Below are positions 1-64,000 of a stretch of DNA of 64,000 nucleotides, in pieces (positions within the stretch are counted from its first letter, which is position 1; every line of letters begins with the position of its first letter). The position numbers and the translations under genes were made by a program. The stretch covers positions 1-64,000 of the forward strand of contig CALKBI010000055.1 of the NCBI GenBank assembly GCA_937990185.1, given 5' to 3'. Source of the stretch: an uncultured Neomegalonema sp. (lineage in GTDB: Bacteria > Pseudomonadota > Alphaproteobacteria > Rhodobacterales > Rhodobacteraceae). The notes under the pieces are model-generated. The model saw only the letters and a program-made list of their open reading frames with translations, was not told where the DNA came from and did not search any database.

Positions 1-64
1 TGGCCGAGTCCACATGCGCATTTGCTGTCATTTCAGCGCTGGGCGCGTACTTTTCTTCGGACAT
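1..64 (-). CDS. acs: Probable acetyl-CoA synthetase, N-terminus only (cut by window edge)
   Basis: Only the first 21 codons are inside the window, reading MSEEKYAPSAEMTANAHVDS. An ATG at 64-62 follows a GGGGAG ribosome-binding site about 7 bases upstream. The pattern Y-x-P-S/P-x-E-x-x-x-N-A-H-V-D is typical of the start of alphaproteobacterial acetate-CoA ligases, which make acetyl-CoA from acetate and ATP in the cytoplasm. The rest of the gene lies before base 1, so the identification rests on a short stretch. It is too short for the ORF track. Confidence 0.6.
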   Translation of the reverse strand, partial: MSEEKYAPSAEMTANAHVDSA

Positions 65-152
65 AAAACGTCTCCCCGTTTTCGATTCTTTATTTTCGGC
101 CAGAGCTTATGACGCAGTGCAACATGACGCAAGGTTTCGGATTGTAACAGCG

Positions 153-1181
153 TTACTGCCGGTCAAGCTGTTCAACCGCCCAAACCGCTGCATCTTTGAC
201 CACATCGCTGTCGTCATTTTTAAGATCAAACGCACACTGTCGAAGTGATAAATCTTGACTGTTTCCAATCGCATAAAGAACGTTTCTAACAAAACGATCA
301 CGCCCTATACGTTTGATTGGAGAGCCGGAGAACATCGCCCGAAATGCCGCATCATCAAGTACAACCAACTCCGCAAGTTTTGGAGCGCGCAGTTCTTCAC
401 GAGCATGATATGCTACCTCCGAAGCCTCCCGCGCGAATTTGTTCCATGGACAAACCGCTAGGCAATCATCACAGCCATAAATGCGATTGCCGAGTGCGGC
501 GCGGAATTCAATTGGAATTGGCCCCTTATGCTCAATGGTGAGATACGAAATGCACCGCCTCGCATCCAGTTGATAGGGCGCAGTGAATGCAGCCGTTGGG
601 CAAATATCGAGACAGGCGCGACATGACCCGCATTTATCTCCGTGGGGTTCGTCTGCTGGCAATTCGAGTGTCGTGAATATTGCCCCAAGAAAGGCCCATG
701 ATCCGACATCGCGTGACACGAGGTTGGTATGCTTACCTTGCCATCCAAGGCCCGCCGCCGCTGCAAGGGGTTTTTCCATAACTGGAGCAGTATCAACAAA
801 AACTTTCACCTCGCATCCGGTTTCAGCAACCATCCAGCGCGCGATCTTTTTGAGCCGTTTTTTGATTTTGTCGTGATAATCGCGATTGCGGGCATAGACG
901 CTGATCGTCGCACGATCCCGCTGTGGCAGTGTATCGAGCGGGTCAGTGTCCGGACCATAATTATCGGCCAGCATAATAACGGATTTGGCTTCCGGCCAAA
1001 GCACACTCGCATTTGCACGCCAGTCGAGACGATCCTCGAACCAACTCATATTGCCGTGCTTTTCATTCGCGACCCATTCGCGCAAGCGTTGTCCTGCCGG
1101 TCGCATTGAAGATGGCTCGCATATTCCGAAGCCTTCAAAGCCTTCATCGCGACAACGGGTTTCTAGAATTGCCCTATCCAT
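153..1181 (-). CDS. queG: Epoxyqueuosine reductase QueG
   Basis: Reduces epoxyqueuosine to queuosine, the last step of the wobble-base modification in tRNAs with a GUN anticodon. It is a cytoplasmic cobalamin and iron-sulfur enzyme. The 342 residues match the usual family length. Two ferredoxin-like clusters are visible: [13 protein letters not shown] near residue 190 and [10 protein letters not shown] near residue 240. The N-terminal region (GFGICEPS, then [12 protein letters not shown]) is typical of QueG. The C-terminus ([11 protein letters not shown]...AVWAVEQL) looks like the short HEAT-type repeat found in the family. It lies 36 bases downstream of fzlA on the same strand, an arrangement I recall from other alphaproteobacteria, so the two are probably co-transcribed. 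Confidence 0.95.
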
Positions 1182-1217
1182 CTGGGGAATGCCGTTTGTG
1201 ATGACGGCGCATTCTCA

Positions 1218-1886
1218 TCAAAAATCTAAATCAGCGTAATGTGCTGACGGCGGTAAGTTCGGCAAGTGATCAGCCAAAAGGCCGCGAAAAGCGGGCCGCG
1301 ATTTTAGTTTCGCATACCATCCTTTAGCTCCGGGAAAATCCTCCCAGGGCACTGCGCCGATGTAATCTAAACAACTCAGATGTCCGGCAGCCGCGAAATC
1401 TGCAAAACTTATACGGTCTCCGGCAAGCCAATTACGGCGTTCTACCAACCAAGAAATGTATTCCAGATGCGTTCGGAGGTTTGTTGTTCCCGCCCTGATA
1501 TAACGCGAATCCGGTTCGCCTTGCTTCCGAAAGCGTTTGTATATTCGTTCAACGAGTAAGTTCTCGGTCACCTCATTGCGGAATTTTACGTCAAACCAAC
1601 TCACTAGCCTGCGGACTTCTGCTCGTGCGGTAGAAGACTCCGGCAGCAAAGCATGGTCGGTATAGACTTCTTCCAGATACTCACAGATTGCATTTGAATC
1701 GATAACGCGCCGTCCATTCTCTTCAACAAGAACAGGGACTTCACAGGCAGGATTTAACTTTAATAGTGAAGCTGGTCTTTCCCAAGGCGCATGATCAATG
1801 AGATCAGCTTCCAAGGCTTTTTCGCCAAGCGTCAGCCGAACCTTCCTACAAAAAGGTGACAATGGAAACGAATGAAGCTCGCGCAT
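1218..1886 (-). CDS. fzlA: FzlA-like FtsZ-binding protein with GST fold
   Basis: A 222-residue protein with a thioredoxin-like N-terminal domain (LHSFPLSPFCRKVRLTLGEK) and an all-helical GST C-terminal domain. It is more specific than a generic glutathione S-transferase: the PWERP segment, VRRLVSWFDVKF, the LKSRPAFRGLLAD run and the C-terminal tail PPSAHYADLDF match what I know of FzlA. In Caulobacter FzlA binds FtsZ filaments, curves them and is needed for septal wall synthesis. Its position just upstream of queG supports this. The start codon overlaps the stop of the IclR-family gene (TAATG), so translation is probably coupled. If the assignment is wrong, an ordinary GST is the alternative. 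Confidence 0.8.
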   Translation of the reverse strand: MRELHSFPLSPFCRKVRLTLGEKALEADLIDHAPWERPASLLKLNPACEVPVLVEENGRRVIDSNAICEYLEEVYTDHALLPESSTARAEVRRLVSWFDVKFRNEVTENLLVERIYKRFRKQGEPDSRYIRAGTTNLRTHLEYISWLVERRNWLAGDRISFADFAAAGHLSCLDYIGAVPWEDFPGAKGWYAKLKSRPAFRGLLADHLPNLPPSAHYADLDF

Positions 1887-2680
1887 TATTCCTCAGTTGC
1901 TTTCTCTTCACCAAATAGAATGTCGTGAATGCGTATCGCACCCTCTTGAAGCGTAGGGACGAACTTTCGCGCATCTTCGAAATTGATTCGTTGAATCGGA
2001 GCATGAAACGCCACGGCACACGAAAACCTACCTTCGAGATCGTTCACAGGAACGGCAAAGGCAACCATGCCTGCCATGAATTCTTCATTATCCCACGAAT
2101 AGCCAGCTTCACGTATCGTTCTAATTTCACTGCGAAGATCAGACAGATTCGTAATTGTATTGGGTGCTTCAGCTGTTAACTCCATCGCATCTAAAATGGA
2201 TGTCAAATCGCTATCGCTAAAAGACGCAAGGAAGAGTTTTCCGCTCGCCGTACAATGGAATGGAACCTCCGTTCCGACAGGCAGTTGGAAGCGCAACGGC
2301 CAAGGCGTATCGACGCGATCAAGATAGGTCATCCCCGCAACAGTAGGGGCAGCAACATTGCAGGTTTCTTCGATCTTGGAAGCCACTGATTTCAAAACCA
2401 TTCGGCGAGAAATATGCAATCGCGAAACTGTTTGTAAGCCTGTTGCCATAATGCGCGCACGCCTTGCGGGGCGTAAACGTCCACTATGATGTTCGCGGAT
2501 TAAAAACCCTTCATCTTCAAGAGTCGTACAAAGGCGATGCAATGTTGGCTTAGGTAAATCTATCTCTTCGCCCAGCTCCGAGGGAGTCATGGGACGACCA
2601 CTTGTCGCGAGCGCCTCAAAGATGAGAAGCATACGGAGGTTCGTCGGAATTCGACTCGAGTCATCAATCATAGAAAACAT
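1886..2680 (-). CDS. IclR-family transcriptional regulator
   Basis: A 264-residue regulator. Residues 10-75 form a winged helix-turn-helix (MTPSELGEEIDLPKPTLHRL), and the remainder is the IclR effector-binding domain (CNVAAPTVAGMTYLDRVDT, then PFHCTASGKLFLA, and AGYSWDNEEFMAGMVAFAVP). IclR proteins bind small metabolites and control adjacent catabolic genes. It is divergent from the GMC oxidoreductase gene with 94 bases between, which hold repeated AT-rich words that could be its operators. Its effector is unknown. It also overlaps fzlA by one base at its 3' end, which would place a cell-division gene in a transcript started at this regulator. Confidence 0.9.
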   Translation of the reverse strand: MFSMIDDSSRIPTNLRMLLIFEALATSGRPMTPSELGEEIDLPKPTLHRLCTTLEDEGFLIREHHSGRLRPARRARIMATGLQTVSRLHISRRMVLKSVASKIEETCNVAAPTVAGMTYLDRVDTPWPLRFQLPVGTEVPFHCTASGKLFLASFSDSDLTSILDAMELTAEAPNTITNLSDLRSEIRTIREAGYSWDNEEFMAGMVAFAVPVNDLEGRFSCAVAFHAPIQRINFEDARKFVPTLQEGAIRIHDILFGEEKATEE

Positions 2681-2690
2681 GTACCGTAGC

Positions 2691-2739
2691 TTTTGAGAAA
2701 AAGTACTTTCATTTTTTTGAGACTCGTGGTTTCATTTTT
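2691..2739. promoter_or_regulatory. Candidate IclR operator: two imperfect direct repeats
   Basis: Between the divergent IclR and GMC genes, TTTTGAGA occurs at 2691 and 2715, and TTTCATTTTT occurs at 2707 and 2730. The two words therefore repeat together with a period of about 24 bases. A 10-base palindrome AAAGTACTTT sits at 2700-2709. Repeats spaced by about two helical turns in a regulator/target gap are typical of operator pairs. Which protein binds is an inference from position. Confidence 0.45.
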
Positions 2740-2774
2740 CAAACACAGGTAAAACAACCTGATCGGGGGAACTC

Positions 2775-4382
2775 TTGGAATACGATTACGTCGTCGTTGG
2801 TGCAGGTTCGACAGGCTGTGCGTTAGCATCCAGACTTTCAGAGTCTGGCGATGCTTCTGTGGCACTCATCGAGGCCGGTGGGCGCGATTGGAACCCTTGG
2901 ATACACATTCCAGTTGGCTACTTTCGGACGATGGGAAATAAATCCGTTGACTGGTGCTATAAAACTCAACCCGATCCTGGGATCAACGGGCGTAGCATAA
3001 ATTGGCCCCGTGGGAAAGTCTGGGGAGGGTCCAGTTCCCTGAATGGTCTGCTATACGTACGCGGCCAAGCAGAAGACTATGACCAATGGCGTCAACAAGG
3101 TAATGTTGGCTGGGCATGGGACGACGTACTACCCTACTTCATAAAGTCTGAAAATAATGAGCGTGGTGCAGACGCGCTGCATGGTGCTGACGGACCACTC
3201 GCCGTCAATGACATGCGCTTGCGCCGTGAAATTTGTGACCAATGGGTCGAGGCTGGGCAAGCCGCCGGATATAAATTTAATCCCGATTACAACGGCGAAG
3301 ATCAAGAAGGCGTTGGATACTTTCAATTCACTTGCCGAAAAGGGCGACGCTGTAGCGCTGCGTCTGCCTACATCACGCCGAATCTTGGCAGAGAATCGCT
3401 AGACGTAATCAGTAAAGCGCTTACCCGCCGCGTGATTTTTGAAAACAACGTCGCAGTTGGTGTCGAAATAGAACGGGGTGGAAAAGTCGAGACTATTAAG
3501 GCTCGTAGCGAAGTCATCCTATGTGCAGGCGCGATTGGGTCGCCGCAAATCTTGATGCTTTCCGGTATCGGCAATGCTGAGGATCTTAGATCTCACGGAA
3601 TAGAAGTACTTAAAGACGCGCCAGACATGGGACGGAATTTGCAAGATCACTTGCAAGCGCGTTTGGTGCATAAATGCGCAAAGCCTACCATGAATAACGA
3701 AGTAAACTCGCTCATTGGCAAGGCGAAAATAGCTGCCGAATACGCACTGAAACGCACAGGGCCAATGACGATGGCGGCCAGCCTTGCTTGTGGATTCTTG
3801 AAAACGCGCGAAGATCTCGAAACTCCCGATATTCAATTCCATATTCAGCCTTGGAGTGCCGATAGTCCTGCTGAGGGACCCCACAAGTTCTCGGCATTCA
3901 CATCTTCTGTCTGCCAATTAAGACCGGAGAGCCGTGGCCATTTGGAATTAGCAAGTTCAGACCCTAAAGATTATCCACTGATTCATCCGAACTATTTGGC
4001 GACACCTCTCGACCAGCAAACCATGGTTGAAGGTGTAAAAATCGCTCGACAGATTGCCGATGCAGAACCTTTGAAAAGCTCGATTACTTCAGAGCACGCT
4101 CCGGGTTTAGACGTGCAATCCGATGAAGATCTGCTGACTTGGATTCGGAATACATCTACAACGATCTATCACCCATCTGGAACATGCCGTATGGGTCAAG
4201 ACGATAAGGCAATAGTAGACGAGCGGTTGCGGGTGAAAGGTGTTTCTAACTTGCGTGTCGCTGATTGTTCGATCATGCCAACACTTGTGTCGGGAAACAC
4301 GAATGCTCCCGCAATTATGATCGGCGAGAAATTATCTGACATGATCCGCGAAGACGCACAACAATTTGCAGGGGCAGCTTAA
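2775..4382 (+). CDS. GMC-family FAD oxidoreductase (choline dehydrogenase-like)
   Basis: A 535-residue flavoprotein that oxidises an alcohol group; the substrate is unknown. The ADP-binding motif VVVGAGSTGCALASRLSE is at residues 6-23. GMC signature 1 is GGSSSLNGLLYVRGQAEDY near residue 85 and signature 2 is GAIGSPQILMLSGIG near residue 253. The C-terminal catalytic part is YHPSGTCRMG followed by VSGNTNAPAIMIGEK. The start is a TTG at 2775; a GGGGGA about 6 bases upstream acts as ribosome-binding site. The gene is divergent from the IclR regulator and is followed after 3 bases by a TerC gene. The TRAP transporter further downstream may bring in a related substrate. Confidence 0.9.
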   Translation: MEYDYVVVGAGSTGCALASRLSESGDASVALIEAGGRDWNPWIHIPVGYFRTMGNKSVDWCYKTQPDPGINGRSINWPRGKVWGGSSSLNGLLYVRGQAEDYDQWRQQGNVGWAWDDVLPYFIKSENNERGADALHGADGPLAVNDMRLRREICDQWVEAGQAAGYKFNPDYNGEDQEGVGYFQFTCRKGRRCSAASAYITPNLGRESLDVISKALTRRVIFENNVAVGVEIERGGKVETIKARSEVILCAGAIGSPQILMLSGIGNAEDLRSHGIEVLKDAPDMGRNLQDHLQARLVHKCAKPTMNNEVNSLIGKAKIAAEYALKRTGPMTMAASLACGFLKTREDLETPDIQFHIQPWSADSPAEGPHKFSAFTSSVCQLRPESRGHLELASSDPKDYPLIHPNYLATPLDQQTMVEGVKIARQIADAEPLKSSITSEHAPGLDVQSDEDLLTWIRNTSTTIYHPSGTCRMGQDDKAIVDERLRVKGVSNLRVADCSIMPTLVSGNTNAPAIMIGEKLSDMIREDAQQFAGAA

Positions 4383-4385
4383 GCG

Positions 4386-5063
4386 ATGTGGGATACGATT
4401 TTTGATTACAGCGCGATCATTATTGCTGATCTAATTCTATCCGGTGATAATGCGCTGATCATCGGCATGGCTGCCGCCGGTCTTTCTCCAGAACTCCGCA
4501 AGAAAGCCATCCTGTACGGCATGGTCATTGCTGCGGTTTTACGGGTTGTCTTTGCCGTTATTGCGACAAAGTTGCTCGGCGTACCGGGGCTGTTGTTTGT
4601 CGGCGGGTTGCTGCTGGTTTGGGTCTGTTGGAGTCTTTACAAAGACATCCGAAATCATACTGATCATCAGGCCGAAATGGCGATGGAAGAAGCCGAGAGC
4701 GGTGGATATGAAGGCAAGCCTAAGCGCACCATGAAACAAGCGCTTATCGCTATTACTATTGCCGACGTCTCAATGTCGCTCGATAACGTGTTGGCCGTTG
4801 CCGCTATTGCTGACGGAGATTCGACAAAGCTGATCGTCGGATTAGGACTTGCGATACTTCTGATGGCATTTGCAGCCACGATGATCATGAAGTTACTTGC
4901 ATCTTATCCATGGATATCGTGGCTTGGTTTGATCGTCCTTATCTACGTAGCATTTGAGATGCTTTACCGAGGAATTACGAACTGCGAAACTGGGATAGGA
5001 CCAATTATTGGCTTTATATCCGAAACGCAGTGTGTTCCGAGCGGTAGCGGAGGGGGCCATTGA
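4386..5063 (+). CDS. TerC-family integral membrane protein (YjbE type)
   Basis: A 225-residue membrane protein with about six to seven hydrophobic segments. The two TerC signature segments with acidic residues are visible: ADLILSGDNALIIGMAA near residue 15 and ADVSMSLDNVLAVAA near residue 125. The conserved aspartates are thought to coordinate a metal ion, and members of the family export manganese (Alx, MntX, YkoY/YceF-type proteins). It begins 3 bases after the GMC oxidoreductase stop, so the two are almost certainly one transcript. I know of no functional link between a GMC oxidoreductase and a TerC exporter. Confidence 0.88.
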   Translation: MWDTIFDYSAIIIADLILSGDNALIIGMAAAGLSPELRKKAILYGMVIAAVLRVVFAVIATKLLGVPGLLFVGGLLLVWVCWSLYKDIRNHTDHQAEMAMEEAESGGYEGKPKRTMKQALIAITIADVSMSLDNVLAVAAIADGDSTKLIVGLGLAILLMAFAATMIMKLLASYPWISWLGLIVLIYVAFEMLYRGITNCETGIGPIIGFISETQCVPSGSGGGH

Positions 5064-5167
5064 GCAGATTGGAATTAACCTTAGCCTGCATTCATGTATC
5101 AGCAGTCTTGTATAAGAATAAACCGCTGTGATACCGATAGAGTTGGAATAAGGTAGAGAGATAGTTT

Positions 5168-5189
5168 GCTGCGCTGATTTGGGCGCAGC
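5168..5189 (+). promoter_or_regulatory. Leader hairpin upstream of TRAP binding-protein gene
   Basis: GCTGCGC at 5168-5174 and GCGCAGC at 5183-5189 form a 7-base perfect stem with an 8-base loop, about 43 bases before the start codon. There is no T-run, so it is not a terminator. It may stabilise the 5' end of a highly expressed message. Confidence 0.35.
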
Positions 5190-5231
5190 TGCTTGGAGAC
5201 AACGATACTACGACCAAACCCCAGGGAGGAT

Positions 5232-6329
5232 ATGATGGGATTTTTGAAGACAGCGGCGCTCGGTGTGAGTCTTGCCGCATTCACAGCTTCGGCTGCTTTT
5301 GCTGAAACAGTCATCCGCGTTCAGTCGGTTATCCCGGCAAAAGCAGATGAAGTGTTCATGCTCAACGAGTTCGGCAAGGACGTTGCTGCACTTACAAACG
5401 GCTCGCTTAAAATTGAAGTTCTGCCAGCCGGTGCAGTTGTTGGTGTTAAAGAAACACTCGACGCTGTTGATAAAGGCCTGATCGAAGGTGGTTTTGCTTG
5501 GACTCACTACTGGTCTGGTAAGCACCCTGCAGCAATGCTGTTTGGTTCCCCAGTCGCTGGTGCTGGCGTTGGCATCGATAACATCGCATTCGTATCATGG
5601 TTCCAGTATGGCGGCGGCAAAGAGCTGTATGACCAACTCTGGGACGAAATGGGCGTAAACGTAAAAGGCTTCATGCTTCAGCCAGTTGGCCCAGAAGCAC
5701 TTGGCTGGTTCAAAGAGCCAATCACGTCTATGGACGACTTCCGTAAATACCGCTTCCGTACGCCTCCAGGAATTCCTGGTCAGACGTATAAAGACATCGG
5801 TGTTGCATCGGTTGCTATGGGCGGTGGTGACATCCTCCCAGCCCTTGAAAAAGGCACGATTGACGCGGCTGAATGGTGCTGCCCTAAGCCTGACTCGGTA
5901 TTTGGCTTCCAGAAAGTTCTGAAGCATTATTACCTTCAGGGTCTTCACCAAGTTGTTGTGAACGCTGACATGTACATCAATGGCGATGTTTATGACGGTC
6001 TTTCGGATCTTGAGAAGAAAGCTCTTGAAGTTGCTGCAAACGCATCCCTTTCAAAAGCTATGTCCTACCGTATCTATGAAAACGGTAAGGCTCTCAAAGA
6101 CCTCGTAGAGAACCACGGTGTTCAACTGCACGACACTCCAGCGGATTACTTCCCAGCGTACATGAACGCTGCGAAAGCTGCGCTTGAGAAAAACTCTGCT
6201 GAGAACGAGTTCTTTGCAAAAGTTTGGCAGTCACAAAAAGACTTCGCTGCGATTGCTGTTCCTTTCTGGGCTGGCGCTCAGGCATCGAACGCTGCTCTCG
6301 GCAAAGCTTTCGCCGACTCGGTCAAGTAA
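5232..6329 (+). CDS. dctP: TRAP transporter substrate-binding protein (DctP family)
   Basis: Periplasmic solute receptor for the TRAP transporter encoded next. The start at 5232 (or the next codon, 5235) is set by AGGGAGGA immediately upstream; the longer ORF in the track ignores this. The first 24 residues, MMGFLKTAALGVSLAAFTASAAFA, form a signal peptide with an AFA cleavage site. The mature part has the DctP fold, with KYRFRTPPGIPGQTYKDIG carrying the arginine that binds the ligand carboxylate. The stretch EGGFAWTHYWSGKHPAAMLFG resembles TakP-type receptors that bind 2-oxo acids. The ligand is therefore probably a carboxylate or 2-oxo acid, not identified. The gene ends with a strong hairpin before the permease gene. 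Confidence 0.92.
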   Translation: MMGFLKTAALGVSLAAFTASAAFAETVIRVQSVIPAKADEVFMLNEFGKDVAALTNGSLKIEVLPAGAVVGVKETLDAVDKGLIEGGFAWTHYWSGKHPAAMLFGSPVAGAGVGIDNIAFVSWFQYGGGKELYDQLWDEMGVNVKGFMLQPVGPEALGWFKEPITSMDDFRKYRFRTPPGIPGQTYKDIGVASVAMGGGDILPALEKGTIDAAEWCCPKPDSVFGFQKVLKHYYLQGLHQVVVNADMYINGDVYDGLSDLEKKALEVAANASLSKAMSYRIYENGKALKDLVENHGVQLHDTPADYFPAYMNAAKAALEKNSAENEFFAKVWQSQKDFAAIAVPFWAGAQASNAALGKAFADSVK

Positions 6330-6339
6330 TTTGACGATT

Positions 6340-6377
6340 TGTCCCAACGCTTCGCGCGTTGGGACATTTTCTTTTTT
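6340..6377 (+). terminator. Intra-operon terminator between TRAP receptor and permease
   Basis: TGTCCCAACGC at 6340-6350 pairs with GCGTTGGGACA at 6356-6366 around a 5-base loop and is followed by TTTTCTTTTTT. This is a strong intrinsic terminator. Its place inside the transporter unit would give many more receptor than permease transcripts, as expected for binding-protein-dependent systems. Confidence 0.85.
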
Positions 6378-6437
6378 GAATTTATTCCGATTTTCTAACC
6401 TAATTTTTGGGTTAACAGCAGAATTGTAGGCATCGCT

Positions 6438-8783
6438 ATGGCGAACGACCCAGATATCGGCGAACTCGATATTACAGACGAGCTAATTGCAGAGCGCCGC
6501 GCAGAAAAACCGGGTGAAACGCCGGAAGACATGACACCGTGGCAGCGCCCGATTACCGCTTTCATTGATGTCCTAAACCTCTGGGCGGGTCGGATTATCT
6601 GTCTTCTGCTCGTACCGCTTATCTTTGCGATGATTTTTGAGGTCTTTTCACGGACCGCATTCGGAATGCTCGCAGCAAATGGAATGGTAGAAAAAGCCCG
6701 CGAGTGGGGTCTGGGCCCGACACTCTGGGTTTATGATATCAGTCGGATGACAGGCGGCGTTCTCTTCATGGGTGCTGCTGGGTATGCTCTATTGCGCGGC
6801 GTCCATATTCGCGCTGACTTTTTGTTCCGCAATTGGACTCCTAAGACCCAAGCCACCGTCGATGCGGTGCTTTACATGCTGTTCTATTTTCCAGCGATGC
6901 TTTTCTTCTTTTGGAGCGCGTTGGATTTTACTCTGGACTCAATGGGTTGGCGCGGATGGGATAAGCCTTGGGGACGCTGGGAAGAAGCGTCTGACTCCAC
7001 ATGGGCGCCAATTCTTTGGCCTGCTCGTATCTTTATGCCTATCGGTGCGCTTCTGCTGTTTTTGCAAGGTTTTGCAGAACTCTTCAGAGCATTCCATCAA
7101 ATGGGGAAGGAACGCGAAGCAAAGTTCCTCAAAATATTCGTTCCTTATCTCGTAGCGCTTGCCATCGTATTCGTTGCGGTATTCTTCCCGAAAACACTGC
7201 CACTAGGAGATTGGCTTGGCGGATTATTCGGAGGGATGGGCGATATTGATAAGCCGACAATCGGCCTCTATATGCTCGCCGCAATGTTGTTTTCGATTTT
7301 CGTGGGCTTCCCGATTTCGTTTACGCTGATCTTCCTCGGGTTCGTCTTCGGAACGTGGGGCACGAACAGCGACCTTACGTTCTACCTGCTCACGCTACAA
7401 ACAAACTCAACGATGCTGGATGATCAGCTCGTTGCCGTGCCGCTGTTTATCTTCATGGGCATCATGATGGAACAAGCGGGCCTGATGGAGCGCCTGTTCA
7501 ACGCGGTCCAGATGATGATGTCGCGCACAAAGGGCGCTCTCTTTATCGCAGTGCTTTTCGTTTCCACAATCTTTGCTGCAGCGACAGGTATTGTGGGTGC
7601 GTCAGTGACGATCCTCGGCATCATGGCTGCGAAGACGATGAACCGGTCCGGCTATGATGTGCGTATGGCTGCGGGTACGATTACGGCGGGTGGTACACTC
7701 GGTATTCTGATCCCACCATCAATTATGCTGATTGTTATGGGACCCGTTCTGGAAGTCCCAGTGACCGACCTCTTCCGCGCGGCCATCGTACCGGGCGTGA
7801 TGCTTGCTGGGCTTTATATGCTCTACGCAGTTGGGCGTTGTTGGATTAATCCAAGCCTTGGTCCAATCCTCGCGCCTGAAGATCAACCAGAGACATCGCC
7901 TTATTACCTCGTCGAAGTGGCACTGGTTATGGCCTCGCTGATTATCTTCATTCAGCTATGCGTAATGGGCGCGAGTGGCAGCTTAGCCTTCTTCCCTCTA
8001 GGGGGACTCGTCATCCCGATCCTTTGGATCGTGTTTATGTTTGCTACCTTCCAGTTCATGAGGAAGGTAAAGCCCGGTGGTTTCTACTTCTCGGACCTTT
8101 GGTACGAATTCTTCATGGGTCTCGTTCCGCCGACTGTCCTGATCTCGTTTGCCCTTGGTTCGATCTTACTCGGTTGGGCAACACCGGCTGAAGCTGCTGC
8201 CTGTGGTGCGTTTGGCTCGATCTTACTATCGATCCTCTACCGTAAATTCGGCTTTAGCGGCTTTTATGATGCGCTGATCAAGACGCTGGAAATCACCGTC
8301 CTGATTATGTTCCTCGTTGCTGCCTCGAATTTCTTTGGTGCGGTCTTCTCAAACCTTGGCACTCCGAAGATGTTGACTGAGTTGCTGCTGTCGCTCGATC
8401 TTGGTCCAGTGCTGACACTGATCCTGATTATGGCTCTGATCTTCTTGCTAGGCTGGCCTCTCGAGTGGGTTCCAATCGTACTGATTATCGTGCCGATCCT
8501 GATGCCGGTCGTCGAGACGCTTGGTCCTGCCTTCGGTCTGGATCGTGTTGATCTGCTGGTCTGGTTTGCGATCTTGGTGGCTGTGAACTTACAAACTGCC
8601 TGGCTATCGCCGCCAGTTGCCCTGTCCGCATACTTCCTGAAAGGCGTTGTGCCCGAATGGGACTTGAAAGACATCTACCTCGGTATGATGCAATTCATGG
8701 TCATCCAGGTTATCGGCCTTGTCATGATCTTCGTCTTCCCGGAAATCGCCCTATGGCTGCCACGCTATCTTGATGGCGGCTAA
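6438..8783 (+). CDS. dctQM: TRAP transporter fused permease (DctQ-DctM)
   Basis: A 781-residue membrane protein in which the small DctQ subunit and the large DctM subunit are one chain. Residues 1-45 are an acidic cytoplasmic lead. The DctQ part (about 45-220) has four hydrophobic segments and contains RGVHIRADFLFRNW. The DctM part follows, with many transmembrane helices and typical TRAP signatures: IFMGIMMEQAGLMERL, TAGGTLGILIPPSIMLIVMG and GWATPAEAAACGAFGSI. TRAP systems use a sodium or proton gradient, not ATP, to import organic acids. It follows the receptor gene after about 108 bases and a terminator. The ribosome-binding site is weak (GTAGG). Confidence 0.93.
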   Translation: MANDPDIGELDITDELIAERRAEKPGETPEDMTPWQRPITAFIDVLNLWAGRIICLLLVPLIFAMIFEVFSRTAFGMLAANGMVEKAREWGLGPTLWVYDISRMTGGVLFMGAAGYALLRGVHIRADFLFRNWTPKTQATVDAVLYMLFYFPAMLFFFWSALDFTLDSMGWRGWDKPWGRWEEASDSTWAPILWPARIFMPIGALLLFLQGFAELFRAFHQMGKEREAKFLKIFVPYLVALAIVFVAVFFPKTLPLGDWLGGLFGGMGDIDKPTIGLYMLAAMLFSIFVGFPISFTLIFLGFVFGTWGTNSDLTFYLLTLQTNSTMLDDQLVAVPLFIFMGIMMEQAGLMERLFNAVQMMMSRTKGALFIAVLFVSTIFAAATGIVGASVTILGIMAAKTMNRSGYDVRMAAGTITAGGTLGILIPPSIMLIVMGPVLEVPVTDLFRAAIVPGVMLAGLYMLYAVGRCWINPSLGPILAPEDQPETSPYYLVEVALVMASLIIFIQLCVMGASGSLAFFPLGGLVIPILWIVFMFATFQFMRKVKPGGFYFSDLWYEFFMGLVPPTVLISFALGSILLGWATPAEAAACGAFGSILLSILYRKFGFSGFYDALIKTLEITVLIMFLVAASNFFGAVFSNLGTPKMLTELLLSLDLGPVLTLILIMALIFLLGWPLEWVPIVLIIVPILMPVVETLGPAFGLDRVDLLVWFAILVAVNLQTAWLSPPVALSAYFLKGVVPEWDLKDIYLGMMQFMVIQVIGLVMIFVFPEIALWLPRYLDGG

Positions 8784-8826
8784 GGCCAGCAAGAGCTGCC
8801 CTATAGATGTGTGATTCATGAAGAAC

Positions 8827-8856
8827 AAAAGCCCCGGAATTATCCGGGGCTTTTTT
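8827..8856 (+). terminator. Intrinsic terminator (bidirectional) after TRAP permease
   Basis: AAGCCCCGG and CCGGGGCTT form a nine-base perfect stem around AATTAT, followed by a T-run on the plus strand and preceded by AAAA, so it can act in both directions. It lies between the permease gene and the convergent dehydrogenase gene that ends at 8890. Confidence 0.93.
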
Positions 8857-8889
8857 ATTGGTAAATTTGGTTGGAAGCTTCGGTATTAT

Positions 8890-9771
8890 TTAGCCTTTGC
8901 CATTCAATCGCATAACGAGGCTGGACGTATCCCAACGCCCGCCGCCCATCTTTTGAACGTCCTCGTAAAAACCATCGACGATTTTAGCGACAGGGAGATC
9001 AGCACCAATATTTTCGGCGTGGCCAAAACAAATGCCTAAATCCTTGCGCATCCAATCAACCGCAAAGCCTTGATTGTCTTGATAAGCGCCATCAAGCACC
9101 CATTCAAATCGATTCGCCATCTGCCAACTGCCAGCAGCACCGCCTGAAATTGCATCGACCACTTTTCGGCCATCCAGACCGGCTTTATTCGCAAATTCAA
9201 GACCTTCAGACAGGCCCTGAACCAAGCCAGCAATACAAATCTGATTGACCATTTTACAGATTTGACCAGCTCCCGGTTGCTCACCGATATGCACGATAGC
9301 CTTTGCGTAACAATCCATGATTGGCTCTGCCTGAGCGAAATTCGCCGGTGAACCGCCGCACATAATAGCAAGTTGGCCATTCTCGGCGCCTGCTTGACCG
9401 CCCGAAACCGGCGCATCAACAAATCCGCATCCCTTTGCAGCAGCTTCTTTCGCTAACTCTTCAGCAACCGACGCGGAAGCCGTGGTGTGATCAATAAAAA
9501 CAGCCCCTTCTTTTAGTCCGTGAAATGCACCGCCTTCTCCGGTTGTAACCGAGCGCAAGTCATCGTCGTTGCCGACACAGGCCATTACAAAATCACACCC
9601 TTCGGCGGCTGCTTGAGGTGTTTCAGCCTTTGATCCACCGTATTCAGCAACCCATTTGTCTGCTTTTGCAGCTGTTCGATTATAAACAGTCGTCTCATGC
9701 CCGGCCTTTTGTAAATACCCAGCCATAGGGTATCCCATAACGCCTAAACCAATAAATGCGACTTTCGCCAT
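8890..9771 (-). CDS. NAD(P)-dependent 3-hydroxyisobutyrate dehydrogenase-family protein
   Basis: A 293-residue beta-hydroxyacid dehydrogenase. The nucleotide-binding motif AFIGLGVMGYPMAGYL is at the N-terminus. The substrate motif FVDAPVSGGQAGAENG lies near residue 120 and the catalytic lysine is in GQICKMVNQICI near residue 170. Such enzymes oxidise or reduce 3-hydroxyisobutyrate, tartronate semialdehyde or related small hydroxy acids. It stands alone, convergent to the TRAP operon and divergent from a penicillin-acylase-like gene, so its context does not fix the substrate. It is one of three paralogous family members in this window and the most canonical of them. Confidence 0.85.
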   Translation of the reverse strand: MAKVAFIGLGVMGYPMAGYLQKAGHETTVYNRTAAKADKWVAEYGGSKAETPQAAAEGCDFVMACVGNDDDLRSVTTGEGGAFHGLKEGAVFIDHTTASASVAEELAKEAAAKGCGFVDAPVSGGQAGAENGQLAIMCGGSPANFAQAEPIMDCYAKAIVHIGEQPGAGQICKMVNQICIAGLVQGLSEGLEFANKAGLDGRKVVDAISGGAAGSWQMANRFEWVLDGAYQDNQGFAVDWMRKDLGICFGHAENIGADLPVAKIVDGFYEDVQKMGGGRWDTSSLVMRLNGKG

Positions 9772-9910
9772 TTTGTTGCTCCTTAAAAGCCGTTAATGCA
9801 GACAGGCTTGACCTGTACACCTTACGCGGCGACACCTCTAATGCTGCACACGATGGTCTTGGTCAGCGTTACGTCAAGGGTTTTGAAATTAAAAGGGAGG
9901 TGAGCCAGTA

Positions 9911-12463
9911 ATGTCTATTCTTTGGCGATGGTTCATCCGTGCAGTGATCGCTGTTAGCATTATCGTCGCTGTAGGCGCTGGTGCAGCCTTTTGGTTTGGT
10001 TCACGTGCAATTCCAGAAATGCAAGGAACCGTAAAGCTCACGGGTATCGAAGCTGAGGTTGAAATCATCAGGGACGAATTTGGCGTTCCGCGTATTTTAG
10101 CTCAATCTGACAATGATGGCTTGTTTGCTCTCGGCTATGTCCATGCAAGTGATCGATTGTGGCAAATGGATTTGTCCCGCCGTCTTGCGCAAGGCAGGCT
10201 TTCCGAAAGGTTTGGTGAGCGTGGGCTGGCAACTGACCGGCTGATGCGGGCACTTGATCTCGATGGCTATGCCGAACGCAGCCTCGGTGTATTACGAGCG
10301 GATACTCTACGAAATTTAGAATCTTATTCTGCTGGAGTGAATGCTCGGTTGAGAGAAGTTGAAAATACCGGGCATGGTGCTATCGAATTTTCAATTTTTG
10401 GCACTGACATAGATCCGTGGACGCCTGCGGATTCTCTCTCAGTCCTAAAGAGCATGGCCTTTCAAATTTCGATTGCGTCTTTGCACAATGAAAGCGCGCG
10501 AGGGCGTTTAAGCCTTGCTTTAGAGCCTAATCAAGTCCGCGACCTCTTTCCAGAATATCCCGATAAAGGCATTGATGCGCTGCCCACCTTTTCGGGCGAC
10601 GATAATGCACGATTGAGTCCAGCACGTTCTATTTTCACAGCAAATAGAAATCACCGCGCTGCTTCAAATGCCAAAGCACTGCCAATAGATACATCTCTTA
10701 GTTTTATTGGATTAGACGATCCTCGATTAGCGGGAGCATCGAGCGCTTGGGCAGTGGATGGATCGCGAACGGCAGGGCGCGCTCCTTTGCTTGCATCTGA
10801 TCCGCATTTGCCTTTGACGGCTCCTTCTATTTGGCATCCGGCACAAATTACTACACCGGGTTTTTCTGTCATTGGCGCGACACTGCCGGGTATTCCTGCG
10901 ATTGCATTCGGACGCAATACAGACGTTGCGTGGGGGCTGACTGCAACGCAGTTAGACGACATCGATATCTTTATTGAAAAACTTTATGTCGACGAACCAA
11001 CTCGATATGTAGGCCCCCGCGGGCCATTGCTGTTCGATATTCGAAAAGAAACTATCGAAGTTAAAGACGGCCAGGATGTTGACCTCACTTTGCGTTCAAG
11101 TCGGCATGGACCGGTTATTCCGCTAGAAACTGCTGGCCTGTCAGCAGTTACTCCTCCAAATCACGTAGCCACAATGTCGTGGACGGCCTTAGCCGATGAT
11201 GACACGACCATCGAAGCGCTCATTGATCTGAACAGGACTCAATCAGCAGAAGCGGCAATTAAAATTGCAGGGCAAGTCGTAGCCCCTGCCCTCAATCTCG
11301 TTGTTGCTGACAAAGAAACCATTGGAATCGCTCTTGCTGGCCGCGTTCCGTTGCGGCGGTTTACAGCCCCCTTTCAAGGGCGCTTGCCGTCCCCCGGTTG
11401 GACCGACAGAAATGATTGGACCGGATGGATGCGGGACGCCGCATTGCCTCGTCTGATCGAACCCGAATCCGGTGCTGTAGCGAATGCGAACAATCGGATA
11501 GGCAATGCCCCATTTCCCAGACATCTGTCTTATGACTGGGATGCGCCTTATCGAATAAATCGCATCGAAAAGCTTGTAAATGGCCGCGCAGCCCATTCAA
11601 TCGAGAGCTTTAAAGCCATGCAATCGGATAATGTATCCGGTACTGCACGCGCACTCCTCCCATTAATTGCTGCCCCCCTATGGGATAAAAAACCTCCCGA
11701 TGATGCACACCCGTTGCGCCAAAATGCCTTATTGAGTCTGAGACTTTGGAACGGAGAGATGAGTGAGCACGCATCTGAACCACTGATATTCTCCGCATGG
11801 CAAAATGTATTATTATCAATGCTTGTCGAGGATGAATTGGGAGAACTGGTTTCCAGTTACAGGGGACCAAAGCCGCTTTTCATAGAACGTGTTTTTAAAG
11901 ACATTGATGGGGCTTCTGTCTGGTGTGATGATGTGAGCACGGAAGACAGCGAAGAGACGTGTCACGGAGTCGCTGCGTTAGCTTTGGATAGAGCGCTTGA
12001 AGAATTGTCGAAGAAATACGGCGATGACGAACGGGTATGGCGTTGGGGCGTCGCTCATGTAGCTGAGCATCGCCATTCCACTCTGGGCGACGTAGCCACC
12101 AATATTTTGGGTTTACGGCTCGGGTTAGATAGCTTCGTCAATATTGTTCAGGAAACAAGTGGTGGGGACGATACATTGAATCGTGGAGCCATGGCGCATA
12201 ACGGAAAAAATCCGTTCAAGAATGTTCATGGTGCGGGGTATCGAGGAGTATACGACTTCTCAGACCTTGATCGCTCACAGTTCATTGTTTCCACAGGCGC
12301 ATCTGGCCATCCGCTTTCTGAGCATTACGCGAACTTGGCCCCCATGTGGCGGATCGGCGAGTATATGCCAATGTCATTGGATCGAGATGACTTCGAACCG
12401 GGAGCCATCGGCACATTACGGTTGCAGCCGATGACATCTACGAACGAAATTCAAGCTCGGTAA
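9911..12463 (+). CDS. Penicillin acylase-family Ntn hydrolase
   Basis: An 850-residue amidohydrolase precursor of the class that hydrolyses penicillins, acyl-homoserine lactones or other N-acyl amides. A single membrane segment at residues 9-29 anchors or exports it. The alpha chain contains DEFGVPRILAQSDNDG and QMDLSRRLAQGRLSE. The self-cleavage site should be in AGASSAWAVDGSRT around residue 277, which would free the nucleophilic serine at the N-terminus of the beta chain. Most family members have Ser-Asn there; this one has Ser-Ser. The oxyanion-side segment IAFGRNTDVAWGLT is present. A good GGGAGGTGAG ribosome-binding site precedes the ATG. The substrate is unknown; quorum-signal or envelope amide turnover are possible. 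Confidence 0.88.
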   Translation: MSILWRWFIRAVIAVSIIVAVGAGAAFWFGSRAIPEMQGTVKLTGIEAEVEIIRDEFGVPRILAQSDNDGLFALGYVHASDRLWQMDLSRRLAQGRLSERFGERGLATDRLMRALDLDGYAERSLGVLRADTLRNLESYSAGVNARLREVENTGHGAIEFSIFGTDIDPWTPADSLSVLKSMAFQISIASLHNESARGRLSLALEPNQVRDLFPEYPDKGIDALPTFSGDDNARLSPARSIFTANRNHRAASNAKALPIDTSLSFIGLDDPRLAGASSAWAVDGSRTAGRAPLLASDPHLPLTAPSIWHPAQITTPGFSVIGATLPGIPAIAFGRNTDVAWGLTATQLDDIDIFIEKLYVDEPTRYVGPRGPLLFDIRKETIEVKDGQDVDLTLRSSRHGPVIPLETAGLSAVTPPNHVATMSWTALADDDTTIEALIDLNRTQSAEAAIKIAGQVVAPALNLVVADKETIGIALAGRVPLRRFTAPFQGRLPSPGWTDRNDWTGWMRDAALPRLIEPESGAVANANNRIGNAPFPRHLSYDWDAPYRINRIEKLVNGRAAHSIESFKAMQSDNVSGTARALLPLIAAPLWDKKPPDDAHPLRQNALLSLRLWNGEMSEHASEPLIFSAWQNVLLSMLVEDELGELVSSYRGPKPLFIERVFKDIDGASVWCDDVSTEDSEETCHGVAALALDRALEELSKKYGDDERVWRWGVAHVAEHRHSTLGDVATNILGLRLGLDSFVNIVQETSGGDDTLNRGAMAHNGKNPFKNVHGAGYRGVYDFSDLDRSQFIVSTGASGHPLSEHYANLAPMWRIGEYMPMSLDRDDFEPGAIGTLRLQPMTSTNEIQAR

Positions 12464-12469
12464 GAACTG

Positions 12470-13159
12470 TTATACTGCGCCAGAAGCCGCTGTTCTTATT
12501 GCCAGGATATTCTCACCATAGACCTCGGGTGAGGAAACGGAACCACCTTTGAACACTGCTGAACCCGCGACTAAAACATCTGCACCAGCTTCAACAACGA
12601 GCGGTGCTGTCTCTGGCGTCACGCCGCCATCAATTTCTATATGGATTGGCCTATTACCGATCATGGCTCGTAAGCGGCGAACTTTTTCGATTTGAGAATG
12701 AAGAAAACTTTGACCGCCGAAACCCGGATTTACAGTCATTACACAGACCAGATCGACCTTATCGAGCACATATTCGATTTCGCGTTCGGACGTTGCCGGG
12801 TTCAAAGCGACACCGGCTTTACACCCTAAATCTGCAATCGCTGCGAGCGTTCTATCCAAGTGAGGACATGCTTCTGCATGAACTGTGATTAAATCCGCAC
12901 CAGCTTTCGCAAAGTGTTCGATAAAATTATCTACGGGTTCGATCATCAGATGAACATCCATCACAGTCTTTACGTGTGGACGAATGGCCGCAACTAAGGG
13001 GGGACCAAATGTAATATTCGGAACGAAATGACCGTCCATAACATCCACATGAACCCAATCGCAGCCTTGAGATTCAATTGCACGACATTCAGCGCCAAAA
13101 TTAGCGAAGTCTGCACTCAGAATAGAAGATGCGATTTTTATGGATCGTTCAAATGACAT
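12470..13159 (-). CDS. rpe: Ribulose-phosphate 3-epimerase
   Basis: Interconverts ribulose 5-phosphate and xylulose 5-phosphate in the pentose phosphate and Calvin pathways. The 229-residue TIM barrel shows the family signatures: ASSILSADFANFG with the first part of the active site, WVHVDVMDGHFVPNITFG with the metal-binding His/Asp residues, VMTVNPGFGGQSF and IEIDGGVTPETAP. It ends 6 bases from the convergent acylase gene. No other pentose phosphate gene lies nearby. Confidence 0.96.
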   Translation of the reverse strand: MSFERSIKIASSILSADFANFGAECRAIESQGCDWVHVDVMDGHFVPNITFGPPLVAAIRPHVKTVMDVHLMIEPVDNFIEHFAKAGADLITVHAEACPHLDRTLAAIADLGCKAGVALNPATSEREIEYVLDKVDLVCVMTVNPGFGGQSFLHSQIEKVRRLRAMIGNRPIHIEIDGGVTPETAPLVVEAGADVLVAGSAVFKGGSVSSPEVYGENILAIRTAASGAV

Positions 13160-13253
13160 ACATACCCCCGCAGTCTCTCAAGCCGACTTGAATCAACCTG
13201 AGAAAAATTTTCGATTGCAGAGGTAAGGCAGGAATTGCCGATTAGTTCAAGGC

Positions 13254-13790
13254 TCAGTCGTCTTGATCTACAGCCGCATATGTTTCAGCAGCAACAATTG
13301 CTAAACGAAGACGAGCATGATTTTCCGCATAAAGCGGGAATACGCCTCGATACTGCATGATAAATGAACGCTGTAGCGAAGGCACAGTGCCACGGGAGAA
13401 CATTGGTTTTCGCATCACCGACGAAGTAATCGCTTCGTGATAACGGGATTCGACAAACTCTTCGTCGAGTGTCTCGCTCATCCAACCTTCACGCATATGG
13501 TCAGATGCACTGTCATTCAATTCATCCCCTTGGGAAAGAACATAGAAATCCACCACACCATCAACTTCAACGGGTTCAACATGACGCACCCAGCGAAGCA
13601 ATTGCCTCACGCCAGGCTGCGCAAGGAGTACTAATTCATCCGGAAGAAGGTGACCGTTACGGAATTCATCATGCCAACTGGCAAAGACAGATACCGGATG
13701 GTTTTCAGGAATTGCTTCACGTCCTAAAGGCTGTAGCCCGTAGGTTCGCTTGGTGGCAATATCTGTCTCTTGTTGCATTGCAGCTGACAT
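13254..13790 (-). CDS. Uncharacterised protein, PAS_5-like
   Basis: I place the start at the ATG at 13790 (MSAAMQQETD), because GAGG sits about 7 bases upstream; the track's ORF begins 24 bases earlier. The 178-residue protein has no signal peptide or membrane segment. The order W-x-x-x-F-R-N-G-x-L-L-P, RQLLRWVRHVEPVEVDGVVDF, then a polar Gly-Asp region and RGTVPS...YRGVFPLY recalls the alphaproteobacterial PAS_5 family of small PAS-domain proteins, whose function is unknown. The match is by eye only. It is upstream of rpe on the same strand, with about 95 bases between. Confidence 0.55.
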   Translation of the reverse strand: MSAAMQQETDIATKRTYGLQPLGREAIPENHPVSVFASWHDEFRNGHLLPDELVLLAQPGVRQLLRWVRHVEPVEVDGVVDFYVLSQGDELNDSASDHMREGWMSETLDEEFVESRYHEAITSSVMRKPMFSRGTVPSLQRSFIMQYRGVFPLYAENHARLRLAIVAAETYAAVDQDD

Positions 13791-13877
13791 TTCAAGCCTC
13801 AGATGAAGTAGCAATTCATACTCATCTTAAGGCGTATCTGCTAATAGGCGCTTAATCCGCAGCTCGATTAAGACAAT

Positions 13878-13933
13878 TTAACCCTTAGAAGTCACACCGA
13901 CCATCTTAACCCTTAGAAGTCACACCGACCATC
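13878..13933. repeat. Perfect tandem duplication of a 28-base unit
   Basis: TTAACCCTTAGAAGTCACAC continuing to CGACCATC occurs at 13878-13905 and is repeated without change at 13906-13933. On the minus strand each unit can be read as a 9-codon frame MVGVTSKG followed by a stop. It lies in the gap downstream of the glycine-rich gene and upstream of the PAS_5-like gene. Two copies are too few for a CRISPR array. Confidence 0.9.
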
Positions 13934-13948
13934 GCTAAACGGTCGGTG
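13923..13948. promoter_or_regulatory. Hairpin formed by the second repeat unit
   Basis: CACCGACC at 13923-13930 pairs with GGTCGGTG at 13941-13948 around a 10-base loop. The same arm in the first repeat copy (13895-13902) could pair instead, giving two alternative structures. There is no T-run in either direction, so it is a weak terminator candidate for the minus-strand gene that ends at 13963. Confidence 0.45.
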
Positions 13949-13962
13949 CATTATGCTTAGAA

Positions 13963-14277
13963 TTATCCGCGACCTGTGAGGCTCTTCAGAACACCACCAA
14001 TTCCGGTGAGTGCACCGCCGCCAACAGCTCCCATGCCGGCAGTTTTCAGCATACCCATAATGTCCATCGAACCCGCAGTTGCCGCCGCATCACTAGCAAC
14101 AGATGGATCAATTGCACCACCCGTTAGACCGCCGAGCAATCCGCCTGCGCCTGCTCCGCCCAATGCTCCGGCGATTGTGTTACCCATACCGCCCATGCTG
14201 AGGCCCTTGGATACCATCCCTATTACATTGCCGCCAACCAAGCCGCTAACCACAGAAATAATCAGTGAAAGACTCAT
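13963..14277 (-). CDS. Small glycine-rich membrane-associated protein, unknown function
   Basis: A 104-residue protein with no family I can name confidently. The N-terminus MSLSLIISVVSGLVGGNVIG is hydrophobic, and the middle is dominated by Gly, Ala and Met (TIAGALGGAGAGGLLGGLTGG). A second hydrophobic glycine-rich stretch is near the C-terminus (MGAVGGGALTGIGGVL). Glycine-zipper-like spacing suggests membrane insertion or self-association. Short proteins starting in this way are common next to unrelated genes in proteobacteria. It is divergent from the DUF1489 gene. Confidence 0.65.
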   Translation of the reverse strand: MSLSLIISVVSGLVGGNVIGMVSKGLSMGGMGNTIAGALGGAGAGGLLGGLTGGAIDPSVASDAAATAGSMDIMGMLKTAGMGAVGGGALTGIGGVLKSLTGRG

Positions 14278-14426
14278 GTCCCTCTTCCTTTCACAATACT
14301 AAAACAATCCCTCGCAAGCGGTTTTCAAACCTGAATGCGAGCACTCCAACCTTTGTGACTGGGCGTGCTATTATTAATAAAAAATTCATGTAAAACCTAA
14401 GGAAATAATTTTCTGTTGGGGGATTC

Positions 14427-14894
14427 ATGGCTTCTGAGCCTATTAAACATCATAGCCCGCGTCTTCACCTTGTTAAGCTTAGCGTTGGCTCGGAGAGCGT
14501 TGATAGTCTTATTGAATGGCAAGCAGCCCGTTGCGCCGAAAGAGCGGCTTCGGGGTTAGATTCCCGCCCTCGTCACGTAACCCGGATGACTCCAAAACGT
14601 GCAGATGATTTACTTCAGGGCGGTTCAATTTATTGGGTCATAAAACGTAATATCGTTGGCAGGCAAAAGATTGTCGCCCTAGAGCAAGTCATTGGTGAAG
14701 ATGGCATTCAGCGGTGCGCAATTATATTAGATCCAACAATTGTGCGCACTGAGCATAGACCGAAGCGCCCGTTTCAAGGGTGGCGATATTTAAAACCAGA
14801 AGATGCACCGGACGATCTGACCGAAGACGGGGAAGTCTTAGCAGAGATGCCCGGTTCGATGCGCGAAACCTTAGCTTCTTTTGGAGTCAGGTAA
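14427..14894 (+). CDS. DUF1489-family protein
   Basis: A 155-residue cytoplasmic protein of the alphaproteobacterial DUF1489 family. The diagnostic stretches are LHLVKLSVGSESVDSLIEW, HVTRMTPKRADDLLQGGSIY and WVIKRNIVGRQKI. No catalytic residues are known for the family. A GGGGG sequence just upstream of the ATG supports the start. Its stop codon overlaps the next start (TAATG), so it is translationally coupled to the ACT-domain protein. Confidence 0.85.
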   Translation: MASEPIKHHSPRLHLVKLSVGSESVDSLIEWQAARCAERAASGLDSRPRHVTRMTPKRADDLLQGGSIYWVIKRNIVGRQKIVALEQVIGEDGIQRCAIILDPTIVRTEHRPKRPFQGWRYLKPEDAPDDLTEDGEVLAEMPGSMRETLASFGVR

Positions 14895-15274
14895 TGAGCG
14901 GCGAAACAGATTTAAAAAAGATATTGCAAAGTCTTGAGCCGATACTTGACGAAAGGCAGTTTTCGTTCGCGACACATCCAAATATGACGATGGCTGAAGG
15001 TGCAGCACTTTCCCCTATTGGTATGTTTCAGGAAAAAGAAGGTATGACAGTCATTCAAGAAGGGGGCGATGGACCCTATTTTTCGATGATTTCGCTCAGT
15101 GTTCACTCAAGCCTAGAAGCTGTCGGATTAACGGCTGCAATATCGCAGGCATTAGGGGATGCGGGCATCAGTGCAAATGTCTTTGCCGCCTATTTCCATG
15201 ACCATGTTTTTGTTCAAGAGGCTCATGGAGCGCAAGCCGTTAAAGTTTTGCGTGAGTTGTCGCAAACACCATAA
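14894..15274 (+). CDS. ACT-domain protein (CASTOR-like)
   Basis: The track's ORF starts too early; the true start is the ATG at 14894 overlapping the DUF1489 stop, giving 126 residues (MSGETDLKKILQSLEPILDE). The fold suggested is paired ACT domains: an N-terminal FSFATHPNMTMAEGAALSPIGMFQEKEGMTVI and a C-terminal FSMISLSVHSSLEAVGLTAAISQAL with DAGISANVFAAYFHDHVFV. Stand-alone proteins of this type resemble the amino-acid-binding CASTOR family. A role as a small-molecule sensor is an inference from fold. Confidence 0.75.
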   Translation: MSGETDLKKILQSLEPILDERQFSFATHPNMTMAEGAALSPIGMFQEKEGMTVIQEGGDGPYFSMISLSVHSSLEAVGLTAAISQALGDAGISANVFAAYFHDHVFVQEAHGAQAVKVLRELSQTP

Positions 15275-15290
15275 TTAAAGTTCCCAGCAT

Positions 15291-16547
15291 ATGAAAAAAC
15301 CTGAATCTTTGCTGCGAGATATGTTTCAAGCCGCTGTTGCGGCTGCTGATCCGCTGGTTTGCGTGCCACCTGCGCTACCGAACCGTCCAAAAGGCAGATT
15401 GGTGGTCGTAGGTGCGGGTAAAGCATCGGCCCGTATGGCCCAAGCTGTTGAACAAAATTGGGATGGAGAACTTGAGGGACTTGTCCTGACGAGATACGGC
15501 CATTCGGCTCCATGCGATCAAATCAAGATCATAGAAGCATCCCATCCCGTACCCGATGAAGCGGGAGTCGCTGGAACGCAAGAGATCTTAGATGCCGTTT
15601 CAGGATTGAATGAGGACGATTTAGTGCTCGCTTTAATCTCTGGTGGCGGGTCAGCGTTGATGACTGCACCAGCGAGCGCAATCAGGCTTGACGAAAAGCG
15701 TGCGATAAATGAGGCCTTGCTGAAATCAGGCGCAGCAATCGGCGAAATGAACACAGTCCGTAAGCATTTGAGCGCAGTAAAAGGCGGTCGGTTAGCGACA
15801 GCCGCTTATCCTGCACGCGTGATTGCATTGATGATTTCAGATGTTCCCGGCGATGAGCCGGGTGTTATCGCATCTGGCCCCACTGTGGGTACAGAAACAA
15901 CCGCAGCGGATGCTCTTGCTTTGTTACAGCGATACGAGATTGATGTTCCTCCGTCTGTGATTGCACATCTTGAAACTGGTGAAACTCCACCAAAACCTGA
16001 CGACACAAAGCTATCACGGGTTGAAAATCACGTTATCGCCGCACCACAAATCTCGTTAGAGGCGGCGGCAGATGTTGCGCGTAAAGCCGGTGTCACCCCA
16101 ATTATCCTCGGTGATGCGATTGAAGGCGAGGCGCGTGATGTCGCGAAAGTTCATGCTGGCATCGCTGCACAGGTTGTTCGCCACGGACAGCCCCTACCCT
16201 CGCCATGCGTCTTGATCTCCGGCGGAGAAACTACCGTTACGGTTCGCGGCAACGGTCGCGGTGGACGCAATGTCGAGTTTTGCTTGGCGCTGGCTGTAGC
16301 ACTCGACTCCGCTCCCCAAATATGGGCCATCGCAGGGGATACAGACGGAATTGATGGCGCTGAAGAGATCGCTGGCGCTTTGGTGACACCGGATACCTTA
16401 TCACGTGCCGCAACACTTGGCATTGACCCAATCGAGGCGTTAGCGAACAACGATGGTCATTCATTCTTTGAATCTTTAGGCGCGCAGGTTGTTACAGGCC
16501 CAACACTGACAAACGTAAATGATTTTCGCGCCTTGTTGATCTTATAA
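15291..16547 (+). CDS. Glycerate 2-kinase (GckA/TtuD, MOFRL family)
   Basis: Phosphorylates D-glycerate to 2-phosphoglycerate; older annotations call the family hydroxypyruvate reductase. The 418-residue length fits. The N-terminal domain has VVVGAGKASARMAQAVE near residue 38, EASHPVPDEAG and the glycine-rich LALISGGGSALMTAP near residue 117. The C-terminal MOFRL part has ISGGETTVTVRGNGRGGRNVEF and AIAGDTDGIDG. It follows the ACT gene by 16 bases on the same strand. It could act with the beta-hydroxyacid dehydrogenases of the window in glycerate or tartronate semialdehyde metabolism, but that link is not shown. Confidence 0.9.
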   Translation: MKKPESLLRDMFQAAVAAADPLVCVPPALPNRPKGRLVVVGAGKASARMAQAVEQNWDGELEGLVLTRYGHSAPCDQIKIIEASHPVPDEAGVAGTQEILDAVSGLNEDDLVLALISGGGSALMTAPASAIRLDEKRAINEALLKSGAAIGEMNTVRKHLSAVKGGRLATAAYPARVIALMISDVPGDEPGVIASGPTVGTETTAADALALLQRYEIDVPPSVIAHLETGETPPKPDDTKLSRVENHVIAAPQISLEAAADVARKAGVTPIILGDAIEGEARDVAKVHAGIAAQVVRHGQPLPSPCVLISGGETTVTVRGNGRGGRNVEFCLALAVALDSAPQIWAIAGDTDGIDGAEEIAGALVTPDTLSRAATLGIDPIEALANNDGHSFFESLGAQVVTGPTLTNVNDFRALLIL

Positions 16548-16552
16548 GTCGG

Positions 16553-17080
16553 TTAAGAAGAAACTTCCGATAGCTCGTTTCTAAAGCGTTCCGCATTATT
16601 GACGTAATGCATGGCGGTGGCCTTTAAGCCCGAGATTTCGCCCTCCGAAAGGTCCCGTTTGACTTTTGCAGGTGCTCCAATTGCCATAGCACCGGCGGGA
16701 ACCTCTTTACCCTCTGGGACTAGCGCATTCGCCCCCACTAATGCGCCATCTCCAATTTTTGCGCCGTTCAGGACAGTTGCGCCCATGCCAATAAGCGCAC
16801 CTTCACCAATCGTACAACCATGAACGATAGCCGCATGCCCTAACGTAACATCAGCCTTTAAAGTCAGCGGAAAACCCGGATCAGAGTGGAGAACGGACCC
16901 ATCTTGCACGTTGCAGCGTGGCCCAATAGTCACGCATTCATTATCTCCACGAATAACAGCGTTAAACCAGACGCTTGCGCCTTCTTCTAGCACTACATTC
17001 CCAACAACAATGGCTCCCGGTGCGATCCATGCCGTAGGGTGAACTTTCGGTGTGACACCGTTGAGCGAATAGATCGGCAT
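16553..17080 (-). CDS. Gamma-class carbonic anhydrase-family protein
   Basis: A 175-residue left-handed beta-helix protein of the YrdA/CaiE/PaaY group. Hexapeptide repeats fill the middle (AIVVGNVVLEEGASVWFNAV, then CTIGEGALIGMGATVLNGAK). The three expected zinc-binding histidines are present in VLHSDPG and in LGHAAIVHGC. A conserved arginine and aspartate in VIRGDNE complete the family picture. Whether it hydrates CO2 is uncertain, since many homologues are inactive. It ends 5 bases from the convergent glycerate kinase gene. Confidence 0.9.
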   Translation of the reverse strand: MPIYSLNGVTPKVHPTAWIAPGAIVVGNVVLEEGASVWFNAVIRGDNECVTIGPRCNVQDGSVLHSDPGFPLTLKADVTLGHAAIVHGCTIGEGALIGMGATVLNGAKIGDGALVGANALVPEGKEVPAGAMAIGAPAKVKRDLSEGEISGLKATAMHYVNNAERFRNELSEVSS

Positions 17081-17153
17081 AGGGTTTCCTTATGTCAGGC
17101 TACATAGCGCGAGTAATTTGACCCGAATTATTTCGGTTTGGAGAGGCGAGGCA

Positions 17154-17603
17154 ATGACAAAAGCTGTGACAGGTAAATGTTTGTGTGGAGCCGTAACATT
17201 TACCGGAACTCCGGCGGAGAGGGGAACTGGTGTCTGTCACTGCAAGATGTGCCGAATGCAATCATCCGGTCCATTTTTCGCCGTCAGGATGGTTGATGGT
17301 GTCCATATCACTCAAGACCAAGCCTTAAAATGGTATGATGCCTCGGATATCGGAGAACGCGGGTTTTGCACAGATTGTGGAAGTACGCTTTTCTGGCGCT
17401 CAAAAGACTGCGAACCTGGGCAATGGGCTGTAAGCGCAGGGACTCTTCCAGACGACGCAGTTCCAGAAATTTTCGAACATATTTGGAATGACGACAAAGC
17501 CCCGTATTATGAATTTGCTGATGCCGCGCCAAGGCGTACAGCCGCAGAATGCCTTGACGGTACGCCAGAACCAAAACCGAATGGACCAACAGATGCTCGT
17601 TAA
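17154..17603 (+). CDS. GFA-family zinc protein (glutathione-dependent formaldehyde-activating-like)
   Basis: The start is taken at the ATG at 17154 (MTKAVTGKCLCGAV), preceded by GAGGCGAGG; the track's earlier TTG is not needed. The 149 residues carry the GFA zinc ligands: CLCGAV, then CHCKMCRMQSSGPF and later FCTDCGSTLFW. Members of the family bind zinc and glutathione adducts, but most have no proven activity. The 3' end overlaps the next small secreted-protein gene. Confidence 0.88.
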   Translation: MTKAVTGKCLCGAVTFTGTPAERGTGVCHCKMCRMQSSGPFFAVRMVDGVHITQDQALKWYDASDIGERGFCTDCGSTLFWRSKDCEPGQWAVSAGTLPDDAVPEIFEHIWNDDKAPYYEFADAAPRRTAAECLDGTPEPKPNGPTDAR

Positions 17604-17934
17604 AAAAGTAACATTCCACAGAATTTCGACTGCGTTCCTTGCGGCAATTGGTATTTTGACATCTGCAACAGCATTTGCAGTCAATTTTGAACAAGGCCAG
17701 CGATGGTCATGTATTACCGATCAAGGCGCAAAGTCTTTTGTTGATATCCACCGCGTCGAAGGGAAGGACGTGTCATTTTCATGGGGTGTTCTTTACCCTA
17801 CCAACAATGAATTTGTGACTTTATGCGACCAAAGCGAGGCGCTTTCAGCCGACGAAATGATAGAATTCTGCCAAGTGTTAGGGGATGAATTCTCCAATGG
17901 GCACGTATTGCTACAAAGAGGATGTGAAGGGTAA
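17581..17934 (+). CDS. Small secreted protein, unknown function
   Basis: Start chosen at ATG 17581 (MDQQMLVKKVTFHRIS); ATG 17593 is equally possible, and neither has a clear ribosome-binding site. A signal peptide is evident: lysine-rich start, hydrophobic FLAAIGILTSATAFA, with cleavage likely after AFA. The mature part is about 88 residues with four cysteines, consistent with two periplasmic disulfides (WSCITDQ, VTLCDQS, EFCQVL, RGCEG). It overlaps the end of the GFA gene by 23 bases, so it is probably co-transcribed with it. No family recognised. Confidence 0.65.
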   Translation: MDQQMLVKKVTFHRISTAFLAAIGILTSATAFAVNFEQGQRWSCITDQGAKSFVDIHRVEGKDVSFSWGVLYPTNNEFVTLCDQSEALSADEMIEFCQVLGDEFSNGHVLLQRGCEG

Positions 17935-18073
17935 ATGCACCTCCTTTGTAGCGCCCGATTTCTACAGAGTTCGCTTCAGTAAACGACTTGCTAACGCCCT
18001 GACCTTTATATCACCTCCAATTATGTTTTCGCGCCATTTTAAACGGTCCGAAGCACCCTAAGTGGAGAATTGA

Positions 18074-19057
18074 ATGGCTTATCTTGTCACCGGCGTCGCT
18101 GGCTTCATCGGAATGTCTACTGCGAAAGCTTTACTTGCGCGCGGTGATCAGGTGGTCGGGATTGATAACCTCAACGATTACTATGAAGTCGCGCTTAAGC
18201 GCGAGCGCTTGGCAGAATTGAATGGTTTTGGTTCGGCTTTCACTTTCGTTGAAGGCGACCTCGCCGAGATGAGCCAAGTGAAAGCATTGTTCGATGGACA
18301 TCCATTGCGACGGGTCATTCATTTGGCCGCACAGCCGGGTGTCCGATATTCGTTAGAAAACCCGCACGCCTATATTCAATCGAATGTTGTCGGTCATCTG
18401 AACATTCTAGAAGGCGTTCGCCACTCTAAGACTGTTGAGCACCTCGCGTATGCGTCTTCGTCTTCGGTTTACGGTGCGAACGAGGAACAACCTTTTTCAG
18501 AGACAGACCGCGTTGATTTGCCCGTCTCACTTTATGCCGCGACAAAGCGCTCAGACGAATTGATGAGCCGTACTTACTCTCACCTTTATAACATTTCACA
18601 GGTCGGTTTACGCTTTTTCACCGTTTACGGTCCTTGGGGACGTCCGGATATGGCCCCATGGTTGTTCACATCTGCAATTCTGAAAGGGGAGCCGATAAAG
18701 GTCTTCAATCACGGCGAGATGAAGCGCGATTTCACTTTTATCGACGATATTGTGGCTGGCGTGATCTCGACGGCAGATATGGACCCCTTGCCGGGTGAAG
18801 GAGCCGAGCGTCACCGCGTTTATAATATCGGTAATAACAAGCCTGAAAAACTCATGGACTTTATTCAAGCGATTGAATTGGCGGCTGGCCAAGAAGCTGA
18901 AAAGATTATGCTGCCAATGCAGCCCGGTGATGTCTACGAGACATATGCGAATATTGATAAGATCCAAGCGGACCTCGGGTTTTCGCCGAGCACATCATTG
19001 TCAAAAGGCATTCCACAATTTGTGGATTGGTTTAAATGGCGGCATAAGTTGAGCTGA
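18074..19057 (+). CDS. NAD-dependent epimerase, UDP-glucuronate 4-epimerase-like
   Basis: A 327-residue extended short-chain dehydrogenase. The Rossmann motif is TGVAGFIGMSTAKALL at the N-terminus, IDNLNDYYEVALKRERL is typical of UDP-glucuronate 4-epimerases (CapI/LpsL type), and the catalytic Tyr-Lys pair lies in SLYAATKRSDELM. FFTVYGPWGRPDMAPWLFT is another subgroup mark. It would convert UDP-glucuronate to UDP-galacturonate for surface polysaccharide. No other polysaccharide genes surround it. GGAG precedes the ATG by 7 bases. Confidence 0.88.
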   Translation: MAYLVTGVAGFIGMSTAKALLARGDQVVGIDNLNDYYEVALKRERLAELNGFGSAFTFVEGDLAEMSQVKALFDGHPLRRVIHLAAQPGVRYSLENPHAYIQSNVVGHLNILEGVRHSKTVEHLAYASSSSVYGANEEQPFSETDRVDLPVSLYAATKRSDELMSRTYSHLYNISQVGLRFFTVYGPWGRPDMAPWLFTSAILKGEPIKVFNHGEMKRDFTFIDDIVAGVISTADMDPLPGEGAERHRVYNIGNNKPEKLMDFIQAIELAAGQEAEKIMLPMQPGDVYETYANIDKIQADLGFSPSTSLSKGIPQFVDWFKWRHKLS

Positions 19058-19094
19058 AGGGCTAATCCAGCCCGGTTCAAACTGAGGCGACCGC

Positions 19095-20015
19095 ATGATC
19101 CGAAAGTTTATTGCTGTAACCCTCTTCGCGTTGATTGGGGCGACGGCTTGTGCATGGACGCCCGACATTCCGAGAGAAGAGCTGGCAGCGGAATTCCTTG
19201 ATGCACCCAATGACCTCAAAGAAGTTTCCGGTGCAATCTTGCATGTCCGCGATACCGGCCCACGTGACGCAGAACCATTGATCTTAATTCATGGGTTTGG
19301 GGCGAGCCTGCACACTTGGGAAGCATGGGCAAAAGTTTTAGAGCGCGATTATCGCGTGATCCGGCTCGATTTACCTGGGGCGGGTCTTTCACCGCCTGAT
19401 CCAACCAATGATTATACCGATGCGCGTGTCATTTCATTGCTCTTGCAGCTTATGAAACAAAACGATCTCGGGTCAGCGACCCTGATTGGCAATTCTATTG
19501 GCGGGCGTATCGCGTGGAGTTTGGCAGCAAAGCATCCCGATAAGGTCACAAAACTTGTGCTGGTTGCGCCTGATGGTTTTGCCAGCCCCGGATTCCAATA
19601 TGGTGTGAAGACCGAAGCCCCGGCGATATTCCACGCCTCGAAATATTTCCTCCCTCGTTGGGCAGTCCGGCCAAACCTCGCCGCCGCTTATGCAGATACT
19701 GAAAACCTGTCGGAAGAAACGCTGGATCGATATCATAAGTTTCTACTTGCGACGGGCAATCGAGGCGCGCTGATTGAACGATTAGAGCAAACGGTGCTGA
19801 CCGATCCCGTGCCGCGCCTAAAGACGATCAATGCGCCCGTTTTGCTGCTTTGGGGAGAGAAAGACGGACTAATACCAGTATCAAATGCGCAGGACTATCT
19901 TGATGTATTGCCCAATGCCCGCTTGGTTGTCCTCCCCAATTCAGGGCATTTACCGATGGAAGAAACGCCGGAGATTTCGCTTGTGCCGGTGCTCGAGTTT
20001 CTTGAAGAGGAATAA
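19095..20015 (+). CDS. Exported alpha/beta hydrolase, possible lipoprotein
   Basis: A 306-residue alpha/beta-fold hydrolase. The first 20 residues, MIRKFIAVTLFALIGATACA, form an export signal; the cysteine at 19 in GATAC could be a weak lipobox. The catalytic triad is visible: nucleophile Ser in IGNSIGGRIAW, Asp in LLWGEKDGLIP and His in PNSGHLPMEE. The oxyanion loop is ILIHGFGASLHTWE. It follows the epimerase by 37 bases on the same strand. The substrate is unknown. Confidence 0.85.
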   Translation: MIRKFIAVTLFALIGATACAWTPDIPREELAAEFLDAPNDLKEVSGAILHVRDTGPRDAEPLILIHGFGASLHTWEAWAKVLERDYRVIRLDLPGAGLSPPDPTNDYTDARVISLLLQLMKQNDLGSATLIGNSIGGRIAWSLAAKHPDKVTKLVLVAPDGFASPGFQYGVKTEAPAIFHASKYFLPRWAVRPNLAAAYADTENLSEETLDRYHKFLLATGNRGALIERLEQTVLTDPVPRLKTINAPVLLLWGEKDGLIPVSNAQDYLDVLPNARLVVLPNSGHLPMEETPEISLVPVLEFLEEE

Positions 20016-20067
20016 TCGGGCATCGAGATAGATTGACCTGACAAGATAGCTGTAATGGATCAGCCGA

Positions 20068-20982
20068 ATGTTAGCACTAGCCCTTATTCTCGACGCGATA
20101 TTCGGTGAGCCGGATTGGTTATGGCGGCGCATTCCACATCCCGCCGTGATGATGGGCCGTGCTGTTGATTGGGTCGATCAAAAACTCAATACCGGAGAGC
20201 AGCGCACCCTTCGGGGTGTCGGTGCGGTGTTGATATTGCTCTTAATCGCATTGGCCTTTTCGCTGCCGTTATCATGGTCAGGATTTTATGGAGTCTTTGA
20301 AATTCTTGGCGCAGCCGTGCTCATTGCACAAAAAAGCCTCTCGCAACATGTGTTTGCCGTCGCTGAGGGCTTGAAGATTTCTCTGACAGAAGCACGAAAG
20401 CGCGTCTCAATGATCGTGGGGCGTGATCCAAACACGCTCGACGACAGCGGCGTTGCACGGGCGGCGATTGAAAGTGCTGCTGAGAATTGGTCCGATGGTG
20501 TGATCGCCCCTGCTTTCTGGTTCTTGGTCGCAGGATTACCCGGTATCGTGATCTATAAAATTATAAACACAGCCGATTCAATGATCGGTCATCGCAGCGA
20601 AAAGTATCGCGAATTCGGTTGGGCGGCGGCAAGGCTGGATGATGTCATGAACTTCATACCCGCAAGATTGAGTGGGCTGATCATCTGTATGATTGGCGGA
20701 CGCCGCAAAGCTATGAAGGTTATGTGGCGAGATGCTCGGAAGCATAAATCACCTAATGCGGGGTGGCCTGAAAGTGCCTTAGCTGCGACGCTCAAGATCG
20801 CTGTTGCCGGTCCGCGGGTTTATGGCGGGGTAACGACGGACGACCCTTATCTGAATGCCGATGGTCGCCACGACCTAACAGAAGTTGATATCCAGGATGC
20901 GATGGCCACGCTTTGGGTGGCTTGGGTGGTTGTTTTACTTTTCGCATTCGTCGGCTGGGTGCTGACCACCACATGGGGTTAG
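20068..20982 (+). CDS. cobD: Adenosylcobinamide-phosphate synthase CobD/CbiB
   Basis: Attaches the aminopropanol side chain to adenosylcobyrate in vitamin B12 synthesis. A membrane protein of 304 residues. Family signatures are DAIFGEPDWLWRRIPHPAVMMG at the start, KRVSMIVGRDPNTLDDSGVARA and ENWSDGVIAPAFWFL, plus NTADSMIGHRSEKYREFGWAAARLDDV. It is the only cobalamin biosynthesis gene in the window and lies 52 bases after the hydrolase gene. QueG upstream in the window is a cobalamin user, but there is no physical link. Confidence 0.95.
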   Translation: MLALALILDAIFGEPDWLWRRIPHPAVMMGRAVDWVDQKLNTGEQRTLRGVGAVLILLLIALAFSLPLSWSGFYGVFEILGAAVLIAQKSLSQHVFAVAEGLKISLTEARKRVSMIVGRDPNTLDDSGVARAAIESAAENWSDGVIAPAFWFLVAGLPGIVIYKIINTADSMIGHRSEKYREFGWAAARLDDVMNFIPARLSGLIICMIGGRRKAMKVMWRDARKHKSPNAGWPESALAATLKIAVAGPRVYGGVTTDDPYLNADGRHDLTEVDIQDAMATLWVAWVVVLLFAFVGWVLTTTWG

Positions 20983-20992
20983 GTCGCCGAGC

Positions 20993-21877
20993 TTATGCTT
21001 CGCCAGATTGTTCGTATTGCCGTTGACGTTGAGCAAAGCGTTCGCGATCCGCGTCTGAATATTCATCAATACAGGTGGGGCAGCTCACACCTTTTTTGTA
21101 GTGGGGCGATGTTTCCGCTTCCGGTGATACAGGGCGACCACACGCGGCACAGGCAGAATGGATGCCTTGCTTCAATCCGTGCGCGACAGAGACACGTTTA
21201 TCAAAAACATAGCATTCGCCGTTCCACCGACTCTGATCTTCCGGCACGGTTTCGAGGTATTTTAGGATACCGCCTTTTAGGTGGTGAACGCCTTCAACCC
21301 CTTCATCAATCAACCAACTCGTTGCTTTTTCGCAGCGGATACCGCCCGTGCAAAACATCGCAATTTTTTTACCTTCGAACTTATCGGCATTCTCGCGCCA
21401 CCAATCAGGAAATTCTCGGAAGGTTTCTGTTTGTGGATCGACGGCCCCATTAAAGCTGCCGATCATTGTCTCGTAGGTATTTCGGGTGTCAATAACAGCA
21501 ACGTCATCCCGCGCAATCAGGTCATTCCAATCTTCGGGATCAACATAAGTTCCAACCCGTGCTTGAGGGTTTGTATTAGGCTGTCCCATTGTGACGATTT
21601 CGGCCTTAAGGCGTACTTTCATGCGACGAAAAGGCATCTCTGCCGCTTCTGAGCGTTTCCATTCCAGCGTTTCGCAACCCGGAAGTTGACGCAAATAAGC
21701 AATAACTTTTGTAATGCTTTCGCCCGTTCCGGCAATCGTTCCGTTGATGCCTTCGCTTGCGAGTAAAAGCGTCCCTCGCACACCCTCCGCCTCGCACAGC
21801 GCGAGCAACGGTGGACGCAATGCAGACGGGTCAGCAAAATGGGTGAAATGATAAAGGGCGGCAACAGTAAGGGTCAT
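20993..21877 (-). CDS. trhO: tRNA uridine(34) hydroxylase TrhO (YceA-type rhodanese)
   Basis: Hydroxylates U34 in certain tRNAs in an oxygen-dependent way on the route to 5-methoxy or 5-carboxymethoxyuridine. The 294-residue protein has the N-terminal acylphosphatase-like part (VRGTLLLASEGINGTIAGT), the rhodanese domain with catalytic cysteine in AMFCTGGIRCEKATSWL, and the C-terminal cysteine-rich tail (SACAACGRPVSPE, GVSCPTC) that probably binds zinc. Its end lies 11 bases from the convergent cobD gene. Confidence 0.93.
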   Translation of the reverse strand: MTLTVAALYHFTHFADPSALRPPLLALCEAEGVRGTLLLASEGINGTIAGTGESITKVIAYLRQLPGCETLEWKRSEAAEMPFRRMKVRLKAEIVTMGQPNTNPQARVGTYVDPEDWNDLIARDDVAVIDTRNTYETMIGSFNGAVDPQTETFREFPDWWRENADKFEGKKIAMFCTGGIRCEKATSWLIDEGVEGVHHLKGGILKYLETVPEDQSRWNGECYVFDKRVSVAHGLKQGIHSACAACGRPVSPEAETSPHYKKGVSCPTCIDEYSDADRERFAQRQRQYEQSGEA

Positions 21878-21908
21878 TACTGTTCTTTATCCGCCCTGCC
21901 CGTTTGCC

Positions 21909-22763
21909 TCAAGTCGCATAAGCCTCACGAACGTAACGGCCAAATTCACGGCCCAAATCTTCATTTGCTGTATTCTCGGCAATGTACAGGTTGATCGAAA
22001 AATCCGGTAATGGCGGGAGCTTTCCGTTATGGGCAATCGGTTCGAGGCGATCATCATATGATCCTTCTAAGAGCGCCATAATCGACAGATCAGCAGCCGA
22101 TGCCATTGTCGCCCCCAGATCGGTCTCGGTATCAACGCTTGTGCGCCATTCGATGCCATGCTCATCGAGTGCAGCTTGAGCCACTGGACGGAAAGCACAA
22201 TGCTTTGCACTGGCAAAAGAGAGCGGATCACGCATCCATGCCTTACCGCCCGGCGCACCGCACCAAACCAAAGGCTGCACCGCAAGGCATTCGGCATCAG
22301 GGTTGGCCTCGGCCTCAGTCGTAAGGATTACGTCCAGCTTTCCAGCATTCAACTCATCAAGAAGTTTGGTCGAATATGAACAGACAAAATTCACACGGAC
22401 ACGAGGGAAATCCTGGTCGAACCGGCTGAGAATTTCAGGCCCGTGAGGATAAATAAGATCACAAGGGATACCGAACGCGACCGTACCCTCAAATTGTGGC
22501 GCAATCATTCGGTCGACAGCTTCATCATTGAGCGCGATCATTTTTCGCGCATATTCCAAAAGCTGTTCGCCTTCGTTTGTCAGGGAAACCCCTCGACCAG
22601 CGCGGTCGAGCAGCGTGGTATCGAGGCTTTGTTCCAGACGTTTGAGCTGCATCGACACTGCGGATTGGGTCAGGTTCAGACGCGAAGCGGCGCGTGTGAC
22701 ACCACCCGCATCCACAACGGCAGTGAAACTACGCATGGTTCCGACATCCAGATTACGGCGCAT
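21909..22763 (-). CDS. LysR-family transcriptional regulator
   Basis: I prefer the start at ATG 22763 (MRRNLDVGTMRSFTAV), because GGGGAG lies just upstream of it; the track's longer form begins at 22778. The HTH is at residues 5-65 (AGGVTRAASRLNLTQSAVSMQLKRLEQSL). The remainder is a periplasmic-binding-type effector domain. It is divergent from the DUF1127 gene. In Brucella and Agrobacterium the LysR protein VtlR controls small DUF1127 genes, so the pair may be of that kind. A dyad sits in the shared gap. Confidence 0.9.
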   Translation of the reverse strand: MRRNLDVGTMRSFTAVVDAGGVTRAASRLNLTQSAVSMQLKRLEQSLDTTLLDRAGRGVSLTNEGEQLLEYARKMIALNDEAVDRMIAPQFEGTVAFGIPCDLIYPHGPEILSRFDQDFPRVRVNFVCSYSTKLLDELNAGKLDVILTTEAEANPDAECLAVQPLVWCGAPGGKAWMRDPLSFASAKHCAFRPVAQAALDEHGIEWRTSVDTETDLGATMASAADLSIMALLEGSYDDRLEPIAHNGKLPPLPDFSINLYIAENTANEDLGREFGRYVREAYAT

Positions 22764-22785
22764 GGCACTCCCCATCACTAGAAAC

Positions 22786-22798
22786 GATGAATTTCATC
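22786..22798. promoter_or_regulatory. Candidate LysR operator, perfect 13-base dyad
   Basis: GATGAA-T-TTCATC is a perfect inverted repeat lying 23 bases before the LysR start codon and about 100 bases before the DUF1127 start. It contains the T-rich/A-rich arms usual for LysR boxes. A related partial site follows (CATTCATTCG). Confidence 0.5.
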
Positions 22799-22897
22799 AC
22801 ATTCATTCGTTTTACTGATGTCACCATGTCTGCGATGACTCATTCCGTCAACCAATGGTTAGACCGCTATCCATCAATAATTGTGAAGGAATGTATC

Positions 22898-23110
22898 ATG
22901 GCACGATCTATCCAATCGCCTTCCCATCATTGGGTACAGTCAGCTCTCGCTGCCCCATTGCGCGCCGTTTTCGAGTGGTATCAGGTTTCACAAGAACGAG
23001 CAGCCTTGCGCGATTTGCCATCGCATCGGCTTTCGGACATCGGATTAACTAAACGGGAAGTAGAATGGGAGCTAAATCAACCATTCTGGAAGGCGACCCG
23101 CGACATTTAA
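22898..23110 (+). CDS. DUF1127-family small protein
   Basis: The track's ORF is too long; ATG 22898 has GAAGGA about 7 bases upstream and gives 70 residues (MARSIQSPSHHWVQ). The C-terminal half is a classic DUF1127 motif: RAALRDLPSHRLSDIGLTKR followed by EVEWELNQPFW. Members are short arginine-rich proteins that can bind RNA and affect sRNA and phosphate or stress metabolism in alphaproteobacteria. It is divergent from a LysR gene and 64 bases upstream of the photolyase operon. Confidence 0.88.
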   Translation: MARSIQSPSHHWVQSALAAPLRAVFEWYQVSQERAALRDLPSHRLSDIGLTKREVEWELNQPFWKATRDI

Positions 23111-23174
23111 AGGACTCGCAATCCCTTATTAACGTTCTAAGTTTCCCTCTGCCGACGTTGAGGGAAGCTATTTT

Positions 23175-24581
23175 GTGATTACGACGCTTTATTGGATTCG
23201 AAAAGACTTCAGATTTTCGGATAATTCCGCGCTGTTAACAGCGATCAACGGTGACGGACCTGTAATTCCCGTATGCATCTTAGACGAGGTTGTTGAAGCC
23301 TATGGCGCTGCTCCCAAATGGCGCTGGAGCGAAGGCGTAAGACAGTTTTCCGGCATGCTAGAAGGCATCGGGTCAAAACTCGTCCTGAGACGCGGTGATG
23401 CGCTACAAACAATGCGCGCGCTTATCAAGGAAACGGGAGCGAGTCGCGTGGTTTGGGGGCGGCAATATGATCGAGCCGCCAAAGCGCGCGATACTGAGGT
23501 GAAAGCGGCATTAAAAAACGATTCAGTTGATGCAATATCCGTTCGCAATCATCTTTTGTTCGAGCCTTGGGATATTGAAACAAAGACGGGTGGGCCTTAT
23601 CGCGTCTACACACCATTCAAAAATGCCTGCCTCGCACGCGATATACACGACGCGGATATGCCTGCGCCTACACAGATCCCCTCTCCCAATTCATGGCCAA
23701 AATCAGATGAATTAAGCGATTGGAATTTAAGCGCTGCAATGAATCGCGGGGCAGAGATTGTCGCAAATTATTCTGCGATTGGCGAACAAGCGGCTCTTAA
23801 ACGGCTCGATACGTTTTGCGCAAAGGTCTCTGATTACGTCACGGCCCGCGATGTTCCGTCGGTTGTGGGAACGTCTCGGCTGTCCGAAAATCTCGCATGG
23901 GGTGAAATATCGCCGCTGACGATATGGAAGGCGATCACGGCTTGCACCGAAGGGCAAAGCAAAGGTGCGCAGGTCTATCTCTCGGAAATACTATGGCGCG
24001 AGTTCGCTTACCATTTGATGCATCATTACCCTGACATTATCGACTCGAATTGGAGGGATGAATGGGATGCCTTCCCGTGGCGTAGCGACAATGATGACGC
24101 CGAACATTGGCGGCGGGGTATGACAGGAATACCGTTTGTCGATGCCGCCATGCGAGAGCTTTATACAACAGGCACAATGCATAATCGTTTAAGGATGCTG
24201 ACCGCCAGTCTGTTGACCAAACACCTCATGACGCATTGGCGTGTCGGCGAGCAATGGTTCTCTGAGTGCCTAACCGACTGGGACCCGGCATCCAATGCGA
24301 TGGGATGGCAATGGGCCGCAGGTTCTGGCCCTGACGCTTCTCCGTTCTTTCGAATTTTCAATCCAGAAACACAAATGAATAAATTCGATCCAAAGAATGA
24401 TTATGTTTCGAATTGGATTGCAGAAATGTCGGAGCAAACGTCACAAGATGCTCAAAATTTTTATGCGGCCATTCCGCGTGGCTGGAAAATGAACCCAGAC
24501 CAAAATTATCCAGAAGCGCTTGTTGATCTAAAAGCAGGCCGCGAGCGCGCCCTCGCAGCCTATAAGGATATGCGGTCATGA
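23175..24581 (+). CDS. phr: Deoxyribodipyrimidine photo-lyase (class I)
   Basis: Light-driven repair of cyclobutane pyrimidine dimers using FADH and an antenna cofactor. The 468-residue length is usual. The N-terminal antenna-binding domain starts TLYWIRKDFRFSDNSALLTA. The C-terminal FAD-binding domain shows ILWREFAYHLMHHYPDI, PFVDAAMRELYTTGTMHNRL, RMLTASLLTKHLMTHWRVGE and DWDPASNAMGWQWAAGSGPD. The GTG start at 23175 has GAGGGAAG 7 bases upstream. It overlaps the next gene by four bases (ATGA) and heads a four-gene run. Confidence 0.95.
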   Translation: MITTLYWIRKDFRFSDNSALLTAINGDGPVIPVCILDEVVEAYGAAPKWRWSEGVRQFSGMLEGIGSKLVLRRGDALQTMRALIKETGASRVVWGRQYDRAAKARDTEVKAALKNDSVDAISVRNHLLFEPWDIETKTGGPYRVYTPFKNACLARDIHDADMPAPTQIPSPNSWPKSDELSDWNLSAAMNRGAEIVANYSAIGEQAALKRLDTFCAKVSDYVTARDVPSVVGTSRLSENLAWGEISPLTIWKAITACTEGQSKGAQVYLSEILWREFAYHLMHHYPDIIDSNWRDEWDAFPWRSDNDDAEHWRRGMTGIPFVDAAMRELYTTGTMHNRLRMLTASLLTKHLMTHWRVGEQWFSECLTDWDPASNAMGWQWAAGSGPDASPFFRIFNPETQMNKFDPKNDYVSNWIAEMSEQTSQDAQNFYAAIPRGWKMNPDQNYPEALVDLKAGRERALAAYKDMRS

Positions 24582-25891
24582 AAATTGCGATTATTGGCGC
24601 TGGAATATCCGGCATCGGCGCGGCCCTTGCGCTTAAAGACGATCACGACGTAACCGTTTTCGAGAAACAATCGCGGGCGGGCGGTCATGCTAATACAGCC
24701 GTCATTCAATATCCTCTCGATAATGGGCAATCCAAAGACATCGCTGTTGATACCGGCTTTATCGTCTATAATCGCAAGACATATCCAAACCTCTGCGGTT
24801 TGTTCGATCACCTTTCGGTGGAAACCGAATGGTCAGATATGTCCTTGGGATTTTCGATTGATAGCGCGAAAATTGAATGGGCTTGCGACAATATCAACAA
24901 GGTATTCGCACAGCGCCGGAATCTTCTCCGCCCATCTTTTATTCGAATGGCCCGGCAAGTTTTGAAATTCAATGATGAAGCCCTGAACGAATTAAACAAA
25001 GGCACTGATGACGATATTAGCATCGGTGATTGGTTGGATGCGCGTGGATATACTGAAGAGTTCAAGCGCTGGTATTTATACCCGATGGCTGGAGCGATTT
25101 GGTCAACCCGTAGCGCCGCGATTGCGGATTTTTCCGCTCGTGCTTTGTTCGGATTCTATGAAAATCACGAACTGTTCGCGGGCCTGGGCGGTGCGGTACA
25201 GTGGCGAACTGTAACTGGTGGATCACAGCAATACGTCAACAAAGCAATGACCGCGCTGGGTGATCGTGTTGTGCTGGGCACTCAAATCGCCTCGGTTGAA
25301 GGCGGCGGACGTGTGACATTCGTTGACGGTTCTGAACAAGTTTTCGATCAAGTAATACTCGCGACGCACTCTGATGAAGCACTGGCACTACGCAGAGATG
25401 CTGATGAAGAAACCCGCAATTTGCTTTCGGCAATTCGTTACGCGCCCAACCGCGCTTTCCTTCATCGGGATGCGTCATTGATGCCGCGAAACAAACTTAC
25501 ATGGTCTAGCTGGAACGCTCTGACCGGAGGAGACTCAGAAAGCAAAGGGGCAAGCCTTACTTATTGGATGAACCGATTGCAAAATATCGACAGAGCGACA
25601 CCATTATTCGTGACGTTGAATCCTGTTCGTGAGCCTGATCCTGAACTGACTTTCCTATCTGTCGATTATGCTCACCCTCAATATGATGCCGACGCTTTTG
25701 CTGCTCAGGAATCGTTTGATGCTGTGCAGGGGCGTGGGAATATCTGGTATGCAGGCGCATGGCTCGGGTACGGGTTCCATGAAGACGGATTGCGCGCCGG
25801 TGTAAGGGTTGCCAATGCATTAGGGGCACGACCAACATGGGTCAAAGATGTAGGCGCACCTTTCGCCGGCGCTAAGTTGGCGGCAGAGTGA
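24578..25891 (+). CDS. FAD-dependent oxidoreductase (amine-oxidase/desaturase-like) of the Cfa cluster
   Basis: A 437-residue flavoprotein. The dinucleotide motif is IAIIGAGISGIGAALAL at the N-terminus, followed by EKQSRAGGHANT. Further marks are VDTGFIVYNRKTYPNL and a C-terminal NIWYAGAWLGYGFHEDGLRAG that closes the FAD site. Homologues sit next to DUF1365 and Cfa-like genes across bacteria. In Rhodobacter sphaeroides such genes belong to the sigma-E/ChrR response to singlet oxygen, and enzymes from that group have been linked to furan fatty acid formation. It overlaps phr (ATGA) and the DUF1365 gene (GTGA). Confidence 0.88.
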   Translation: MKIAIIGAGISGIGAALALKDDHDVTVFEKQSRAGGHANTAVIQYPLDNGQSKDIAVDTGFIVYNRKTYPNLCGLFDHLSVETEWSDMSLGFSIDSAKIEWACDNINKVFAQRRNLLRPSFIRMARQVLKFNDEALNELNKGTDDDISIGDWLDARGYTEEFKRWYLYPMAGAIWSTRSAAIADFSARALFGFYENHELFAGLGGAVQWRTVTGGSQQYVNKAMTALGDRVVLGTQIASVEGGGRVTFVDGSEQVFDQVILATHSDEALALRRDADEETRNLLSAIRYAPNRAFLHRDASLMPRNKLTWSSWNALTGGDSESKGASLTYWMNRLQNIDRATPLFVTLNPVREPDPELTFLSVDYAHPQYDADAFAAQESFDAVQGRGNIWYAGAWLGYGFHEDGLRAGVRVANALGARPTWVKDVGAPFAGAKLAAE

Positions 25892-26748
25892 GTAAGACAG
25901 TCGGCATAGAACAACACCCGGTTTTGTCACCGGCGCTTTTCCGTGCGCGCGTGATGCATCTTCGAATTCTTCCAAAACGTGAGAGAAAGCATCAATTCAG
26001 GTATTCAGTTTTTCGGCTTTGGATAGATATTGATACCATAAGCGAGACACTTCGGCAGTTTTGGGCGGTAGGTCACAACAGTTTCAATTTTTATGGATTC
26101 TATGAGCGCGATCATGGAGCGCGCGACGGCTCTAATCTGCGTCCATGGGTCGAGACATTGCTTGCACGAGAAGGCGTGGAAACGCCTGAGACGATTATGC
26201 TCTACTGCTTCCCACGCATGCTTGGATACGAGTTCAATCCATTGGCTATGTATTGTGCGTATGATGCGGCTGGTGTGATGACTGGCGTTGTCTATCAAGT
26301 GCGAAATACTGACGGTGATCTCAGTCCCTATGTCGTGAATCTCTTGCGTGACGGGTCGAGACATCACGCTGATAAGGACTTCTATGTCTCTCCCTTCATT
26401 GATGGCGATCAACGCTATGCCTTCACTTTGACTACGGCGCTCAATCGATTGAGCTTAAAAATTCGCGTCGATGGTCGCGATGGCCTGACAATGATTGCCA
26501 GTGAGAATGCTGAAGCTGGCGCATTGAGCAATCGGGCGCTTTTGTCTCTGCTACTGCTGCAGCCATTTATGACGTTAAAGATCACAGCAGGCATCTATTT
26601 TGAAGCAGTTCGGTTGCGCTTAAAGGGCGCAAAATTCTACAAACACCCCGGCAATCATGGCCGTTACTCTCATCAAGGTAACGGTCATAATACCAACAGC
26701 GCAGAAACCCTTTCCGCGCGCTGCAATGAAGTTCGAGAAACATTATGA
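25888..26748 (+). CDS. DUF1365-family protein
   Basis: A 286-residue protein with the family marks LSPALFRARVMHLRILPKRERKHQFRY shortened here to the start, NFYGFYERDHGARDGSNLRPW, then LYCFPRMLGYEFNPLAMYCA and VYQVRNTDGDLSPYVV. DUF1365 proteins have no established chemistry but are almost always coupled to a Cfa-type methyltransferase and an FAD oxidoreductase, so a step in fatty acyl modification is likely. GTG start overlaps the previous stop, and its own stop overlaps the cfa start. Confidence 0.9.
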   Translation: MSKTVGIEQHPVLSPALFRARVMHLRILPKRERKHQFRYSVFRLWIDIDTISETLRQFWAVGHNSFNFYGFYERDHGARDGSNLRPWVETLLAREGVETPETIMLYCFPRMLGYEFNPLAMYCAYDAAGVMTGVVYQVRNTDGDLSPYVVNLLRDGSRHHADKDFYVSPFIDGDQRYAFTLTTALNRLSLKIRVDGRDGLTMIASENAEAGALSNRALLSLLLLQPFMTLKITAGIYFEAVRLRLKGAKFYKHPGNHGRYSHQGNGHNTNSAETLSARCNEVRETL

Positions 26749-27968
26749 TCCAACAAACTCAAACAATCACTGACCTGAACTCTGCGGGAAAACTTCCGCG
26801 TTGGTTCCATACTGTTTTCAGTACGATCAACTGTCTCGAACGCGGCAGAATTGAAATAACCTTGCCGGACGGTCGAACGTTTATCGCTGAAGGCCAAGAG
26901 GATGGTCCGGTTGGCGTCGTCCATTGCCACAACAATAGAACCTGGGGCCGGACAATTCGTGATGGCGCCGATATCGGATTTGCCGAAGCCTATGTCGATG
27001 GTTGGTGGTCTTCGCCTGACCTTCATGCCGTGCTTGACGTGTCACTTTTGAACAATGAAGAGATGGCGCGTAATTTGACGATGACGCCAGTAGCACGCCT
27101 TGTCGAAGGCCTGCGTCATTTCATGCGGCGCAACACCAAGAAAGGCTCGCGCAAAAACATTCATGCACATTACGATCTCGGCAACGCCTTCTACGAGTTA
27201 TGGCTTGACCGCAGCATGACATATTCCTCCGGCCTCTACACCCGCCCCGGAGATTCATTAGAAATGGCTCAGTATAATAAATACGCTGCGCTGTGCGATA
27301 ATCTCGGGTTGGCACAAGATCAGACCGTACTAGAAATTGGCTGCGGATGGGGCGGCTTCGCAGAATACGCGGCGAAGAATCGGGGCGTCAAAGTCACCGG
27401 CCTCACGATCTCTCAAGAGCAGCATGACTACGCTAAGAAACGTATTTTCGAAGCAGGTCTGAATGAGCGCGTAGACATCGTGATGCGGGACTATCGCGAC
27501 GAACAATCGACATATGATCGGGTTGCATCGATTGAAATGTTCGAGGCCGTAGGTGAGAAATTCTGGCCGGTGTTTTTCAACTCCCTTCGTGATCGTCTTC
27601 ACCCCGATGGTGTTGCCTCTATGCAGGTTATCACGATTGCTGATCGGCTGTTCGAAGGATATCGCGGCAAAGTCGATTTTGTTCAAAAGCACATCTTCCC
27701 CGGTGGCATGTTGCCTTCACAAAGCGCACTAAAAGATCAGACCGCGAAGGCCGGATTAAGCTGGACTGGTTCACAAGAATTTGGCCAGAGTTACTCAACA
27801 ACTCTGCGTAAATGGTCAGAAGACTTTAACGAGCACTGGGATGAAATCGAACCGCTTGGGTTTGATGAGCCATTCCGAAGAAAGTGGAATTTTTATCTCG
27901 CGAGCTGCGCGGCTTGTTTTCTCGCCGGTACGACGGACGTTACGCAGTTGACTCTAAGAAGGGCTTAG
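26745..27968 (+). CDS. cfa: Cyclopropane-fatty-acyl-phospholipid synthase-family methyltransferase
   Basis: SAM-dependent enzyme acting on unsaturated acyl chains of membrane phospholipids. The 407-residue protein has an N-terminal lipid-binding domain (GFAEAYVDGWWSSPDLHAVL) and a C-terminal methyltransferase domain with VLEIGCGWGGFAEYAA as the SAM site near residue 193, YSSGLYTRPGDSLEMAQYNK and RVASIEMFEAVGEKFWP. It ends the tightly overlapping phr-FAD-DUF1365-cfa run. It could make cyclopropane rings or, by analogy with Rhodobacter, methylate a furan fatty acid precursor; the sequence alone does not decide. Confidence 0.92.
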   Translation: MIQQTQTITDLNSAGKLPRWFHTVFSTINCLERGRIEITLPDGRTFIAEGQEDGPVGVVHCHNNRTWGRTIRDGADIGFAEAYVDGWWSSPDLHAVLDVSLLNNEEMARNLTMTPVARLVEGLRHFMRRNTKKGSRKNIHAHYDLGNAFYELWLDRSMTYSSGLYTRPGDSLEMAQYNKYAALCDNLGLAQDQTVLEIGCGWGGFAEYAAKNRGVKVTGLTISQEQHDYAKKRIFEAGLNERVDIVMRDYRDEQSTYDRVASIEMFEAVGEKFWPVFFNSLRDRLHPDGVASMQVITIADRLFEGYRGKVDFVQKHIFPGGMLPSQSALKDQTAKAGLSWTGSQEFGQSYSTTLRKWSEDFNEHWDEIEPLGFDEPFRRKWNFYLASCAACFLAGTTDVTQLTLRRA

Positions 27969-27998
27969 GCAGTTTTGCAGCAAGATATCTATTCTGAT

Positions 27999-28076
27999 TG
28001 TGAAATTTCAAAATGGTTTCAATGAAATAGCTGCGCTCACAATTTGTCACAGGTAAATCACAATTTAATTTTGTGA
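27999..28076. promoter_or_regulatory. Cluster of TTGTGA/TCACAA words, candidate operators
   Basis: TTGTGA occurs at 27999, TCACAA at 28037 and 28058, and TTGTGA at 28071. The last two form an inverted repeat TCACAA-N7-TTGTGA (28058-28076). A second palindrome, GAATTAATTC, overlaps at 28075-28084. The sites lie upstream of the MBL gene and overlap its probable -35 region, as expected for a repressor. The regulator is not identified. Confidence 0.55.
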
Positions 28077-28100
28077 ATTAATTCTTCATTGCTATATAAT
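28071..28100 (+). promoter_or_regulatory. Probable sigma-70-type promoter of the MBL gene
   Basis: TTGTGA at 28071-28076 and a consensus TATAAT at 28095-28100 are separated by 18 bases. The -10 lies about 39 bases before the start codon at 28139. The -35 is the right arm of the dyad above. Confidence 0.6.
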
Positions 28101-28138
28101 TCCGATAGTTCACCGCTGATAATATCGGAAGCACAGCC

Positions 28139-29029
28139 ATGACAATGCCTACCCCAAGCCCGAATATGGCGCAGACGCCGTTGATCGAACCTTTCTTCGA
28201 CAAACAGTCCAATACGATCAGTTATGTGGTGCAAGATCCGGCCAGCAACTCATGTGCGGTGATAGATGCGGTCATGGAGTTTGATTACCCGGCAGGCAGG
28301 CTCACCTATATCGGGGCCGATGCTATTATCAAATTTATCACGGACAACAATCTTAAGTTGGAATGGATCATCGAGAGCCATGTCCATGCAGACCATTTGT
28401 CCGGCGCGCCTTATATCCAAGAGCGGTTAGGCGGCAAAATCGGGATCGGCGAACAGATACAAGAAGTGCAGAAGACTTTCGGTAAGGTCTTTAATGAGGG
28501 CACAGAGTTTGAGCGCGACGGGTCACAGTTTGATGCATTGTTCGAAGATGGCGATACGTATTCCGTAGGCTCTCTTGAGTGTTTTGCAATCCATACGCCC
28601 GGTCACACACCGGCTTGTATGGTGCATATCATGGGTGATGCGGCATTCGCTGGCGATACGCTCTTTATGCCAGATGGCGGCTCAGCAAGGGCAGACTTTC
28701 CCGGCGGCGATGCAGGACAATTATATGACTCGATAGAGCGTGTTCTGAGCCTTCCCGATGATGTGAGGTTGTTTGTCTGTCATGATTACGGTCCGGGTGG
28801 ACGCGCTATCGCCTGGGAGACAACGGTCGGCGAACAAAAAGCACAGAACATCCATATCAGCGGCAATACGAGTCGGGAAGATTTTGTCAAGTTACGCGAA
28901 ACACGCGATGCCCAACTGGCGATGCCGAAACTGATTATTCCGTCGCTTCAAGTGAACATGCGCGCGGGTGATGTTCCCACCGATCCTGACGGAAACATGG
29001 TTCTCAAAGTACCGATTAATCAACTTTGA
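28139..29029 (+). CDS. MBL-fold hydrolase, persulfide dioxygenase-like (ETHE1/Blh type)
   Basis: A 296-residue metallo-beta-lactamase-fold protein. Metal ligands are seen in ESHVHADHLSGAPYI, IHTPGHTPACMVHI, FAGDTLFMPDGGSARADFPG and FVCHDYGPGGR. The second and third motifs are those of ETHE1-type persulfide dioxygenases and of Blh proteins, which oxidise glutathione persulfide to sulfite. No rhodanese domain or sulfide:quinone reductase gene is present nearby. The sulfite reductase cluster lies 5 kb downstream, but without physical linkage. A regulated promoter precedes it. Confidence 0.85.
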   Translation: MTMPTPSPNMAQTPLIEPFFDKQSNTISYVVQDPASNSCAVIDAVMEFDYPAGRLTYIGADAIIKFITDNNLKLEWIIESHVHADHLSGAPYIQERLGGKIGIGEQIQEVQKTFGKVFNEGTEFERDGSQFDALFEDGDTYSVGSLECFAIHTPGHTPACMVHIMGDAAFAGDTLFMPDGGSARADFPGGDAGQLYDSIERVLSLPDDVRLFVCHDYGPGGRAIAWETTVGEQKAQNIHISGNTSREDFVKLRETRDAQLAMPKLIIPSLQVNMRAGDVPTDPDGNMVLKVPINQL

Positions 29030-29048
29030 TCGAAGGGGATAGACGCTT

Positions 29049-29621
29049 TTAGGGGTTAGCGATCAGGGTGACGCTTAATGCGCCGCCCTTTTCCGCTTTA
29101 AGAGCTTTGTTTTTCAGAAACACCTTTACCGCGTCATTTCCTCCAGCCCATGTCGTGACTTTATGCGCGCCTTCTTCGACGTCTTTTGTTTCCGGCGGTT
29201 TGCCTGCCAATTCTTGCATTTCGTCAGCAATCGCTTTGTCTGAGTCCGCATCCACGAGGGTTAAGGTGCATGTCGTAACGCGTGCGTCGGATAGGTTGGG
29301 AAACTCTTCTTTTTGTGCCTTGGTCAGCGGACCTTGAACGAGATTAAGTTTATAAGACTGCTCGTCCAGTTCGACATCCCACCCTTCGGTGATGTCGGCG
29401 TCTGTATCCTCGGCAAAATGAGCCAACGCATCGCCAGCCAATGGAACCCAACCAAGCTGTGTAGCCATATTGCGGATGCCTTGAAGTCTAGGCACTTGTG
29501 AGTAACAGACCCGCACGAAAGTTTGGACGGCGGTGAATTCTTGTGCTGCCGCTTTGCTTGTTGGCAGCATGATTGAGGTGGGAACCAAGGTAAAGGCGGC
29601 AATCGATAGGGAGCGAATCAT
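29049..29621 (-). CDS. Secreted protein of unknown function
   Basis: A 190-residue protein with a signal peptide (IRSLSIAAFTLVPTSIML...AAAQEF). The mature part contains two cysteines (FVRVCYSQVP and RVTTCTLTLVD) that may form a disulfide, and a mainly beta C-terminal half. I do not recognise the family. It begins 2 bases after the stop of the semialdehyde reductase-like gene, so it is in the same transcript as gabD. Confidence 0.7.
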   Translation of the reverse strand: MIRSLSIAAFTLVPTSIMLPTSKAAAQEFTAVQTFVRVCYSQVPRLQGIRNMATQLGWVPLAGDALAHFAEDTDADITEGWDVELDEQSYKLNLVQGPLTKAQKEEFPNLSDARVTTCTLTLVDADSDKAIADEMQELAGKPPETKDVEEGAHKVTTWAGGNDAVKVFLKNKALKAEKGGALSVTLIANP

Positions 29622-29623
29622 AA

Positions 29624-30484
29624 TCAGGCTTTCAAGTGATCTACGAGTTCAGGGATAACCCCATCGGGGCGTGCTGCGGCTGCGGATTCGTAAAGTGCCT
29701 TAACCGCATCTGCGATTGTATGGTCCGCTCCGGCTGCCTTAGCCATCCCGGTATAATAACCGAAGTCTTTGCGCGCGTTGGCAAGAGCGAAACGAAACGA
29801 CGTATCGTCGCCGCTTTCCATGTAGGGGCGCATACGGTCAAGGATAACGCTTTTGCCGCCTCCCGCCGCAAGCACATCCATGAAGGCATTCATCTCAATG
29901 CCAGACCGAGCGGCACAGTTGAACGTCTCTGCCATCACCGCCGCAAATCCGAGTGAGACATAATTGTGCAGCAGCTTAGCCGCATGGCCCGCACCAATAG
30001 GACCGACATGCGTGATGCTCTCACCAAATGCCTGAAGGAGCGGAAGAGTATTTTGAAAGGCCGCTTCATCAGCCCCGACAATCAGGCCAAGCCTGCCCTC
30101 CGCGGCTTCTTTCGGCGTGCGTGTCATAGGGCTGTCAAGGAACACCGCGCCTTTGTCTGACAACTGCGCGGCGATGGCTTTTGAGGTTTCCGGCAGTGAC
30201 GTAGAACAATCTATGACCGTCATGCCTTGCTGGATATGCGGCATTGCCTCGGCCATAATGCCTTCAACTTCGGGTGCGCCGGTGACGCAAAGGATCAGGG
30301 TATCTGATGCTTGGGTCAGCGAAGCAATATCGGCATGACCGATACCGCCCGCATCAATCAGCGAAGCCGTCGCCGCATTGCCCGGACGTTCAAGAAAGCC
30401 AAGCGCATGACCCGCCCGAAGGACACTGGCGGCAATGCCACTGCCCATCATTCCGACGCCGATCATACCAATGCAGTTTGTCAC
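29624..30484 (-). CDS. Beta-hydroxyacid dehydrogenase, YihU-like semialdehyde reductase
   Basis: I place the start at GTG 30484 (VTNCIGMIGVG), six bases after a GGAGG and overlapping the gabD stop as GTGA; the track's ATG at 30502 lies inside gabD. The 286 residues have the Rossmann motif GMIGVGMMGSGIAASVL and catalytic lysine in GHAAKLLHNYVSLG. The substrate loop is DSPMTRTPKEAAEGRLGLIV rather than DAPVSGG. That form resembles sulfolactaldehyde / 4-hydroxybutyrate reductases such as YihU. Coupled to a GabD-like dehydrogenase, it probably acts on the same semialdehyde. Confidence 0.82.
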   Translation of the reverse strand: MTNCIGMIGVGMMGSGIAASVLRAGHALGFLERPGNAATASLIDAGGIGHADIASLTQASDTLILCVTGAPEVEGIMAEAMPHIQQGMTVIDCSTSLPETSKAIAAQLSDKGAVFLDSPMTRTPKEAAEGRLGLIVGADEAAFQNTLPLLQAFGESITHVGPIGAGHAAKLLHNYVSLGFAAVMAETFNCAARSGIEMNAFMDVLAAGGGKSVILDRMRPYMESGDDTSFRFALANARKDFGYYTGMAKAAGADHTIADAVKALYESAAAARPDGVIPELVDHLKA

Positions 30485-31938
30485 TCCACGCCTCCCAAAC
30501 ATACGTATTTAAGTTCCATGTAATCATCGAGGCCGTAATGTGATCCTTCGCGGCCCACGCCGGATTCTTTGACACCGCCGAACGGGGCCACTTCGGTCGA
30601 GATGAGACCGGTGTTTAGGCCAACGATGCCGTATTCTAAGGCTTCCGAGACGCGCCACGAGCGGGCAATATCTTTGGTGTAGTAATAGCAGGCCAGGCCA
30701 AATTCTGTGTCATTAGCCATTTTAATCGCTTGTTTTTCGGTCTTGAACCGGATGAGTGCAGCGAGTGGGCCGAAGGTTTCTTCTTTTGCCACTTTAGACG
30801 ATTGCGGTGCATCGACGATGATTGTTGGTGGGAAGAACGACCCGCCGAGTTTCTTATCGCGTTTACCGCCCAGAACAACTTTGCCGCCCTTTTCTAGCGC
30901 ATCGGCAATATGTTCTTCTACCTTTTCCACGCCCGCCATATCAATCATTGGGCCGATCTGAACACCGGCCTTCATCCCATCGCCCATCGTGAGTTTTTTG
31001 ACGGCAGATTTCAGCTTACGGGCAAAGGCATCATACACTTTGTCATGGACATATATGCGGTTTGCACAGACACAAGTTTGTCCGGCATTGCGGAATTTTG
31101 AAATGATGCAGCCCTCAACTGCTGCGTCGATATCGGCGTCTTCAAACACGATGAAAGGCGCATTGCCGCCAAGCTCCATAGAGACTTTTTTGACTGTCGC
31201 AGCACATTGTTCGAGCAGAACTTTGCCGACTTCCGTAGAGCCGGTGAAGGTGAGCTTTCGCACAATCGGGTTTGATGTCAGTTCTGCGCCGATCACACGG
31301 GCGGAGCCGTTGACGACATTAATCACACCCTTTGGCACACCAGCACGTTCGGCAAGCTCGGCCATTGCAAGAGCCGTAAACGGTGTCGCGGAAGCTGGCT
31401 TGATCACAATCGTACACCCGGCGGCCAAGGCCGCACCGACTTTACGAGCGATCATCGCGCATGGGAAATTCCATGGCGTAATCGCCGCGACCACGCCGAC
31501 CGGCTGCTTCAACACCATGATCCGTTTATCAGCGGAAGTCGCAGGGATGATATCGCCATATGCGCGCTTTGCTTCTTCGGCAAACCATTCAAGGAAGGAT
31601 GCGCCGTATGCGATTTCGCCGATGCCTTCAGCGAGTGGCTTGCCCTGCTCGGTCGTGAGAATTTTACCGAGGTCGTTTTGATGCTCGATACAAAGGTCGA
31701 ACCATCTCCGCAAAATTCCCGCGCGGGTCTTTGCATCTGTGGCGCGCCAAGCCGGAAGTGCAGCATTCGCAGCATCAACCGCCGCCCTACATTCCTCGGT
31801 AGAAATTGACGGCACAGAGCCGATCTTTTTACCCGTCGCAGGGTTCGTTACGATGATCTTCGCACCGTCGGCGGCTTTGGCCCACTCGCCGTTAATGTAG
31901 TTTTCCTGACGAAAGAGCGATTTGTCGCTGATGTTCAC
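30481..31938 (-). CDS. gabD: NAD(P)-dependent succinate-semialdehyde dehydrogenase-like
   Basis: A 485-residue aldehyde dehydrogenase of the GabD group, oxidising succinate semialdehyde (or a related small semialdehyde) to the acid. Landmarks are AAITPWNFPCAMIARKVGAA, VSMELGGNAPFIVFEDADI with the general-base glutamate, catalytic cysteine in FRNAGQTCVCANRIYV, and ETFGPLAALIRF. The 3' end overlaps the YihU-like reductase. No GABA aminotransferase gene is present, so the source of the aldehyde is unknown; sulfolactaldehyde is an alternative because the same enzyme family serves that pathway. Confidence 0.9.
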   Translation of the reverse strand: MNISDKSLFRQENYINGEWAKAADGAKIIVTNPATGKKIGSVPSISTEECRAAVDAANAALPAWRATDAKTRAGILRRWFDLCIEHQNDLGKILTTEQGKPLAEGIGEIAYGASFLEWFAEEAKRAYGDIIPATSADKRIMVLKQPVGVVAAITPWNFPCAMIARKVGAALAAGCTIVIKPASATPFTALAMAELAERAGVPKGVINVVNGSARVIGAELTSNPIVRKLTFTGSTEVGKVLLEQCAATVKKVSMELGGNAPFIVFEDADIDAAVEGCIISKFRNAGQTCVCANRIYVHDKVYDAFARKLKSAVKKLTMGDGMKAGVQIGPMIDMAGVEKVEEHIADALEKGGKVVLGGKRDKKLGGSFFPPTIIVDAPQSSKVAKEETFGPLAALIRFKTEKQAIKMANDTEFGLACYYYTKDIARSWRVSEALEYGIVGLNTGLISTEVAPFGGVKESGVGREGSHYGLDDYMELKYVCLGGVE

Positions 31939-32033
31939 GAGGCTATCTCCGGTAAAAATATTATTTGCCCCCTTTGTACGGGTGCGAGGCGCGCTTGCAA
32001 GAAAGGATGTTAATCTGCGGCCTATTGGTCCGA

Positions 32034-32483
32034 TTAAAGGGGTAGCTCGGTTGTTGTTTTTATTTGTTCCATGCTCATCAATGAGGTGACATTGAAGATA
32101 CTCACATCCGTAATCAAGGCTTGATAGAATGTATCAAAGGCTTTTGCATCGGCGACTTGCACTTTGAGGATGTAATCTATTTCACCTGCGAGCCGATGAG
32201 CGGAAACGATTTCAGGGTGTTTATTCACCGCCGCAACAAATTTCTCCAGCCAATCCTTTTCATGCTGTGACGTCTTAACAAGAACATAGAACGTAGAGCC
32301 GAGTCCGACGGCCTCTGGGTTAACTATGGCAACGGTCTTTTCGATGATCCCTGCTTCGCGCATTTTGCGAATACGGTTCCAAACCGGTGTCTTCGATGAT
32401 CCTACCTTTTTGGCAACATCATCCAGAGCAGCGGTGGCGTCTCGCTGGAGTTCAATTAGGATTTTACGGTCGAGGTCATCCAC
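32034..32483 (-). CDS. Lrp/AsnC-family transcriptional regulator
   Basis: The start is probably the GTG at 32483 (VDDLDRKILIELQRDAT), giving 149 residues, the usual length; GGAAAG lies about 8 bases upstream. The track's ATG adds 17 residues. The HTH is LDDVAKKVGSSKTPVWNRI at residues 18-45. The C-terminal RAM domain follows (RLAGEIDYILKVQVADAKAF). Lrp-type regulators respond to amino acids. It sits 95 bases upstream of gabD on the same strand and is divergent from cysG, so it may control either. Confidence 0.9.
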   Translation of the reverse strand: MDDLDRKILIELQRDATAALDDVAKKVGSSKTPVWNRIRKMREAGIIEKTVAIVNPEAVGLGSTFYVLVKTSQHEKDWLEKFVAAVNKHPEIVSAHRLAGEIDYILKVQVADAKAFDTFYQALITDVSIFNVTSLMSMEQIKTTTELPL

Positions 32484-32631
32484 AAGATTGTCTTTCCGTT
32501 TTAGTGATTGAAGGTAGAATATCGTCCCAATCAAAAGATCACAACAGGATTTAATTCCTTATCGCTTTGATTTGGCTAGGCGTTTGAAGGAAATTATCCT
32601 ACCTAATCGCTTGAATACGTGGAGGACTGGT

Positions 32632-34041
32632 ATGCGTCATTTTCCTATTTTCTGCGACCTTCGCGCCCGGCGGGTGATCGTTTGCGGTGCGACTGAAACC
32701 GCTGTGGCAAAGCTGCGCCTGATCCTGAAGACCGAGGCGCGCGTGACTGTTTTTGGGGATGACCCCCATGAACAAATTGTTCGGTGGGCCGGTGAAGATC
32801 AGCTTACGTTAATTCAACGCCCATTAGAGCGCGGTGATGCGCTGTGTGCAGCGTTAGTCTATGGCGCAACCGAAGATCCCGTGGAAGACGCACGAATTGC
32901 TGAGCTTGGCAGAGCGTGCGGTGCCCTCGTCAATATTGTCGATAACCTTGAAGACAGTGATTTTATCACACCGGCAATCGTTGATCGTGATCCGGTTACT
33001 GTTGCGATCGGAACCGAAGGGGCCGCGCCTGTGCTTGCGCGCCGGATCAAGGCAATGAACGAGGAGAACCTTTCAGGTGATCTCGGGACATTGGCTCGCA
33101 TCGGTCAATCTTTTCGTCATCGCGCCGAAACGTTGCCCATGGGCCGTGTGCGGCGCGCGTTTTGGTCGAGATATTACGATGATGTCGGCCCGCGTGTTCT
33201 TGCCGAACATGGAGAGGTTGCTCTTGTTGGAGCGCTCGAAACTCTGCTTGATGACGCCGTGAATAAATCTTCTGAGCCGGGCCGTGTTGCGCTGATCGGT
33301 GCGGGTCCGGGTGATCCTGAACTGTTGACGCTCAAAGCGCGCCGTATGTTGCATGAAGCTGATGTGGTCATTCATGATCGGCTTGTCGCACCTTCGGTCC
33401 TTGAATTGGCCCGCCGTGAAGCGATTGTCATCGAAGTCGGAAAAACACCGAACGGCGAAAGCTGGAAGCAAGACGACATCAATGCGTTGATGGTCGAGCA
33501 TGCGAGCGGAGGTGCTCATATCGCGCGCTTGAAATCCGGTGATCCGGGCATGTTTGGTCGCCTTGACGAAGAAATGGATGCACTGGACGCCGCGGGTATC
33601 GCGTTTGAGATTATCCCCGGCATCACCTCGGCTATGGCCGCCGCCGCTAGTATCAAAGTGTCTTTGACCCGTCGTGGTCGCAATAAATCTGTGCAGTTCA
33701 TAACCGGACATGACGTGAAAGGTTTTGCTGAACATGATTGGCGCAGCCTGACAATACCGGGGGCGACTGCGGCATTTTACATGGGCGTTCGTGCCGCGCG
33801 ATTTGTGCAAGGGCGAATGCTGATGCATGGCGCGGACCCTGACACGCCTGTCACCGCTGTTGAGAATGCTTCACGCCCAGACCAGAAGATCGTCTCAACG
33901 ACGCTGGAAGCACTGCCCGATACGCTAAAAAGCGCTGGCATAACCGGACCGGCGATTCTTTTCATCGGCCTTTCTCCGCGCGAAGCAATGGATGCCGCCG
34001 AAACCCTATCCGCCCAAACAAACCTGCAGGAAGCGTTATAA
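32632..34041 (+). CDS. cysG: Siroheme synthase CysG (bifunctional)
   Basis: Makes siroheme for the adjacent sulfite/nitrite reductase. Start chosen at ATG 32632 (MRHFPIFCDLRARRV), six bases after GGAGG; the track ORF is longer. The 469 residues have an N-terminal precorrin-2 dehydrogenase/ferrochelatase domain (about 1-210) whose nucleotide loop reads VIVCGATETAVAKLRLIL, slightly off the usual GGGxVA. The C-terminal uroporphyrinogen III methyltransferase domain contains VALIGAGPGDPELLTLKA, VIHDRLV, RLKSGDPGMFGR and EIIPGITSAMAAAAS. It overlaps DUF2849 by one base. Confidence 0.95.
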   Translation: MRHFPIFCDLRARRVIVCGATETAVAKLRLILKTEARVTVFGDDPHEQIVRWAGEDQLTLIQRPLERGDALCAALVYGATEDPVEDARIAELGRACGALVNIVDNLEDSDFITPAIVDRDPVTVAIGTEGAAPVLARRIKAMNEENLSGDLGTLARIGQSFRHRAETLPMGRVRRAFWSRYYDDVGPRVLAEHGEVALVGALETLLDDAVNKSSEPGRVALIGAGPGDPELLTLKARRMLHEADVVIHDRLVAPSVLELARREAIVIEVGKTPNGESWKQDDINALMVEHASGGAHIARLKSGDPGMFGRLDEEMDALDAAGIAFEIIPGITSAMAAAASIKVSLTRRGRNKSVQFITGHDVKGFAEHDWRSLTIPGATAAFYMGVRAARFVQGRMLMHGADPDTPVTAVENASRPDQKIVSTTLEALPDTLKSAGITGPAILFIGLSPREAMDAAETLSAQTNLQEAL

Positions 34042-34385
34042 TGGCCAAGTTATTTAAGCCCAAAATTATCTCAGCAAATGACCTGTTAGCGGGTGATGTT
34101 GTCTACATGAATTCCGGCTATGGCTGGACCCGTAAACTGGCTGAAGCCGCCATCGCGCATGATGAAAACGCCGCCGATGCTTTGCTGGAAAAAGCCGAGC
34201 CTCAGCAAGATAAAGTCGTTGGTCCCTATCTCGCGGATGTTGCGCTGGATGATGACGGGCGCCCCTTCCCAACGCATTTTCGAGAAAAATTCCGCACGCG
34301 CGGCCCCTCGAACCGAGTTGACCTTGGCAAGCAAGCCACCAACCCCGAACGCCGCGAACCGCTCGCCGCTTCAGGAGGTATTTGA
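34041..34385 (+). CDS. DUF2849-family protein
   Basis: A 114-residue cytoplasmic protein. LLAGDVVYMNSGYGWTRKLAEA and VVGPYLADVALDDDGRPFPTHFREKFRTRGPSN, shortened here, are family marks. It is regularly found between siroheme synthase and sulfite reductase genes in alphaproteobacteria, so it probably assists sulfite or nitrite reductase, for example with electron delivery or cofactor loading. That role is inference. It overlaps cysG (TAATG) and is 2 bases from cysI. Confidence 0.85.
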   Translation: MAKLFKPKIISANDLLAGDVVYMNSGYGWTRKLAEAAIAHDENAADALLEKAEPQQDKVVGPYLADVALDDDGRPFPTHFREKFRTRGPSNRVDLGKQATNPERREPLAASGGI

Positions 34386-34387
34386 TT

Positions 34388-36058
34388 ATGTATCGCTATG
34401 ATGAGTTTGATGCTGCTTATGTCAAAAACCGCGTAAAGAATTTTCGCGAACAAGTGAACCGCCGGATTGACGGGTCGCTTACCGAAGATGAGTTCAAACC
34501 TCTACGCCTGATGAACGGCCTCTATTTGCAGCTCCATGCCTATATGTTGCGTGTGGCTATTCCATATGGAACTTTGAACAGTCGCCAGATGCGGACACTC
34601 GCGATGATCGCGACGAAATATGACAAGGGATATGGTCATCTGACCACACGGCAAAATATTCAATATAATTGGCCTGCGCTAAAAGATGTGCCGGATATTC
34701 TCGATGATCTTGCAGATGTCGAAATGCATGCCATTCAAACGAGCGGTAACTGTATTCGCAATGTGACGGCGGACCATTTTGCCGGAGCTGCGGCAGATGA
34801 AATTGAAGACCCTCGCCCGACCGCCGAAATCGTGCGCCAATGGTCGACTGAGCATCCTGAATTTTTGTACTTACCACGAAAGTTCAAGGTTGCGGTCACC
34901 GGCTCGCCGAATGATCGTGCGGTGACAAAGGCGCATGACATTGGTCTGCGGATGCTTCGCAATAACGCCGGCGAACCGGGCTATGAAGTGATTGTCGGTG
35001 GTGGCCTTGGCCGTTCGCCTTTCGTCGGAAAGGTGGTGCGCGACTTTCTGCCGAAAGCTGATCTGCTGCCTTATCTGGAGGCGATCCTTCGGGTCTATAA
35101 CCTGCAAGGACGGCGGGATAATAAATATAAGGCTCGGATTAAAATTCTTGTCCATGAGACGGGAACTGATGAACTGCGCGCGATGATCGAGGAAGAATTC
35201 GCGAAGATGGACGGGCCTTCTATCGCGCTTGATCCAAGCGAAATTGAGCGGATCGAAAATTATTTTGCGCCGCCGCAATTTTCTGATCTTCCTGCAGAGT
35301 CAGTGGCTCTGTCTGCTGCGAAAGCAGCGGACGCAGAATTTGCGACATGGGTTGATGTCAACACCGATGCCCATAAGCAATCCGGTTATACGATTGTCAC
35401 CGTCTCGGCCAAAGCGATTGGTGAGGCTCCCGGTGATCTGACCACCGCTCAGATGAATGTGATTGCTGATCTCGCCGAACAATACAGCCACGATGAGTTG
35501 CGGATTTCCCATGAGCAGAACGCAATCCTGCCTCACGTCAAACTCGACGACCTGCCCGCTGTTCATGCAGCGCTGGTTGAGGCTGGTCTGGCAACAGCAA
35601 ATGCGAACTTAATCTCAGATATTATCGCTTGTCCGGGGCTTGATTATTGTGCGCTGGCGACAGCGCGCTCAATCCCTGTTGCGCAAGATATTCAACGGCG
35701 GTTTTCTGATCCCGTACGCGCAAAGGCTATTGGGGAATTCAAGATCAAAATTTCCGGTTGTATCAATGCCTGCGGCCATCACCATGTTGGTCATGTTGGT
35801 ATTCTGGGCCTCGAAAAAGCGGGCATTGAGAATTATCAAATCACCCTCGGCGGAGATCATACAGAGACGACCGCAATCGGTGATCGCGCCGGTCCGGGTT
35901 TCAGCTTTGAACAAGTCGGCCCAGCGATTGAACGTCTGGTCGATGCGTATATCAGTCTGCGCGCGGATGAGAGTGAGCGGTTTATCGACACCTATCGCCG
36001 CCTTGGGTTGGAGCCTTTCAAAGCCGCACTCTATAATGAAGAGAAGGAAGCCGCATAA
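34388..36058 (+). CDS. cysI: Assimilatory sulfite/nitrite reductase hemoprotein subunit
   Basis: Six-electron reduction of sulfite to sulfide (or nitrite to ammonia). Start at ATG 34388 (MYRYDEFDAAYVKNRV), just after a GGAGG in the end of DUF2849. The 556 residues have two NiR/SiR halves. The C-terminal siroheme/4Fe-4S cysteines lie in CPGLDYCALATARS near residue 416 and in SGCINACGHHHVGHVGILG near residue 460. The N-terminal half has YGHLTTRQNIQYNW and TSGNCIRNVT. The cluster cysG-DUF2849-cysI-DUF934 favours sulfite as substrate, but nitrite is not excluded. Confidence 0.92.
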   Translation: MYRYDEFDAAYVKNRVKNFREQVNRRIDGSLTEDEFKPLRLMNGLYLQLHAYMLRVAIPYGTLNSRQMRTLAMIATKYDKGYGHLTTRQNIQYNWPALKDVPDILDDLADVEMHAIQTSGNCIRNVTADHFAGAAADEIEDPRPTAEIVRQWSTEHPEFLYLPRKFKVAVTGSPNDRAVTKAHDIGLRMLRNNAGEPGYEVIVGGGLGRSPFVGKVVRDFLPKADLLPYLEAILRVYNLQGRRDNKYKARIKILVHETGTDELRAMIEEEFAKMDGPSIALDPSEIERIENYFAPPQFSDLPAESVALSAAKAADAEFATWVDVNTDAHKQSGYTIVTVSAKAIGEAPGDLTTAQMNVIADLAEQYSHDELRISHEQNAILPHVKLDDLPAVHAALVEAGLATANANLISDIIACPGLDYCALATARSIPVAQDIQRRFSDPVRAKAIGEFKIKISGCINACGHHHVGHVGILGLEKAGIENYQITLGGDHTETTAIGDRAGPGFSFEQVGPAIERLVDAYISLRADESERFIDTYRRLGLEPFKAALYNEEKEAA

Positions 36059-36468
36059 TGCCGCTCGTCACCAAACAAGGCTTTCAACCAACACCTGAGA
36101 TCACCTACGTTTTGGTCGAAGAGATCGGAGCGGCAAACCAAGCATCGCTGGCCGTGAGCGTACCAAGCGACACGGATGCGGCAGTGCTCGCTCCTCATCT
36201 GGAAAAGATTGCCTTGATCGGAATCGATTTTCCGAGCTTTGCCGATGGGCGGGGGTTTAGTATCGCGCTGCGTCTGCGGCGTCTCGGATTTGAAGGCGAG
36301 TTACGCGCGCGCGGGTATTTAATTTCTGATCAATACCCTCACGCGATGGCCTGTGGCTTTGATACGGTCGAAATCGACGATGAAATGGCGGAACGTCAAC
36401 CTTATGAACAATGGAAGGCGGCGACTGAAAAAGTGCTGCCGCCTTATCGCGTCAAAAGAGCGGGATAG
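36058..36468 (+). CDS. DUF934-family protein of the sulfite reductase cluster
   Basis: A 136-residue protein whose marks are IDFPSFADGRGFSIALRLRR and GYLISDQYPHAMACGFD. DUF934 proteins are nearly always linked to cysI and cysH and are thought to take part in electron transfer or assembly of the reductase. The start overlaps the cysI stop (TAATG). The usual next gene, the PAPS/APS reductase cysH, is absent here; a convergent unrelated gene follows. Confidence 0.88.
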   Translation: MPLVTKQGFQPTPEITYVLVEEIGAANQASLAVSVPSDTDAAVLAPHLEKIALIGIDFPSFADGRGFSIALRLRRLGFEGELRARGYLISDQYPHAMACGFDTVEIDDEMAERQPYEQWKAATEKVLPPYRVKRAG

Positions 36469-36477
36469 TCGCCGCTC
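36458..36477 (+). terminator. Weak hairpin at end of the cys cluster
   Basis: GAGCGG at 36458-36463 pairs with CCGCTC at 36472-36477 around an 8-base loop that spans the DUF934 stop codon. There is no T-run. It may mark the border between convergent genes. Confidence 0.3.
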
Positions 36478-36480
36478 CGA

Positions 36481-37233
36481 TTACTCCGCCCGCGATGGCG
36501 CGGCATCAAGCACTTTGAGCGTTGCTTCCGTATATTGCTTTTCCTCGACTTGAAGCGTCGCTTTTTGCGTGGCTTCAAGTGCAGCCAGTGCATTTCTCAT
36601 ACGCTCTGCGAGGCCGATGACTTTTGACGGGTCGGCGGCTTCTTTTTCCAATTCATCAAGCAATGCACTGCGCTGTTCCAAATGCTTTGCTTTCAACTCT
36701 GATACGCGCTTTTCGTAAGTATCCTGTAGCGCCAACAACAAACGGCTTGTTTCGGTTTCAGATTGAAAACCTAACTCAGCCTGAGGTGCATTGGGATCAA
36801 TCACGGCAAAAGTCTCTGGCGCGCCCAAAGGTTGGGAGAGATCAGTTTCTTGAGTTGTGCCTTGTTCAACAGGCGCGGAAGGTTCTGGCGTCGCTGGCTG
36901 AAAAGGAATTGTCTCGAGTGCAACCGGCACAGGGGGCGGAGCGGTATTTTCAAAACTTTCCGAAATCGTCCCTGTCTCCGTGACCGATTGATACCCGCTG
37001 GCATCAAAATTAGTTTGGTCATAGGCCGAGTAAGCCGGCACAGGATTTATCGATTCAATCTGACCAACACTCTGAGGTTGAATATTGGATAAGCCGGAGA
37101 CACCGGCCCCCTGCGATGTGGATTCCGATGGAGAAACGCCACTTGGCTGTTCATATGTTGCGAAGTTTTGAGCGAAAACCGCGCCACCATTGGTGACCGC
37201 AATCATCATAGCAATTTGGATAACTCTGATCAT
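36481..37233 (-). CDS. Secreted coiled-coil protein, unknown function
   Basis: A 250-residue protein with a signal peptide (MIRVIQIAMMIAVTNGGAVFAQ). Residues about 25-145 are low-complexity, rich in Ser, Thr, Pro, Gln and Glu. The last hundred residues are highly charged and helical, with a likely coiled coil (QDTYEKRVSELKAKHLEQRS and further). Such a layout suggests a periplasmic structural or cell-envelope protein. I do not recognise a family. Confidence 0.7.
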   Translation of the reverse strand: MIRVIQIAMMIAVTNGGAVFAQNFATYEQPSGVSPSESTSQGAGVSGLSNIQPQSVGQIESINPVPAYSAYDQTNFDASGYQSVTETGTISESFENTAPPPVPVALETIPFQPATPEPSAPVEQGTTQETDLSQPLGAPETFAVIDPNAPQAELGFQSETETSRLLLALQDTYEKRVSELKAKHLEQRSALLDELEKEAADPSKVIGLAERMRNALAALEATQKATLQVEEKQYTEATLKVLDAAPSRAE

Positions 37234-37299
37234 TTTTGTTCCTCACACACCATCCGACAACCAGTATCGTGATCACGAGAAAAAGGCCAAATTTTAACG

Positions 37300-38004
37300 T
37301 TATTTTTGCGGCCTAACCCACGGATTATTAAACACAGCTTCCGGGTTCGGCATTTCCGGCCAATTTCGAGGTTTTCCTTTGAGAGACATAATCGCCATTA
37401 TTGCGATGACACCGACGACAAATCCACCGATATGCGCCCAATAAGCGACACCGCCCCCATCGTCGCCAAGGCTGCCGAAACCGTCGAAGACTTGCAGTCC
37501 AATCCAAGCCCCTAAGACGACAAATGCCGGTAAGCTAACCAACATGAAAAAGGCGAAAACATCCACTTTGGCCTTCGGGAATAAGATCAAGTACCCTCCC
37601 ATTAAACCGGCAATCGCGCCCGATGCTCCGAGATTATGAACCACAGATGATGGATCAACAGCGATTTGGGCAAAGGTCGCGCCGAGGCCACAAAAGATAT
37701 AGAAAACCAGTAATCCGAAATGGCCCAAATAATCCTCAAGATTATCGCCAAAGATAAAGAGAAACAGCATGTTTCCCGCAAGGTGCATAAATCCCGCGTG
37801 CATAAACATTGATGTCAAAAACGTATAAGGCTCCTCACCCGCCATGACCTGTATCGGGACGAGAGCATAGTCTTGATAGACCGCCCAAATCTCTTGTTCC
37901 GTATTCAGACCATAACTCAGCCAAACCAGAATATTGATCGCGATGAGCGAGTAACTGACATAAGGCGTGATATTAGACGGGTTATGATCTCTAATCGGAA
38001 ACAT
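37300..38004 (-). CDS. Rhomboid-family intramembrane serine protease
   Basis: A 234-residue membrane protein with about six to seven transmembrane segments. Rhomboid residues are present: HAGFMHLAGNMLFLFIFGD with the conserved His and Asn of helix 2, catalytic Ser in LGASGAIAGLMGGYL, and catalytic His in YWAHIGGFVVG. It cleaves other membrane proteins within the bilayer. Substrates are unknown. It is divergent from an esterase gene with 237 bases between, in which I see no clear operator. Confidence 0.93.
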   Translation of the reverse strand: MFPIRDHNPSNITPYVSYSLIAINILVWLSYGLNTEQEIWAVYQDYALVPIQVMAGEEPYTFLTSMFMHAGFMHLAGNMLFLFIFGDNLEDYLGHFGLLVFYIFCGLGATFAQIAVDPSSVVHNLGASGAIAGLMGGYLILFPKAKVDVFAFFMLVSLPAFVVLGAWIGLQVFDGFGSLGDDGGGVAYWAHIGGFVVGVIAIMAIMSLKGKPRNWPEMPNPEAVFNNPWVRPQK

Positions 38005-38241
38005 GGGTAAGCCTTAGTTTGCCAGCAGCAATAAGTTGGTTCAAAAATATACCTTACCGTATGGAGTGAGATTTTGGAACCAAGGGCATATTGTGCGTTT
38101 TCTTTCACTGAAAAATTTTCCAATTATCAGTGCATAGCCCGCAGGTGTACGCGCCACAAAGCGTCGGCTAAACACGGGCGTTTGATCTCGGTATTCTGAT
38201 AACTGGGGTATGACTTTCGAAAATGGATTTAGGAGGCATAT

Positions 38242-39054
38242 ATGCGTGCGCTTGCTTTTGGTTTGATGATGCTTGTTTTTCCGGCTCATGCGCAGGATTG
38301 CGGTGGGGCGAAAAATCCGTGTCAGGTCGAAGGCGGCTCGTACCATATTATGATACCCGAAGGCGGCGCAGTCTCGGGAACAGTCATGCATCTGCATGGC
38401 GCGGGGGCCAGCGGTAAAGGCACGCTGAAGGCGGGCGTTGCTAAACAGGCGATAAATCGCGGGTATGCTTTTATCGGTCCGAATGGCATTCATCCTGAAC
38501 GAACGCGCTTCAAGAAAAACTGGTCGGTGCGCGCAAACGGAAGCACGTTTGTCCGCGACGATATTGCTTTTCTCGAACGGGTGCTTGCGGATGCAGAAGC
38601 GCGTCATGGCGCACCGCGAGATAACGTCCTCCTCAGCGGCTTTTCCCGTGGCGGATCGATGGTCTGGGATATCGCTTGTTATGCGCCCGATATGGCAACA
38701 GCCTTTGCACCGATTGCCGGGGCCTTCTGGGATGACCTGCCTGAAGATTGCGAACGGCCAGTTGACCTGTTTCACACACATGGCTGGGACGATAGGACGG
38801 TTCCGCTAGAGGGACGTTCCTTTCGCGGTGGGGAAGTTGTGCAAGGCGATGTATGGGCTTCGCTGTTCGTCTTGCGAAAGGTCAATGGCTGCGCGGCGCG
38901 GCAACCGGAGCGCTCGGCAATCAAGGGCGATAGATGGTGGCGGTATTGGACAGACTGTGCCGCCGGATCGATTACTTTGATGCTTCACTCCGGCAAGCAT
39001 GGACCACCAAAAGGATGGTCGGTTGATGTTTTTGAATGGTTTGAAGGACTTTAG
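38242..39054 (+). CDS. Secreted esterase, polyhydroxybutyrate depolymerase-like (LpqC type)
   Basis: A 270-residue secreted alpha/beta hydrolase. The signal peptide is MRALAFGLMMLVFPAHAQ. The oxyanion part is VMHLHGAGASGKGT, the nucleophile Ser is in LLSGFSRGGSMVWD, the acid is probably in HTHGWDDRTVP, and the His in LHSGKHGPPKGW. Cysteines at the mature N-terminus (DCGGAKNPC) suggest disulfides. The family includes PHB oligomer depolymerases and feruloyl esterases. A GGAGG ribosome-binding site is present. Confidence 0.85.
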   Translation: MRALAFGLMMLVFPAHAQDCGGAKNPCQVEGGSYHIMIPEGGAVSGTVMHLHGAGASGKGTLKAGVAKQAINRGYAFIGPNGIHPERTRFKKNWSVRANGSTFVRDDIAFLERVLADAEARHGAPRDNVLLSGFSRGGSMVWDIACYAPDMATAFAPIAGAFWDDLPEDCERPVDLFHTHGWDDRTVPLEGRSFRGGEVVQGDVWASLFVLRKVNGCAARQPERSAIKGDRWWRYWTDCAAGSITLMLHSGKHGPPKGWSVDVFEWFEGL

Positions 39055-39064
39055 AGGACATATT

Positions 39065-39080
39065 CCCCGCTCGCGCGGGG
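39065..39080 (+). terminator. GC-rich hairpin after the esterase gene
   Basis: CCCCGC and GCGGGG form a six-base stem with a TCGC loop, 11 bases after the stop codon. No T-run follows, so terminator activity is uncertain. Confidence 0.35.
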
Positions 39081-39209
39081 CTGCGAAAGCATCATTTCAA
39101 GAGTTTTGAAGGGCGGCCCTACGTCTTTTTGCGGTTTTGCAAGGGTTTTGCGAGACTTTTCAATCCCCATATTCCCCCCTATAGTCATTGCTTAATATCG
39201 GGGAGTTCT

Positions 39210-39341
39210 ATGGGACCGTCCACAACACGTACACTCGCATTCGTTGCCCTCAGCTTGTTATTGCTGACATCATCCTGTGCGACTTTGTTCTCGACATCAT
39301 CATACGCTGATGACTCGGAAAGTATTGTTTTTAATGAGTAA
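39210..39341 (+). CDS. Small putative lipoprotein at head of the XpaC-TelA cluster
   Basis: The track ORF starts at 39129, but ATG 39210 has GGGAG just upstream and gives 43 residues (MGPSTTRTLAFVALSLLLLT). A hydrophobic core is followed by LLLTSSCATLF, a slightly unusual lipobox with the cysteine at residue 23. The mature peptide would be only about 20 residues and acidic (DDSESIVFNE). Its last codons overlap the start of the XpaC-like gene by 8 bases, so the two are translationally coupled. Tiny lipoproteins of this sort are easily missed. Function unknown. Confidence 0.6.
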   Translation: MGPSTTRTLAFVALSLLLLTSSCATLFSTSSYADDSESIVFNE

Positions 39342-40284
39342 TGACGATTTTCAACCGCGCTCCGGCGTGAAATTCGGCGGCGCTTACAGCCCCGGAAATA
39401 CTGACACCGCAATGCGCGAGAACCCTGTTGCGCGGCTGCAATCAGCAAAAGTGTTTGATAAATCCGCCCGCCGTACAAATGCGGGGAAAACGCGGGCATG
39501 GTTGATTGTTTTACTGACGTTACCGCTTGTTTTTTCAGCGATAATCGAGATGCTGGATGGTAATGCTTTTGCGGCGATGCGGAACATTGGCCTGTTCGCT
39601 CTCTTTTGCTTCGCCGCCAATACCATCAAATCCGGGATTGAAGCCGCCAGCGAATATGAAGCGAGAGAATTCGCGTCCGCCCCTAAATTTCCAAGGAAAA
39701 TCATAGGCTCAGCGCTGCTCGGAGTTGGCTTACTGCTGACCTGCTGGACGGGTTGGGGCATCGGGCTGTTTCAATCACTCGGATTTGGCATCATGGGAGC
39801 CGCCGCGTCATTCTTTGCATTCGGCGCAGATCCTATGAAGGAAAAGGGCTACACCACCTCCACTGGGATAACGCCGCAGATGGTGATTGATGCCGTTTCT
39901 GAGGCAGAAGAAAAAATCGAGGGAATCGAACAAGCTGGGGCACAATTGAAAGACCGCCCCTTGCGTGATCGCGTCAACCGGGTAACGAAACGCGCTCGCG
40001 ATATTCTAGCGCGAATTGAGCAAGACCCTTCTGATCTTCGCCGGTCGAAAAAGTTTCTTGTCGTCTATTTAGACGGTGCATTAGAGGCAACGCAGAAATA
40101 TGCGAGAACTCAGAATGACTTAGGCGGCGAAAAAGACGTCTATATTAAGTTTCGTTCCCTACTTGACGATATGGAGCGAGAGTTCGACCATCAGCATGAA
40201 AAGCTGCTATCAAATGACCGAATAGATTTAGACGTGGAAATTGACGTATTGGCGGACCGGCTCAAATCAGCAAGCCGTTTGTAA
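39334..40284 (+). CDS. xpaC: XpaC-like membrane protein (5-bromo-4-chloroindolyl phosphate hydrolysis family)
   Basis: Start set at ATG 39334 (MSNDDFQPRSGVKFGG), overlapping the small lipoprotein; 316 residues. Four hydrophobic segments lie between about 54 and 170 (WLIVLLTLPLVFSAIIEML, IGLFALFCFAANTI, GSALLGVGLLLTCWTGWGIG, IMGAAASFFAFG). A C-terminal helical cytoplasmic part follows (VIDAVSEAEEKIEGIEQAGA, LPLRDRVNRV-type segment). XpaC proteins are routinely paired with TelA, as in Bacillus, and as here. The family's phosphatase-related name comes from a phenotype, not from a known active site. Confidence 0.8.
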   Translation: MSNDDFQPRSGVKFGGAYSPGNTDTAMRENPVARLQSAKVFDKSARRTNAGKTRAWLIVLLTLPLVFSAIIEMLDGNAFAAMRNIGLFALFCFAANTIKSGIEAASEYEAREFASAPKFPRKIIGSALLGVGLLLTCWTGWGIGLFQSLGFGIMGAAASFFAFGADPMKEKGYTTSTGITPQMVIDAVSEAEEKIEGIEQAGAQLKDRPLRDRVNRVTKRARDILARIEQDPSDLRRSKKFLVVYLDGALEATQKYARTQNDLGGEKDVYIKFRSLLDDMEREFDHQHEKLLSNDRIDLDVEIDVLADRLKSASRL

Positions 40285-40373
40285 ATTAAGTAATGTCGGC
40301 GTGCTGATTAGTGCGTAGGCAAAGAGAGTAACTTCTGACAGGCTCGCGAAGCGCGCCGGATAAAGGGACGACA

Positions 40374-41585
40374 ATGAGCACTCAAACAATTGATTCATTG
40401 CAAGAGAAAACAGCTATTGCTTTGCGTGAAGCCGAAGAAGTCAGCAACATCGTTTTGGCCCAACCGAAACAAGAGCTGATTACAATCGAAATGGCTGATC
40501 CCGCGACCGAGGCTGAAATTCGTCGCCGTATGAACGAAGTCGATATCAGCAATACGCAATCGATCATCAAATTTGGCTCGCAAGCACAGGAAAACCTGAC
40601 CGCGATTTCTGACGAAATGCTGGATGGAGTGCGCAACAAGGATGTTGGGCCAGCCGGTGACTCGCTGAGATCCATGGTCAATACCATTCGCGGGTTTGAT
40701 GCGAGTGAGCTTGCCCCCGGCGCTAAGCAGGGGTTTTTAGCGCGTATCTGGGGCTGGATCACCGGACGCTCATCAAAGGTCGCTGATTTCGTCACCCAAT
40801 ACGAAGAAGTGCGCGGCCAGATTGATAAGGTTCAGGACGAGCTGCTTGGTCATGAAACCAAACTGCTGAAAGACATCAAATTTCTCGATAAACTTTATGA
40901 CTCATCTCTCGGGTTCTACGATGAGCTTGCGCTGTATATTGCTGCTGGTGAAGAGAAGCTGAAAGAGCTGGACAGCACGGTTATTCCTGCAAAAGTGACT
41001 GAAGTGGAAAACGCGCCAGAGGGTGCGGGCGTCATGGTTGCGCAGGAGCTTCGTGATTTGCGGGCAGCACGCGATGATCTGGAACGCCGCGTTCACGATC
41101 TGAAACTCACCCGCCAAGTGACCATGCAGTCGCTGCCATCCATCCGGCTCGTCCAAGAAAACGACAAAAGCCTTGTCAATAAAATCAACTCCACATTGGT
41201 CAACACTGTACCGCTTTGGCAGACTCAGCTTGCGCAGGCCGTGACTATTCAACGGTCGCGGGATGCAGCGGGCGCCGTTAAAGGTGCAACCGATCTAACC
41301 AACGAGTTGCTTACCAAAAATGCTGACAACCTTCAGATGGCAAACCGCGAAGTGCGCGAGCAGATGGAGCGTGGTGTCTTTGACATCGAAGCGGTGAAAA
41401 CTGCAAACGCTCGCCTGATCCAGACGATTGAGGAAAGCCTTGCGATTGCTGATGAAGGCAAGAAGAACCGTGCTGATGCCGAGGCTGAACTCATCAAGAT
41501 GGAGTCTGAGCTAAAGGCAACACTCGCATCTGCCAGAGCGCGCGGCGATGGCACGGGAGATAATGTGGGGACGGCAGCAAACTAA
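40374..41585 (+). CDS. telA: TelA-family toxic anion resistance protein
   Basis: A 403-residue, largely alpha-helical cytoplasmic protein. Family marks are IIKFGSQAQENLTAISDEML, FLARIWGWITGRSSKVADFV, LLGHETKLLKDIKFLDKLYD, VTMQSLPSIRLVQENDKSLV and TVPLWQTQLAQAVTIQRS. TelA was named from tellurite resistance plasmids. Chromosomal homologues occur with XpaC, Ter proteins and SPFH proteins and are linked to membrane or envelope stress. A purine-rich AAAGGGACGACA precedes the ATG. It starts 89 bases after XpaC and is followed by the DUF2927 pair after 11 bases. Confidence 0.92.
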   Translation: MSTQTIDSLQEKTAIALREAEEVSNIVLAQPKQELITIEMADPATEAEIRRRMNEVDISNTQSIIKFGSQAQENLTAISDEMLDGVRNKDVGPAGDSLRSMVNTIRGFDASELAPGAKQGFLARIWGWITGRSSKVADFVTQYEEVRGQIDKVQDELLGHETKLLKDIKFLDKLYDSSLGFYDELALYIAAGEEKLKELDSTVIPAKVTEVENAPEGAGVMVAQELRDLRAARDDLERRVHDLKLTRQVTMQSLPSIRLVQENDKSLVNKINSTLVNTVPLWQTQLAQAVTIQRSRDAAGAVKGATDLTNELLTKNADNLQMANREVREQMERGVFDIEAVKTANARLIQTIEESLAIADEGKKNRADAEAELIKMESELKATLASARARGDGTGDNVGTAAN

Positions 41586-41596
41586 GGAGGACTTCT

Positions 41597-42550
41597 ATGC
41601 CCCGGCTTCGGTCGTTTGAAATTTGCTGTATCGCGTTGACCGGTCTGATCGGTTGCGCGCCGAGTTTGCCCGAGACACCGAAAGAAGTGACTTGGGAAAG
41701 CCCGTTGCCACCCGCATTTGATACAACACCTGCCGCAAATTCAACGACTCCTGCAAAGGGCAAAAAGGAAGCAACTGCACGATCTGTGCAGCAACCAACT
41801 CCAACACCACGAGCATCAACTTTTGCCAATGCAGCTCAATTGAATGAACCATTTTATTCAAATGAGCAGCTACATCAAAACTTTCTGTCCATCGCAATGC
41901 GGGCAGAGGCAGCAGATGATGTCGATTCCTCCGGCAACATAGCTGTCGCTAAATGGTTGACACCTTTGCGGTATCACCTTGAAGGAGCGACACCAGAAGA
42001 TGCTAAGCGTGTAGCAGGCCTTGTTAGACGTGTTCGCGAACTTACAGGAATTGACATTGAGCCGTCTTTTGCCCGCGCACCGAATGTCAGACTTAGCTTT
42101 GTTCCTTTTCGGACCCGTAACAATGCGGTTTACCGACTGGCCAGCGAAGGCGATTTAGGGCCTGCGGTTGGGAACATGGTTGCCCGTTGGCGGGATACGG
42201 AACGCGAGAAATGCCTTGGCTTAATTTCAGTTGATCCGGGCAGCGGTGCGATCACCAAAGCAGACATCTTGATCAAAGACGAGTTGCCGGCAATTATTCG
42301 CGACGCTTGTATTGTTGAAGAGCTGGTTCAAAGCCTTGGTCTCATGAACGACGATCCCCGCGCAAGGCCGTCAATCTTCAATGACAGTCAGGAATACCTC
42401 GATTTGACCAGCCATGACGAATTCTTACTGCGCATACTCTACGATCCGCGCGTAAGGCCCGGCATGACGGTGCGCCAGATGAATCCTCTGGTGCAGCAGA
42501 TTATCCGTGAAGTGCGCCCTCTTCCTGCACAGGTACAGAGACGCGCGTGA
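41597..42550 (+). CDS. DUF2927-family lipoprotein, paralogue 1
   Basis: A 317-residue lipoprotein: hydrophobic start with lipobox LIGC at residues 17-20, then a Pro/Thr-rich linker (about 35-75). The DUF2927 domain runs from about 85 to 310. Marks are VAKWLTPLRYHLEG, VRRVRELTGIDIEPS, ADILIKDELPAIIRDACIVE and RPSIFNDSQEYLDLTSHDEF. The segment EELVQSLGLMND at 241-252 falls where a zinc protease would have HExxHxxGxxH, with Glu, Gln and Asn in place of the histidines. Two cysteines, 206 and 238, are shared with paralogue 2 and may be bonded. It begins 11 bases after telA. Confidence 0.85.
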   Translation: MPRLRSFEICCIALTGLIGCAPSLPETPKEVTWESPLPPAFDTTPAANSTTPAKGKKEATARSVQQPTPTPRASTFANAAQLNEPFYSNEQLHQNFLSIAMRAEAADDVDSSGNIAVAKWLTPLRYHLEGATPEDAKRVAGLVRRVRELTGIDIEPSFARAPNVRLSFVPFRTRNNAVYRLASEGDLGPAVGNMVARWRDTEREKCLGLISVDPGSGAITKADILIKDELPAIIRDACIVEELVQSLGLMNDDPRARPSIFNDSQEYLDLTSHDEFLLRILYDPRVRPGMTVRQMNPLVQQIIREVRPLPAQVQRRA

Positions 42551-43419
42551 GGATACTCGTATCCTTTGCAATGCTTTTGTTTCTTGCGCCTTTAAGCATT
42601 TCATTCGCTTTAGACGAACAATCTTCACTGAGCGGACCACAGCTAGAAAAACTCTATGCTTCGATAGAGCAGACTTACCGCAATCAAGGCAAATTCAGGG
42701 AAGACTTCGATCCTGTTGACGCGCCATTTGACGCTGATATTTTATCCAAAAATTTCGCGTATGTTGCCCTTCGCAGTGAAGGACATCAGATCGATGACGA
42801 TACACTGATTGAAGAGAAATCTGCGCCAATAGTCCGATGGGAAACACCCATTCACTTATGGACCTTTGGGACGACTGATGACGATCACAAGCATCTCGAC
42901 ACTCTTTCAAAACGGATTTCAGCTTTAACGGGACTTTCCATCGCCCGTACCCGAGATGTTCAACTCGCCAATGTCTATATTTTGGTTGCCGATCAAGATG
43001 AACGGCGGGATATGGATGGGTTGATTGCAACTCTAGGGCACAACCATGGTGGCCCCTTAGGTAATGCCTGGCCAGAAAAGGCAAAATATCCCTGCATAGC
43101 GAGGGTTGCGATTGATCCGGTCTCGTTGACTCTGAAATGGGCAATTATTCTTATAAAAGACGAATTAAATGGGGCCTTTAGACGGTCTTGCCTCACAGAA
43201 GAGCTGGTTCAATCGCTCGGATTATTCAATGATGGTGCAGAAATTCGCCCTTCAATCTTCAATGATAACGCTGAGTTCATTGAACTGACACGACATGATG
43301 AATACCTATTAAAAATATTGTATGATCGACGCCTACGACCTGGAATGTTCCAGAAAGACGTTGAACCGATTGTGCGGGAAATTGCGACGAAGTTATTGGC
43401 TAACACCAAAACTTACTGA
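42547..43419 (+). CDS. DUF2927-family secreted protein, paralogue 2
   Basis: A 290-residue exported protein with GTG start overlapping the stop of paralogue 1 (GTGA). The signal peptide is MRILVSFAMLLFLAPLSISFA; there is no lipobox, so it is likely soluble in the periplasm while its partner is membrane-anchored. The domain aligns throughout with paralogue 1: ALTGLSIARTRDVQLANVYI, then CLTEELVQSLGLFND at 215-229 and RPSIFNDNAEFIELTRHDEY. The same ligand-less metzincin-like line-up is present. The cysteines at 183 and 215 match those of the partner. The tandem order suggests a local duplication. Confidence 0.85.
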   Translation: MRILVSFAMLLFLAPLSISFALDEQSSLSGPQLEKLYASIEQTYRNQGKFREDFDPVDAPFDADILSKNFAYVALRSEGHQIDDDTLIEEKSAPIVRWETPIHLWTFGTTDDDHKHLDTLSKRISALTGLSIARTRDVQLANVYILVADQDERRDMDGLIATLGHNHGGPLGNAWPEKAKYPCIARVAIDPVSLTLKWAIILIKDELNGAFRRSCLTEELVQSLGLFNDGAEIRPSIFNDNAEFIELTRHDEYLLKILYDRRLRPGMFQKDVEPIVREIATKLLANTKTY

Positions 43420-43434
43420 GAGAGGGAAAGTGCG

Positions 43435-44544
43435 ATGAGCCTTTGGGACCGGTTAACCGGAGAATTTATCGATGTTATCGAGTGGACAACCGATGACCCA
43501 GACACGATGGTCTATCGCTTTGAGCGGCATGGCAACGAGATCAAATACGGTGCGAAACTGACAGTGCGAGAAGGACAAGCTGCAGTCTTCATCAATGAAG
43601 GCCAGCTCGCCGACGTCTTCCCTCCGGGCATGTATATGCTCGAAACCAACAACATGCCGATGATGACAACGCTGAATAGTTGGAGCCATGGTTTCAACAG
43701 CCCGTTCAAGGCTGAAGTCTATTTCGTATCGATGAAGCGATTTGTTGACATGAAATGGGGAACCAAAAATCCCGTCATGATCCGTGATCCTGAATTTGGC
43801 CCAACACGCCTGCGCGCGTTTGGTACTTATGGTATTCGCGTAGCCGATCCCGCGACGTTCATGCGCGAGATTGTAGGCACAGACGGACATTTCGATACCG
43901 ATGAGATCGAAGGTCAACTTCGTAATATCATCGTATCGCGGTTTTCAACTGCTGCTGCCGGTTCGGGAATTCCTGTGCTTGATCTTGCGGCAAACTACGA
44001 TCAACTGGGCGAGTTTGTCGGCACGAAGATTGCGCCGGAAATGGCTGAATACGGGTTGGAACTTTCGAAGCTGTTGGTCGAGAATGTCTCGCTACCGCCG
44101 GAAGTCGAGAAAGCAATGGACAAACGCACCGAGATGGGTGTGCTGGGTGATCTGAACAAATACACCCAATTCCAAGCAGCCGAGTCCATGCGTGCTGCTG
44201 CTGAAAACGGTGGTGACGGCGGAGGATTGGCTGGCGCAGGGATGGGCGCTGGCATCGGCATGGCACTCGGCAATGCCATGGGCAACGCAATGGGCGGTGT
44301 TGGCGTCGGGCAAGCATCGGCTGCAGTTCCCCCACCTCTGCCAACAGCGAAATGGCATGTTGGGATTAACGGCCAAACGAGTGGACCTCACGATACCTCT
44401 GCACTTGGTGGCATGGTCAGCAATGGACAGATGAACCGTGATACACTTGTATGGTGTGACGGAATGAGTGGGTGGACTAAGGCCGGAGATGTCGGTGATC
44501 TTCGCAGCTTGTTTCCGGCAACACCGCCACCGTTGCCAACCTAA
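43435..44544 (+). CDS. SPFH-domain protein with C-terminal GYF-like domain (YdjI type)
   Basis: A 369-residue protein. The SPFH/virion-core-like domain (about 1-245) starts SLWDRLTGEFIDVIEWTTDD and includes REGQAAVFINEGQLADVFPPG and AFGTYGIRVADPATFMREIV. Next is a glycine/alanine/methionine-rich linker (about 265-300; GAGMGAGIGMALGNAMGNAM), then a GYF_2-type domain (WHVGINGQTSGPHDTSALGG ... LVWCDGMSGWTKA). SPFH proteins form membrane rafts or scaffolds. Bacillus YdjI, its relative, works with PspA in envelope stress. No PspA gene is nearby. It follows the DUF2927 pair by 15 bases. Confidence 0.9.
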   Translation: MSLWDRLTGEFIDVIEWTTDDPDTMVYRFERHGNEIKYGAKLTVREGQAAVFINEGQLADVFPPGMYMLETNNMPMMTTLNSWSHGFNSPFKAEVYFVSMKRFVDMKWGTKNPVMIRDPEFGPTRLRAFGTYGIRVADPATFMREIVGTDGHFDTDEIEGQLRNIIVSRFSTAAAGSGIPVLDLAANYDQLGEFVGTKIAPEMAEYGLELSKLLVENVSLPPEVEKAMDKRTEMGVLGDLNKYTQFQAAESMRAAAENGGDGGGLAGAGMGAGIGMALGNAMGNAMGGVGVGQASAAVPPPLPTAKWHVGINGQTSGPHDTSALGGMVSNGQMNRDTLVWCDGMSGWTKAGDVGDLRSLFPATPPPLPT

Positions 44545-44554
44545 GAACATTAGA

Positions 44555-44579
44555 GTCCTCTGGCAATAAGCTGGAGGAC
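44555..44579 (+). promoter_or_regulatory. Hairpin between the SPFH and zinc-ribbon genes
   Basis: GTCCTCTGGC (44555-44564) and GCTGGAGGAC (44570-44579) form a ten-pair stem with two G-U pairs and an AATAA loop. There is no T-run. It may act as a processing or stability element in the polycistronic message. Confidence 0.45.
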
Positions 44580-44647
44580 ACTTACCACCTCGACAGATTT
44601 ACCGGATCGACGTCTCCGATTGTTCCGAGACGCTGGATTAGCAAGCA

Positions 44648-45838
44648 ATGACCTCCGAGCCAATAAGCAGCGATCACTTTCCTTGTGCCCAATGTGGCGC
44701 AGACTTACGGTTCGAACCGGGGAAAGAAGTTCTTGTCTGCGAATATTGCAACCATGAAAATCACATCGACATCGATGGTGAGCCGATTCAGGAATTGGAC
44801 TTTCGCAAAGCAATTGCAAATCAGCTTAGTGACGTTCAAACGGAAACAACCACCGTCGCAAAATGTTCGTCTTGCGGAGCGACAGTAGAGTTCGATCCTA
44901 ATCTTCACGCGGATGAGTGCCCGTTTTGCGCTGGCCCGTTGATTACCGATGTCGCTCAACACAGGCACTTAAAGCCAAAAGGCGTTTTACCCTTTGCTAT
45001 TGCAGAGAGCGAAGCCAAAGACTTTCTAAAAGAATGGCTCGGCAGTCGATGGTTCGCTCCAAGCGCGCTGAAGAAATATGCGCGGGCTGATCATAAGATG
45101 AATGGGCTTTACACGCCTTATTGGACTTTCGACGCCGATACGCAAAGCACCTATCAGGGACAGCGCGGCGACGTTTATTATATCGAACGCATGGTCACTG
45201 TGATGACCGATAAAGGACCGCGCAAACAGCGTCAGCGTATTCCGCAAATCCGTTGGACCCGAGTATCCGGGCGTGTGCGCCGTTGGTTTGATGACGTTCT
45301 GGTTCTCGGCTCCAAAGCATTACCGAAACAATTTGCCGATGAGTTAGCGCCTTGGGATCTTCATGCAATCTTGCCCTATCAATCCGAATATCTCGCCGGA
45401 TTTCGTGCGGAAGCCTATACAATCGATTTGCGCGAAGGGTTTTCTGAAGCACGCGCCAATATGGATTTAACAATCCGACGCGATGTCCGATTTGACATTG
45501 GCGGCGATCAACAGCGTGTTGACAGACTCGATACAGAGTTCGGCGGTGTCACGTTCAAACATGTCCTCTTGCCAATCTGGATTGCAGCCTATCGCTATCG
45601 CGGAAAGTCCTATCGTTTTGTAGTGAACGGACGGACCGGTAAGATCAGAGGCGCAAGACCATATTCGGCGTGGAAAATTCTTGCCGCCGTTTTGCTCGGC
45701 GCTTTGGTTATGACGATATTTTTCTCCGTGCTCTATGGGTCCGGCACGCTGGATCAAATGATGTATGACGGCGGATTCATTCCACAAAATTTACCGCGCG
45801 GTGCGCCGCCAGTCTTTTTCCCTGACGGGCTTCGATAA
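44648..45838 (+). CDS. Zinc-ribbon membrane protein (YdjG/TFIIB-ribbon type)
   Basis: A 396-residue protein. Two zinc ribbons lie at the N-terminus: CAQCGADLRF...CEYCNHEN and CSSCGATVEF...CPFCAGPL. A beta-rich middle domain follows (YARADHKMNGLYTPYWTFDA, VLLPIWIAAYRYRGKSYRFV). One transmembrane helix is near the C-terminus (ILAAVLLGALVMTIFFSVLY), leaving a short tail. Databases often mislabel such proteins as primosomal N' helicase. The Bacillus homologue is encoded beside PspA and YdjI. Here it closes the cluster after the SPFH gene, and a hairpin follows. Confidence 0.88.
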   Translation: MTSEPISSDHFPCAQCGADLRFEPGKEVLVCEYCNHENHIDIDGEPIQELDFRKAIANQLSDVQTETTTVAKCSSCGATVEFDPNLHADECPFCAGPLITDVAQHRHLKPKGVLPFAIAESEAKDFLKEWLGSRWFAPSALKKYARADHKMNGLYTPYWTFDADTQSTYQGQRGDVYYIERMVTVMTDKGPRKQRQRIPQIRWTRVSGRVRRWFDDVLVLGSKALPKQFADELAPWDLHAILPYQSEYLAGFRAEAYTIDLREGFSEARANMDLTIRRDVRFDIGGDQQRVDRLDTEFGGVTFKHVLLPIWIAAYRYRGKSYRFVVNGRTGKIRGARPYSAWKILAAVLLGALVMTIFFSVLYGSGTLDQMMYDGGFIPQNLPRGAPPVFFPDGLR

Positions 45839-45860
45839 CTCCCTATCAGGGGCATCACGA

Positions 45861-45889
45861 CAAAGACCGAAATTGGATTTCGGCCTTTG
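45861..45889 (+). terminator. Hairpin terminator at end of the envelope cluster
   Basis: CAAAG-A-CCGAAAT pairs with ATTTCGG-C-CTTTG around TGG; a single A/C mismatch interrupts a twelve-base stem. There is only a weak T-run. It is placed between the zinc-ribbon gene and the convergent BKACE gene. Confidence 0.55.
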
Positions 45890-45993
45890 TCCTCGTCACA
45901 ATTCAAATAACGTCTGTGATTTACGAGTTTTGCATCGAAATCTCAGAGTTTTGCCTATTCAATTCCAGATTTTACCATAGATTTTCGGGAATT

Positions 45994-46896
45994 TTACCCG
46001 GCTGGCATCCGCTTTTTAAGGTTCAATTTCTCCCGTACCGCTGCCGGTCCCATAATGGTCGCGCCCATGCCTTCAAGAATTGTCACAGCCCGCCCAACAA
46101 GTTGAGCATTGGTGGCTTTGACCCCGCGCGAAAGGAAAAGATTGTCTTCTAATCCGACCCTTACATTGCCCCCGTGAAGCGCCATCGCTGCTACATAGGG
46201 TAACTCATTCCGACCAATGGAAAATCCAGAATATACCCATCCTTCAGGAATGGCATTGACCATAGCGCCTAACGTTTGCATATCATCCGGCGCGCCCCAC
46301 GGAATGCCCATGCAGAGCTGAACAAGAACGGGATCGTCGATCAACCCCTCCTTAACCAACTGTTTTGCAAGCCATAAATGCCCTGTGTCAAAAGCCTCAA
46401 TCTCAGGCTTCACACCAAGGTCTTTCATGCCTTGCGCCATCGCTCGCAGCATCGCAGGCGTGTTGGTCATGACGTAATCGCCCTCACCAAAATTCATGGT
46501 CCCGCAATCTAGCGTACAAATTTCAGGCAAACACTCAGCAACATGCGCTAACCGTTCAGTCGCACCGGCCATATCTGTTCCTGCAGCGTCCGGCGGTAAC
46601 GGTTGCTCCACTGAACCAAGCGTCAAATCTCCGCCCATACCAGCGGTCAGGTTTAGAACTACATCGACATCCGCAGAACGAATACGATCTGTAACCTCCC
46701 GAAATAATTTAACATCTCGGGATGGCGCGCCGGTTTCCGGATCGCGGACATGACAATGAACGATTGCCGCCCCTGCTTTTGCAGCCTCAATCGCACTATC
46801 CGCAATTTGCTCCGGCGTCACCGGCACGAGGTCTGATTTACCGACAGTATCGCCCGACCCCGTCACCGCACAGGTAATAAAAACATCCCAGTTCAT
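45994..46896 (-). CDS. Beta-keto acid cleavage enzyme (BKACE, DUF849)
   Basis: A 300-residue TIM-barrel zinc enzyme that condenses a beta-keto acid with acetyl-CoA to give acetoacetate and a new acyl-CoA. The zinc ligands are the two histidines of [14 protein letters not shown] near residue 48 and a late glutamate. Other marks are [46 protein letters not shown] and [16 protein letters not shown]. The best-known member cleaves 3-keto-5-aminohexanoate in lysine fermentation, but the family is broad and this substrate is unknown. It is divergent from a five-gene oxidoreductase run. Confidence 0.92.
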
Positions 46897-47061
46897 CGCA
46901 TATCCTTCTTCGTTTTCTGACGGAAATCAGGGCCAGACATAGGAATTAAATGCAAGAGAGAAAACGGCATTGCGCGTCTATTCGCGACGGCATGATCTCG
47001 CTTGCTAGACGCGCCTATCCGTGGGAAAATAATAACATAATCCGATTGATGGAGCTTTCCG

Positions 47062-47994
47062 ATGGCCGCCGACATTTTAATTCCGAACAAGATGCTTGAA
47101 TCTGCCGATAGTGCACTGGCGGCAGCCTTTGCTGTGCATCGCTTGTACGAAGCACCTGATCCTGAAGCGATGCTGGCTGAAGTCGCTCCCCGAATAGGTG
47201 CTATCGCGAGCAGCGGCGGCGCAAGCCGCGCCATGATCGAAGCTCTACCAAACCTCAAACTCGTGGCGCATTTTGGCGTTGGCTATGACCCTGTGGATGT
47301 AGCTTGTTGTAAAGAAAGAGACATTAGGGTCACTAACACACCAGATGTTTTGAACGATGCTGTCGCAGAAATGACTCTGGGTCTGATGCTGGGTTTAGAG
47401 CGCCGGATACCGCAAGCAGACCGCCATGTCAGAGACGGCCAATGGGAAAACAGCGGCTATCCATTGACAGGTGAACTCACCGGAAAAACCGCAGGGATTA
47501 TGGGACTCGGACGCATCGGAAAAGAGATTGCTCGACGGTTACAGGCCATGAAAATGAACGTCGTCTATAACGGGCGCACCGAGCAAAAACATGAGCCTTT
47601 TCCGTATTATGCTGACTTAACAGAAATGGCTAAGGCGAGCGATTGGCTCATTGTGGTCGTTCCCGGAACCCCTCAAACGAACAAAGCGGTGAATATGGAG
47701 GTGCTGAAAGCGCTCGGTCCGCAGGGCGCTTTGCTCAACATCGGGCGAGGGTCAGTCGTTGATGAAACAGCGCTGATTTCCTGTCTTTCTGATGGGTCGC
47801 TGGGCGGCGCAGCACTGGACGTTTTCGAGGATGAACCGCGCGTTCCTCAGGCACTTCGTGACATGGAGAACGTCGTTCTCCAACCGCACCAAGGGTCGGC
47901 TACACATAAGACAAGGTGGGCAATGGGTGATCTCGTGGTGCGTAATATCAAGGCGCATTTTGCTGGCGAGCCACTGATAACACCAGTGGCTTGA
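47062..47994 (+). CDS. D-isomer-specific 2-hydroxyacid dehydrogenase
   Basis: A 310-residue NAD(P) enzyme of the glyoxylate/hydroxypyruvate or hydroxyphenylpyruvate reductase group. The nucleotide site is GIMGLGRIGKEIARRLQAM near residue 155. The catalytic Arg is in LLNIGRGSVVDETAL, Glu in DVFEDEPRVP, and His in VVLQPHQGSATHKTR. It opens a plus-strand run of five genes (spacings 66, 76, -8 and 55 bases) that is divergent from BKACE, with 165 bases between. It could reduce a 2-oxo acid of the pathway. Confidence 0.88.
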   Translation: MAADILIPNKMLESADSALAAAFAVHRLYEAPDPEAMLAEVAPRIGAIASSGGASRAMIEALPNLKLVAHFGVGYDPVDVACCKERDIRVTNTPDVLNDAVAEMTLGLMLGLERRIPQADRHVRDGQWENSGYPLTGELTGKTAGIMGLGRIGKEIARRLQAMKMNVVYNGRTEQKHEPFPYYADLTEMAKASDWLIVVVPGTPQTNKAVNMEVLKALGPQGALLNIGRGSVVDETALISCLSDGSLGGAALDVFEDEPRVPQALRDMENVVLQPHQGSATHKTRWAMGDLVVRNIKAHFAGEPLITPVA

Positions 47995-48060
47995 CCTTGG
48001 AAAGCTGTGCAAAAACCATCGCAAAACTCTGAAACTCATTGAGAAAACCAAGGAAAAACC

Positions 48061-48948
48061 ATGGTAAAAGTCGCGCTTCTCGGTACAGGAATCATGGGCG
48101 CACCGATGGCGCGCAATTTGGCCAAGGCTGGTTTTGAAACGACGGTCTGGAATCGCTCCAACGAGCGGGCGCAACCTTTGTCAGACGTCTGCTCAATAGC
48201 CACGACTGCTGCCGAAGCCGTCACTGGTGCAGAGGCCATTTTCACGATGGTCGAAAATTCCGCAGCGGTGGTCGATGTGATGTTCGGCTCGCATGAGGCT
48301 GTTGCGGCAAACCCCAGCGCGCTCTGGATTGATACGTCTTCGGTTCAACCATCGGTCGCACGGGATTGCGGCGCTAAGATTAATCGCTATCTCGACTCGC
48401 CAGTATCGGGCGGCGAGAAAGGCGCCATCGAAGCAACCCTCGCGATTATGACCGGGGGCAGGGCTGAGGACTTCGACGCCGCCACACCCTTTCTAAAGGC
48501 TCTCGGCAATCCGACGCATGTTGGGCCGAACGGTGCGGGCCAAGTTGCGAAGCTGGCCAACCAACAGATCGTTGCCATCACGATTGGCGCAGTCGCCGAA
48601 GGACTGATGCTCGCGCAAGAAGGAGGCTGTGACCCGGCGGCGGTTCGTTCGGCGCTTATGGGCGGCTTTGCCACATCAAAAATTCTCGACCTTCATGGCG
48701 AACGTATGCTGAACCGGAACTGGAAGCCCGGCGGTCCTTTGCGGATGCAGCTCAAAGATTTGAACAATGCTTTAGAAGTGGCGAACGAAGCCGGTCTTGA
48801 TCTGCCACTCACAAAGCAATCGCAACAGGCCTACGCCAAACTCGCCAACGAGTTAGATCTGCCGGAGAACGATCATTCCGCCTACATGCGCTATCTGGAG
48901 GCCCTCAATCCAGGCAAGCGCTTTGGCAACTCTGAAGACTTGGAATGA
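48061..48948 (+). CDS. 3-Hydroxyisobutyrate dehydrogenase-family protein
   Basis: A 295-residue beta-hydroxyacid dehydrogenase with VALLGTGIMGAPMARNLAKA at the N-terminus, the canonical substrate loop YLDSPVSGGEKGAIEATLAI and catalytic lysine in GQVAKLANQQIVAI. The C-terminal helical domain is complete. It follows the 2-hydroxyacid dehydrogenase after 66 bases. A semialdehyde or 3-hydroxyacid step in the same unknown pathway is likely. Confidence 0.88.
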   Translation: MVKVALLGTGIMGAPMARNLAKAGFETTVWNRSNERAQPLSDVCSIATTAAEAVTGAEAIFTMVENSAAVVDVMFGSHEAVAANPSALWIDTSSVQPSVARDCGAKINRYLDSPVSGGEKGAIEATLAIMTGGRAEDFDAATPFLKALGNPTHVGPNGAGQVAKLANQQIVAITIGAVAEGLMLAQEGGCDPAAVRSALMGGFATSKILDLHGERMLNRNWKPGGPLRMQLKDLNNALEVANEAGLDLPLTKQSQQAYAKLANELDLPENDHSAYMRYLEALNPGKRFGNSEDLE

Positions 48949-49024
48949 AGCTGAATACCAAATCCTACCAAGTCACAACGCAGGACAGATTTCCATTCCG
49001 TAGACCGGGCAAAGCGAGACAAAG

Positions 49025-50215
49025 ATGCGGTTCGATTTAATTGCAAATTTTAGTCCGGGCGAGACAATTCCGTGGACGCGTGCTTTAGAGATGATCCGCG
49101 AGCAAACCGGCATTTGTGAACAAGCGGGCTTTACGACCTCATGGTTCACCGAGCATCACTTTGCTCATAACGGCTATATGAACGCACCGCCCAACCCTAT
49201 TCAGATGTGTACGCATATCGCGTCAAAGTTTGACAAAATTCGCGTTGGCACATGCCCCATCGTCCTCCCTGATTGGCATCCGTTGCGCGTAGCAGAAGAT
49301 GTTGCAATGCTCGACAATATGAGTCTCGGGCGTGTTGATTTTGGCGTCGCAAAAGGCATCAATGAACGCACGACGATCCAATTTAATCGTGACGCTGACC
49401 GACGTGACAACAGCAAAGTAATGCGGCTCTATCTTGAATCGCTTGATGTTATCTTAAAGGCATGGACCGACGAGGCCTTCACCCATGAAGGAGAATTCTA
49501 CCAATTCCCCGTGCCGGGCTGGAAAGAAACAAACCGATTTTTCCAACCGCTAGACCCCAAATATCACGCAGAAGACGGTGAATACAAGGCGATGTATGTT
49601 CACCCTCGACCGTATCAAGCACCGCACCCTCCGGTTTGGTTGATGTCAAATGCGCCGCCTACTTTTCAAGTCGCTGGCGAGAAGGGTCAAGGCGTCATTT
49701 CGATGGCCGCCGCAGCGGGGCGCACGCGCGCATGTTGGGAACCGTATCGGGAAGCGCTTTCAAAACGTGAAAATCGCGACGTTCAACTTGGTGAAGGGGT
49801 CGGTGTCTGCACGCCGTTTTATGTTGGCGAGACTCAGGAAGAAGCGGAAAAATTGATCCGTCCTTGCATCAATGCGTATTACGAATTTTTAGGCGGTTCG
49901 CGTCCTGCCGGTGAATGGACCAAGCACGGCTATCTCGACATTGGTGAAGAAATGACAAGCCAAGATGAAGACGGTGACTGGTTTGATTTCCTCAACAAAC
50001 GCGGCATCATCGTTGTCGGGTCAAAAGAATTTGTCATCGAACGCTTTGCACAAAGCCAAGAGGCTCTCAATCTCGATCACCTCGTTCTCATGCAACAATA
50101 TACCGGCGTAGCATACGAGAAAATCCGCGCGAGTTGGGATCGTTTATGCGAGCATGTTGTTCCGCATTTCGGAACTCAATCCATCGCTCAAAAACGGGAA
50201 CTGAAAGATGCTTGA
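49025..50215 (+). CDS. LLM-class flavin-dependent monooxygenase
   Basis: A 396-residue luciferase-like TIM-barrel enzyme that uses reduced FMN and oxygen. Marks are TTSWFTEHHFAHNGYMNAPP, PIVLPDWHPLRVAEDVAMLD, LGRVDFGVAKGINERT and YEFLGGSRPAGEWTKHGYLD. Members oxidise alkanesulfonates, alkanes, ketones or aromatic amines; the substrate is not evident. A short two-component flavin reductase is not encoded nearby. The last codons overlap the GST start by 8 bases. Confidence 0.88.
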   Translation: MRFDLIANFSPGETIPWTRALEMIREQTGICEQAGFTTSWFTEHHFAHNGYMNAPPNPIQMCTHIASKFDKIRVGTCPIVLPDWHPLRVAEDVAMLDNMSLGRVDFGVAKGINERTTIQFNRDADRRDNSKVMRLYLESLDVILKAWTDEAFTHEGEFYQFPVPGWKETNRFFQPLDPKYHAEDGEYKAMYVHPRPYQAPHPPVWLMSNAPPTFQVAGEKGQGVISMAAAAGRTRACWEPYREALSKRENRDVQLGEGVGVCTPFYVGETQEEAEKLIRPCINAYYEFLGGSRPAGEWTKHGYLDIGEEMTSQDEDGDWFDFLNKRGIIVVGSKEFVIERFAQSQEALNLDHLVLMQQYTGVAYEKIRASWDRLCEHVVPHFGTQSIAQKRELKDA

Positions 50216-50882
50216 GGTTTGGGGTCGGCCCTATTCATCGAATGTAATTCCTGTGATTTGGGCGGTTGCCGAAACAGGTATCGACTGGCAATTGAAACTG
50301 GCTGGCGGCAGCTTCGGAAAACTTGATACGCCGGAATATGCGGCGATGAATCCCAATCGTATGATTCCGATGATCCGCGATGGTGATTTTGCATTATGGG
50401 AGTCAAATGCGATCATCCGCTATATCGCTGATATTTATGGCAAAGAGCACCTTAGTCCTACAAATCAAAAGATGCGCGCTGAGGCCGATCAATGGATGGA
50501 GTGGTGTCAGACGCGAGCATTCCCTCCGGTTATACAAGCTTTCTTCGCAACGGTACGCACTGAACCAGACAAACGTGACGTCAGTCTCATTTCAAAACAT
50601 GCGGATGAGGCTGCAGATATTCTATCAATTCTCGACGACCATCTTAAGGAACGGCTCTTCGTTACCGGAGACACTTTCACAATAGGCGATATACCCCTTG
50701 GCTGCGTCGCATATCGTTATTTCAATATCGAAATAGAGCGCCCTTCCTTTCCTCATCTAGAAGCGTGGTATGCAAGGCTATCAGAACGGCCCGCCTACAA
50801 AAAACACGTCATGCGCTTTTTTGGAAAAACACCGGAAGATTGGGCAGCTTTAGAAGAATCAAGCGCAACCGAAGGCACATAA
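50208..50882 (+). CDS. Glutathione S-transferase-family protein
   Basis: A 224-residue GST with N-terminal thioredoxin fold (LEVWGRPYSSNVIPVIWAVAE, ending NPNRMIPMIRDGDFALWESN) and a helical C-terminal domain (FVTGDTFTIGDIPLGCVAYR). Its serine-rich YSSN position fits a zeta/beta-like active site. It is coupled to the LLM gene. Within a catabolic run it may open a ring, isomerise a maleyl intermediate or detoxify an epoxide; this is open. Confidence 0.87.
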   Translation: MLEVWGRPYSSNVIPVIWAVAETGIDWQLKLAGGSFGKLDTPEYAAMNPNRMIPMIRDGDFALWESNAIIRYIADIYGKEHLSPTNQKMRAEADQWMEWCQTRAFPPVIQAFFATVRTEPDKRDVSLISKHADEAADILSILDDHLKERLFVTGDTFTIGDIPLGCVAYRYFNIEIERPSFPHLEAWYARLSERPAYKKHVMRFFGKTPEDWAALEESSATEGT

Positions 50883-50937
50883 CACCGTTCCATGTTTTTG
50901 ATCGCAACGCACAGCCTTCACGAAGAAAGAAGTTACA

Positions 50938-51819
50938 ATGTCTGATTTTCTGACGTTCCATGAGAAATTCACGCCGGAAGAATTTGAGGCTCAGTATAAT
51001 CTACGCGAAGGACGACCCGATTACGAAGTTACAGTCATCCCCGACTGGATGACCCGCAGTGAAACGGCAAAAGCCGAAATGAACTGCACGCTCGACATTC
51101 GATACGGCGAAGGCGAAAAGCAAAAACTTGATGTTTATTCCTGCGGCAATCCGAATGCTTCGACCTTGCTCTATATTCATGGCGGGTATTGGCAGCGGGG
51201 CGACAAGTCAATTTACGGCTTCCTCGCAAAACCCTTTGTTGACGCTGGAGTGAATGTTGTCGTGGTCGGTTATGATCTCTGTCCGGCTGTCACGATCACG
51301 CAAATAACCGAAGAAATCCGCGAAGCTGTCACCTATGTTTGGTTCAATTCCGAACCGCTTGGCATCAACCGTGACAACATCACAGTCATGGGTCATTCGG
51401 CAGGTGGGCACTTAACCGAAATGATGATGGGAACCGACTGGCCTGCGCGCAACGCAAGTCTGCCCCATGATCTAGTGAAAGCGGGCATTCCGATTTCTCC
51501 TTTAAGCCTGCTGGAGCCGGTGCGTCTAACCCAAGGTTTAAACGCAGGCATTCGACTGGACGCAGAGGAAGCCGAAGCACAAAGCCCAATGCTCAACCAC
51601 CCTCCTCTGACGGATGCCCCGCAGATGGTCGTTGTCGGCGGAGCGGAGACCGATGAGTTTCACAGACAAGCGCAAATGTATGTCGATGCTTTCGCGACTA
51701 AAACCCGGAAAGTCGATTTATACATCGTACCTGAAGTGGATCACTTCGATGAACTCAATGTGCTTTCTGATCCCTCAAGCGAGTTTTTCAAACGGGTTAT
51801 GGCAATCATCACAAGCTAA
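50938..51819 (+). CDS. Alpha/beta hydrolase, kynurenine formamidase-like
   Basis: A 293-residue cytoplasmic hydrolase. The oxyanion motif is LLYIHGGYWQRGDKSIYGFL, as in kynurenine formamidases and HSL-type esterases. The nucleophile Ser is in VMGHSAGGHLTEMMM, and an acid and His are in VVGGAETDEFHRQ and VPEVDHFDELN. No tryptophan catabolism gene is present, so an esterase or amidase step in the local pathway is as likely. It is last in the five-gene run and convergent with a sterol-desaturase-family gene. Confidence 0.85.
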   Translation: MSDFLTFHEKFTPEEFEAQYNLREGRPDYEVTVIPDWMTRSETAKAEMNCTLDIRYGEGEKQKLDVYSCGNPNASTLLYIHGGYWQRGDKSIYGFLAKPFVDAGVNVVVVGYDLCPAVTITQITEEIREAVTYVWFNSEPLGINRDNITVMGHSAGGHLTEMMMGTDWPARNASLPHDLVKAGIPISPLSLLEPVRLTQGLNAGIRLDAEEAEAQSPMLNHPPLTDAPQMVVVGGAETDEFHRQAQMYVDAFATKTRKVDLYIVPEVDHFDELNVLSDPSSEFFKRVMAIITS

Positions 51820-51843
51820 AGCCTGCTGCGAATAATCACTCAA

Positions 51844-52842
51844 TCACGACCCTGCATACATTCTCTTTTTGCGCTCGCGGGTTTCCCGTGTCCCTTCATC
51901 ACTGCCGTCGTGGAACGTACCGAACCAACGATCCCACGGCATCTCTTGATTGCCGTAGTTGCACTCATAATACCTATGATGAAGCTGGTGATAAAAAGTA
52001 CCAAGCGCCAAGCGTCGCTTATCTTTGATCAGTAAGTCTTCATATCCCGTATGCGTCATCGCGGCCCCCGGCCCAAGATAAATCACATGAAAGAAGACAT
52101 GAATTGGGTGGCTTGCGACAACACAATGTATCAATAGCGATGAGATATAAAGGAAATGCTCGACCGGATGCATCGACATCCCTGACCATGGGCCGACATT
52201 CACATTCCGGTGGTGCAATGAATGTACGTGCTTGTAGAGAAAAGGTACATGCAACAAACGGTGCACCCAATAAAAGTGAAAAGCGGACCAGACCGGCAAC
52301 AAGACCAATCCACCAACAAACAAGATAGGATTTGAGGCAAGTGTGATGGTCGGCGCATACCCGTTCGCCATCATCCACATCACGGCAACCTGAAACAGGG
52401 TCAGTTGCATAACACCGCTACTGAGTGACCAGAACATATTATCGCGGACTTGATCCGAAAAATTCCAAAGTCGGTTTCCTTTGGCCGGGTCACGATGATC
52501 AAACTTCAGCGCTTTGCCCTGCCCACGACGCATATAGAAATACCAGTGCAACCCTCCGGCAACCGCGATCATCAAACCGAGGTTGACCAGCCAAACTTGA
52601 AAGATCCATCCGAATGCAAAAACCTTGGCGTCTTCAAGCGACGGATAAAGCAGCCACCAACACAAGGTCGCCAACAGAACCATCATAACCCGCTCACTCA
52701 ACATCAACCAATTCCGAAGGAACCACCTCCCCAGAAATTTGGCATCCATCGGCGCACGAAACACTGATGAATCTGCAAGCGGTAAGTCAGGATGGTAATT
52801 CCAATCGCGGCTCATCGGTTCGGGCTTGATCTCGTCAGACAT
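51844..52842 (-). CDS. Sterol desaturase / fatty acid hydroxylase-family membrane protein
   Basis: A 332-residue integral membrane di-iron protein with four or more transmembrane segments. The eight-histidine boxes are seen in order: WVHRLLHVPFLYKHVHSLHH, HPVEHFLY and FYHQLHHRYYECNYGN. Such enzymes hydroxylate or desaturate lipid chains or sterol-like rings. It is divergent from the M24-family gene with about 139 bases between. Local catabolic genes are transcribed toward it, so it may be independent. Confidence 0.88.
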   Translation of the reverse strand: MSDEIKPEPMSRDWNYHPDLPLADSSVFRAPMDAKFLGRWFLRNWLMLSERVMMVLLATLCWWLLYPSLEDAKVFAFGWIFQVWLVNLGLMIAVAGGLHWYFYMRRGQGKALKFDHRDPAKGNRLWNFSDQVRDNMFWSLSSGVMQLTLFQVAVMWMMANGYAPTITLASNPILFVGGLVLLPVWSAFHFYWVHRLLHVPFLYKHVHSLHHRNVNVGPWSGMSMHPVEHFLYISSLLIHCVVASHPIHVFFHVIYLGPGAAMTHTGYEDLLIKDKRRLALGTFYHQLHHRYYECNYGNQEMPWDRWFGTFHDGSDEGTRETRERKKRMYAGS

Positions 52843-52981
52843 AGCTTATTCTCACTCTTTGCAATCAAAGCGTCACACTCATTCGTTCAACCGTCTTGCC
52901 CCTGAACGACACATTCATAGTCGCATTCAGACGTGTTCGCGCATCATTTTGATGCTCCGTTTCCCCGTGAGGAGGTGCAGG

Positions 52982-54124
52982 ATGATGACAAACCTTGACG
53001 GATTACGGGCGCGGCTAACCGAAGAAAACATAGATGTCGCACTGATTACCGATGACGATAACGTCTATTGGCTGACGGGGTATTACGACTATCTGCACAT
53101 GGAATTTGGACGCCCGACAATCCTCGCCGTGCCTCGGGATGGCGACAGCCTTCTCATTACGCCCACCATTGATCTCGTCATGGCAGAAGATACGGCAAAG
53201 GTAGACCGCATCGCGGCATGGAACGATGGCGCGGGCGATGAATGGCGCGCTGAACTGCCCTCAGCGCTGGGCGGTACGGGGCGGATAGGCATTGAACCCG
53301 ATGCCATGCCGCCTCTTGTTCGGCGCTATATTGATGGTTTGATCCATGAGAGCCGGATAGCGGATGTATCGTCTATCCTCACCGATATGCGCATGATTAA
53401 ATCACCACAAGAACTCCAACTCGCACGCCACGCCGGAGAAGTCGCCACAGCGATGATGGCCGCAGGACGAGAAACCATCGCGGACGGCGTACCTGAATAT
53501 GAAGTCGCCCTTGCAACATCGGCGGCGGGCACACGCAAAGCCGCTGAGTTACTCGCCGCTCATTACGAAGATGCCGCCATGTCCCCGAATACGCATTTCT
53601 TGCAGATCATGGCATCGGGGGAAGAGATCACCCGCACCCACCACCGCGCCAGCACGCGAGTTATGCGTCGGGGTGAACCGGTCTTTCTATGTTTCTGCGG
53701 CATGACAAATTTTCACCGCTTTAAACTCGGTTTTGACCGCACATTTTGGATCGATGAGATCGCCGATCCAAAACAAATAGCTGTCTATGAAGTCGCGCTC
53801 GCAAGCCAACAAGCCGCGCTCAAAGCTCTCCGCCCCGGAGTCTCCGCCGAGAGCGTTCACACCGCCTACGCCGAAGTCATTCAAACCGCAGGGTATGAGT
53901 ACCCATTCAGATGTGGACGGGCGACAGGCTTCAGCTTTTTGGAAAAGCCCCAACTTGTGACGGGCGATAAAACAATTCTACAGCCCGGTATGGTTCTCGC
54001 CGTCGATGGTTCCGTAGCGGTCCCCGATTTTCGTGCGCAGATTGGCGACAGCTTTATTCTAACCGAAGACGGCTATGAGCAAATAACCCATCATCCGAAG
54101 GCACTGGATGACATCATAATCTGA
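52982..54124 (+). CDS. M24-family protein lacking metal ligands (creatinase-like fold)
   Basis: Start at ATG 52982 or 52985, 6-9 bases after GGAGG; 380 residues. The creatinase-type N-terminal domain (ITDDDNVYWLTGYYDYLHME) and the pita-bread C-terminal domain (MRMIKSPQELQLARHAGEVA) are clear. Compared with Xaa-Pro peptidases the five metal positions look substituted: CFCG near 238, GFDRTFWI near 250, GRATG at 312 instead of GHG, AVDGS at 340 and QIGDS at 353. Histidines at 220-221 (RTHHRAST) may be catalytic as in creatinase. A metal-free amidinohydrolase- or ester-type enzyme is likely; the substrate is unknown. Confidence 0.8.
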   Translation: MMTNLDGLRARLTEENIDVALITDDDNVYWLTGYYDYLHMEFGRPTILAVPRDGDSLLITPTIDLVMAEDTAKVDRIAAWNDGAGDEWRAELPSALGGTGRIGIEPDAMPPLVRRYIDGLIHESRIADVSSILTDMRMIKSPQELQLARHAGEVATAMMAAGRETIADGVPEYEVALATSAAGTRKAAELLAAHYEDAAMSPNTHFLQIMASGEEITRTHHRASTRVMRRGEPVFLCFCGMTNFHRFKLGFDRTFWIDEIADPKQIAVYEVALASQQAALKALRPGVSAESVHTAYAEVIQTAGYEYPFRCGRATGFSFLEKPQLVTGDKTILQPGMVLAVDGSVAVPDFRAQIGDSFILTEDGYEQITHHPKALDDIII

Positions 54125-54128
54125 CACC

Positions 54129-54147
54129 CGCCCCGTTAAAACGGGCG
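54129..54147. terminator. Small hairpin between M24 and PhyH genes
   Basis: CGCCC and GGGCG, with inner GTT/AAC and one bulged C, form a stem around AA, between two convergent genes. T-runs on either side are short, so it is a weak bidirectional terminator. Confidence 0.45.
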
Positions 54148-54154
54148 TTTCCAG

Positions 54155-54952
54155 TTAAAGCAAAACAGGAAACTCATCCGCCACAAGCCGATCACCGTCG
54201 TTCAAAGTCACTTGCGTAAACGGAGGCGACGTCACGATACCATCGCGGCGACGAAACTTTGCGCCATCCCCAAGCAATCTCAGCGAAAACGCACGGCGCT
54301 GCCGGGTTTTGCTGGTATTAGCCGGTGCGCCATGGATCGTTCGATAATCAAAGGCAACCGCATCGCCGGGGTTCAAAGCCCAACCTACAATATCGTAAGT
54401 CTCACGATTGTTGTTGATGTCGGGAATTTCTTCCAACCCGTCATTTGCATTCAGTGGTTCACTGTTAAAGCGTTGCGGACGATAAAACTTATCCCATTTG
54501 TGCGAGCCGGAAACGAATTCCAGAGTCGTCTCGCGTGGCACTTCATCCAGCGGAATCCAAATACTGAGAGTTTGTGCACAATCCACACAGTAATAAGGAG
54601 CATCATGATGCCACGGCGTCGGCACACCTGCTGCGGCTTCTTTAACCAACACATGCTCGTGGAAAAGTTGGACCGATGTGCTGTCCATCAACTCCGCACC
54701 GATTGCCGCAGCATTCGAGTTGAAAATGAAGGATTTATAATCGGGAAACCGCGCCCAGTTGCAATAATCAACGAAGAAGCGCCCTCCGCCGTTTTCACCT
54801 TTATAAATACGGGCATTAGGGGCGGGGTCTTGCATATTGGCGTCGATCCCCTCGCGCAATGTCTCAACCCAATCGTCAAAGACACCGCGCAGCACGACAA
54901 CGCCGTTCTCGCGGAATTCCTCTACGATTTCATCACTGAGATGGCGTGCCAT
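54155..54952 (-). CDS. Phytanoyl-CoA dioxygenase (PhyH)-family oxygenase
   Basis: A 265-residue non-heme iron, 2-oxoglutarate-dependent oxygenase. Iron ligands are the His-x-Asp of TPWHHDAPYYC near residue 118 and the distal His of DYRTIHGAPANTS; the 2-oxoglutarate arginine is in RQRRAFSLRLLGD. VSGSHKWDKFYRPQRF is another family stretch. It lies 94 bases after the cupin gene, downstream of the M20 gene and the thiamine operon. It lacks the ectoine hydroxylase signature. The substrate is unknown. Confidence 0.88.
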   Translation of the reverse strand: MARHLSDEIVEEFRENGVVVLRGVFDDWVETLREGIDANMQDPAPNARIYKGENGGGRFFVDYCNWARFPDYKSFIFNSNAAAIGAELMDSTSVQLFHEHVLVKEAAAGVPTPWHHDAPYYCVDCAQTLSIWIPLDEVPRETTLEFVSGSHKWDKFYRPQRFNSEPLNANDGLEEIPDINNNRETYDIVGWALNPGDAVAFDYRTIHGAPANTSKTRQRRAFSLRLLGDGAKFRRRDGIVTSPPFTQVTLNDGDRLVADEFPVLL

Positions 54953-55046
54953 AATATCCTCCAGTCAACGAGAGTCTTTCGAACAGATTACGCCGGTGGA
55001 TGAATAAAGCAACGCAATGATTGAATGAATAAAACCCAGAAATTCC

Positions 55047-55418
55047 TCAATACCCGCCAGTTTTATGGGCATAAAATACCTTTGTGACATCCTCAATCAC
55101 ATCCCACGTGACGCGCTTTCCATCCCGACTAAAAAAACTGTCACCGGATTTCAACTCGGTAACGATTCCAGTTTCATGGTCAATTAAACGGCAATGGCCG
55201 GACAAGATAGTCATCAACTCATCGCCTTGCTCAGTGCATTCAACTGCACCGGCAGTACACCGCCATATTCCATACCGTGTTGCGTGCCCCGCGCCGCCAA
55301 GATCAATCCGCCCGGAAGCCCGAGGATCACCACGCGTTACCCGATAATCACTCGCCGGATTATCAAACGGCCAATCTTCCAGTGGGCCAACATCATCACC
55401 GGGTTGATATTTTTTCAC
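55047..55418 (-). CDS. Small cupin-domain protein
   Basis: A 123-residue single-domain cupin of the cysteine dioxygenase-like DUF861 kind. The beta-barrel core contains GIWRCTAGAVECTEQGDELM, ILSGHCRLIDHETG and LKSGDSFFSRDGKRVTWDV. Histidine metal ligands are sparse, so a binding role is as likely as catalysis. Its start overlaps the M20 stop by four bases (ATGA), so the two are coupled. Confidence 0.8.
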   Translation of the reverse strand: MKKYQPGDDVGPLEDWPFDNPASDYRVTRGDPRASGRIDLGGAGHATRYGIWRCTAGAVECTEQGDELMTILSGHCRLIDHETGIVTELKSGDSFFSRDGKRVTWDVIEDVTKVFYAHKTGGY

Positions 55419-56578
55419 ATCCCGTCCCCATCATTTTTAACCGGCAAACGATCACGAACCAGATCAGCCCAGAACTGAGCGCCAATAGATAACAGCGCAT
55501 CATTAAAATCATAATCCGCAGCATGAAGAGGCCGCGAATGCACACCCTCTTCGCCATTGCCAAGCAGCAAAAAACACCCCGGAACAGCGGCGCAAAAATG
55601 AGCAAAATCTTCTGAAAAGCTCATTGGTGCTCGGTCGCCGATGGTTTCCAAACCAGCATTCTCTCCAACACGAACCACAGCTTCCGTCGGGAGAGGCGCG
55701 TTAATCGTCTCGATGAACTCAGTTTCAAAAGTAACACTAACCTCAACATCATGCGTCGCGCCGACACCTTTCGCAATTTGGCGCATAAAGCGCTCAACAG
55801 CTTTACGGTCTTGAGGCAGACGCGCGCGAACATCGCCTTTCAAAATGGTTTCACCCGGCAGGACATTGCGTTGGCCGTCCGTTAAAAACTCAGTCACCGA
55901 CACAACAACTCCGGCGCTTGGGGCAAGCTTTCGCGACACTATGGTTTGCAAAGCCAAGACCAGTTCCGCACCAACGGTAATCGTTTCGGCTCCGACATGC
56001 GGCATTGAAGCATGTCCGCCGCGCCCTGTTATAGTGATTTCAAACAGACTTTCGCTCGCACAGATTTGGCCTTTACAGGTCGAGACTTGACCCAGAGGTG
56101 CACCGGGCAAGTTATGAATTGCATAGACTTCCTCGACCGGAAACTTCTCTAACACGCCCTCATTAATCATGGCCTGCGCGCCCAACCCATGTTCCTCATT
56201 GGGTTGAAAAATAAAAACAACAGTCCCATCAAATTCGCGGTCTCGCGCCAGTTTCTCTACCGCCCCAAGCAACATCACCGTATGACCATCGTGCCCACAT
56301 GCGTGCATGACACCCGGTGTCTTAGAGACATAATCGTGAGCGCTGATCTCGGTAATCGGCAAAGCATCCATATCTGCGCGCAGTCCTATGGCGCGGTTGC
56401 CTGTGCCTGCCCGCAAAATCCCAACGACACCTGCACCCTGATAAACCTCCAACCCGAGATTACTCATGAAAGCCGCGACTATCGCTTTGGTGCGTTCTTC
56501 CTGAAAACCCAGTTCGGGGTGCTCATGAAAATCTCGCCGCATTTGAATCAGGTGCTCATGATTGTCCTTAAGGCTCAT
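55415..56578 (-). CDS. M20-family amidohydrolase (aminoacylase/hippurate hydrolase-like)
   Basis: A 387-residue zinc (or manganese) amidohydrolase. Metal ligands and active-site residues are in LRADMDALPI, HACGHDGHTVMLLGA, QPNEEHGLGA with the catalytic Glu, and MSFSEDFAHF and HSRPLHAADYD. The dimerisation lid contains ITGRGGHASMPHVGA. It removes acyl groups from N-acyl amines. It begins only 60 bases after the thiX stop, on the same strand, so it may be co-transcribed with the HMP-salvage genes and deacylate a thiamine breakdown product; the well-known deformylase YlmB is also M20-like but from another branch. Confidence 0.88.
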   Translation of the reverse strand: MSLKDNHEHLIQMRRDFHEHPELGFQEERTKAIVAAFMSNLGLEVYQGAGVVGILRAGTGNRAIGLRADMDALPITEISAHDYVSKTPGVMHACGHDGHTVMLLGAVEKLARDREFDGTVVFIFQPNEEHGLGAQAMINEGVLEKFPVEEVYAIHNLPGAPLGQVSTCKGQICASESLFEITITGRGGHASMPHVGAETITVGAELVLALQTIVSRKLAPSAGVVVSVTEFLTDGQRNVLPGETILKGDVRARLPQDRKAVERFMRQIAKGVGATHDVEVSVTFETEFIETINAPLPTEAVVRVGENAGLETIGDRAPMSFSEDFAHFCAAVPGCFLLLGNGEEGVHSRPLHAADYDFNDALLSIGAQFWADLVRDRLPVKNDGDGM

Positions 56579-56638
56579 GATTTCCTCCGATTATTCTCAA
56601 GTATGTCACATGCGACAGCCACCAAGACTTGCCGCACT

Positions 56639-57415
56639 TCATACCATTCGCGGCGTCTCGTCTACTCTCGCGAGGTCCGATGACCACCGAGACAAAACGC
56701 GTCGGCAGAACAGATCTACGATGGCACGCAAAGCTACGGTAATCACTGCCAACACAACAAGTGCAGCAAACATCAGATCAATCTTAGCGCGTCCATTGGC
56801 TAGCAACATCAAATACCCCAACCCTTGCGACGCCCCAACCCATTCTCCGATGATTGCCCCGATAGGCGCGTAAACTGCGCCGAGCCGTAAGCCAGTTGCA
56901 AGCGAAGGGATTGCCGCCGGAATACGAACTCTCGTCATAATCCGCGTTTTGCTTGCGCCCAAAGACTGCGCCAGATCGAGATACCCCCGAGGCGTCGACG
57001 TCAACCCATCATAAAATGCCGACGCGATCGGAAAATATACGATCAAAACGGTCATCAAAATCTTTGGCGCTAATCCATACCCCATCCACAACGTCAAGAC
57101 AGGGGCCAGCGCAAAAACAGGGATCGCCTGAGAAAACACCAACACCGGTAACAGAAATGTCCGCGCGGCTTTCGAGGTCGCGAGATTCACTGCTGTTGCG
57201 ACGCCCAGCATTGTGCCTAACAACAGCCCTATCACGATCTCAGAAATCGTGACCAAAGCATGTTCACCTATCAGATCGAGATTATCGAACAAAGTCGATG
57301 CGACACGAAGAGGTCCGGGCAAGATGAAATGCGGCGCCCCCGCAATCCAAACGATAGCCTGCCATATCGCGATAATAACAGCCGTAACGATCATCGCGGC
57401 GCGCGTGCGGTTCAT
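56639..57415 (-). CDS. thiX: ABC transporter permease of the HMP/thiamine-precursor system (ThiX)
   Basis: Start taken at ATG 57415, overlapping the ATPase stop (ATGA), giving 258 residues; the track's ORF is longer. It is an inner-membrane permease of the ABC-2/NMT1-type (six transmembrane segments) with the EAA loop YLDLAQSLGASKTRIMTRVR. Other parts include PVLTLWMGYGLAPKILM and LGAVYAPIGAIIGEWVGASQ. With ThiY and ThiZ it would import the pyrimidine moiety of thiamine or its N-formyl breakdown product. Confidence 0.88.
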   Translation of the reverse strand: MNRTRAAMIVTAVIIAIWQAIVWIAGAPHFILPGPLRVASTLFDNLDLIGEHALVTISEIVIGLLLGTMLGVATAVNLATSKAARTFLLPVLVFSQAIPVFALAPVLTLWMGYGLAPKILMTVLIVYFPIASAFYDGLTSTPRGYLDLAQSLGASKTRIMTRVRIPAAIPSLATGLRLGAVYAPIGAIIGEWVGASQGLGYLMLLANGRAKIDLMFAALVVLAVITVALRAIVDLFCRRVLSRWSSDLARVDETPRMV

Positions 57416-58137
57416 GGCGTGCCTCGCAATATCGTTAACAATCGCGCCTGACATTGCAAAGCGCTTGGGTCTTCAAATGACCGGATCGGTGGAGTGTCGG
57501 GTGTATCTACAGCGGTAAGGCCATTTTCAGTCAAGACAAACAAAGCATCCGCAATCCGTGCGGCTTCGACGGGATCATGGGTTACCAATAAAATCGTTCG
57601 ACCCTTGAACAGATCAAAGGCCAGCTCTTGCATCTCTGCACGGTTTCTAGCATCCAACGCAGAGAATGGCTCATCGAGAAAAATGATGGGACGGTCTTCC
57701 ATCATCGTACGTGCAAGCGCGACACGTTGGCGCTCCCCACCCGAGAGAGTTTCCGGTTTTTGAGTAATCTGATCGCCCAAGCCGACTTGAGCAATCAACT
57801 GCTGAGCGCGCTCTATTTCCGGCTTATCTCCGCGCAGCCGCGCCCCCACGCACACATTGTCTAAAACAGTGAGCCACGGGAATAACAGATCATCCTGAGC
57901 CATGAACGCAACCCGTTCAGGCAACAGCAATCCATCACTCGCCTCGATTGTGCCTGTAAACGATCCACCGATTTCTAACCCGGCAAGCGCACGTAGAATG
58001 GTCGACTTCCCTGCGCCGGACGACCCAAGCAAACAGGTCCAAGCTCCGGCAGCAATTTCAAGATTGATTGATGGAAATAATTTACGCCCACCAATATCGC
58101 ATTCTCCGCGAAGCGTTATGGCGGGCGCGTTTGTCAC
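57412..58137 (-). CDS. thiZ: ABC transporter ATP-binding protein (ThiZ)
   Basis: Start placed at GTG 58137 (VTNAPAITLRGECDI), two bases after a GGGGA and overlapping the tenA stop; 241 residues. Walker A is LLGSSGAGKSTILRAL, the Q-loop lies in FMAQDDLLFPWLT, the ABC signature is TLSGGERQRVALARTMM, Walker B is IIFLDEPFSALDARNRAEMQ and the H-loop is LVTHDPVEAARIAD. It powers the ThiXYZ importer. Both neighbours overlap it. Confidence 0.9.
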   Translation of the reverse strand: MTNAPAITLRGECDIGGRKLFPSINLEIAAGAWTCLLGSSGAGKSTILRALAGLEIGGSFTGTIEASDGLLLPERVAFMAQDDLLFPWLTVLDNVCVGARLRGDKPEIERAQQLIAQVGLGDQITQKPETLSGGERQRVALARTMMEDRPIIFLDEPFSALDARNRAEMQELAFDLFKGRTILLVTHDPVEAARIADALFVLTENGLTAVDTPDTPPIRSFEDPSALQCQARLLTILRGTP

Positions 58138-58808
58138 TATCCCCGCAGCCCCATGCCCCAAAAATCCACCTCAAGGCGCGTGGCGACTTCAAAGCGGTCC
58201 GCGAGCGTCTTCGCACGAGGACTGTTCTCCAATGCACCGAGGCGGCTTGCCACTGCATTATCAATCAGCGCACCGACATCACGGCACATTTGTTGATATT
58301 CGTCAGAGGCATAAGTATCGATCCACTCGCGATATTCTTCTGAGGTCGCCTCTATCGCAAGTCTCGCACCGATCTCACCGTAGCCCATCACACAAGGCGC
58401 AAGAGCCGCCATCAGATCAAGAAAATCACCGGAATACCCTGCCTCTAATACATAGCGTGTATAGGCAAGATTCTCCTGTTCTTCTTTCGTCGAAAATAAC
58501 GTGCTTTCGTCAATTCCTACGGCGGCACAAGTTTTAATGTGAAGCGGCATCTCATGGTTGACCAGCGCGTCCACTGTAGACGCCGCAATACGCATTTCAT
58601 CGGGCGTTCCTGCTTTCACCGCCGCCAACGCCCAAGCGCGAGAGAAATGAAACAGAAAGACGTAATCTTGCTTTAGATAATGAAGGAAAGAGTGTCGGGG
58701 TAACGATCCGTCCCGCAATCCTTCAACAAAGGCGTGGCGGGTATAATCCGACCAAGCCTCGCTTGCCTCGCCGCGCCACGACTCAAATGTTTTACCGTAA
58801 TCGCTCAT
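58137..58808 (-). CDS. tenA: TenA-family aminopyrimidine aminohydrolase (thiaminase II)
   Basis: Hydrolyses 4-amino-5-aminomethyl-2-methylpyrimidine to HMP in salvage of degraded thiamine. The 223-residue all-helical protein has YLKQDYVFLFHFSRAWALA near residue 45, catalytic cysteine in LAALAPCVMGYGEIG (written with the preceding MAALAP) near residue 135, and EWIDTYASDEYQQMCR. A TenA of the Cys type is thus expected. Its start overlaps the thiY stop and its end overlaps the thiZ start. Confidence 0.93.
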   Translation of the reverse strand: MSDYGKTFESWRGEASEAWSDYTRHAFVEGLRDGSLPRHSFLHYLKQDYVFLFHFSRAWALAAVKAGTPDEMRIAASTVDALVNHEMPLHIKTCAAVGIDESTLFSTKEEQENLAYTRYVLEAGYSGDFLDLMAALAPCVMGYGEIGARLAIEATSEEYREWIDTYASDEYQQMCRDVGALIDNAVASRLGALENSPRAKTLADRFEVATRLEVDFWGMGLRG

Positions 58809-59740
58809 TCCGCAGTCACATCCAAAGCAATATCGGAAACCGGATTGATCGACGGGATCAGCTCCGCGTCTTTGAGAAATTTCTCAAACCGCGCATAGCG
58901 ACCTGCATCCAATGCCGCTGGACGAAGTGCAAAGCGCGGCAACGTATCGGCCCAAGCGCGCGTATTAAGCTCGTCGCCAAGCTCTTTCGATGTGCTGGCA
59001 AAAATCTTACGGCTCTCTTCAGGGTGATTGACGATATATTGCACCGCAAGTTCTGTCGCCGCGAGAAACCGCTGGAGGACATCTTTATCAAGCGCATCCG
59101 ATTTCGCGACATAGATTAACTCATCGTAAGACGGCAATCCTTCTTCTTCGGGGTAGAAACAACGCCCCGGAACGCCTTCAATATCCATTTGGTTCAATTC
59201 GAAATTCCGAAACGCACCAATGACCGCATCGACTTGCCCCGCCATCACAGCAGGGGACAGCGACCAGTTCACATTGACCAACTCAACATCATCAACGCCG
59301 AAACCATGCGGGATAAACATCGCCGAAAGCACAGCTTCCTCGACACCGGCAACCGAGAAACCAACCTTTTTACCTTTAAGATCGGCAACCGATTTAATCG
59401 GACCATCAGCCTTGACCAGCAGGCAGTTCAACGGCGTGGAAACAAGCGTTCCCACCCGTTTCAACGGCAAACCTTCATGGATTTGCAAGTGGAGCTGCGG
59501 TTGATAAGAAATTGCGATATCCGCTTTTCCCGCTGCAACAAGTTTTGGAGGATCAGCGGGATCGGCAGGCGCAATGATTTCCACTTCAAGGTCTTGATCC
59601 GCGAAATACCCTTTCTCATCGGCAACGATGATAGGTCCGTGATCAGGATTTACGAACCAATCCAGGATCAGCGTAACTTTATCCGCCGCAACAGCATTGC
59701 TCGCTGTCAAAATAGCGGCACAGAAGGCAAGGTATTTCAT
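58805..59740 (-). CDS. thiY: ABC substrate-binding protein (ThiY, NMT1/THI5-like)
   Basis: Start at ATG 59740 (MKYLAFCAAILTASNAVAAD), after AGGAAG; 311 residues with an 18-20-residue signal peptide. The NMT1/THI5 fold shows in VTLILDWFVNPDHGPIIVAD, VAAGKADIAISYQPQLHLQI, VADLKGKKVGFSVAGVEE and FYPEEEGLPSYDELIYV. This is the periplasmic receptor that binds a pyrimidine-type thiamine precursor. It overlaps the thiF stop (ATGA). Confidence 0.9.
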   Translation of the reverse strand: MKYLAFCAAILTASNAVAADKVTLILDWFVNPDHGPIIVADEKGYFADQDLEVEIIAPADPADPPKLVAAGKADIAISYQPQLHLQIHEGLPLKRVGTLVSTPLNCLLVKADGPIKSVADLKGKKVGFSVAGVEEAVLSAMFIPHGFGVDDVELVNVNWSLSPAVMAGQVDAVIGAFRNFELNQMDIEGVPGRCFYPEEEGLPSYDELIYVAKSDALDKDVLQRFLAATELAVQYIVNHPEESRKIFASTSKELGDELNTRAWADTLPRFALRPAALDAGRYARFEKFLKDAELIPSINPVSDIALDVTAE

Positions 59741-60726
59741 AAGGCTTCCTTTTCGATCGAAATATCTCCGAGCGCGACGAGGGCTAAATCGCCCTGCCAT
59801 GTCTCACGTAACTTTGTTGCGGCCCGCCATGCCCTCAATCCGCTTCGGCAAGCAAGGACGGCGCGTTGGCCTGAGTTTGGGATAATGTCGAAAGTTTCGA
59901 CGGTCCTACGAAGCGCGTTCGGGTGAACAAGCTGGGGCGCTTCTTCTTCCCCGCGCAGATCAATGATGCAATCCGCCTCGGTGATATTACCCGGTGCGAT
60001 AAACTGAAAAGCGCTCTCGGGTTCGCCTGCACCGTCAAACCGAAACCCTCCGAACCGAAATCCATTCGCATTGAAGGTAACAAGCTGACCGAGAGGCGAT
60101 GGAGTCAATTCCAGCAAAACAGACAAGGCCATTTGCGCCTGTATCGCTCCCATTGTACCAACAACTGGCCCTAAAACTCCGGCGGTCGCGCAACTGGCGG
60201 CAGTGTCGGGCAGGTCGGGGAATATCGCCCGCAAAGAAGGTGCGCCTGCACAAAAGCCCCCCGCATACCCGGTCAAGCCAAGAGCGGATGCACTGATGAA
60301 TGGAACACCCGCTGAAAAGCATATATCCGAGGCGATGTAACTTGCTGCAAAACTATCGGCGCAATCAATCACCACTGTCGCATCGTTTATCAGCGTACTT
60401 GCATTGTCGGGATCGAACGCGGCAACAATCGGTGTCACTTTGCTTTCAGGGTTAAGATGCGACAGGCTATCGGCAGCAACCATCGCCTTAGGTTGGCCCA
60501 CTTCGTTTTCACGATACAAAGTTTGGCGATGCAGATTGCTTCTCGACACCACATCCGGGTCGATCAGCGTAATATGACCAACACCAGCACCAACGAGATA
60601 GTCCAACACCGGAACACCAAGACCGCCAGCACCAATCACAAGAACCCTTGCCGCGCGCAGCTTGGCCTGCCCCACCGTTCCGACTTCGGGTAGGATAGAT
60701 TGCCTTATGTAGCGATCATCACTCAC
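59737..60726 (-). CDS. thiF: ThiS adenylyltransferase with rhodanese-like tail (ThiF)
   Basis: Activates the ThiS C-terminus as an acyl-adenylate, and the tail may bring the sulfur. The start is probably GTG 60726 ([16 protein letters not shown]), overlapping the thiE stop as GTGA; 329 residues. The ATP site is VLVIGAGGLGVPVLDYLVGAG near residue 30, followed by IDPDVVSRSNLHRQTLY. The usual zinc CxxC pairs of MoeB/ThiF are missing: the position reads GAPSLRAIFPDLPDTAASCA. After residue about 250 comes a short rhodanese-like part with catalytic CRSGLRAWRA. Confidence 0.88.
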   Translation of the reverse strand: MSDDRYIRQSILPEVGTVGQAKLRAARVLVIGAGGLGVPVLDYLVGAGVGHITLIDPDVVSRSNLHRQTLYRENEVGQPKAMVAADSLSHLNPESKVTPIVAAFDPDNASTLINDATVVIDCADSFAASYIASDICFSAGVPFISASALGLTGYAGGFCAGAPSLRAIFPDLPDTAASCATAGVLGPVVGTMGAIQAQMALSVLLELTPSPLGQLVTFNANGFRFGGFRFDGAGEPESAFQFIAPGNITEADCIIDLRGEEEAPQLVHPNALRRTVETFDIIPNSGQRAVLACRSGLRAWRAATKLRETWQGDLALVALGDISIEKEAL

Positions 60727-61319
60727 CGCGTTGCCTCTATCCAAGCCCGGGTTTGCGACGCCGGATCAGCATTGAGTGTGATATCAGTGACGACAGAAAC
60801 CACATCGGCTCCCGCCGCATAAACAAGCGCGGCCCGCTCAATCGTCATGCCGCCAATCCCGATCAGCGGGCGCTCGCCGATCAGTTCTTTCCATTCCCGA
60901 ACACGGTCTAACCCTTGCTCATGCCACTTCATCTTTTTTAGGATCGTCGGATAGACCGGACCAAGCGCAATATAATCCGCGTCGAGAGACAAAGCGCGAT
61001 CCAATTCAGCGCGGTCATGAGTGCTGATCCCTAACCGTATTCCATGTCGTCTCAGTGCAGGAACATCCGCAGTATCGAGATCTTCCTGACCCAGATGCAC
61101 ATAATCGCATCCCGCATCTATCGCCGCTTTCCAATGATCATTGACGATCAATTGCGCTCCATGTTTGGCGCATAAGTCCCGCGCGGCAATTACCTCAGAA
61201 AGTGCGGCAGATTCATCCAAATCTTTGGCACGCAATTGCACGAGCTTGACACCCAATGGCAACATTTTTGCCAACCAGTCGCAATCTTCAAAGATCGGAT
61301 AAAAGCGATCAAGGGTCAT
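60723..61319 (-). CDS. thiE: Thiamine phosphate synthase
   Basis: Joins HMP pyrophosphate and the thiazole phosphate to thiamine phosphate. The 198-residue TIM barrel is at the short end of the family range. Marks are [66 protein letters not shown] and [20 protein letters not shown]. It overlaps thiG (ATGA) upstream and thiF (GTGA) downstream. Confidence 0.94.
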
Positions 61320-62089
61320 TCAAGAAACGCCTTTCCAATCAGCGGCGTAGAGGGCGATGCCATATCGCGAGGCTCCATAGGGTCGGCATCATAAGCGGCC
61401 TTCCCTGCCTCTACCGCCAAACCAAATGCGCGCGCCATTGCAACAGGGTCTCCCGCTTTTGCGACAGCGGTATTCAACAGCACCGCATCGAAACCCATCT
61501 CCATCGCTTGCGCGGCGTGAGACGGCAACCCTATCCCTGCATCAATCACCATTGGTACGTCAGGAAACTGAGCGCGCATCGTTCTCAAACCATGAAGGTT
61601 ATTAAGGCCAAGCCCAGACCCAATCGGCGCACCCCAAGGCATCAAAACTTTGCATCCCGCATTGAGCAATCGCTCTGCAACAATCAAATCTTCCGTCGTA
61701 TATGGGAAGACTTCGAAACCATCTTCGGTCAGAATTTTAGCGGCTTCGACCAATCCAAAAACATCCGGTTGCAATGTGTCAGTATGGCCGATGACTTCGA
61801 GCTTTATCCAAGGCGTTCCAAAAACCTCGCGCGCCATTTGGGCAGTCGTGACAGCTTCTTTGACAGTGTGACATCCGGCAGTATTTGGCAGGACCGGAAC
61901 ACCGAAATCACTAACAAGCGACCAAAAATCCTGCCCCGCGCGATCTGCTCCACTTTCTCGGCGCAGAGAAACCGTCGCCACACCTGCCCCGCTCGCTTTG
62001 AACGCTTCGGCCATAATTGCAGGCGAAGGGTAAAGCGCCGTACCGAGCATCAACGGACTGGTCAATTCTGTGCCGTAGAACAATGTCAC
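61316..62089 (-). CDS. thiG: Thiazole synthase
   Basis: Forms the thiazole phosphate from deoxyxylulose phosphate, dehydroglycine and ThiS-thiocarboxylate. The 257-residue barrel contains [59 protein letters not shown], and [20 protein letters not shown] with the phosphate loop, then [19 protein letters not shown]. It starts 2 bases after thiS. The Schiff-base lysine lies in IKLEVIG. Confidence 0.95.
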
Positions 62090-62091
62090 CC

Positions 62092-62289
62092 TCAGCCCCC
62101 TTGCATCGGTGCAACAACTTCGAGCAAGTCACCGTCAGATAAGGGCGTTGATGCACGGGCAGAAGCCGGAACAAAGTTCCCGTTCAAAGCAGTCGCAATT
62201 TTCGCCGTGCTATAGCCGAGTTCTTCAAGAGCAACGGCAAGGTTTGCCTGTGCGACATCGCGGGCTTCGCCGTTAAGAATGATTTTCAT
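62092..62289 (-). CDS. thiS: Sulfur carrier protein ThiS
   Basis: A 65-residue ubiquitin-like protein ending in the required Gly-Gly ([11 protein letters not shown]), which is adenylated by ThiF and carries sulfur to ThiG. The start [20 protein letters not shown] is typical. Its 5' end overlaps thiO by 17 bases, and thiG follows after 2 bases. Confidence 0.95.
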
Positions 62290-63244
62290 CCATCACCTCC
62301 GGTTTCTTGCCTTCTAACAGAAAATCTGCGGTCATACGCGCCATCGCTGGTGCCAATAAAAAACCATGCCGAAAGAGGCCATTAACCCAAGTGGTTTTTC
62401 CGTTTCGGCGAATACGTGGAAGATTATCGGGAAAGGCTGGCCGCGCATCAACACCAATTTCCAGCACTTCCGCTTCTGCAAACGCGGGATGAAGCGCATA
62501 AGCAGCACTCAGCATTTCTAGCAAAGACCGCGCAGTAATGCGGCTGCGCTCACTGCTCTCAATCATTGTCGCACCCAGCATATAAACGCCGTCGCCGCGC
62601 GGAACGATATAAAGCGGTATGCGCGGATGCAAAAGACGGACGGGTCGAGATAGAGTCACATCAGGACAGCGAATAATAAGCATTTCGCCCTTCACGCCGC
62701 GAAGATCTTTCAAATTATCACGCGCTGATAGACCACGACAATCGATAATATCGTTCTCAACTGTGCCCGTATTGCCAACCGTTACACCCTTTGCGGCGAG
62801 TTGATCAGAGAGGCTTTGCAACGCATCACGCGGCGACAGATGCGCTTCATCTTTAAAATAAAGCGCGCGATCAAATCGACCTGCCAAGTCCGGCTCAAGG
62901 GCTTCAACACCGCTTCCATCCAGCGTTTGAAATCCTTCAGTCCGCCGTGCAAACCTGTCCAGCTCTCGTTTGTCTCGGTCAAGTGCGATCACCAATGTTC
63001 CAGCACGTGTGACGGGAACATGATTGCCCCACCAATCGAACGATTCTTGGCCAAGTCGAAGGACAGGTTCTTCAGCGGATTCGCGCTCGCACCACGGGGC
63101 CAACATGCCACCGGCCCACCATGAACACGCATGAGGGCCGGGTGTGGCCGCATTATCGACAAGCTCGACCTTGGCCCCCCTTGCCATCATCTCTGTTGCC
63201 ACGCAGAGGCCAGCCACACCTGCACCGATGATACTAAAGTGCAT
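62273..63244 (-). CDS. thiO: FAD-dependent glycine oxidase ThiO
   Basis: Oxidises glycine to the imine used by ThiG in aerobic bacteria. Start at ATG 63244 (MHFSIIGAGVAGLCVATEMM); the track's earlier codons lie within thiD, so the two genes overlap by 11 bases. The 323 residues have the FAD motif at the N-terminus, DNAATPGPHACSWWAGGMLA, WVNGLFRHGFLLAPAMARM near the C-terminus and an ELVDNA link. The gene lies between thiD and thiS, the usual order in alphaproteobacteria. Confidence 0.92.
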   Translation of the reverse strand: MHFSIIGAGVAGLCVATEMMARGAKVELVDNAATPGPHACSWWAGGMLAPWCERESAEEPVLRLGQESFDWWGNHVPVTRAGTLVIALDRDKRELDRFARRTEGFQTLDGSGVEALEPDLAGRFDRALYFKDEAHLSPRDALQSLSDQLAAKGVTVGNTGTVENDIIDCRGLSARDNLKDLRGVKGEMLIIRCPDVTLSRPVRLLHPRIPLYIVPRGDGVYMLGATMIESSERSRITARSLLEMLSAAYALHPAFAEAEVLEIGVDARPAFPDNLPRIRRNGKTTWVNGLFRHGFLLAPAMARMTADFLLEGKKPEVMDENHS

Positions 63245-64000
63245 TATCGGACCAAAGAGCATGAAAGTGATGGACGGGGCCGTGACCGCTTCCGACCTTT
63301 AAAGTATCCGCCTGCGCAATCGCGGCCTGCAGATACGCATGAGCCGACCCAGTGGCCTCAACAAGCGAAGCGCCCTTTGCCAACTCAGCCGCCAAAGCCG
63401 CAGACAAGGTACACCCTGTCCCATGCGTGTTTTTCGTATCAAGGCGAGGCGCAGTCAGCATCAGGGTCTCCCCCTCTTGCTCAACAAGACGGTCCACACA
63501 GGAATCCCCTGTCCCATGCCCTCCTTTAACAAGAACAGCTTTCGCGCCGAGCGCGATCAGTTCATTCGCTTGCTCAACAGGGCTTGTTGCTGTTGGCGCA
63601 AGGCGCGCAAGTTCAGGCAAATTAGGGGTGAGAACAGTCGCGCGCGGAAGCATATGCGCGATCAACGCCGCAACCGCCTCATCTTGAAGCAAAGCATCAC
63701 CGGATTTCGCAATCATCACAGGATCAAGAACAATCGGTCCGGTAAAATTTGCAAGGCAATCCGCCACGGCACGAATAATCTCGGGAGAAAACAGCATTCC
63801 AATCTTTATCGCGCCAATATCCAGATCATCGAGTACCGCATCTATCTGAGCCGCGACGATCTCAGGATCAATCGCAGCAACAGCGGTAACGGCCTTGGTG
63901 TTTTGTGCCGTCACCGCTGTAATCACGCTGGAGCCATAAACGCCAAGAGCTGAAAATGCTTTTAGATCAGCTTGAATCCCTGCACCGCCACCGCTATCGG
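63234..64000 (-). CDS. thiD: Hydroxymethylpyrimidine (phosphate) kinase, 5' end cut by window
   Basis: Phosphorylates HMP and HMP phosphate. The track ORF starts at an internal ATG; the frame continues to the window edge, where DSGGGAGIQADLKAFSALGV is read, the ThiD/PfkB-like substrate loop. So only the first several codons are missing. Marks include GAIKIGMLFSPEIIRAVADC, VLDPVMIAKSGDALLQDEAV, VLTPNLPELARL, KAVLVKGGHGTG and NTHGTGCTLSAALAAELAKG. It is the first visible gene of the thiamine operon; any TPP riboswitch would lie beyond base 64000. Confidence 0.95.
   Translation of the reverse strand, partial: DSGGGAGIQADLKAFSALGVYGSSVITAVTAQNTKAVTAVAAIDPEIVAAQIDAVLDDLDIGAIKIGMLFSPEIIRAVADCLANFTGPIVLDPVMIAKSGDALLQDEAVAALIAHMLPRATVLTPNLPELARLAPTATSPVEQANELIALGAKAVLVKGGHGTGDSCVDRLVEQEGETLMLTAPRLDTKNTHGTGCTLSAALAAELAKGASLVEATGSAHAYLQAAIAQADTLKVGSGHGPVHHFHALWSDNAL

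Follow-up and report, generated by a model that had tools for sequence, protein, structure and literature searches.

In an uncultured Neomegalonema sp., two gene pairs each known on its own in other bacteria, xpaC-telA and SPFH-zinc ribbon, are joined with genes for putatively exported DUF2927 proteins in one conserved unit, as the initial annotation had proposed and as family-wide linkage and co-occurrence support. The unit occupies positions 39210-45838 of the window (the whole 64,000-nucleotide stretch of DNA analyzed here), where seven same-strand genes encode, in order, a 43-aa lipoprotein, XpaC, TelA, two DUF2927 proteins, an SPFH-GYF protein and a double zinc-ribbon protein. Pfam matches and mapped gene boundaries bear out the earlier description of seven plus-strand genes with overlaps or short gaps. 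The features are as follows, Pfam assignments being matches over cut-off:

39157..39185, + strand: sigma-70-like promoter candidate, TTTTCA-17-TATAGT, 24 nt ahead of the first ATG (motif match)
39210..39341, + strand: small lipoprotein, 43 aa, LLTSSC lipobox (ORF with homologues in the genus)
39334..40284, + strand: XpaC (PF10112), 316 aa, hydrophobic segments at residues 53-76 and 123-146 (Pfam 1.2e-32)
40374..41585, + strand: TelA (PF05816), 403 aa, without TM segment, long helices predicted (Pfam 3.5e-106)
41597..42550, + strand: DUF2927 copy A (dufA; PF11150), LIGC lipobox, predicted metzincin fold (Pfam 2e-41)
42317..42352, + strand: copy A residues 241-252, EELVQSLGLMND, former zinc site, with E241, Q245 and D252 at the His positions and E242 kept (alignment)
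42547..43419, + strand: DUF2927 copy B (dufB; PF11150), signal-peptide-like N-terminal segment, no lipobox seen (Pfam 3.1e-38)
43198..43233, + strand: copy B EELVQSLGLFND, same altered site (alignment)
43435..44544, + strand: SPFH (Band_7_1, PF13421), C-terminal GYF_2, proline-rich tail (Pfam 4.1e-101)
44353-44502, + strand: GYF_2 (PF14237) domain of the SPFH protein (Pfam 1.2e-17)
44648..45838, + strand: double zinc-ribbon protein (znr), one TM segment (invariant Cys and hydrophobic segment)
44684-44749 and 44864-44929, + strand: zinc ribbons of the znr product (two CxxC...CxxC)
45662-45751, + strand: TM segment of the znr product, strong hydrophobic stretch, residues 339-368
45859..45891, + strand: terminator-like hairpin past the last gene (z = -3.07)

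The xpaC ATG overlaps the 3' end of the lipoprotein gene, and dufA and dufB overlap by 4 nt. The znr product gave no match over cut-off in the Pfam search; the eight cysteines of its two ribbons do not vary among 18 aligned sequences. Hydrophobic segments, and a lipobox or signal-like segment, are in line with the suggested membrane location of XpaC and the zinc-ribbon protein and with export of DUF2927, the topology being a prediction. Compared with a congener (G342), all six larger genes are under purifying selection (dN/dS 0.02-0.13: 0.037 for xpaC, 0.027 for telA, 0.069 for DUF2927 copy A and 0.127 for copy B), and the 43-aa ORF shows no synonymous change over 33 sites. Leader identity to G342 is 98%, and both hexamers of the promoter candidate are unchanged there; sigma-70-like matches in the region are at chance level (6 found vs. 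6.4 expected). The leader RNA fold is ordinary (z -0.87), Rfam gave no match in window or leader, and the downstream hairpin is tentative as a terminator because it has no clean T-run. Spacing, this one well-placed hairpin and the weak promoter match suggest that the module is a single transcript.

The initial annotation had named lack of conservation outside close relatives as a refuting outcome; checked in this way, the proposal was not refuted, the neighborhood being conserved across the Rhodobacteraceae-type family. Among 150 genomes of the family, TelA is found in 134 and SPFH in 133, with 132 genomes having both, 15 neither and 3 one only (Fisher p 1.3e-17, phylogeny ignored); in 124 of the 132, SPFH follows TelA on the same strand at a distance of 0.8-4.4 kb. 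The two halves are about 37 kb apart in one genome (G306), and in seven assemblies telA and spfh fall on separate contigs, their true distance being hidden. All of xpaC-telA-DUF2927-spfh-znr are present in 69 of 80 named relatives, with the xpaC-telA junction seen at 78 of 80 loci and median gaps of about 18 nt between xpaC and telA and between telA and DUF2927. Inserts, often a cytochrome b561-like gene, occur at the DUF2927-spfh junction (gap above 330 nt in 15 of 75 loci) and at spfh-znr. Five genomes from other alphaproteobacterial families have an xpaC-telA-spfh-znr tetrad in the same gene order without DUF2927; this tetrad is the older core, which DUF2927 joined in the Rhodobacteraceae-type family. 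In about 50 relatives znr is followed by fructokinase-like and dtd-like genes; these were considered neighbors rather than parts, and are absent beside the window module.

Inclusion of two DUF2927 proteins and the small lipoprotein in the unit holds for the window's genus, but relatives carry one DUF2927: the tandem pair is a trait of the genus. Of the 13 other genomes of the genus, 11 have a homologue of the 43-aa ORF (..RTLAF...SCAT..) immediately ahead of xpaC, compared with one dubious pattern match among 78 other relatives, so the ORF is real but genus-specific. The initial annotation's “no PspA or Ter genes” is likewise correct for the module, whose proteins have no Pfam match to PspA/IM30 (PF04012), to TerD/TerZ/TerC domains or to a TPM-domain anchor of the YdjH type, but not for the genome: the sole PspA homologue found is at C48:27399, a terC orthologue is on contig C38, and a second TerC lies inside the window at 4386-5063. 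A Ter-family link does exist, since 32 of 77 relatives, though not the window, have terC immediately before xpaC. DUF2927 stays beside terC in two genomes without telA and spfh (G348 and G377), and thus has a life outside the module. PADLOC gave no credible defense match.

Structure prediction gives DUF2927 a matrixin (metzincin) fold. The model has a pLDDT of 78 overall, rising to about 90 or above across most of the domain, and the 50 PDB matches listed are all matrix metalloproteinases (MMPs) except myroilysin, with probability up to 1.00 and a best E of 4.3e-4; neither DUF2927 nor TelA or XpaC has PDB sequence relatives. Some Pfam DUF2927 members retain HExxHxxGxx(x)H. The module lineage differs: where the three zinc histidines would stand it has, almost without exception, Glu, Gln and Asp, and the catalytic Glu remains (E,E,Q,D in 126 of 135 alignment rows). 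Window copies A and B both read EExxQxxGxxND in place of an HExxHxxGxxH/D zinc site, and SIF replaces the S-x-M of the Met-turn, putting Phe at the Met position. One genome (G289) has an intermediate, EExxHxxGxxNH. A His just before EE in relatives was rejected as a zinc ligand, being one residue off when aligned with intact HExxH members. Calling DUF2927 an exported protein was thus sound as to its export signals (48 of 62 family members show a lipobox-like pattern; the LIGC of copy A was read by eye) but incomplete, the protein being a predicted metzincin with altered metal ligands. A literature search for DUF2927 found no paper. In another genome (G154), a second DUF2927 lipoprotein lies among MoxR-like AAA, VWA_CoxE and M48 peptidase genes, a separate locus with no TelA or SPFH.

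The best reading, to which we would give about an even chance, is that this is one operon for a trans-envelope membrane-surveillance and repair assembly resembling YdjGHI-PspA, with a DUF2927 pseudo-metzincin on the outside. The SPFH/ZnR/PspA system of Bacillus subtilis has been shown by experiment (PMC8581546) and the architecture of YdjG described (PMC11237479); DUF2927, TelA and XpaC are absent from the text of the latter phage-shock survey. Like pspA-ydjGHI, the window module has in one putative operon a TM-less SPFH protein, a two-zinc-ribbon membrane protein (the pairing taken as a phage-shock criterion) and a long-helical cytoplasmic partner; it differs in having TelA, XpaC and exported DUF2927 rather than PspA or the TPM-domain YdjH, and a GYF domain instead of a zinc finger on SPFH. 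The single-TM znr product and XpaC would anchor the SPFH scaffold and long-helical TelA at the cytoplasmic side of the inner membrane, the GYF domain and SPFH's own proline-rich tail probably cross-linking SPFH subunits; the assembly would fill the role of YdjG/H, YdjI and PspA, with TelA-XpaC standing for PspA. Exported DUF2927 would most likely be a binder of peptides or of unfolded envelope proteins (or of a hard metal) rather than a classical zinc protease, and would report outer-face damage to the assembly, a role that in the window's genus may be divided between tethered copy A and soluble copy B. We infer a physical complex, induction by stress and a DUF2927 function within the module. 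TelA may be a PspA substitute; since its fold search gave nothing significant, it is context that suggests the replacement. Foldseek matched the TelA model (pLDDT 71) to generic coiled coils only, none of them reaching an E of 0.001 or lower, and TelA is not claimed as a PspA/ESCRT homologue. A bolder version, which we consider doubtful, is a PspA-independent machine in which TelA-XpaC is a remodeling effector on an SPFH/ZnR platform and the Glu/Gln/Asp former His3-zinc metzincin a periplasmic damage sensor or adaptor.

It is unlikely, in our judgment, that xpaC-telA and DUF2927/spfh-znr are functionally separate pairs sharing a locus. The adjacent PF10112 and PF05816 genes of the window correspond to the Firmicutes XpaC-TelA (YaaN) pair, which has the same order, and both pairs named in the initial annotation are indeed known elsewhere (Firmicutes xpaC-telA, B. 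subtilis ydjGHI); the Firmicutes loci, including B. subtilis and Listeria records, lack SPFH, ZnR and DUF2927. The G306 split, the seven assemblies with hidden distances and the frequent junction inserts would also fit separate pairs; the joint presence or absence of TelA and SPFH, their linkage in 124 of 132 genomes and the same gene order in other families argue against it. An alternative that we also think improbable is a dedicated tellurite or toxic-oxyanion tolerance operon, in which TelA is the chief determinant and the remaining genes limit oxyanion damage or uptake. Rhodobacter sphaeroides telA is given in PMC6955997 as a determinant of tellurite resistance on the chromosome, which qualifies the claim that the combination lacks a functional description; nearly every genome of the family has a single TelA, so that determinant is probably this telA, and terC is upstream in 32 of 77 relatives. 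Against this, disruption of Listeria telA is reported to raise sensitivity to both agents, to nisin more than to tellurite (4-fold vs. 2-fold; PMC12791056), a near-universal module fits poorly with a rare toxin, and the module has no oxyanion reductase, methylase or transporter.

A further alternative, quite improbable in our view, is that DUF2927 is a metal-dependent peptidase for envelope quality control, using Glu/Gln/Asp and a hard metal (Mn or Ca) perhaps supplied by TerC. So constant an E,E,Q,D set speaks for a function maintained there, but would be equally expected from a structural or peptide-binding role; the retained catalytic Glu and the G289 intermediate are consistent with catalysis, though no metzincin known to us uses these ligands. 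Adjacency to terC survives telA loss in G348 and G377, but terC adjoins fewer than half of the loci and is absent there in the window.

Most members of a large, abundant and mainly marine family carry this gene cluster. TelA and XpaC are widespread, and we know of no accepted mechanism for them; nor, to our knowledge, has DUF2927 an assigned function. What is new is the predicted matrixin fold of DUF2927 together with the replaced zinc ligands in the module lineage, and no description was found of the two-pair cluster combined with an inactive-looking exported protease. The near-universal, probable operon of the family ties TelA, XpaC and DUF2927 to an SPFH/zinc-ribbon platform with an experimentally understood relative, and DUF2927 gains a predicted fold and defined residues for testing. 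The real role of the “tellurite resistance” protein TelA becomes testable in tractable hosts, among them Paracoccus denitrificans and R. sphaeroides.

The seven genes reported as a plus-strand cluster in the initial annotation are confirmed by gene boundaries and domain matches: all lie on the + strand and together span 39210-45838 of the window. The cluster opens with a very small gene, followed by xpaC, telA, two DUF2927 genes (dufA and dufB, for copies A and B), spfh (SPFH and GYF domains) and znr, for a double zinc-ribbon (ZnR) membrane protein:

39210-39341, + strand, lipoprotein of 43 amino acids, its 3' end overlapping the start of xpaC (39334)

dufA and dufB overlap by 4 nt, and the remaining intergenic gaps are 11-103 nt. 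A promoter-like site 24 nt 5' of the first ATG (such matches are no more numerous than expected by chance) and a 14-bp hairpin 3' of znr (z = -3.07) agree with a single transcription unit without proving it. dN/dS values against the congener G342 are 0.037 (xpaC), 0.027 (telA), 0.069 (dufA), 0.127 (dufB), 0.022 (spfh) and 0.027 (znr). The small-lipoprotein segment 39210-39333 has no synonymous changes at 33 sites against G342, versus dS of 0.4-1.2 in adjoining genes, suggesting constraint on the nucleotide sequence itself, as in a leader or regulatory element; Rfam search and RNA folding returned nothing. A PHB-depolymerase-like esterase with a signal peptide (38242-39054, + strand) lies directly 5' of the module, and in the same place in G342.

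The neighborhood is conserved well beyond the genus. Because the named loci described below were selected by DUF2927 similarity, the unbiased evidence is a survey of 150 genomes of the same family, in which TelA occurs in 134, DUF2927 in 143 and SPFH (strong PF13421 matches) in 133. Of the 150, 132 have both TelA and SPFH, 15 have neither and three have just one of the two (Fisher p 1.3e-17, ignoring phylogeny). Where both occur, spfh is 0.8-4.4 kb downstream of telA on the same strand in 124/132. Seven of the remaining eight are draft assemblies that place the two genes on separate contigs, and the eighth, G306, has both on one contig with ~37 kb between them. Scanning named genomes with DUF2927 as the guide turned up 80 Rhodobacteraceae-type loci (Yoonia, Loktanella, Octadecabacter, Roseovarius, Salipiger, Celeribacter and others), 69 of them with xpaC-telA-DUF2927-spfh-znr on a single strand; many of the remainder stop at a contig edge. 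Public annotation of Paracoccus ferrooxidans record pFER4 gives telA-DUF2927-SPFH-zinc ribbon, ordered as in the module. TelA homologues (26-45% identity) are also found on large viral contigs of up to 462 kb (L224-L235).

Both window DUF2927 copies are predicted to have a metzincin fold without the zinc site, given matrix metalloproteinase fold matches and Glu, Gln and Asp in place of histidine; they may work with a different metal or be pseudoenzymes. For copy A, an AlphaFold2 model built from 44 sequences has pLDDT of about 90 or more across most of the domain, and the 50 PDB matches listed are all matrix metalloproteinases except myroilysin (probability up to 1.00, best E 4.3e-4, TM up to 0.62 on target). 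Independently of the model, several Pfam DUF2927 members above the curated cut-off keep the canonical motif (HEILHGFGLMNH, HEVLHGFGFRGH, HEMGHVMGLRFH with SVM, and HELAHGFGFAH), with sub-threshold matrixin hits at that position. Aligned to these, 126/135 rows read EExxQxxG..xD: the zinc histidines become Glu, Gln and Asp, and the catalytic Glu is kept. EExxQ plus ND occurs in 24/24 DUF2927 copies from other genomes of the window's genus. In a tree with long branches, the three HExxH rows of sufficient length group on one side (94/93). A telA-linked DUF2927 in G289 (L191:7082-8020) has EExxHxxGxxNH, intermediate between the zinc and E/Q/D sites. A second paralogue, a 452-aa lipoprotein in G154 (L204:4419-9179), lies among MoxR-like AAA, VWA_CoxE and M48 peptidase genes, placing DUF2927 beside two membrane or chaperone-like modules.

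DUF2927 is probably a later insertion into xpaC-telA-spfh-znr, since five genomes from alphaproteobacterial families other than this one (G131, G057, G222, G117, G064) have that arrangement without it. Other variants include a module with no recognized DUF2927 (G408) and terC-DUF2927 retained without telA or spfh (G348, G377). The tandem DUF2927 pair and the small lipoprotein are each present in 12/14 genomes of the window's genus, the window's included. Cytochrome b561-like genes between spfh and znr in ~30/80 relatives hint at a redox link; examples are L047:12071-12493 and L039:10880-11374, with a Pfam b561 match for the L039 type only. terC is immediately 5' of xpaC in 32/77 relatives, and its orthologue in the window genome adjoins a gatB-like gene on another contig (C38:6977-7855). 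A TerC-family membrane protein within the window (4386-5063, + strand), flanked by a GMC oxidoreductase-like gene on one side and TRAP-transporter-like genes on the other, is only distant kin of the terC found 5' of xpaC in relatives.

By membership the module is neither a PSP nor a Ter system, because PspA, TPM and TerD are all absent from it. In B. subtilis, the SPFH protein YdjI reaches the membrane only with the membrane proteins YdjG and YdjH, and then recruits PspA (PMC8581546); in YdjG, two ZnRs are combined with another domain and a TM segment (PMC11237479). The znr product shares this layout, with two intact Cys4 ribbons, invariant across 18 aligned sequences, and a single strong hydrophobic segment. 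XpaC has two hydrophobic regions; none was found in TelA or SPFH. The TelA model is long-helical, and a fold search with it gave no significant match. In Listeria, a membrane-active bacteriocin induces paired xpaC-telA, and telA disruption increases sensitivity to nisin and tellurite (PMC12791056). The proline-rich SPFH tail, PPPPPG(A/V) in 37/54 relatives and PPPLPT in the window, is a plausible GYF-domain ligand.

The earlier interpretation, an envelope-stress module joining XpaC-TelA and SPFH-zinc ribbon with two DUF2927 proteins, is supported in part, as a conserved joint unit, and extended by the predicted metzincin identity of DUF2927. By analogy, the module may function like the YdjGHI branch of B. 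subtilis. The simplest union of the Bacillus and Listeria precedents would have SPFH and ZnR form a platform at the inner membrane, TelA-XpaC act as an effector upon it, and DUF2927 serve as the part on the outer side.

Follow-up and report, generated by a model that had tools for sequence, protein, structure and literature searches.

Metzincins, above all the matrixins (Peptidase_M10, clan MA; e.g., MMP-1, MMP-13 and karilysin), have the same fold as that predicted for the DUF2927 (PF11150) proteins. The elements of DUF2927 follow a matrixin-like order: a helix, strands, a beta-hairpin, the active-site helix with its Glu, a Gly turn, S-x-M/F and a C-terminal D..LY (D..LLxxLYD) helix. The zinc motif HExxHxxGxx(x)H is kept both in matrixins and in a minority of DUF2927 relatives (the H-form, or H/H/H), in the latter mostly with an extra residue before the third His. 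By contrast, the two DUF2927 proteins of the locus described here, W1 and W2, are without the three zinc His and without the Met of the Met-turn, and matrixins and DUF2927 do not match in sequence above the Pfam cut-offs. The non-catalytic domain of GH20 hexosaminidases is zincin-like (SCOP d.92.2) and has no metal site; however, it is a glycosidase accessory domain in which, unlike in DUF2927, no conserved polar set has taken the place of the ligands. Zinc-site residues are also replaced, partly by Gln or acidic residues, in the metzincin domains of the inactive ADAM11, ADAM22 and ADAM23, for which a function in binding is assumed (PMC11266112). ADAM pseudo-peptidases mostly lose the catalytic Glu (PMC11266112), and the inactive ADAMs are eukaryotic, whereas DUF2927 is a very large bacterial family with an invariant Glu and one uniform Glu/Gln/Asp (E/Q/D) set. 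Neither DUF2927 nor PF11150 was named in any of the papers searched, and no earlier statement of a metzincin reading of the family was found in them; this search covered papers rather than the clan tables of Pfam or automated fold assignments.

For the gene neighborhood, the nearest described system is pspA-ydjGHI of Bacillus subtilis, an envelope-stress operon with the SPFH protein YdjI and the zinc-ribbon membrane protein YdjG (PMC8581546, PMC9239133). An SPFH protein and a zinc-ribbon protein are common to that operon and to the one in the window, by which we mean the whole 64,000-nucleotide stretch of DNA analyzed. However, the window operon has XpaC and TelA at its head and exported DUF2927 proteins inside, and the Pfam scan of its genes showed no PspA. 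The features of the locus were as follows.

39319..40284, + strand: XpaC / Halogen_Hydrol-type membrane protein at the operon head (PF10112, E 1.1e-32; the listed ORF runs from 39277)
40374..41585, + strand: TelA-family protein directly upstream of W1 in the same operon (PF05816, E 3.5e-106)
41597..42550, + strand: W1, DUF2927 protein of 317 aa (ORF and PF11150 match)
42212..42310, + strand: hairpin of W1 from Cys206 to Cys238 (family-wide Cys pair; strands in the domain model)
42317..42352, + strand: W1 motif EELVQSLGLMND, residues 241-252 (column alignment with 17-18 H-form relatives and profile-profile alignment)
42371..42385, + strand: W1 SIFND, residues 259-263, at the metzincin Met-turn (S-x-M), with Phe261 for Met
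42547..43419, + strand: W2, second DUF2927 protein, 290 aa (ORF and PF11150 match)
43198..43233, + strand: W2 motif EELVQSLGLFND, residues 218-229
43435..44544, + strand: SPFH/Band-7 protein with a C-terminal GYF_2 domain, downstream of W2 (PF13421, E 4e-101; PF14237, E 1e-17)
44648..45838, + strand: zinc-ribbon protein with a C-terminal hydrophobic segment, last of the conserved set (weak zinc-ribbon matches; conserved order)

The reading frames of W1 and W2 shared four bases (GTGA), and both products were DUF2927 proteins, as had been claimed from the sequence; in the Pfam scan the PF11150 E-values were 2e-41 and 3e-38, with scores of 142.8 and 132.4 bits for W1 and W2, respectively, above the curated cut-off of 26.2 bits. 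W1 began with a lipoprotein signal read from the sequence (lipobox LIGC, Cys20), followed by a Pro/Ala/Thr-rich linker and a metzincin-like domain from about residue 85, and W2 carried an ordinary cleavable-type signal peptide. Export signals, usually of the lipoprotein type, were found almost everywhere among DUF2927 members, in agreement with the prediction that the family is exported.

The motifs lay exactly where the original prediction had placed them, and neither EELVQSLGLMND nor EELVQSLGLFND is an HExxHxxGxxH/D zinc motif. Column alignment with the H-form confirmed that all three zinc His are replaced, by Glu, Gln and Asp: in W1, E241, Q245 and D252 occupy the three His positions of HExxHxxGxxxH and E242 is the catalytic Glu, and in W2 the general-base Glu is E219 and the third-His position is D229. 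The Asn proposed as the third-His equivalent (W1 N251, W2 N228) was ruled out, as the His of the relatives aligned one residue later, in the column of Asp252 and Asp229. In Rhodobacteraceae-type members (C-x-HEELAQ) a His immediately precedes the motif; a reading of it as a shifted HE motif was also rejected, since its register is off by one residue and W1 and W2 have Val or Thr at this position. The two Cys were indeed common to both proteins (C206/C238 in W1, C183/C215 in W2), but they do not flank the motif as had been suggested: the pair brackets the preceding beta-hairpin (strands 122-128 and 135-143 in domain-model numbering), with C238 preceding E241 by three residues. The pair was conserved in 74/75 sequences of the E/Q/D form and 17/17 of the H-form (thinned set, below) and is probably a disulfide.

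PF11150 was present in 143/150 genomes sampled from the bacterial family of the window, in 40/289 from its class and in 62/399 from its phylum. The pattern E-E-x-x-Q..G was found in 96 of the 123 aligned sequences, with a 97th deviating at the first position only, and H-E-x-x-H..G plus the third His in 18; a few members had scrambled motifs (SQLSR, AQTSR, WGVAS, SMIAG, RNLLY) and had also lost the Glu. Forms with intact and with replaced ligands, W1 and W2 among the latter, belong to the same Pfam family, and both sometimes occur within one genome. Most H-form members had HExxHxxGxxxH, with one residue more than the textbook form, whereas one relative (L034) had the textbook HExxHxxGxxH itself (HELAHGFGFAH). 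After thinning at 70% identity, 75 E/Q/D, 17 H/H/H and 7 other sequences were retained. Among the 92 divergent sequences of the first two classes the switch was all-or-none, with one exception at each of two positions, and the columns conserved in the H-form yet different in the E/Q/D form were exactly 241, 245 and 252, the zinc-ligand positions. The Met-turn column held Phe in 70/75 sequences of the E/Q/D form, and Met or Leu in 5/17 each of the H-form.

Free variation at the motif positions, which would have spoken against the original prediction, was not seen in this alignment. In the E/Q/D form, E241 was conserved in 74/75 sequences, E242, Q245 and G248 in 75/75 each and D252 in 74/75; among 233 columns these ranked 6, 1, 2, 3 and 7, respectively. 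Decay of a protease, in which the positions would drift once constraint is relaxed and no more than a structural relic or simple scaffold would remain, has taken place in some members, as the scrambled motifs show. For the main branch, however, the replaced positions are within its seven most conserved domain columns, and this conservation holds across Alphaproteobacteria and other Pseudomonadota; decay is largely refuted here and is a very improbable account of W1 and W2. Few residues of the family are conserved as strictly as the E/Q/D set and the catalytic Glu, indicating that the site is re-specialized rather than decaying. The term pseudo-protease used in the original prediction is therefore apt only for the absent zinc triad.

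A free tree of DUF2927 needed four switches between His and Glu, but a single H-form clade was not rejected (p-AU 0.73), so that one joint switch from H/H/H to E/Q/D is possible. The H/H/H state is probably ancestral because it is identical with the metzincin motif.

The likeness of W1 and W2 to metzincins in Glu and Gly alone proved to be at chance level, and therefore the question had to rest on relatives and structure; the metzincin idea itself was supported by the relatives, the profiles and the fold. When an H-form profile was compared with all PDB sequences, 58 matches were obtained at E<=10, of which 56 were metzincins (leishmanolysin, the best at 0.0028, MMPs, astacins, archaemetzincin, snapalysin and meprin), and no other HExxH clan was among the 58, the individual E-values being weak. 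The W-clade profile aligned with the H-form profile motif over motif (prob 99.6, E 3e-24). All 13 H-form members scanned were PF11150 proteins with sub-threshold matrixin and astacin matches in Pfam, and the metalloprotease matches in NCBIfam were likewise all sub-threshold. No metzincins were found by PDB sequence search with W1 alone or with the W1/W2-clade (E/Q/D) profile, showing that sequence alone does not reveal the fold.

Structure prediction followed by a fold search, the check set beforehand, gave metzincin-like models for both proteins. With an input alignment of seven sequences (the window proteins and those of loci L001-L003), the AlphaFold2 model of the W1 domain had a pLDDT of 79.2 and a pTM of 0.79, and that of W2 a pLDDT of 73.4 and a pTM of 0.76. 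The best 50 Foldseek matches of W1 in the PDB were all metzincins (MMP-1/-13/-10/-12, karilysin and myroilysin), the top one with E 2.9e-4 and a probability of 1.00, and TM scores reached 0.63 by target length; by query length, model TM was about 0.4-0.46, and the models were weak around the Met-turn. W2 matched best to MMP-13 (5uwl; E 4.4e-4, prob 1.00), with the GH20 hexosaminidase Bt4394 as a lower match. Hairpin, active-site helix, Gly turn, S-x-F/M turn and C-terminal helix followed in matrixin order, in line with the zincin-type order of elements that had been proposed. These models, both of which resemble the catalytic domain of matrix metalloproteases, support a metzincin fold for W1 and W2. 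An accidental or convergent likeness, with DUF2927 unrelated to metzincins and its HExxH members coincidental, would fit the lack of metzincin similarity in W-clade sequences taken alone and the sub-threshold Pfam matches of the H-form. Against it, independent lines agree (Foldseek with both W1 and W2, and the H-form profile against the PDB), the Met-turn Ser and the C-terminal helix come in the expected order, and L034 carries the textbook motif, so that we regard such a coincidence as extremely improbable.

Our preferred explanation, which we hold to be quite likely, is that DUF2927 is an exported family of metzincin fold in which the majority has exchanged the three zinc His jointly, leaving what is likely a binding cleft in an envelope-stress operon. 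DUF2927 would thus be matrix-metalloprotease-like, with a minority branch in which the zinc site HExxHxxGxx(x)H is still complete and which probably consists of active envelope metalloproteases. The majority branch, to which W1 and W2 belong, has exchanged the three zinc His together for Glu, Gln and Asp; the general-base Glu, the Gly of the turn and the probable disulfide are retained, and further conserved polar residues have been added (in W1, E104, N251, N262 and D263). As the zinc His are exchanged, W1, a predicted lipoprotein, and W2, predicted to be soluble in the periplasm, should not be classical zinc proteases. Their old catalytic cleft would most likely serve as a putative site for a ligand, peptide or partner, and proteolysis would have been lost.

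A re-specialized cleft is the best reading of the E/Q/D form, and binding of a peptide or partner, of a harder metal or of a substrate would each be compatible with the sequence. An invariant general-base Glu (75/75) would be unusual in a protein that serves purely as a binding scaffold and counts against the preferred explanation. Together with the conserved E/Q/D set and the class-specific acids and amides, the retained Glu242 could equally be part of some other active site or of a new metal site with oxygen ligands. In the most explicit form of this alternative, the site is re-metallated: E241, Q245 and D252, with N251, N262, D263 and perhaps E104, would provide oxygen ligands for Ca, Mg, Mn or another metal and E242 would still act, which implies a metal sensor or a new kind of hydrolase on a metzincin frame. 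Glu, Gln and Asp are all possible metal ligands, E242 is invariant, the E/Q/D residues are conserved as strictly as the His of the H-form, and 7 of the 9 conserved columns specific to the E/Q/D form (E104, E241, Q245, N251, D252, F261, N262, D263 and L270) are Glu, Gln, Asp or Asn. However, Gln coordinates metals poorly, E104 is not part of the active-site helix, and conserved carboxylates serve hydrogen bonding or substrate binding too; we consider re-metallation unlikely. A broader proposal, that a large bacterial family converted the metzincin His/His/His jointly to Glu/Gln/Asp with the catalytic Glu kept and so gained a different polar active or metal site as the periplasmic part of a TelA-SPFH envelope-stress system, appears somewhat doubtful.

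The gene order XpaC-like, TelA, DUF2927, SPFH/GYF and zinc-ribbon was conserved in the bacterial family of the window and in Neomegalonema, and was found at loci L001-L003, L139, L142 and L144. TelA adjoined DUF2927 at 49 loci of the same family or Neomegalonema, and TelA and SPFH were both present at 47; outside that family the neighbors of DUF2927 differed. A conserved operon with an SPFH and a zinc-ribbon protein is what a Psp/Ydj-type module contains, and TelA has been linked to tolerance of nisin and cell-wall antibiotics in Listeria in work cited in PMC12791056. Since DUF2927 is exported, we infer that W1 and W2 would supply the periplasmic part of a module that otherwise resides in the cytoplasm and inner membrane, the XpaC-TelA-(DUF2927)-SPFH/GYF-zinc-ribbon operon, with a putative role in envelope stress. 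At L003 (6844-7018) the second DUF2927 gene (42547-43419 in the window) was absent and the W1 copy was followed directly by the SPFH gene, showing that the module does not require W2. As a general account of W1 and W2, control of an active cousin encoded by the same genome was rejected; a genome search found no H-form DUF2927 copy in the genome of the window, so the two proteins do not regulate such a cousin there.

Other arrangements were seen elsewhere in the family. Rhodobacteraceae-type loci L089, L090, L091, L140 and L143 had a second, longer DUF2927 paralogue of about 450-510 aa (HEELAQALGPLND), outside the TelA operon and with an unassigned C-terminal extension. In one genome (L097/L098, contig 1 of G160, about 44-70 kb) seven DUF2927 genes were arrayed within about 21 kb: some encoded intact HExxH forms joined to membrane regions of several helices, others E/Q/D forms, and one the scrambled WGVAS form. 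An H-form protein (HEIMHSLGVRGH) encoded at L166:5239-6459 (- strand) was fused to a C-terminal Peptidase_M23, a hint that the zinc form may act in peptidoglycan or envelope processes, and another (HEILHGFGLMNH, L169:5448-6968) had a C-terminal Sel1 repeat region. In three genomes, H-form genes adjoined genes for lipoproteins of about 320 aa (L164:3949-4938, L167:4538-5506 and L171:4346-5281; ..ESPLVF..) that look like one family and had no Pfam match; these are a possible partner or substrate of the H-form.

With this reading, a Pfam family of uncharacterized function would gain a fold and an ancestry, together with an active-site region that can be tested, and the poorly understood TelA/XpaC/SPFH operon a conserved exported component. 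The H/H/H and E/Q/D relatives form a natural pair for asking what a metzincin does after the loss of its zinc.
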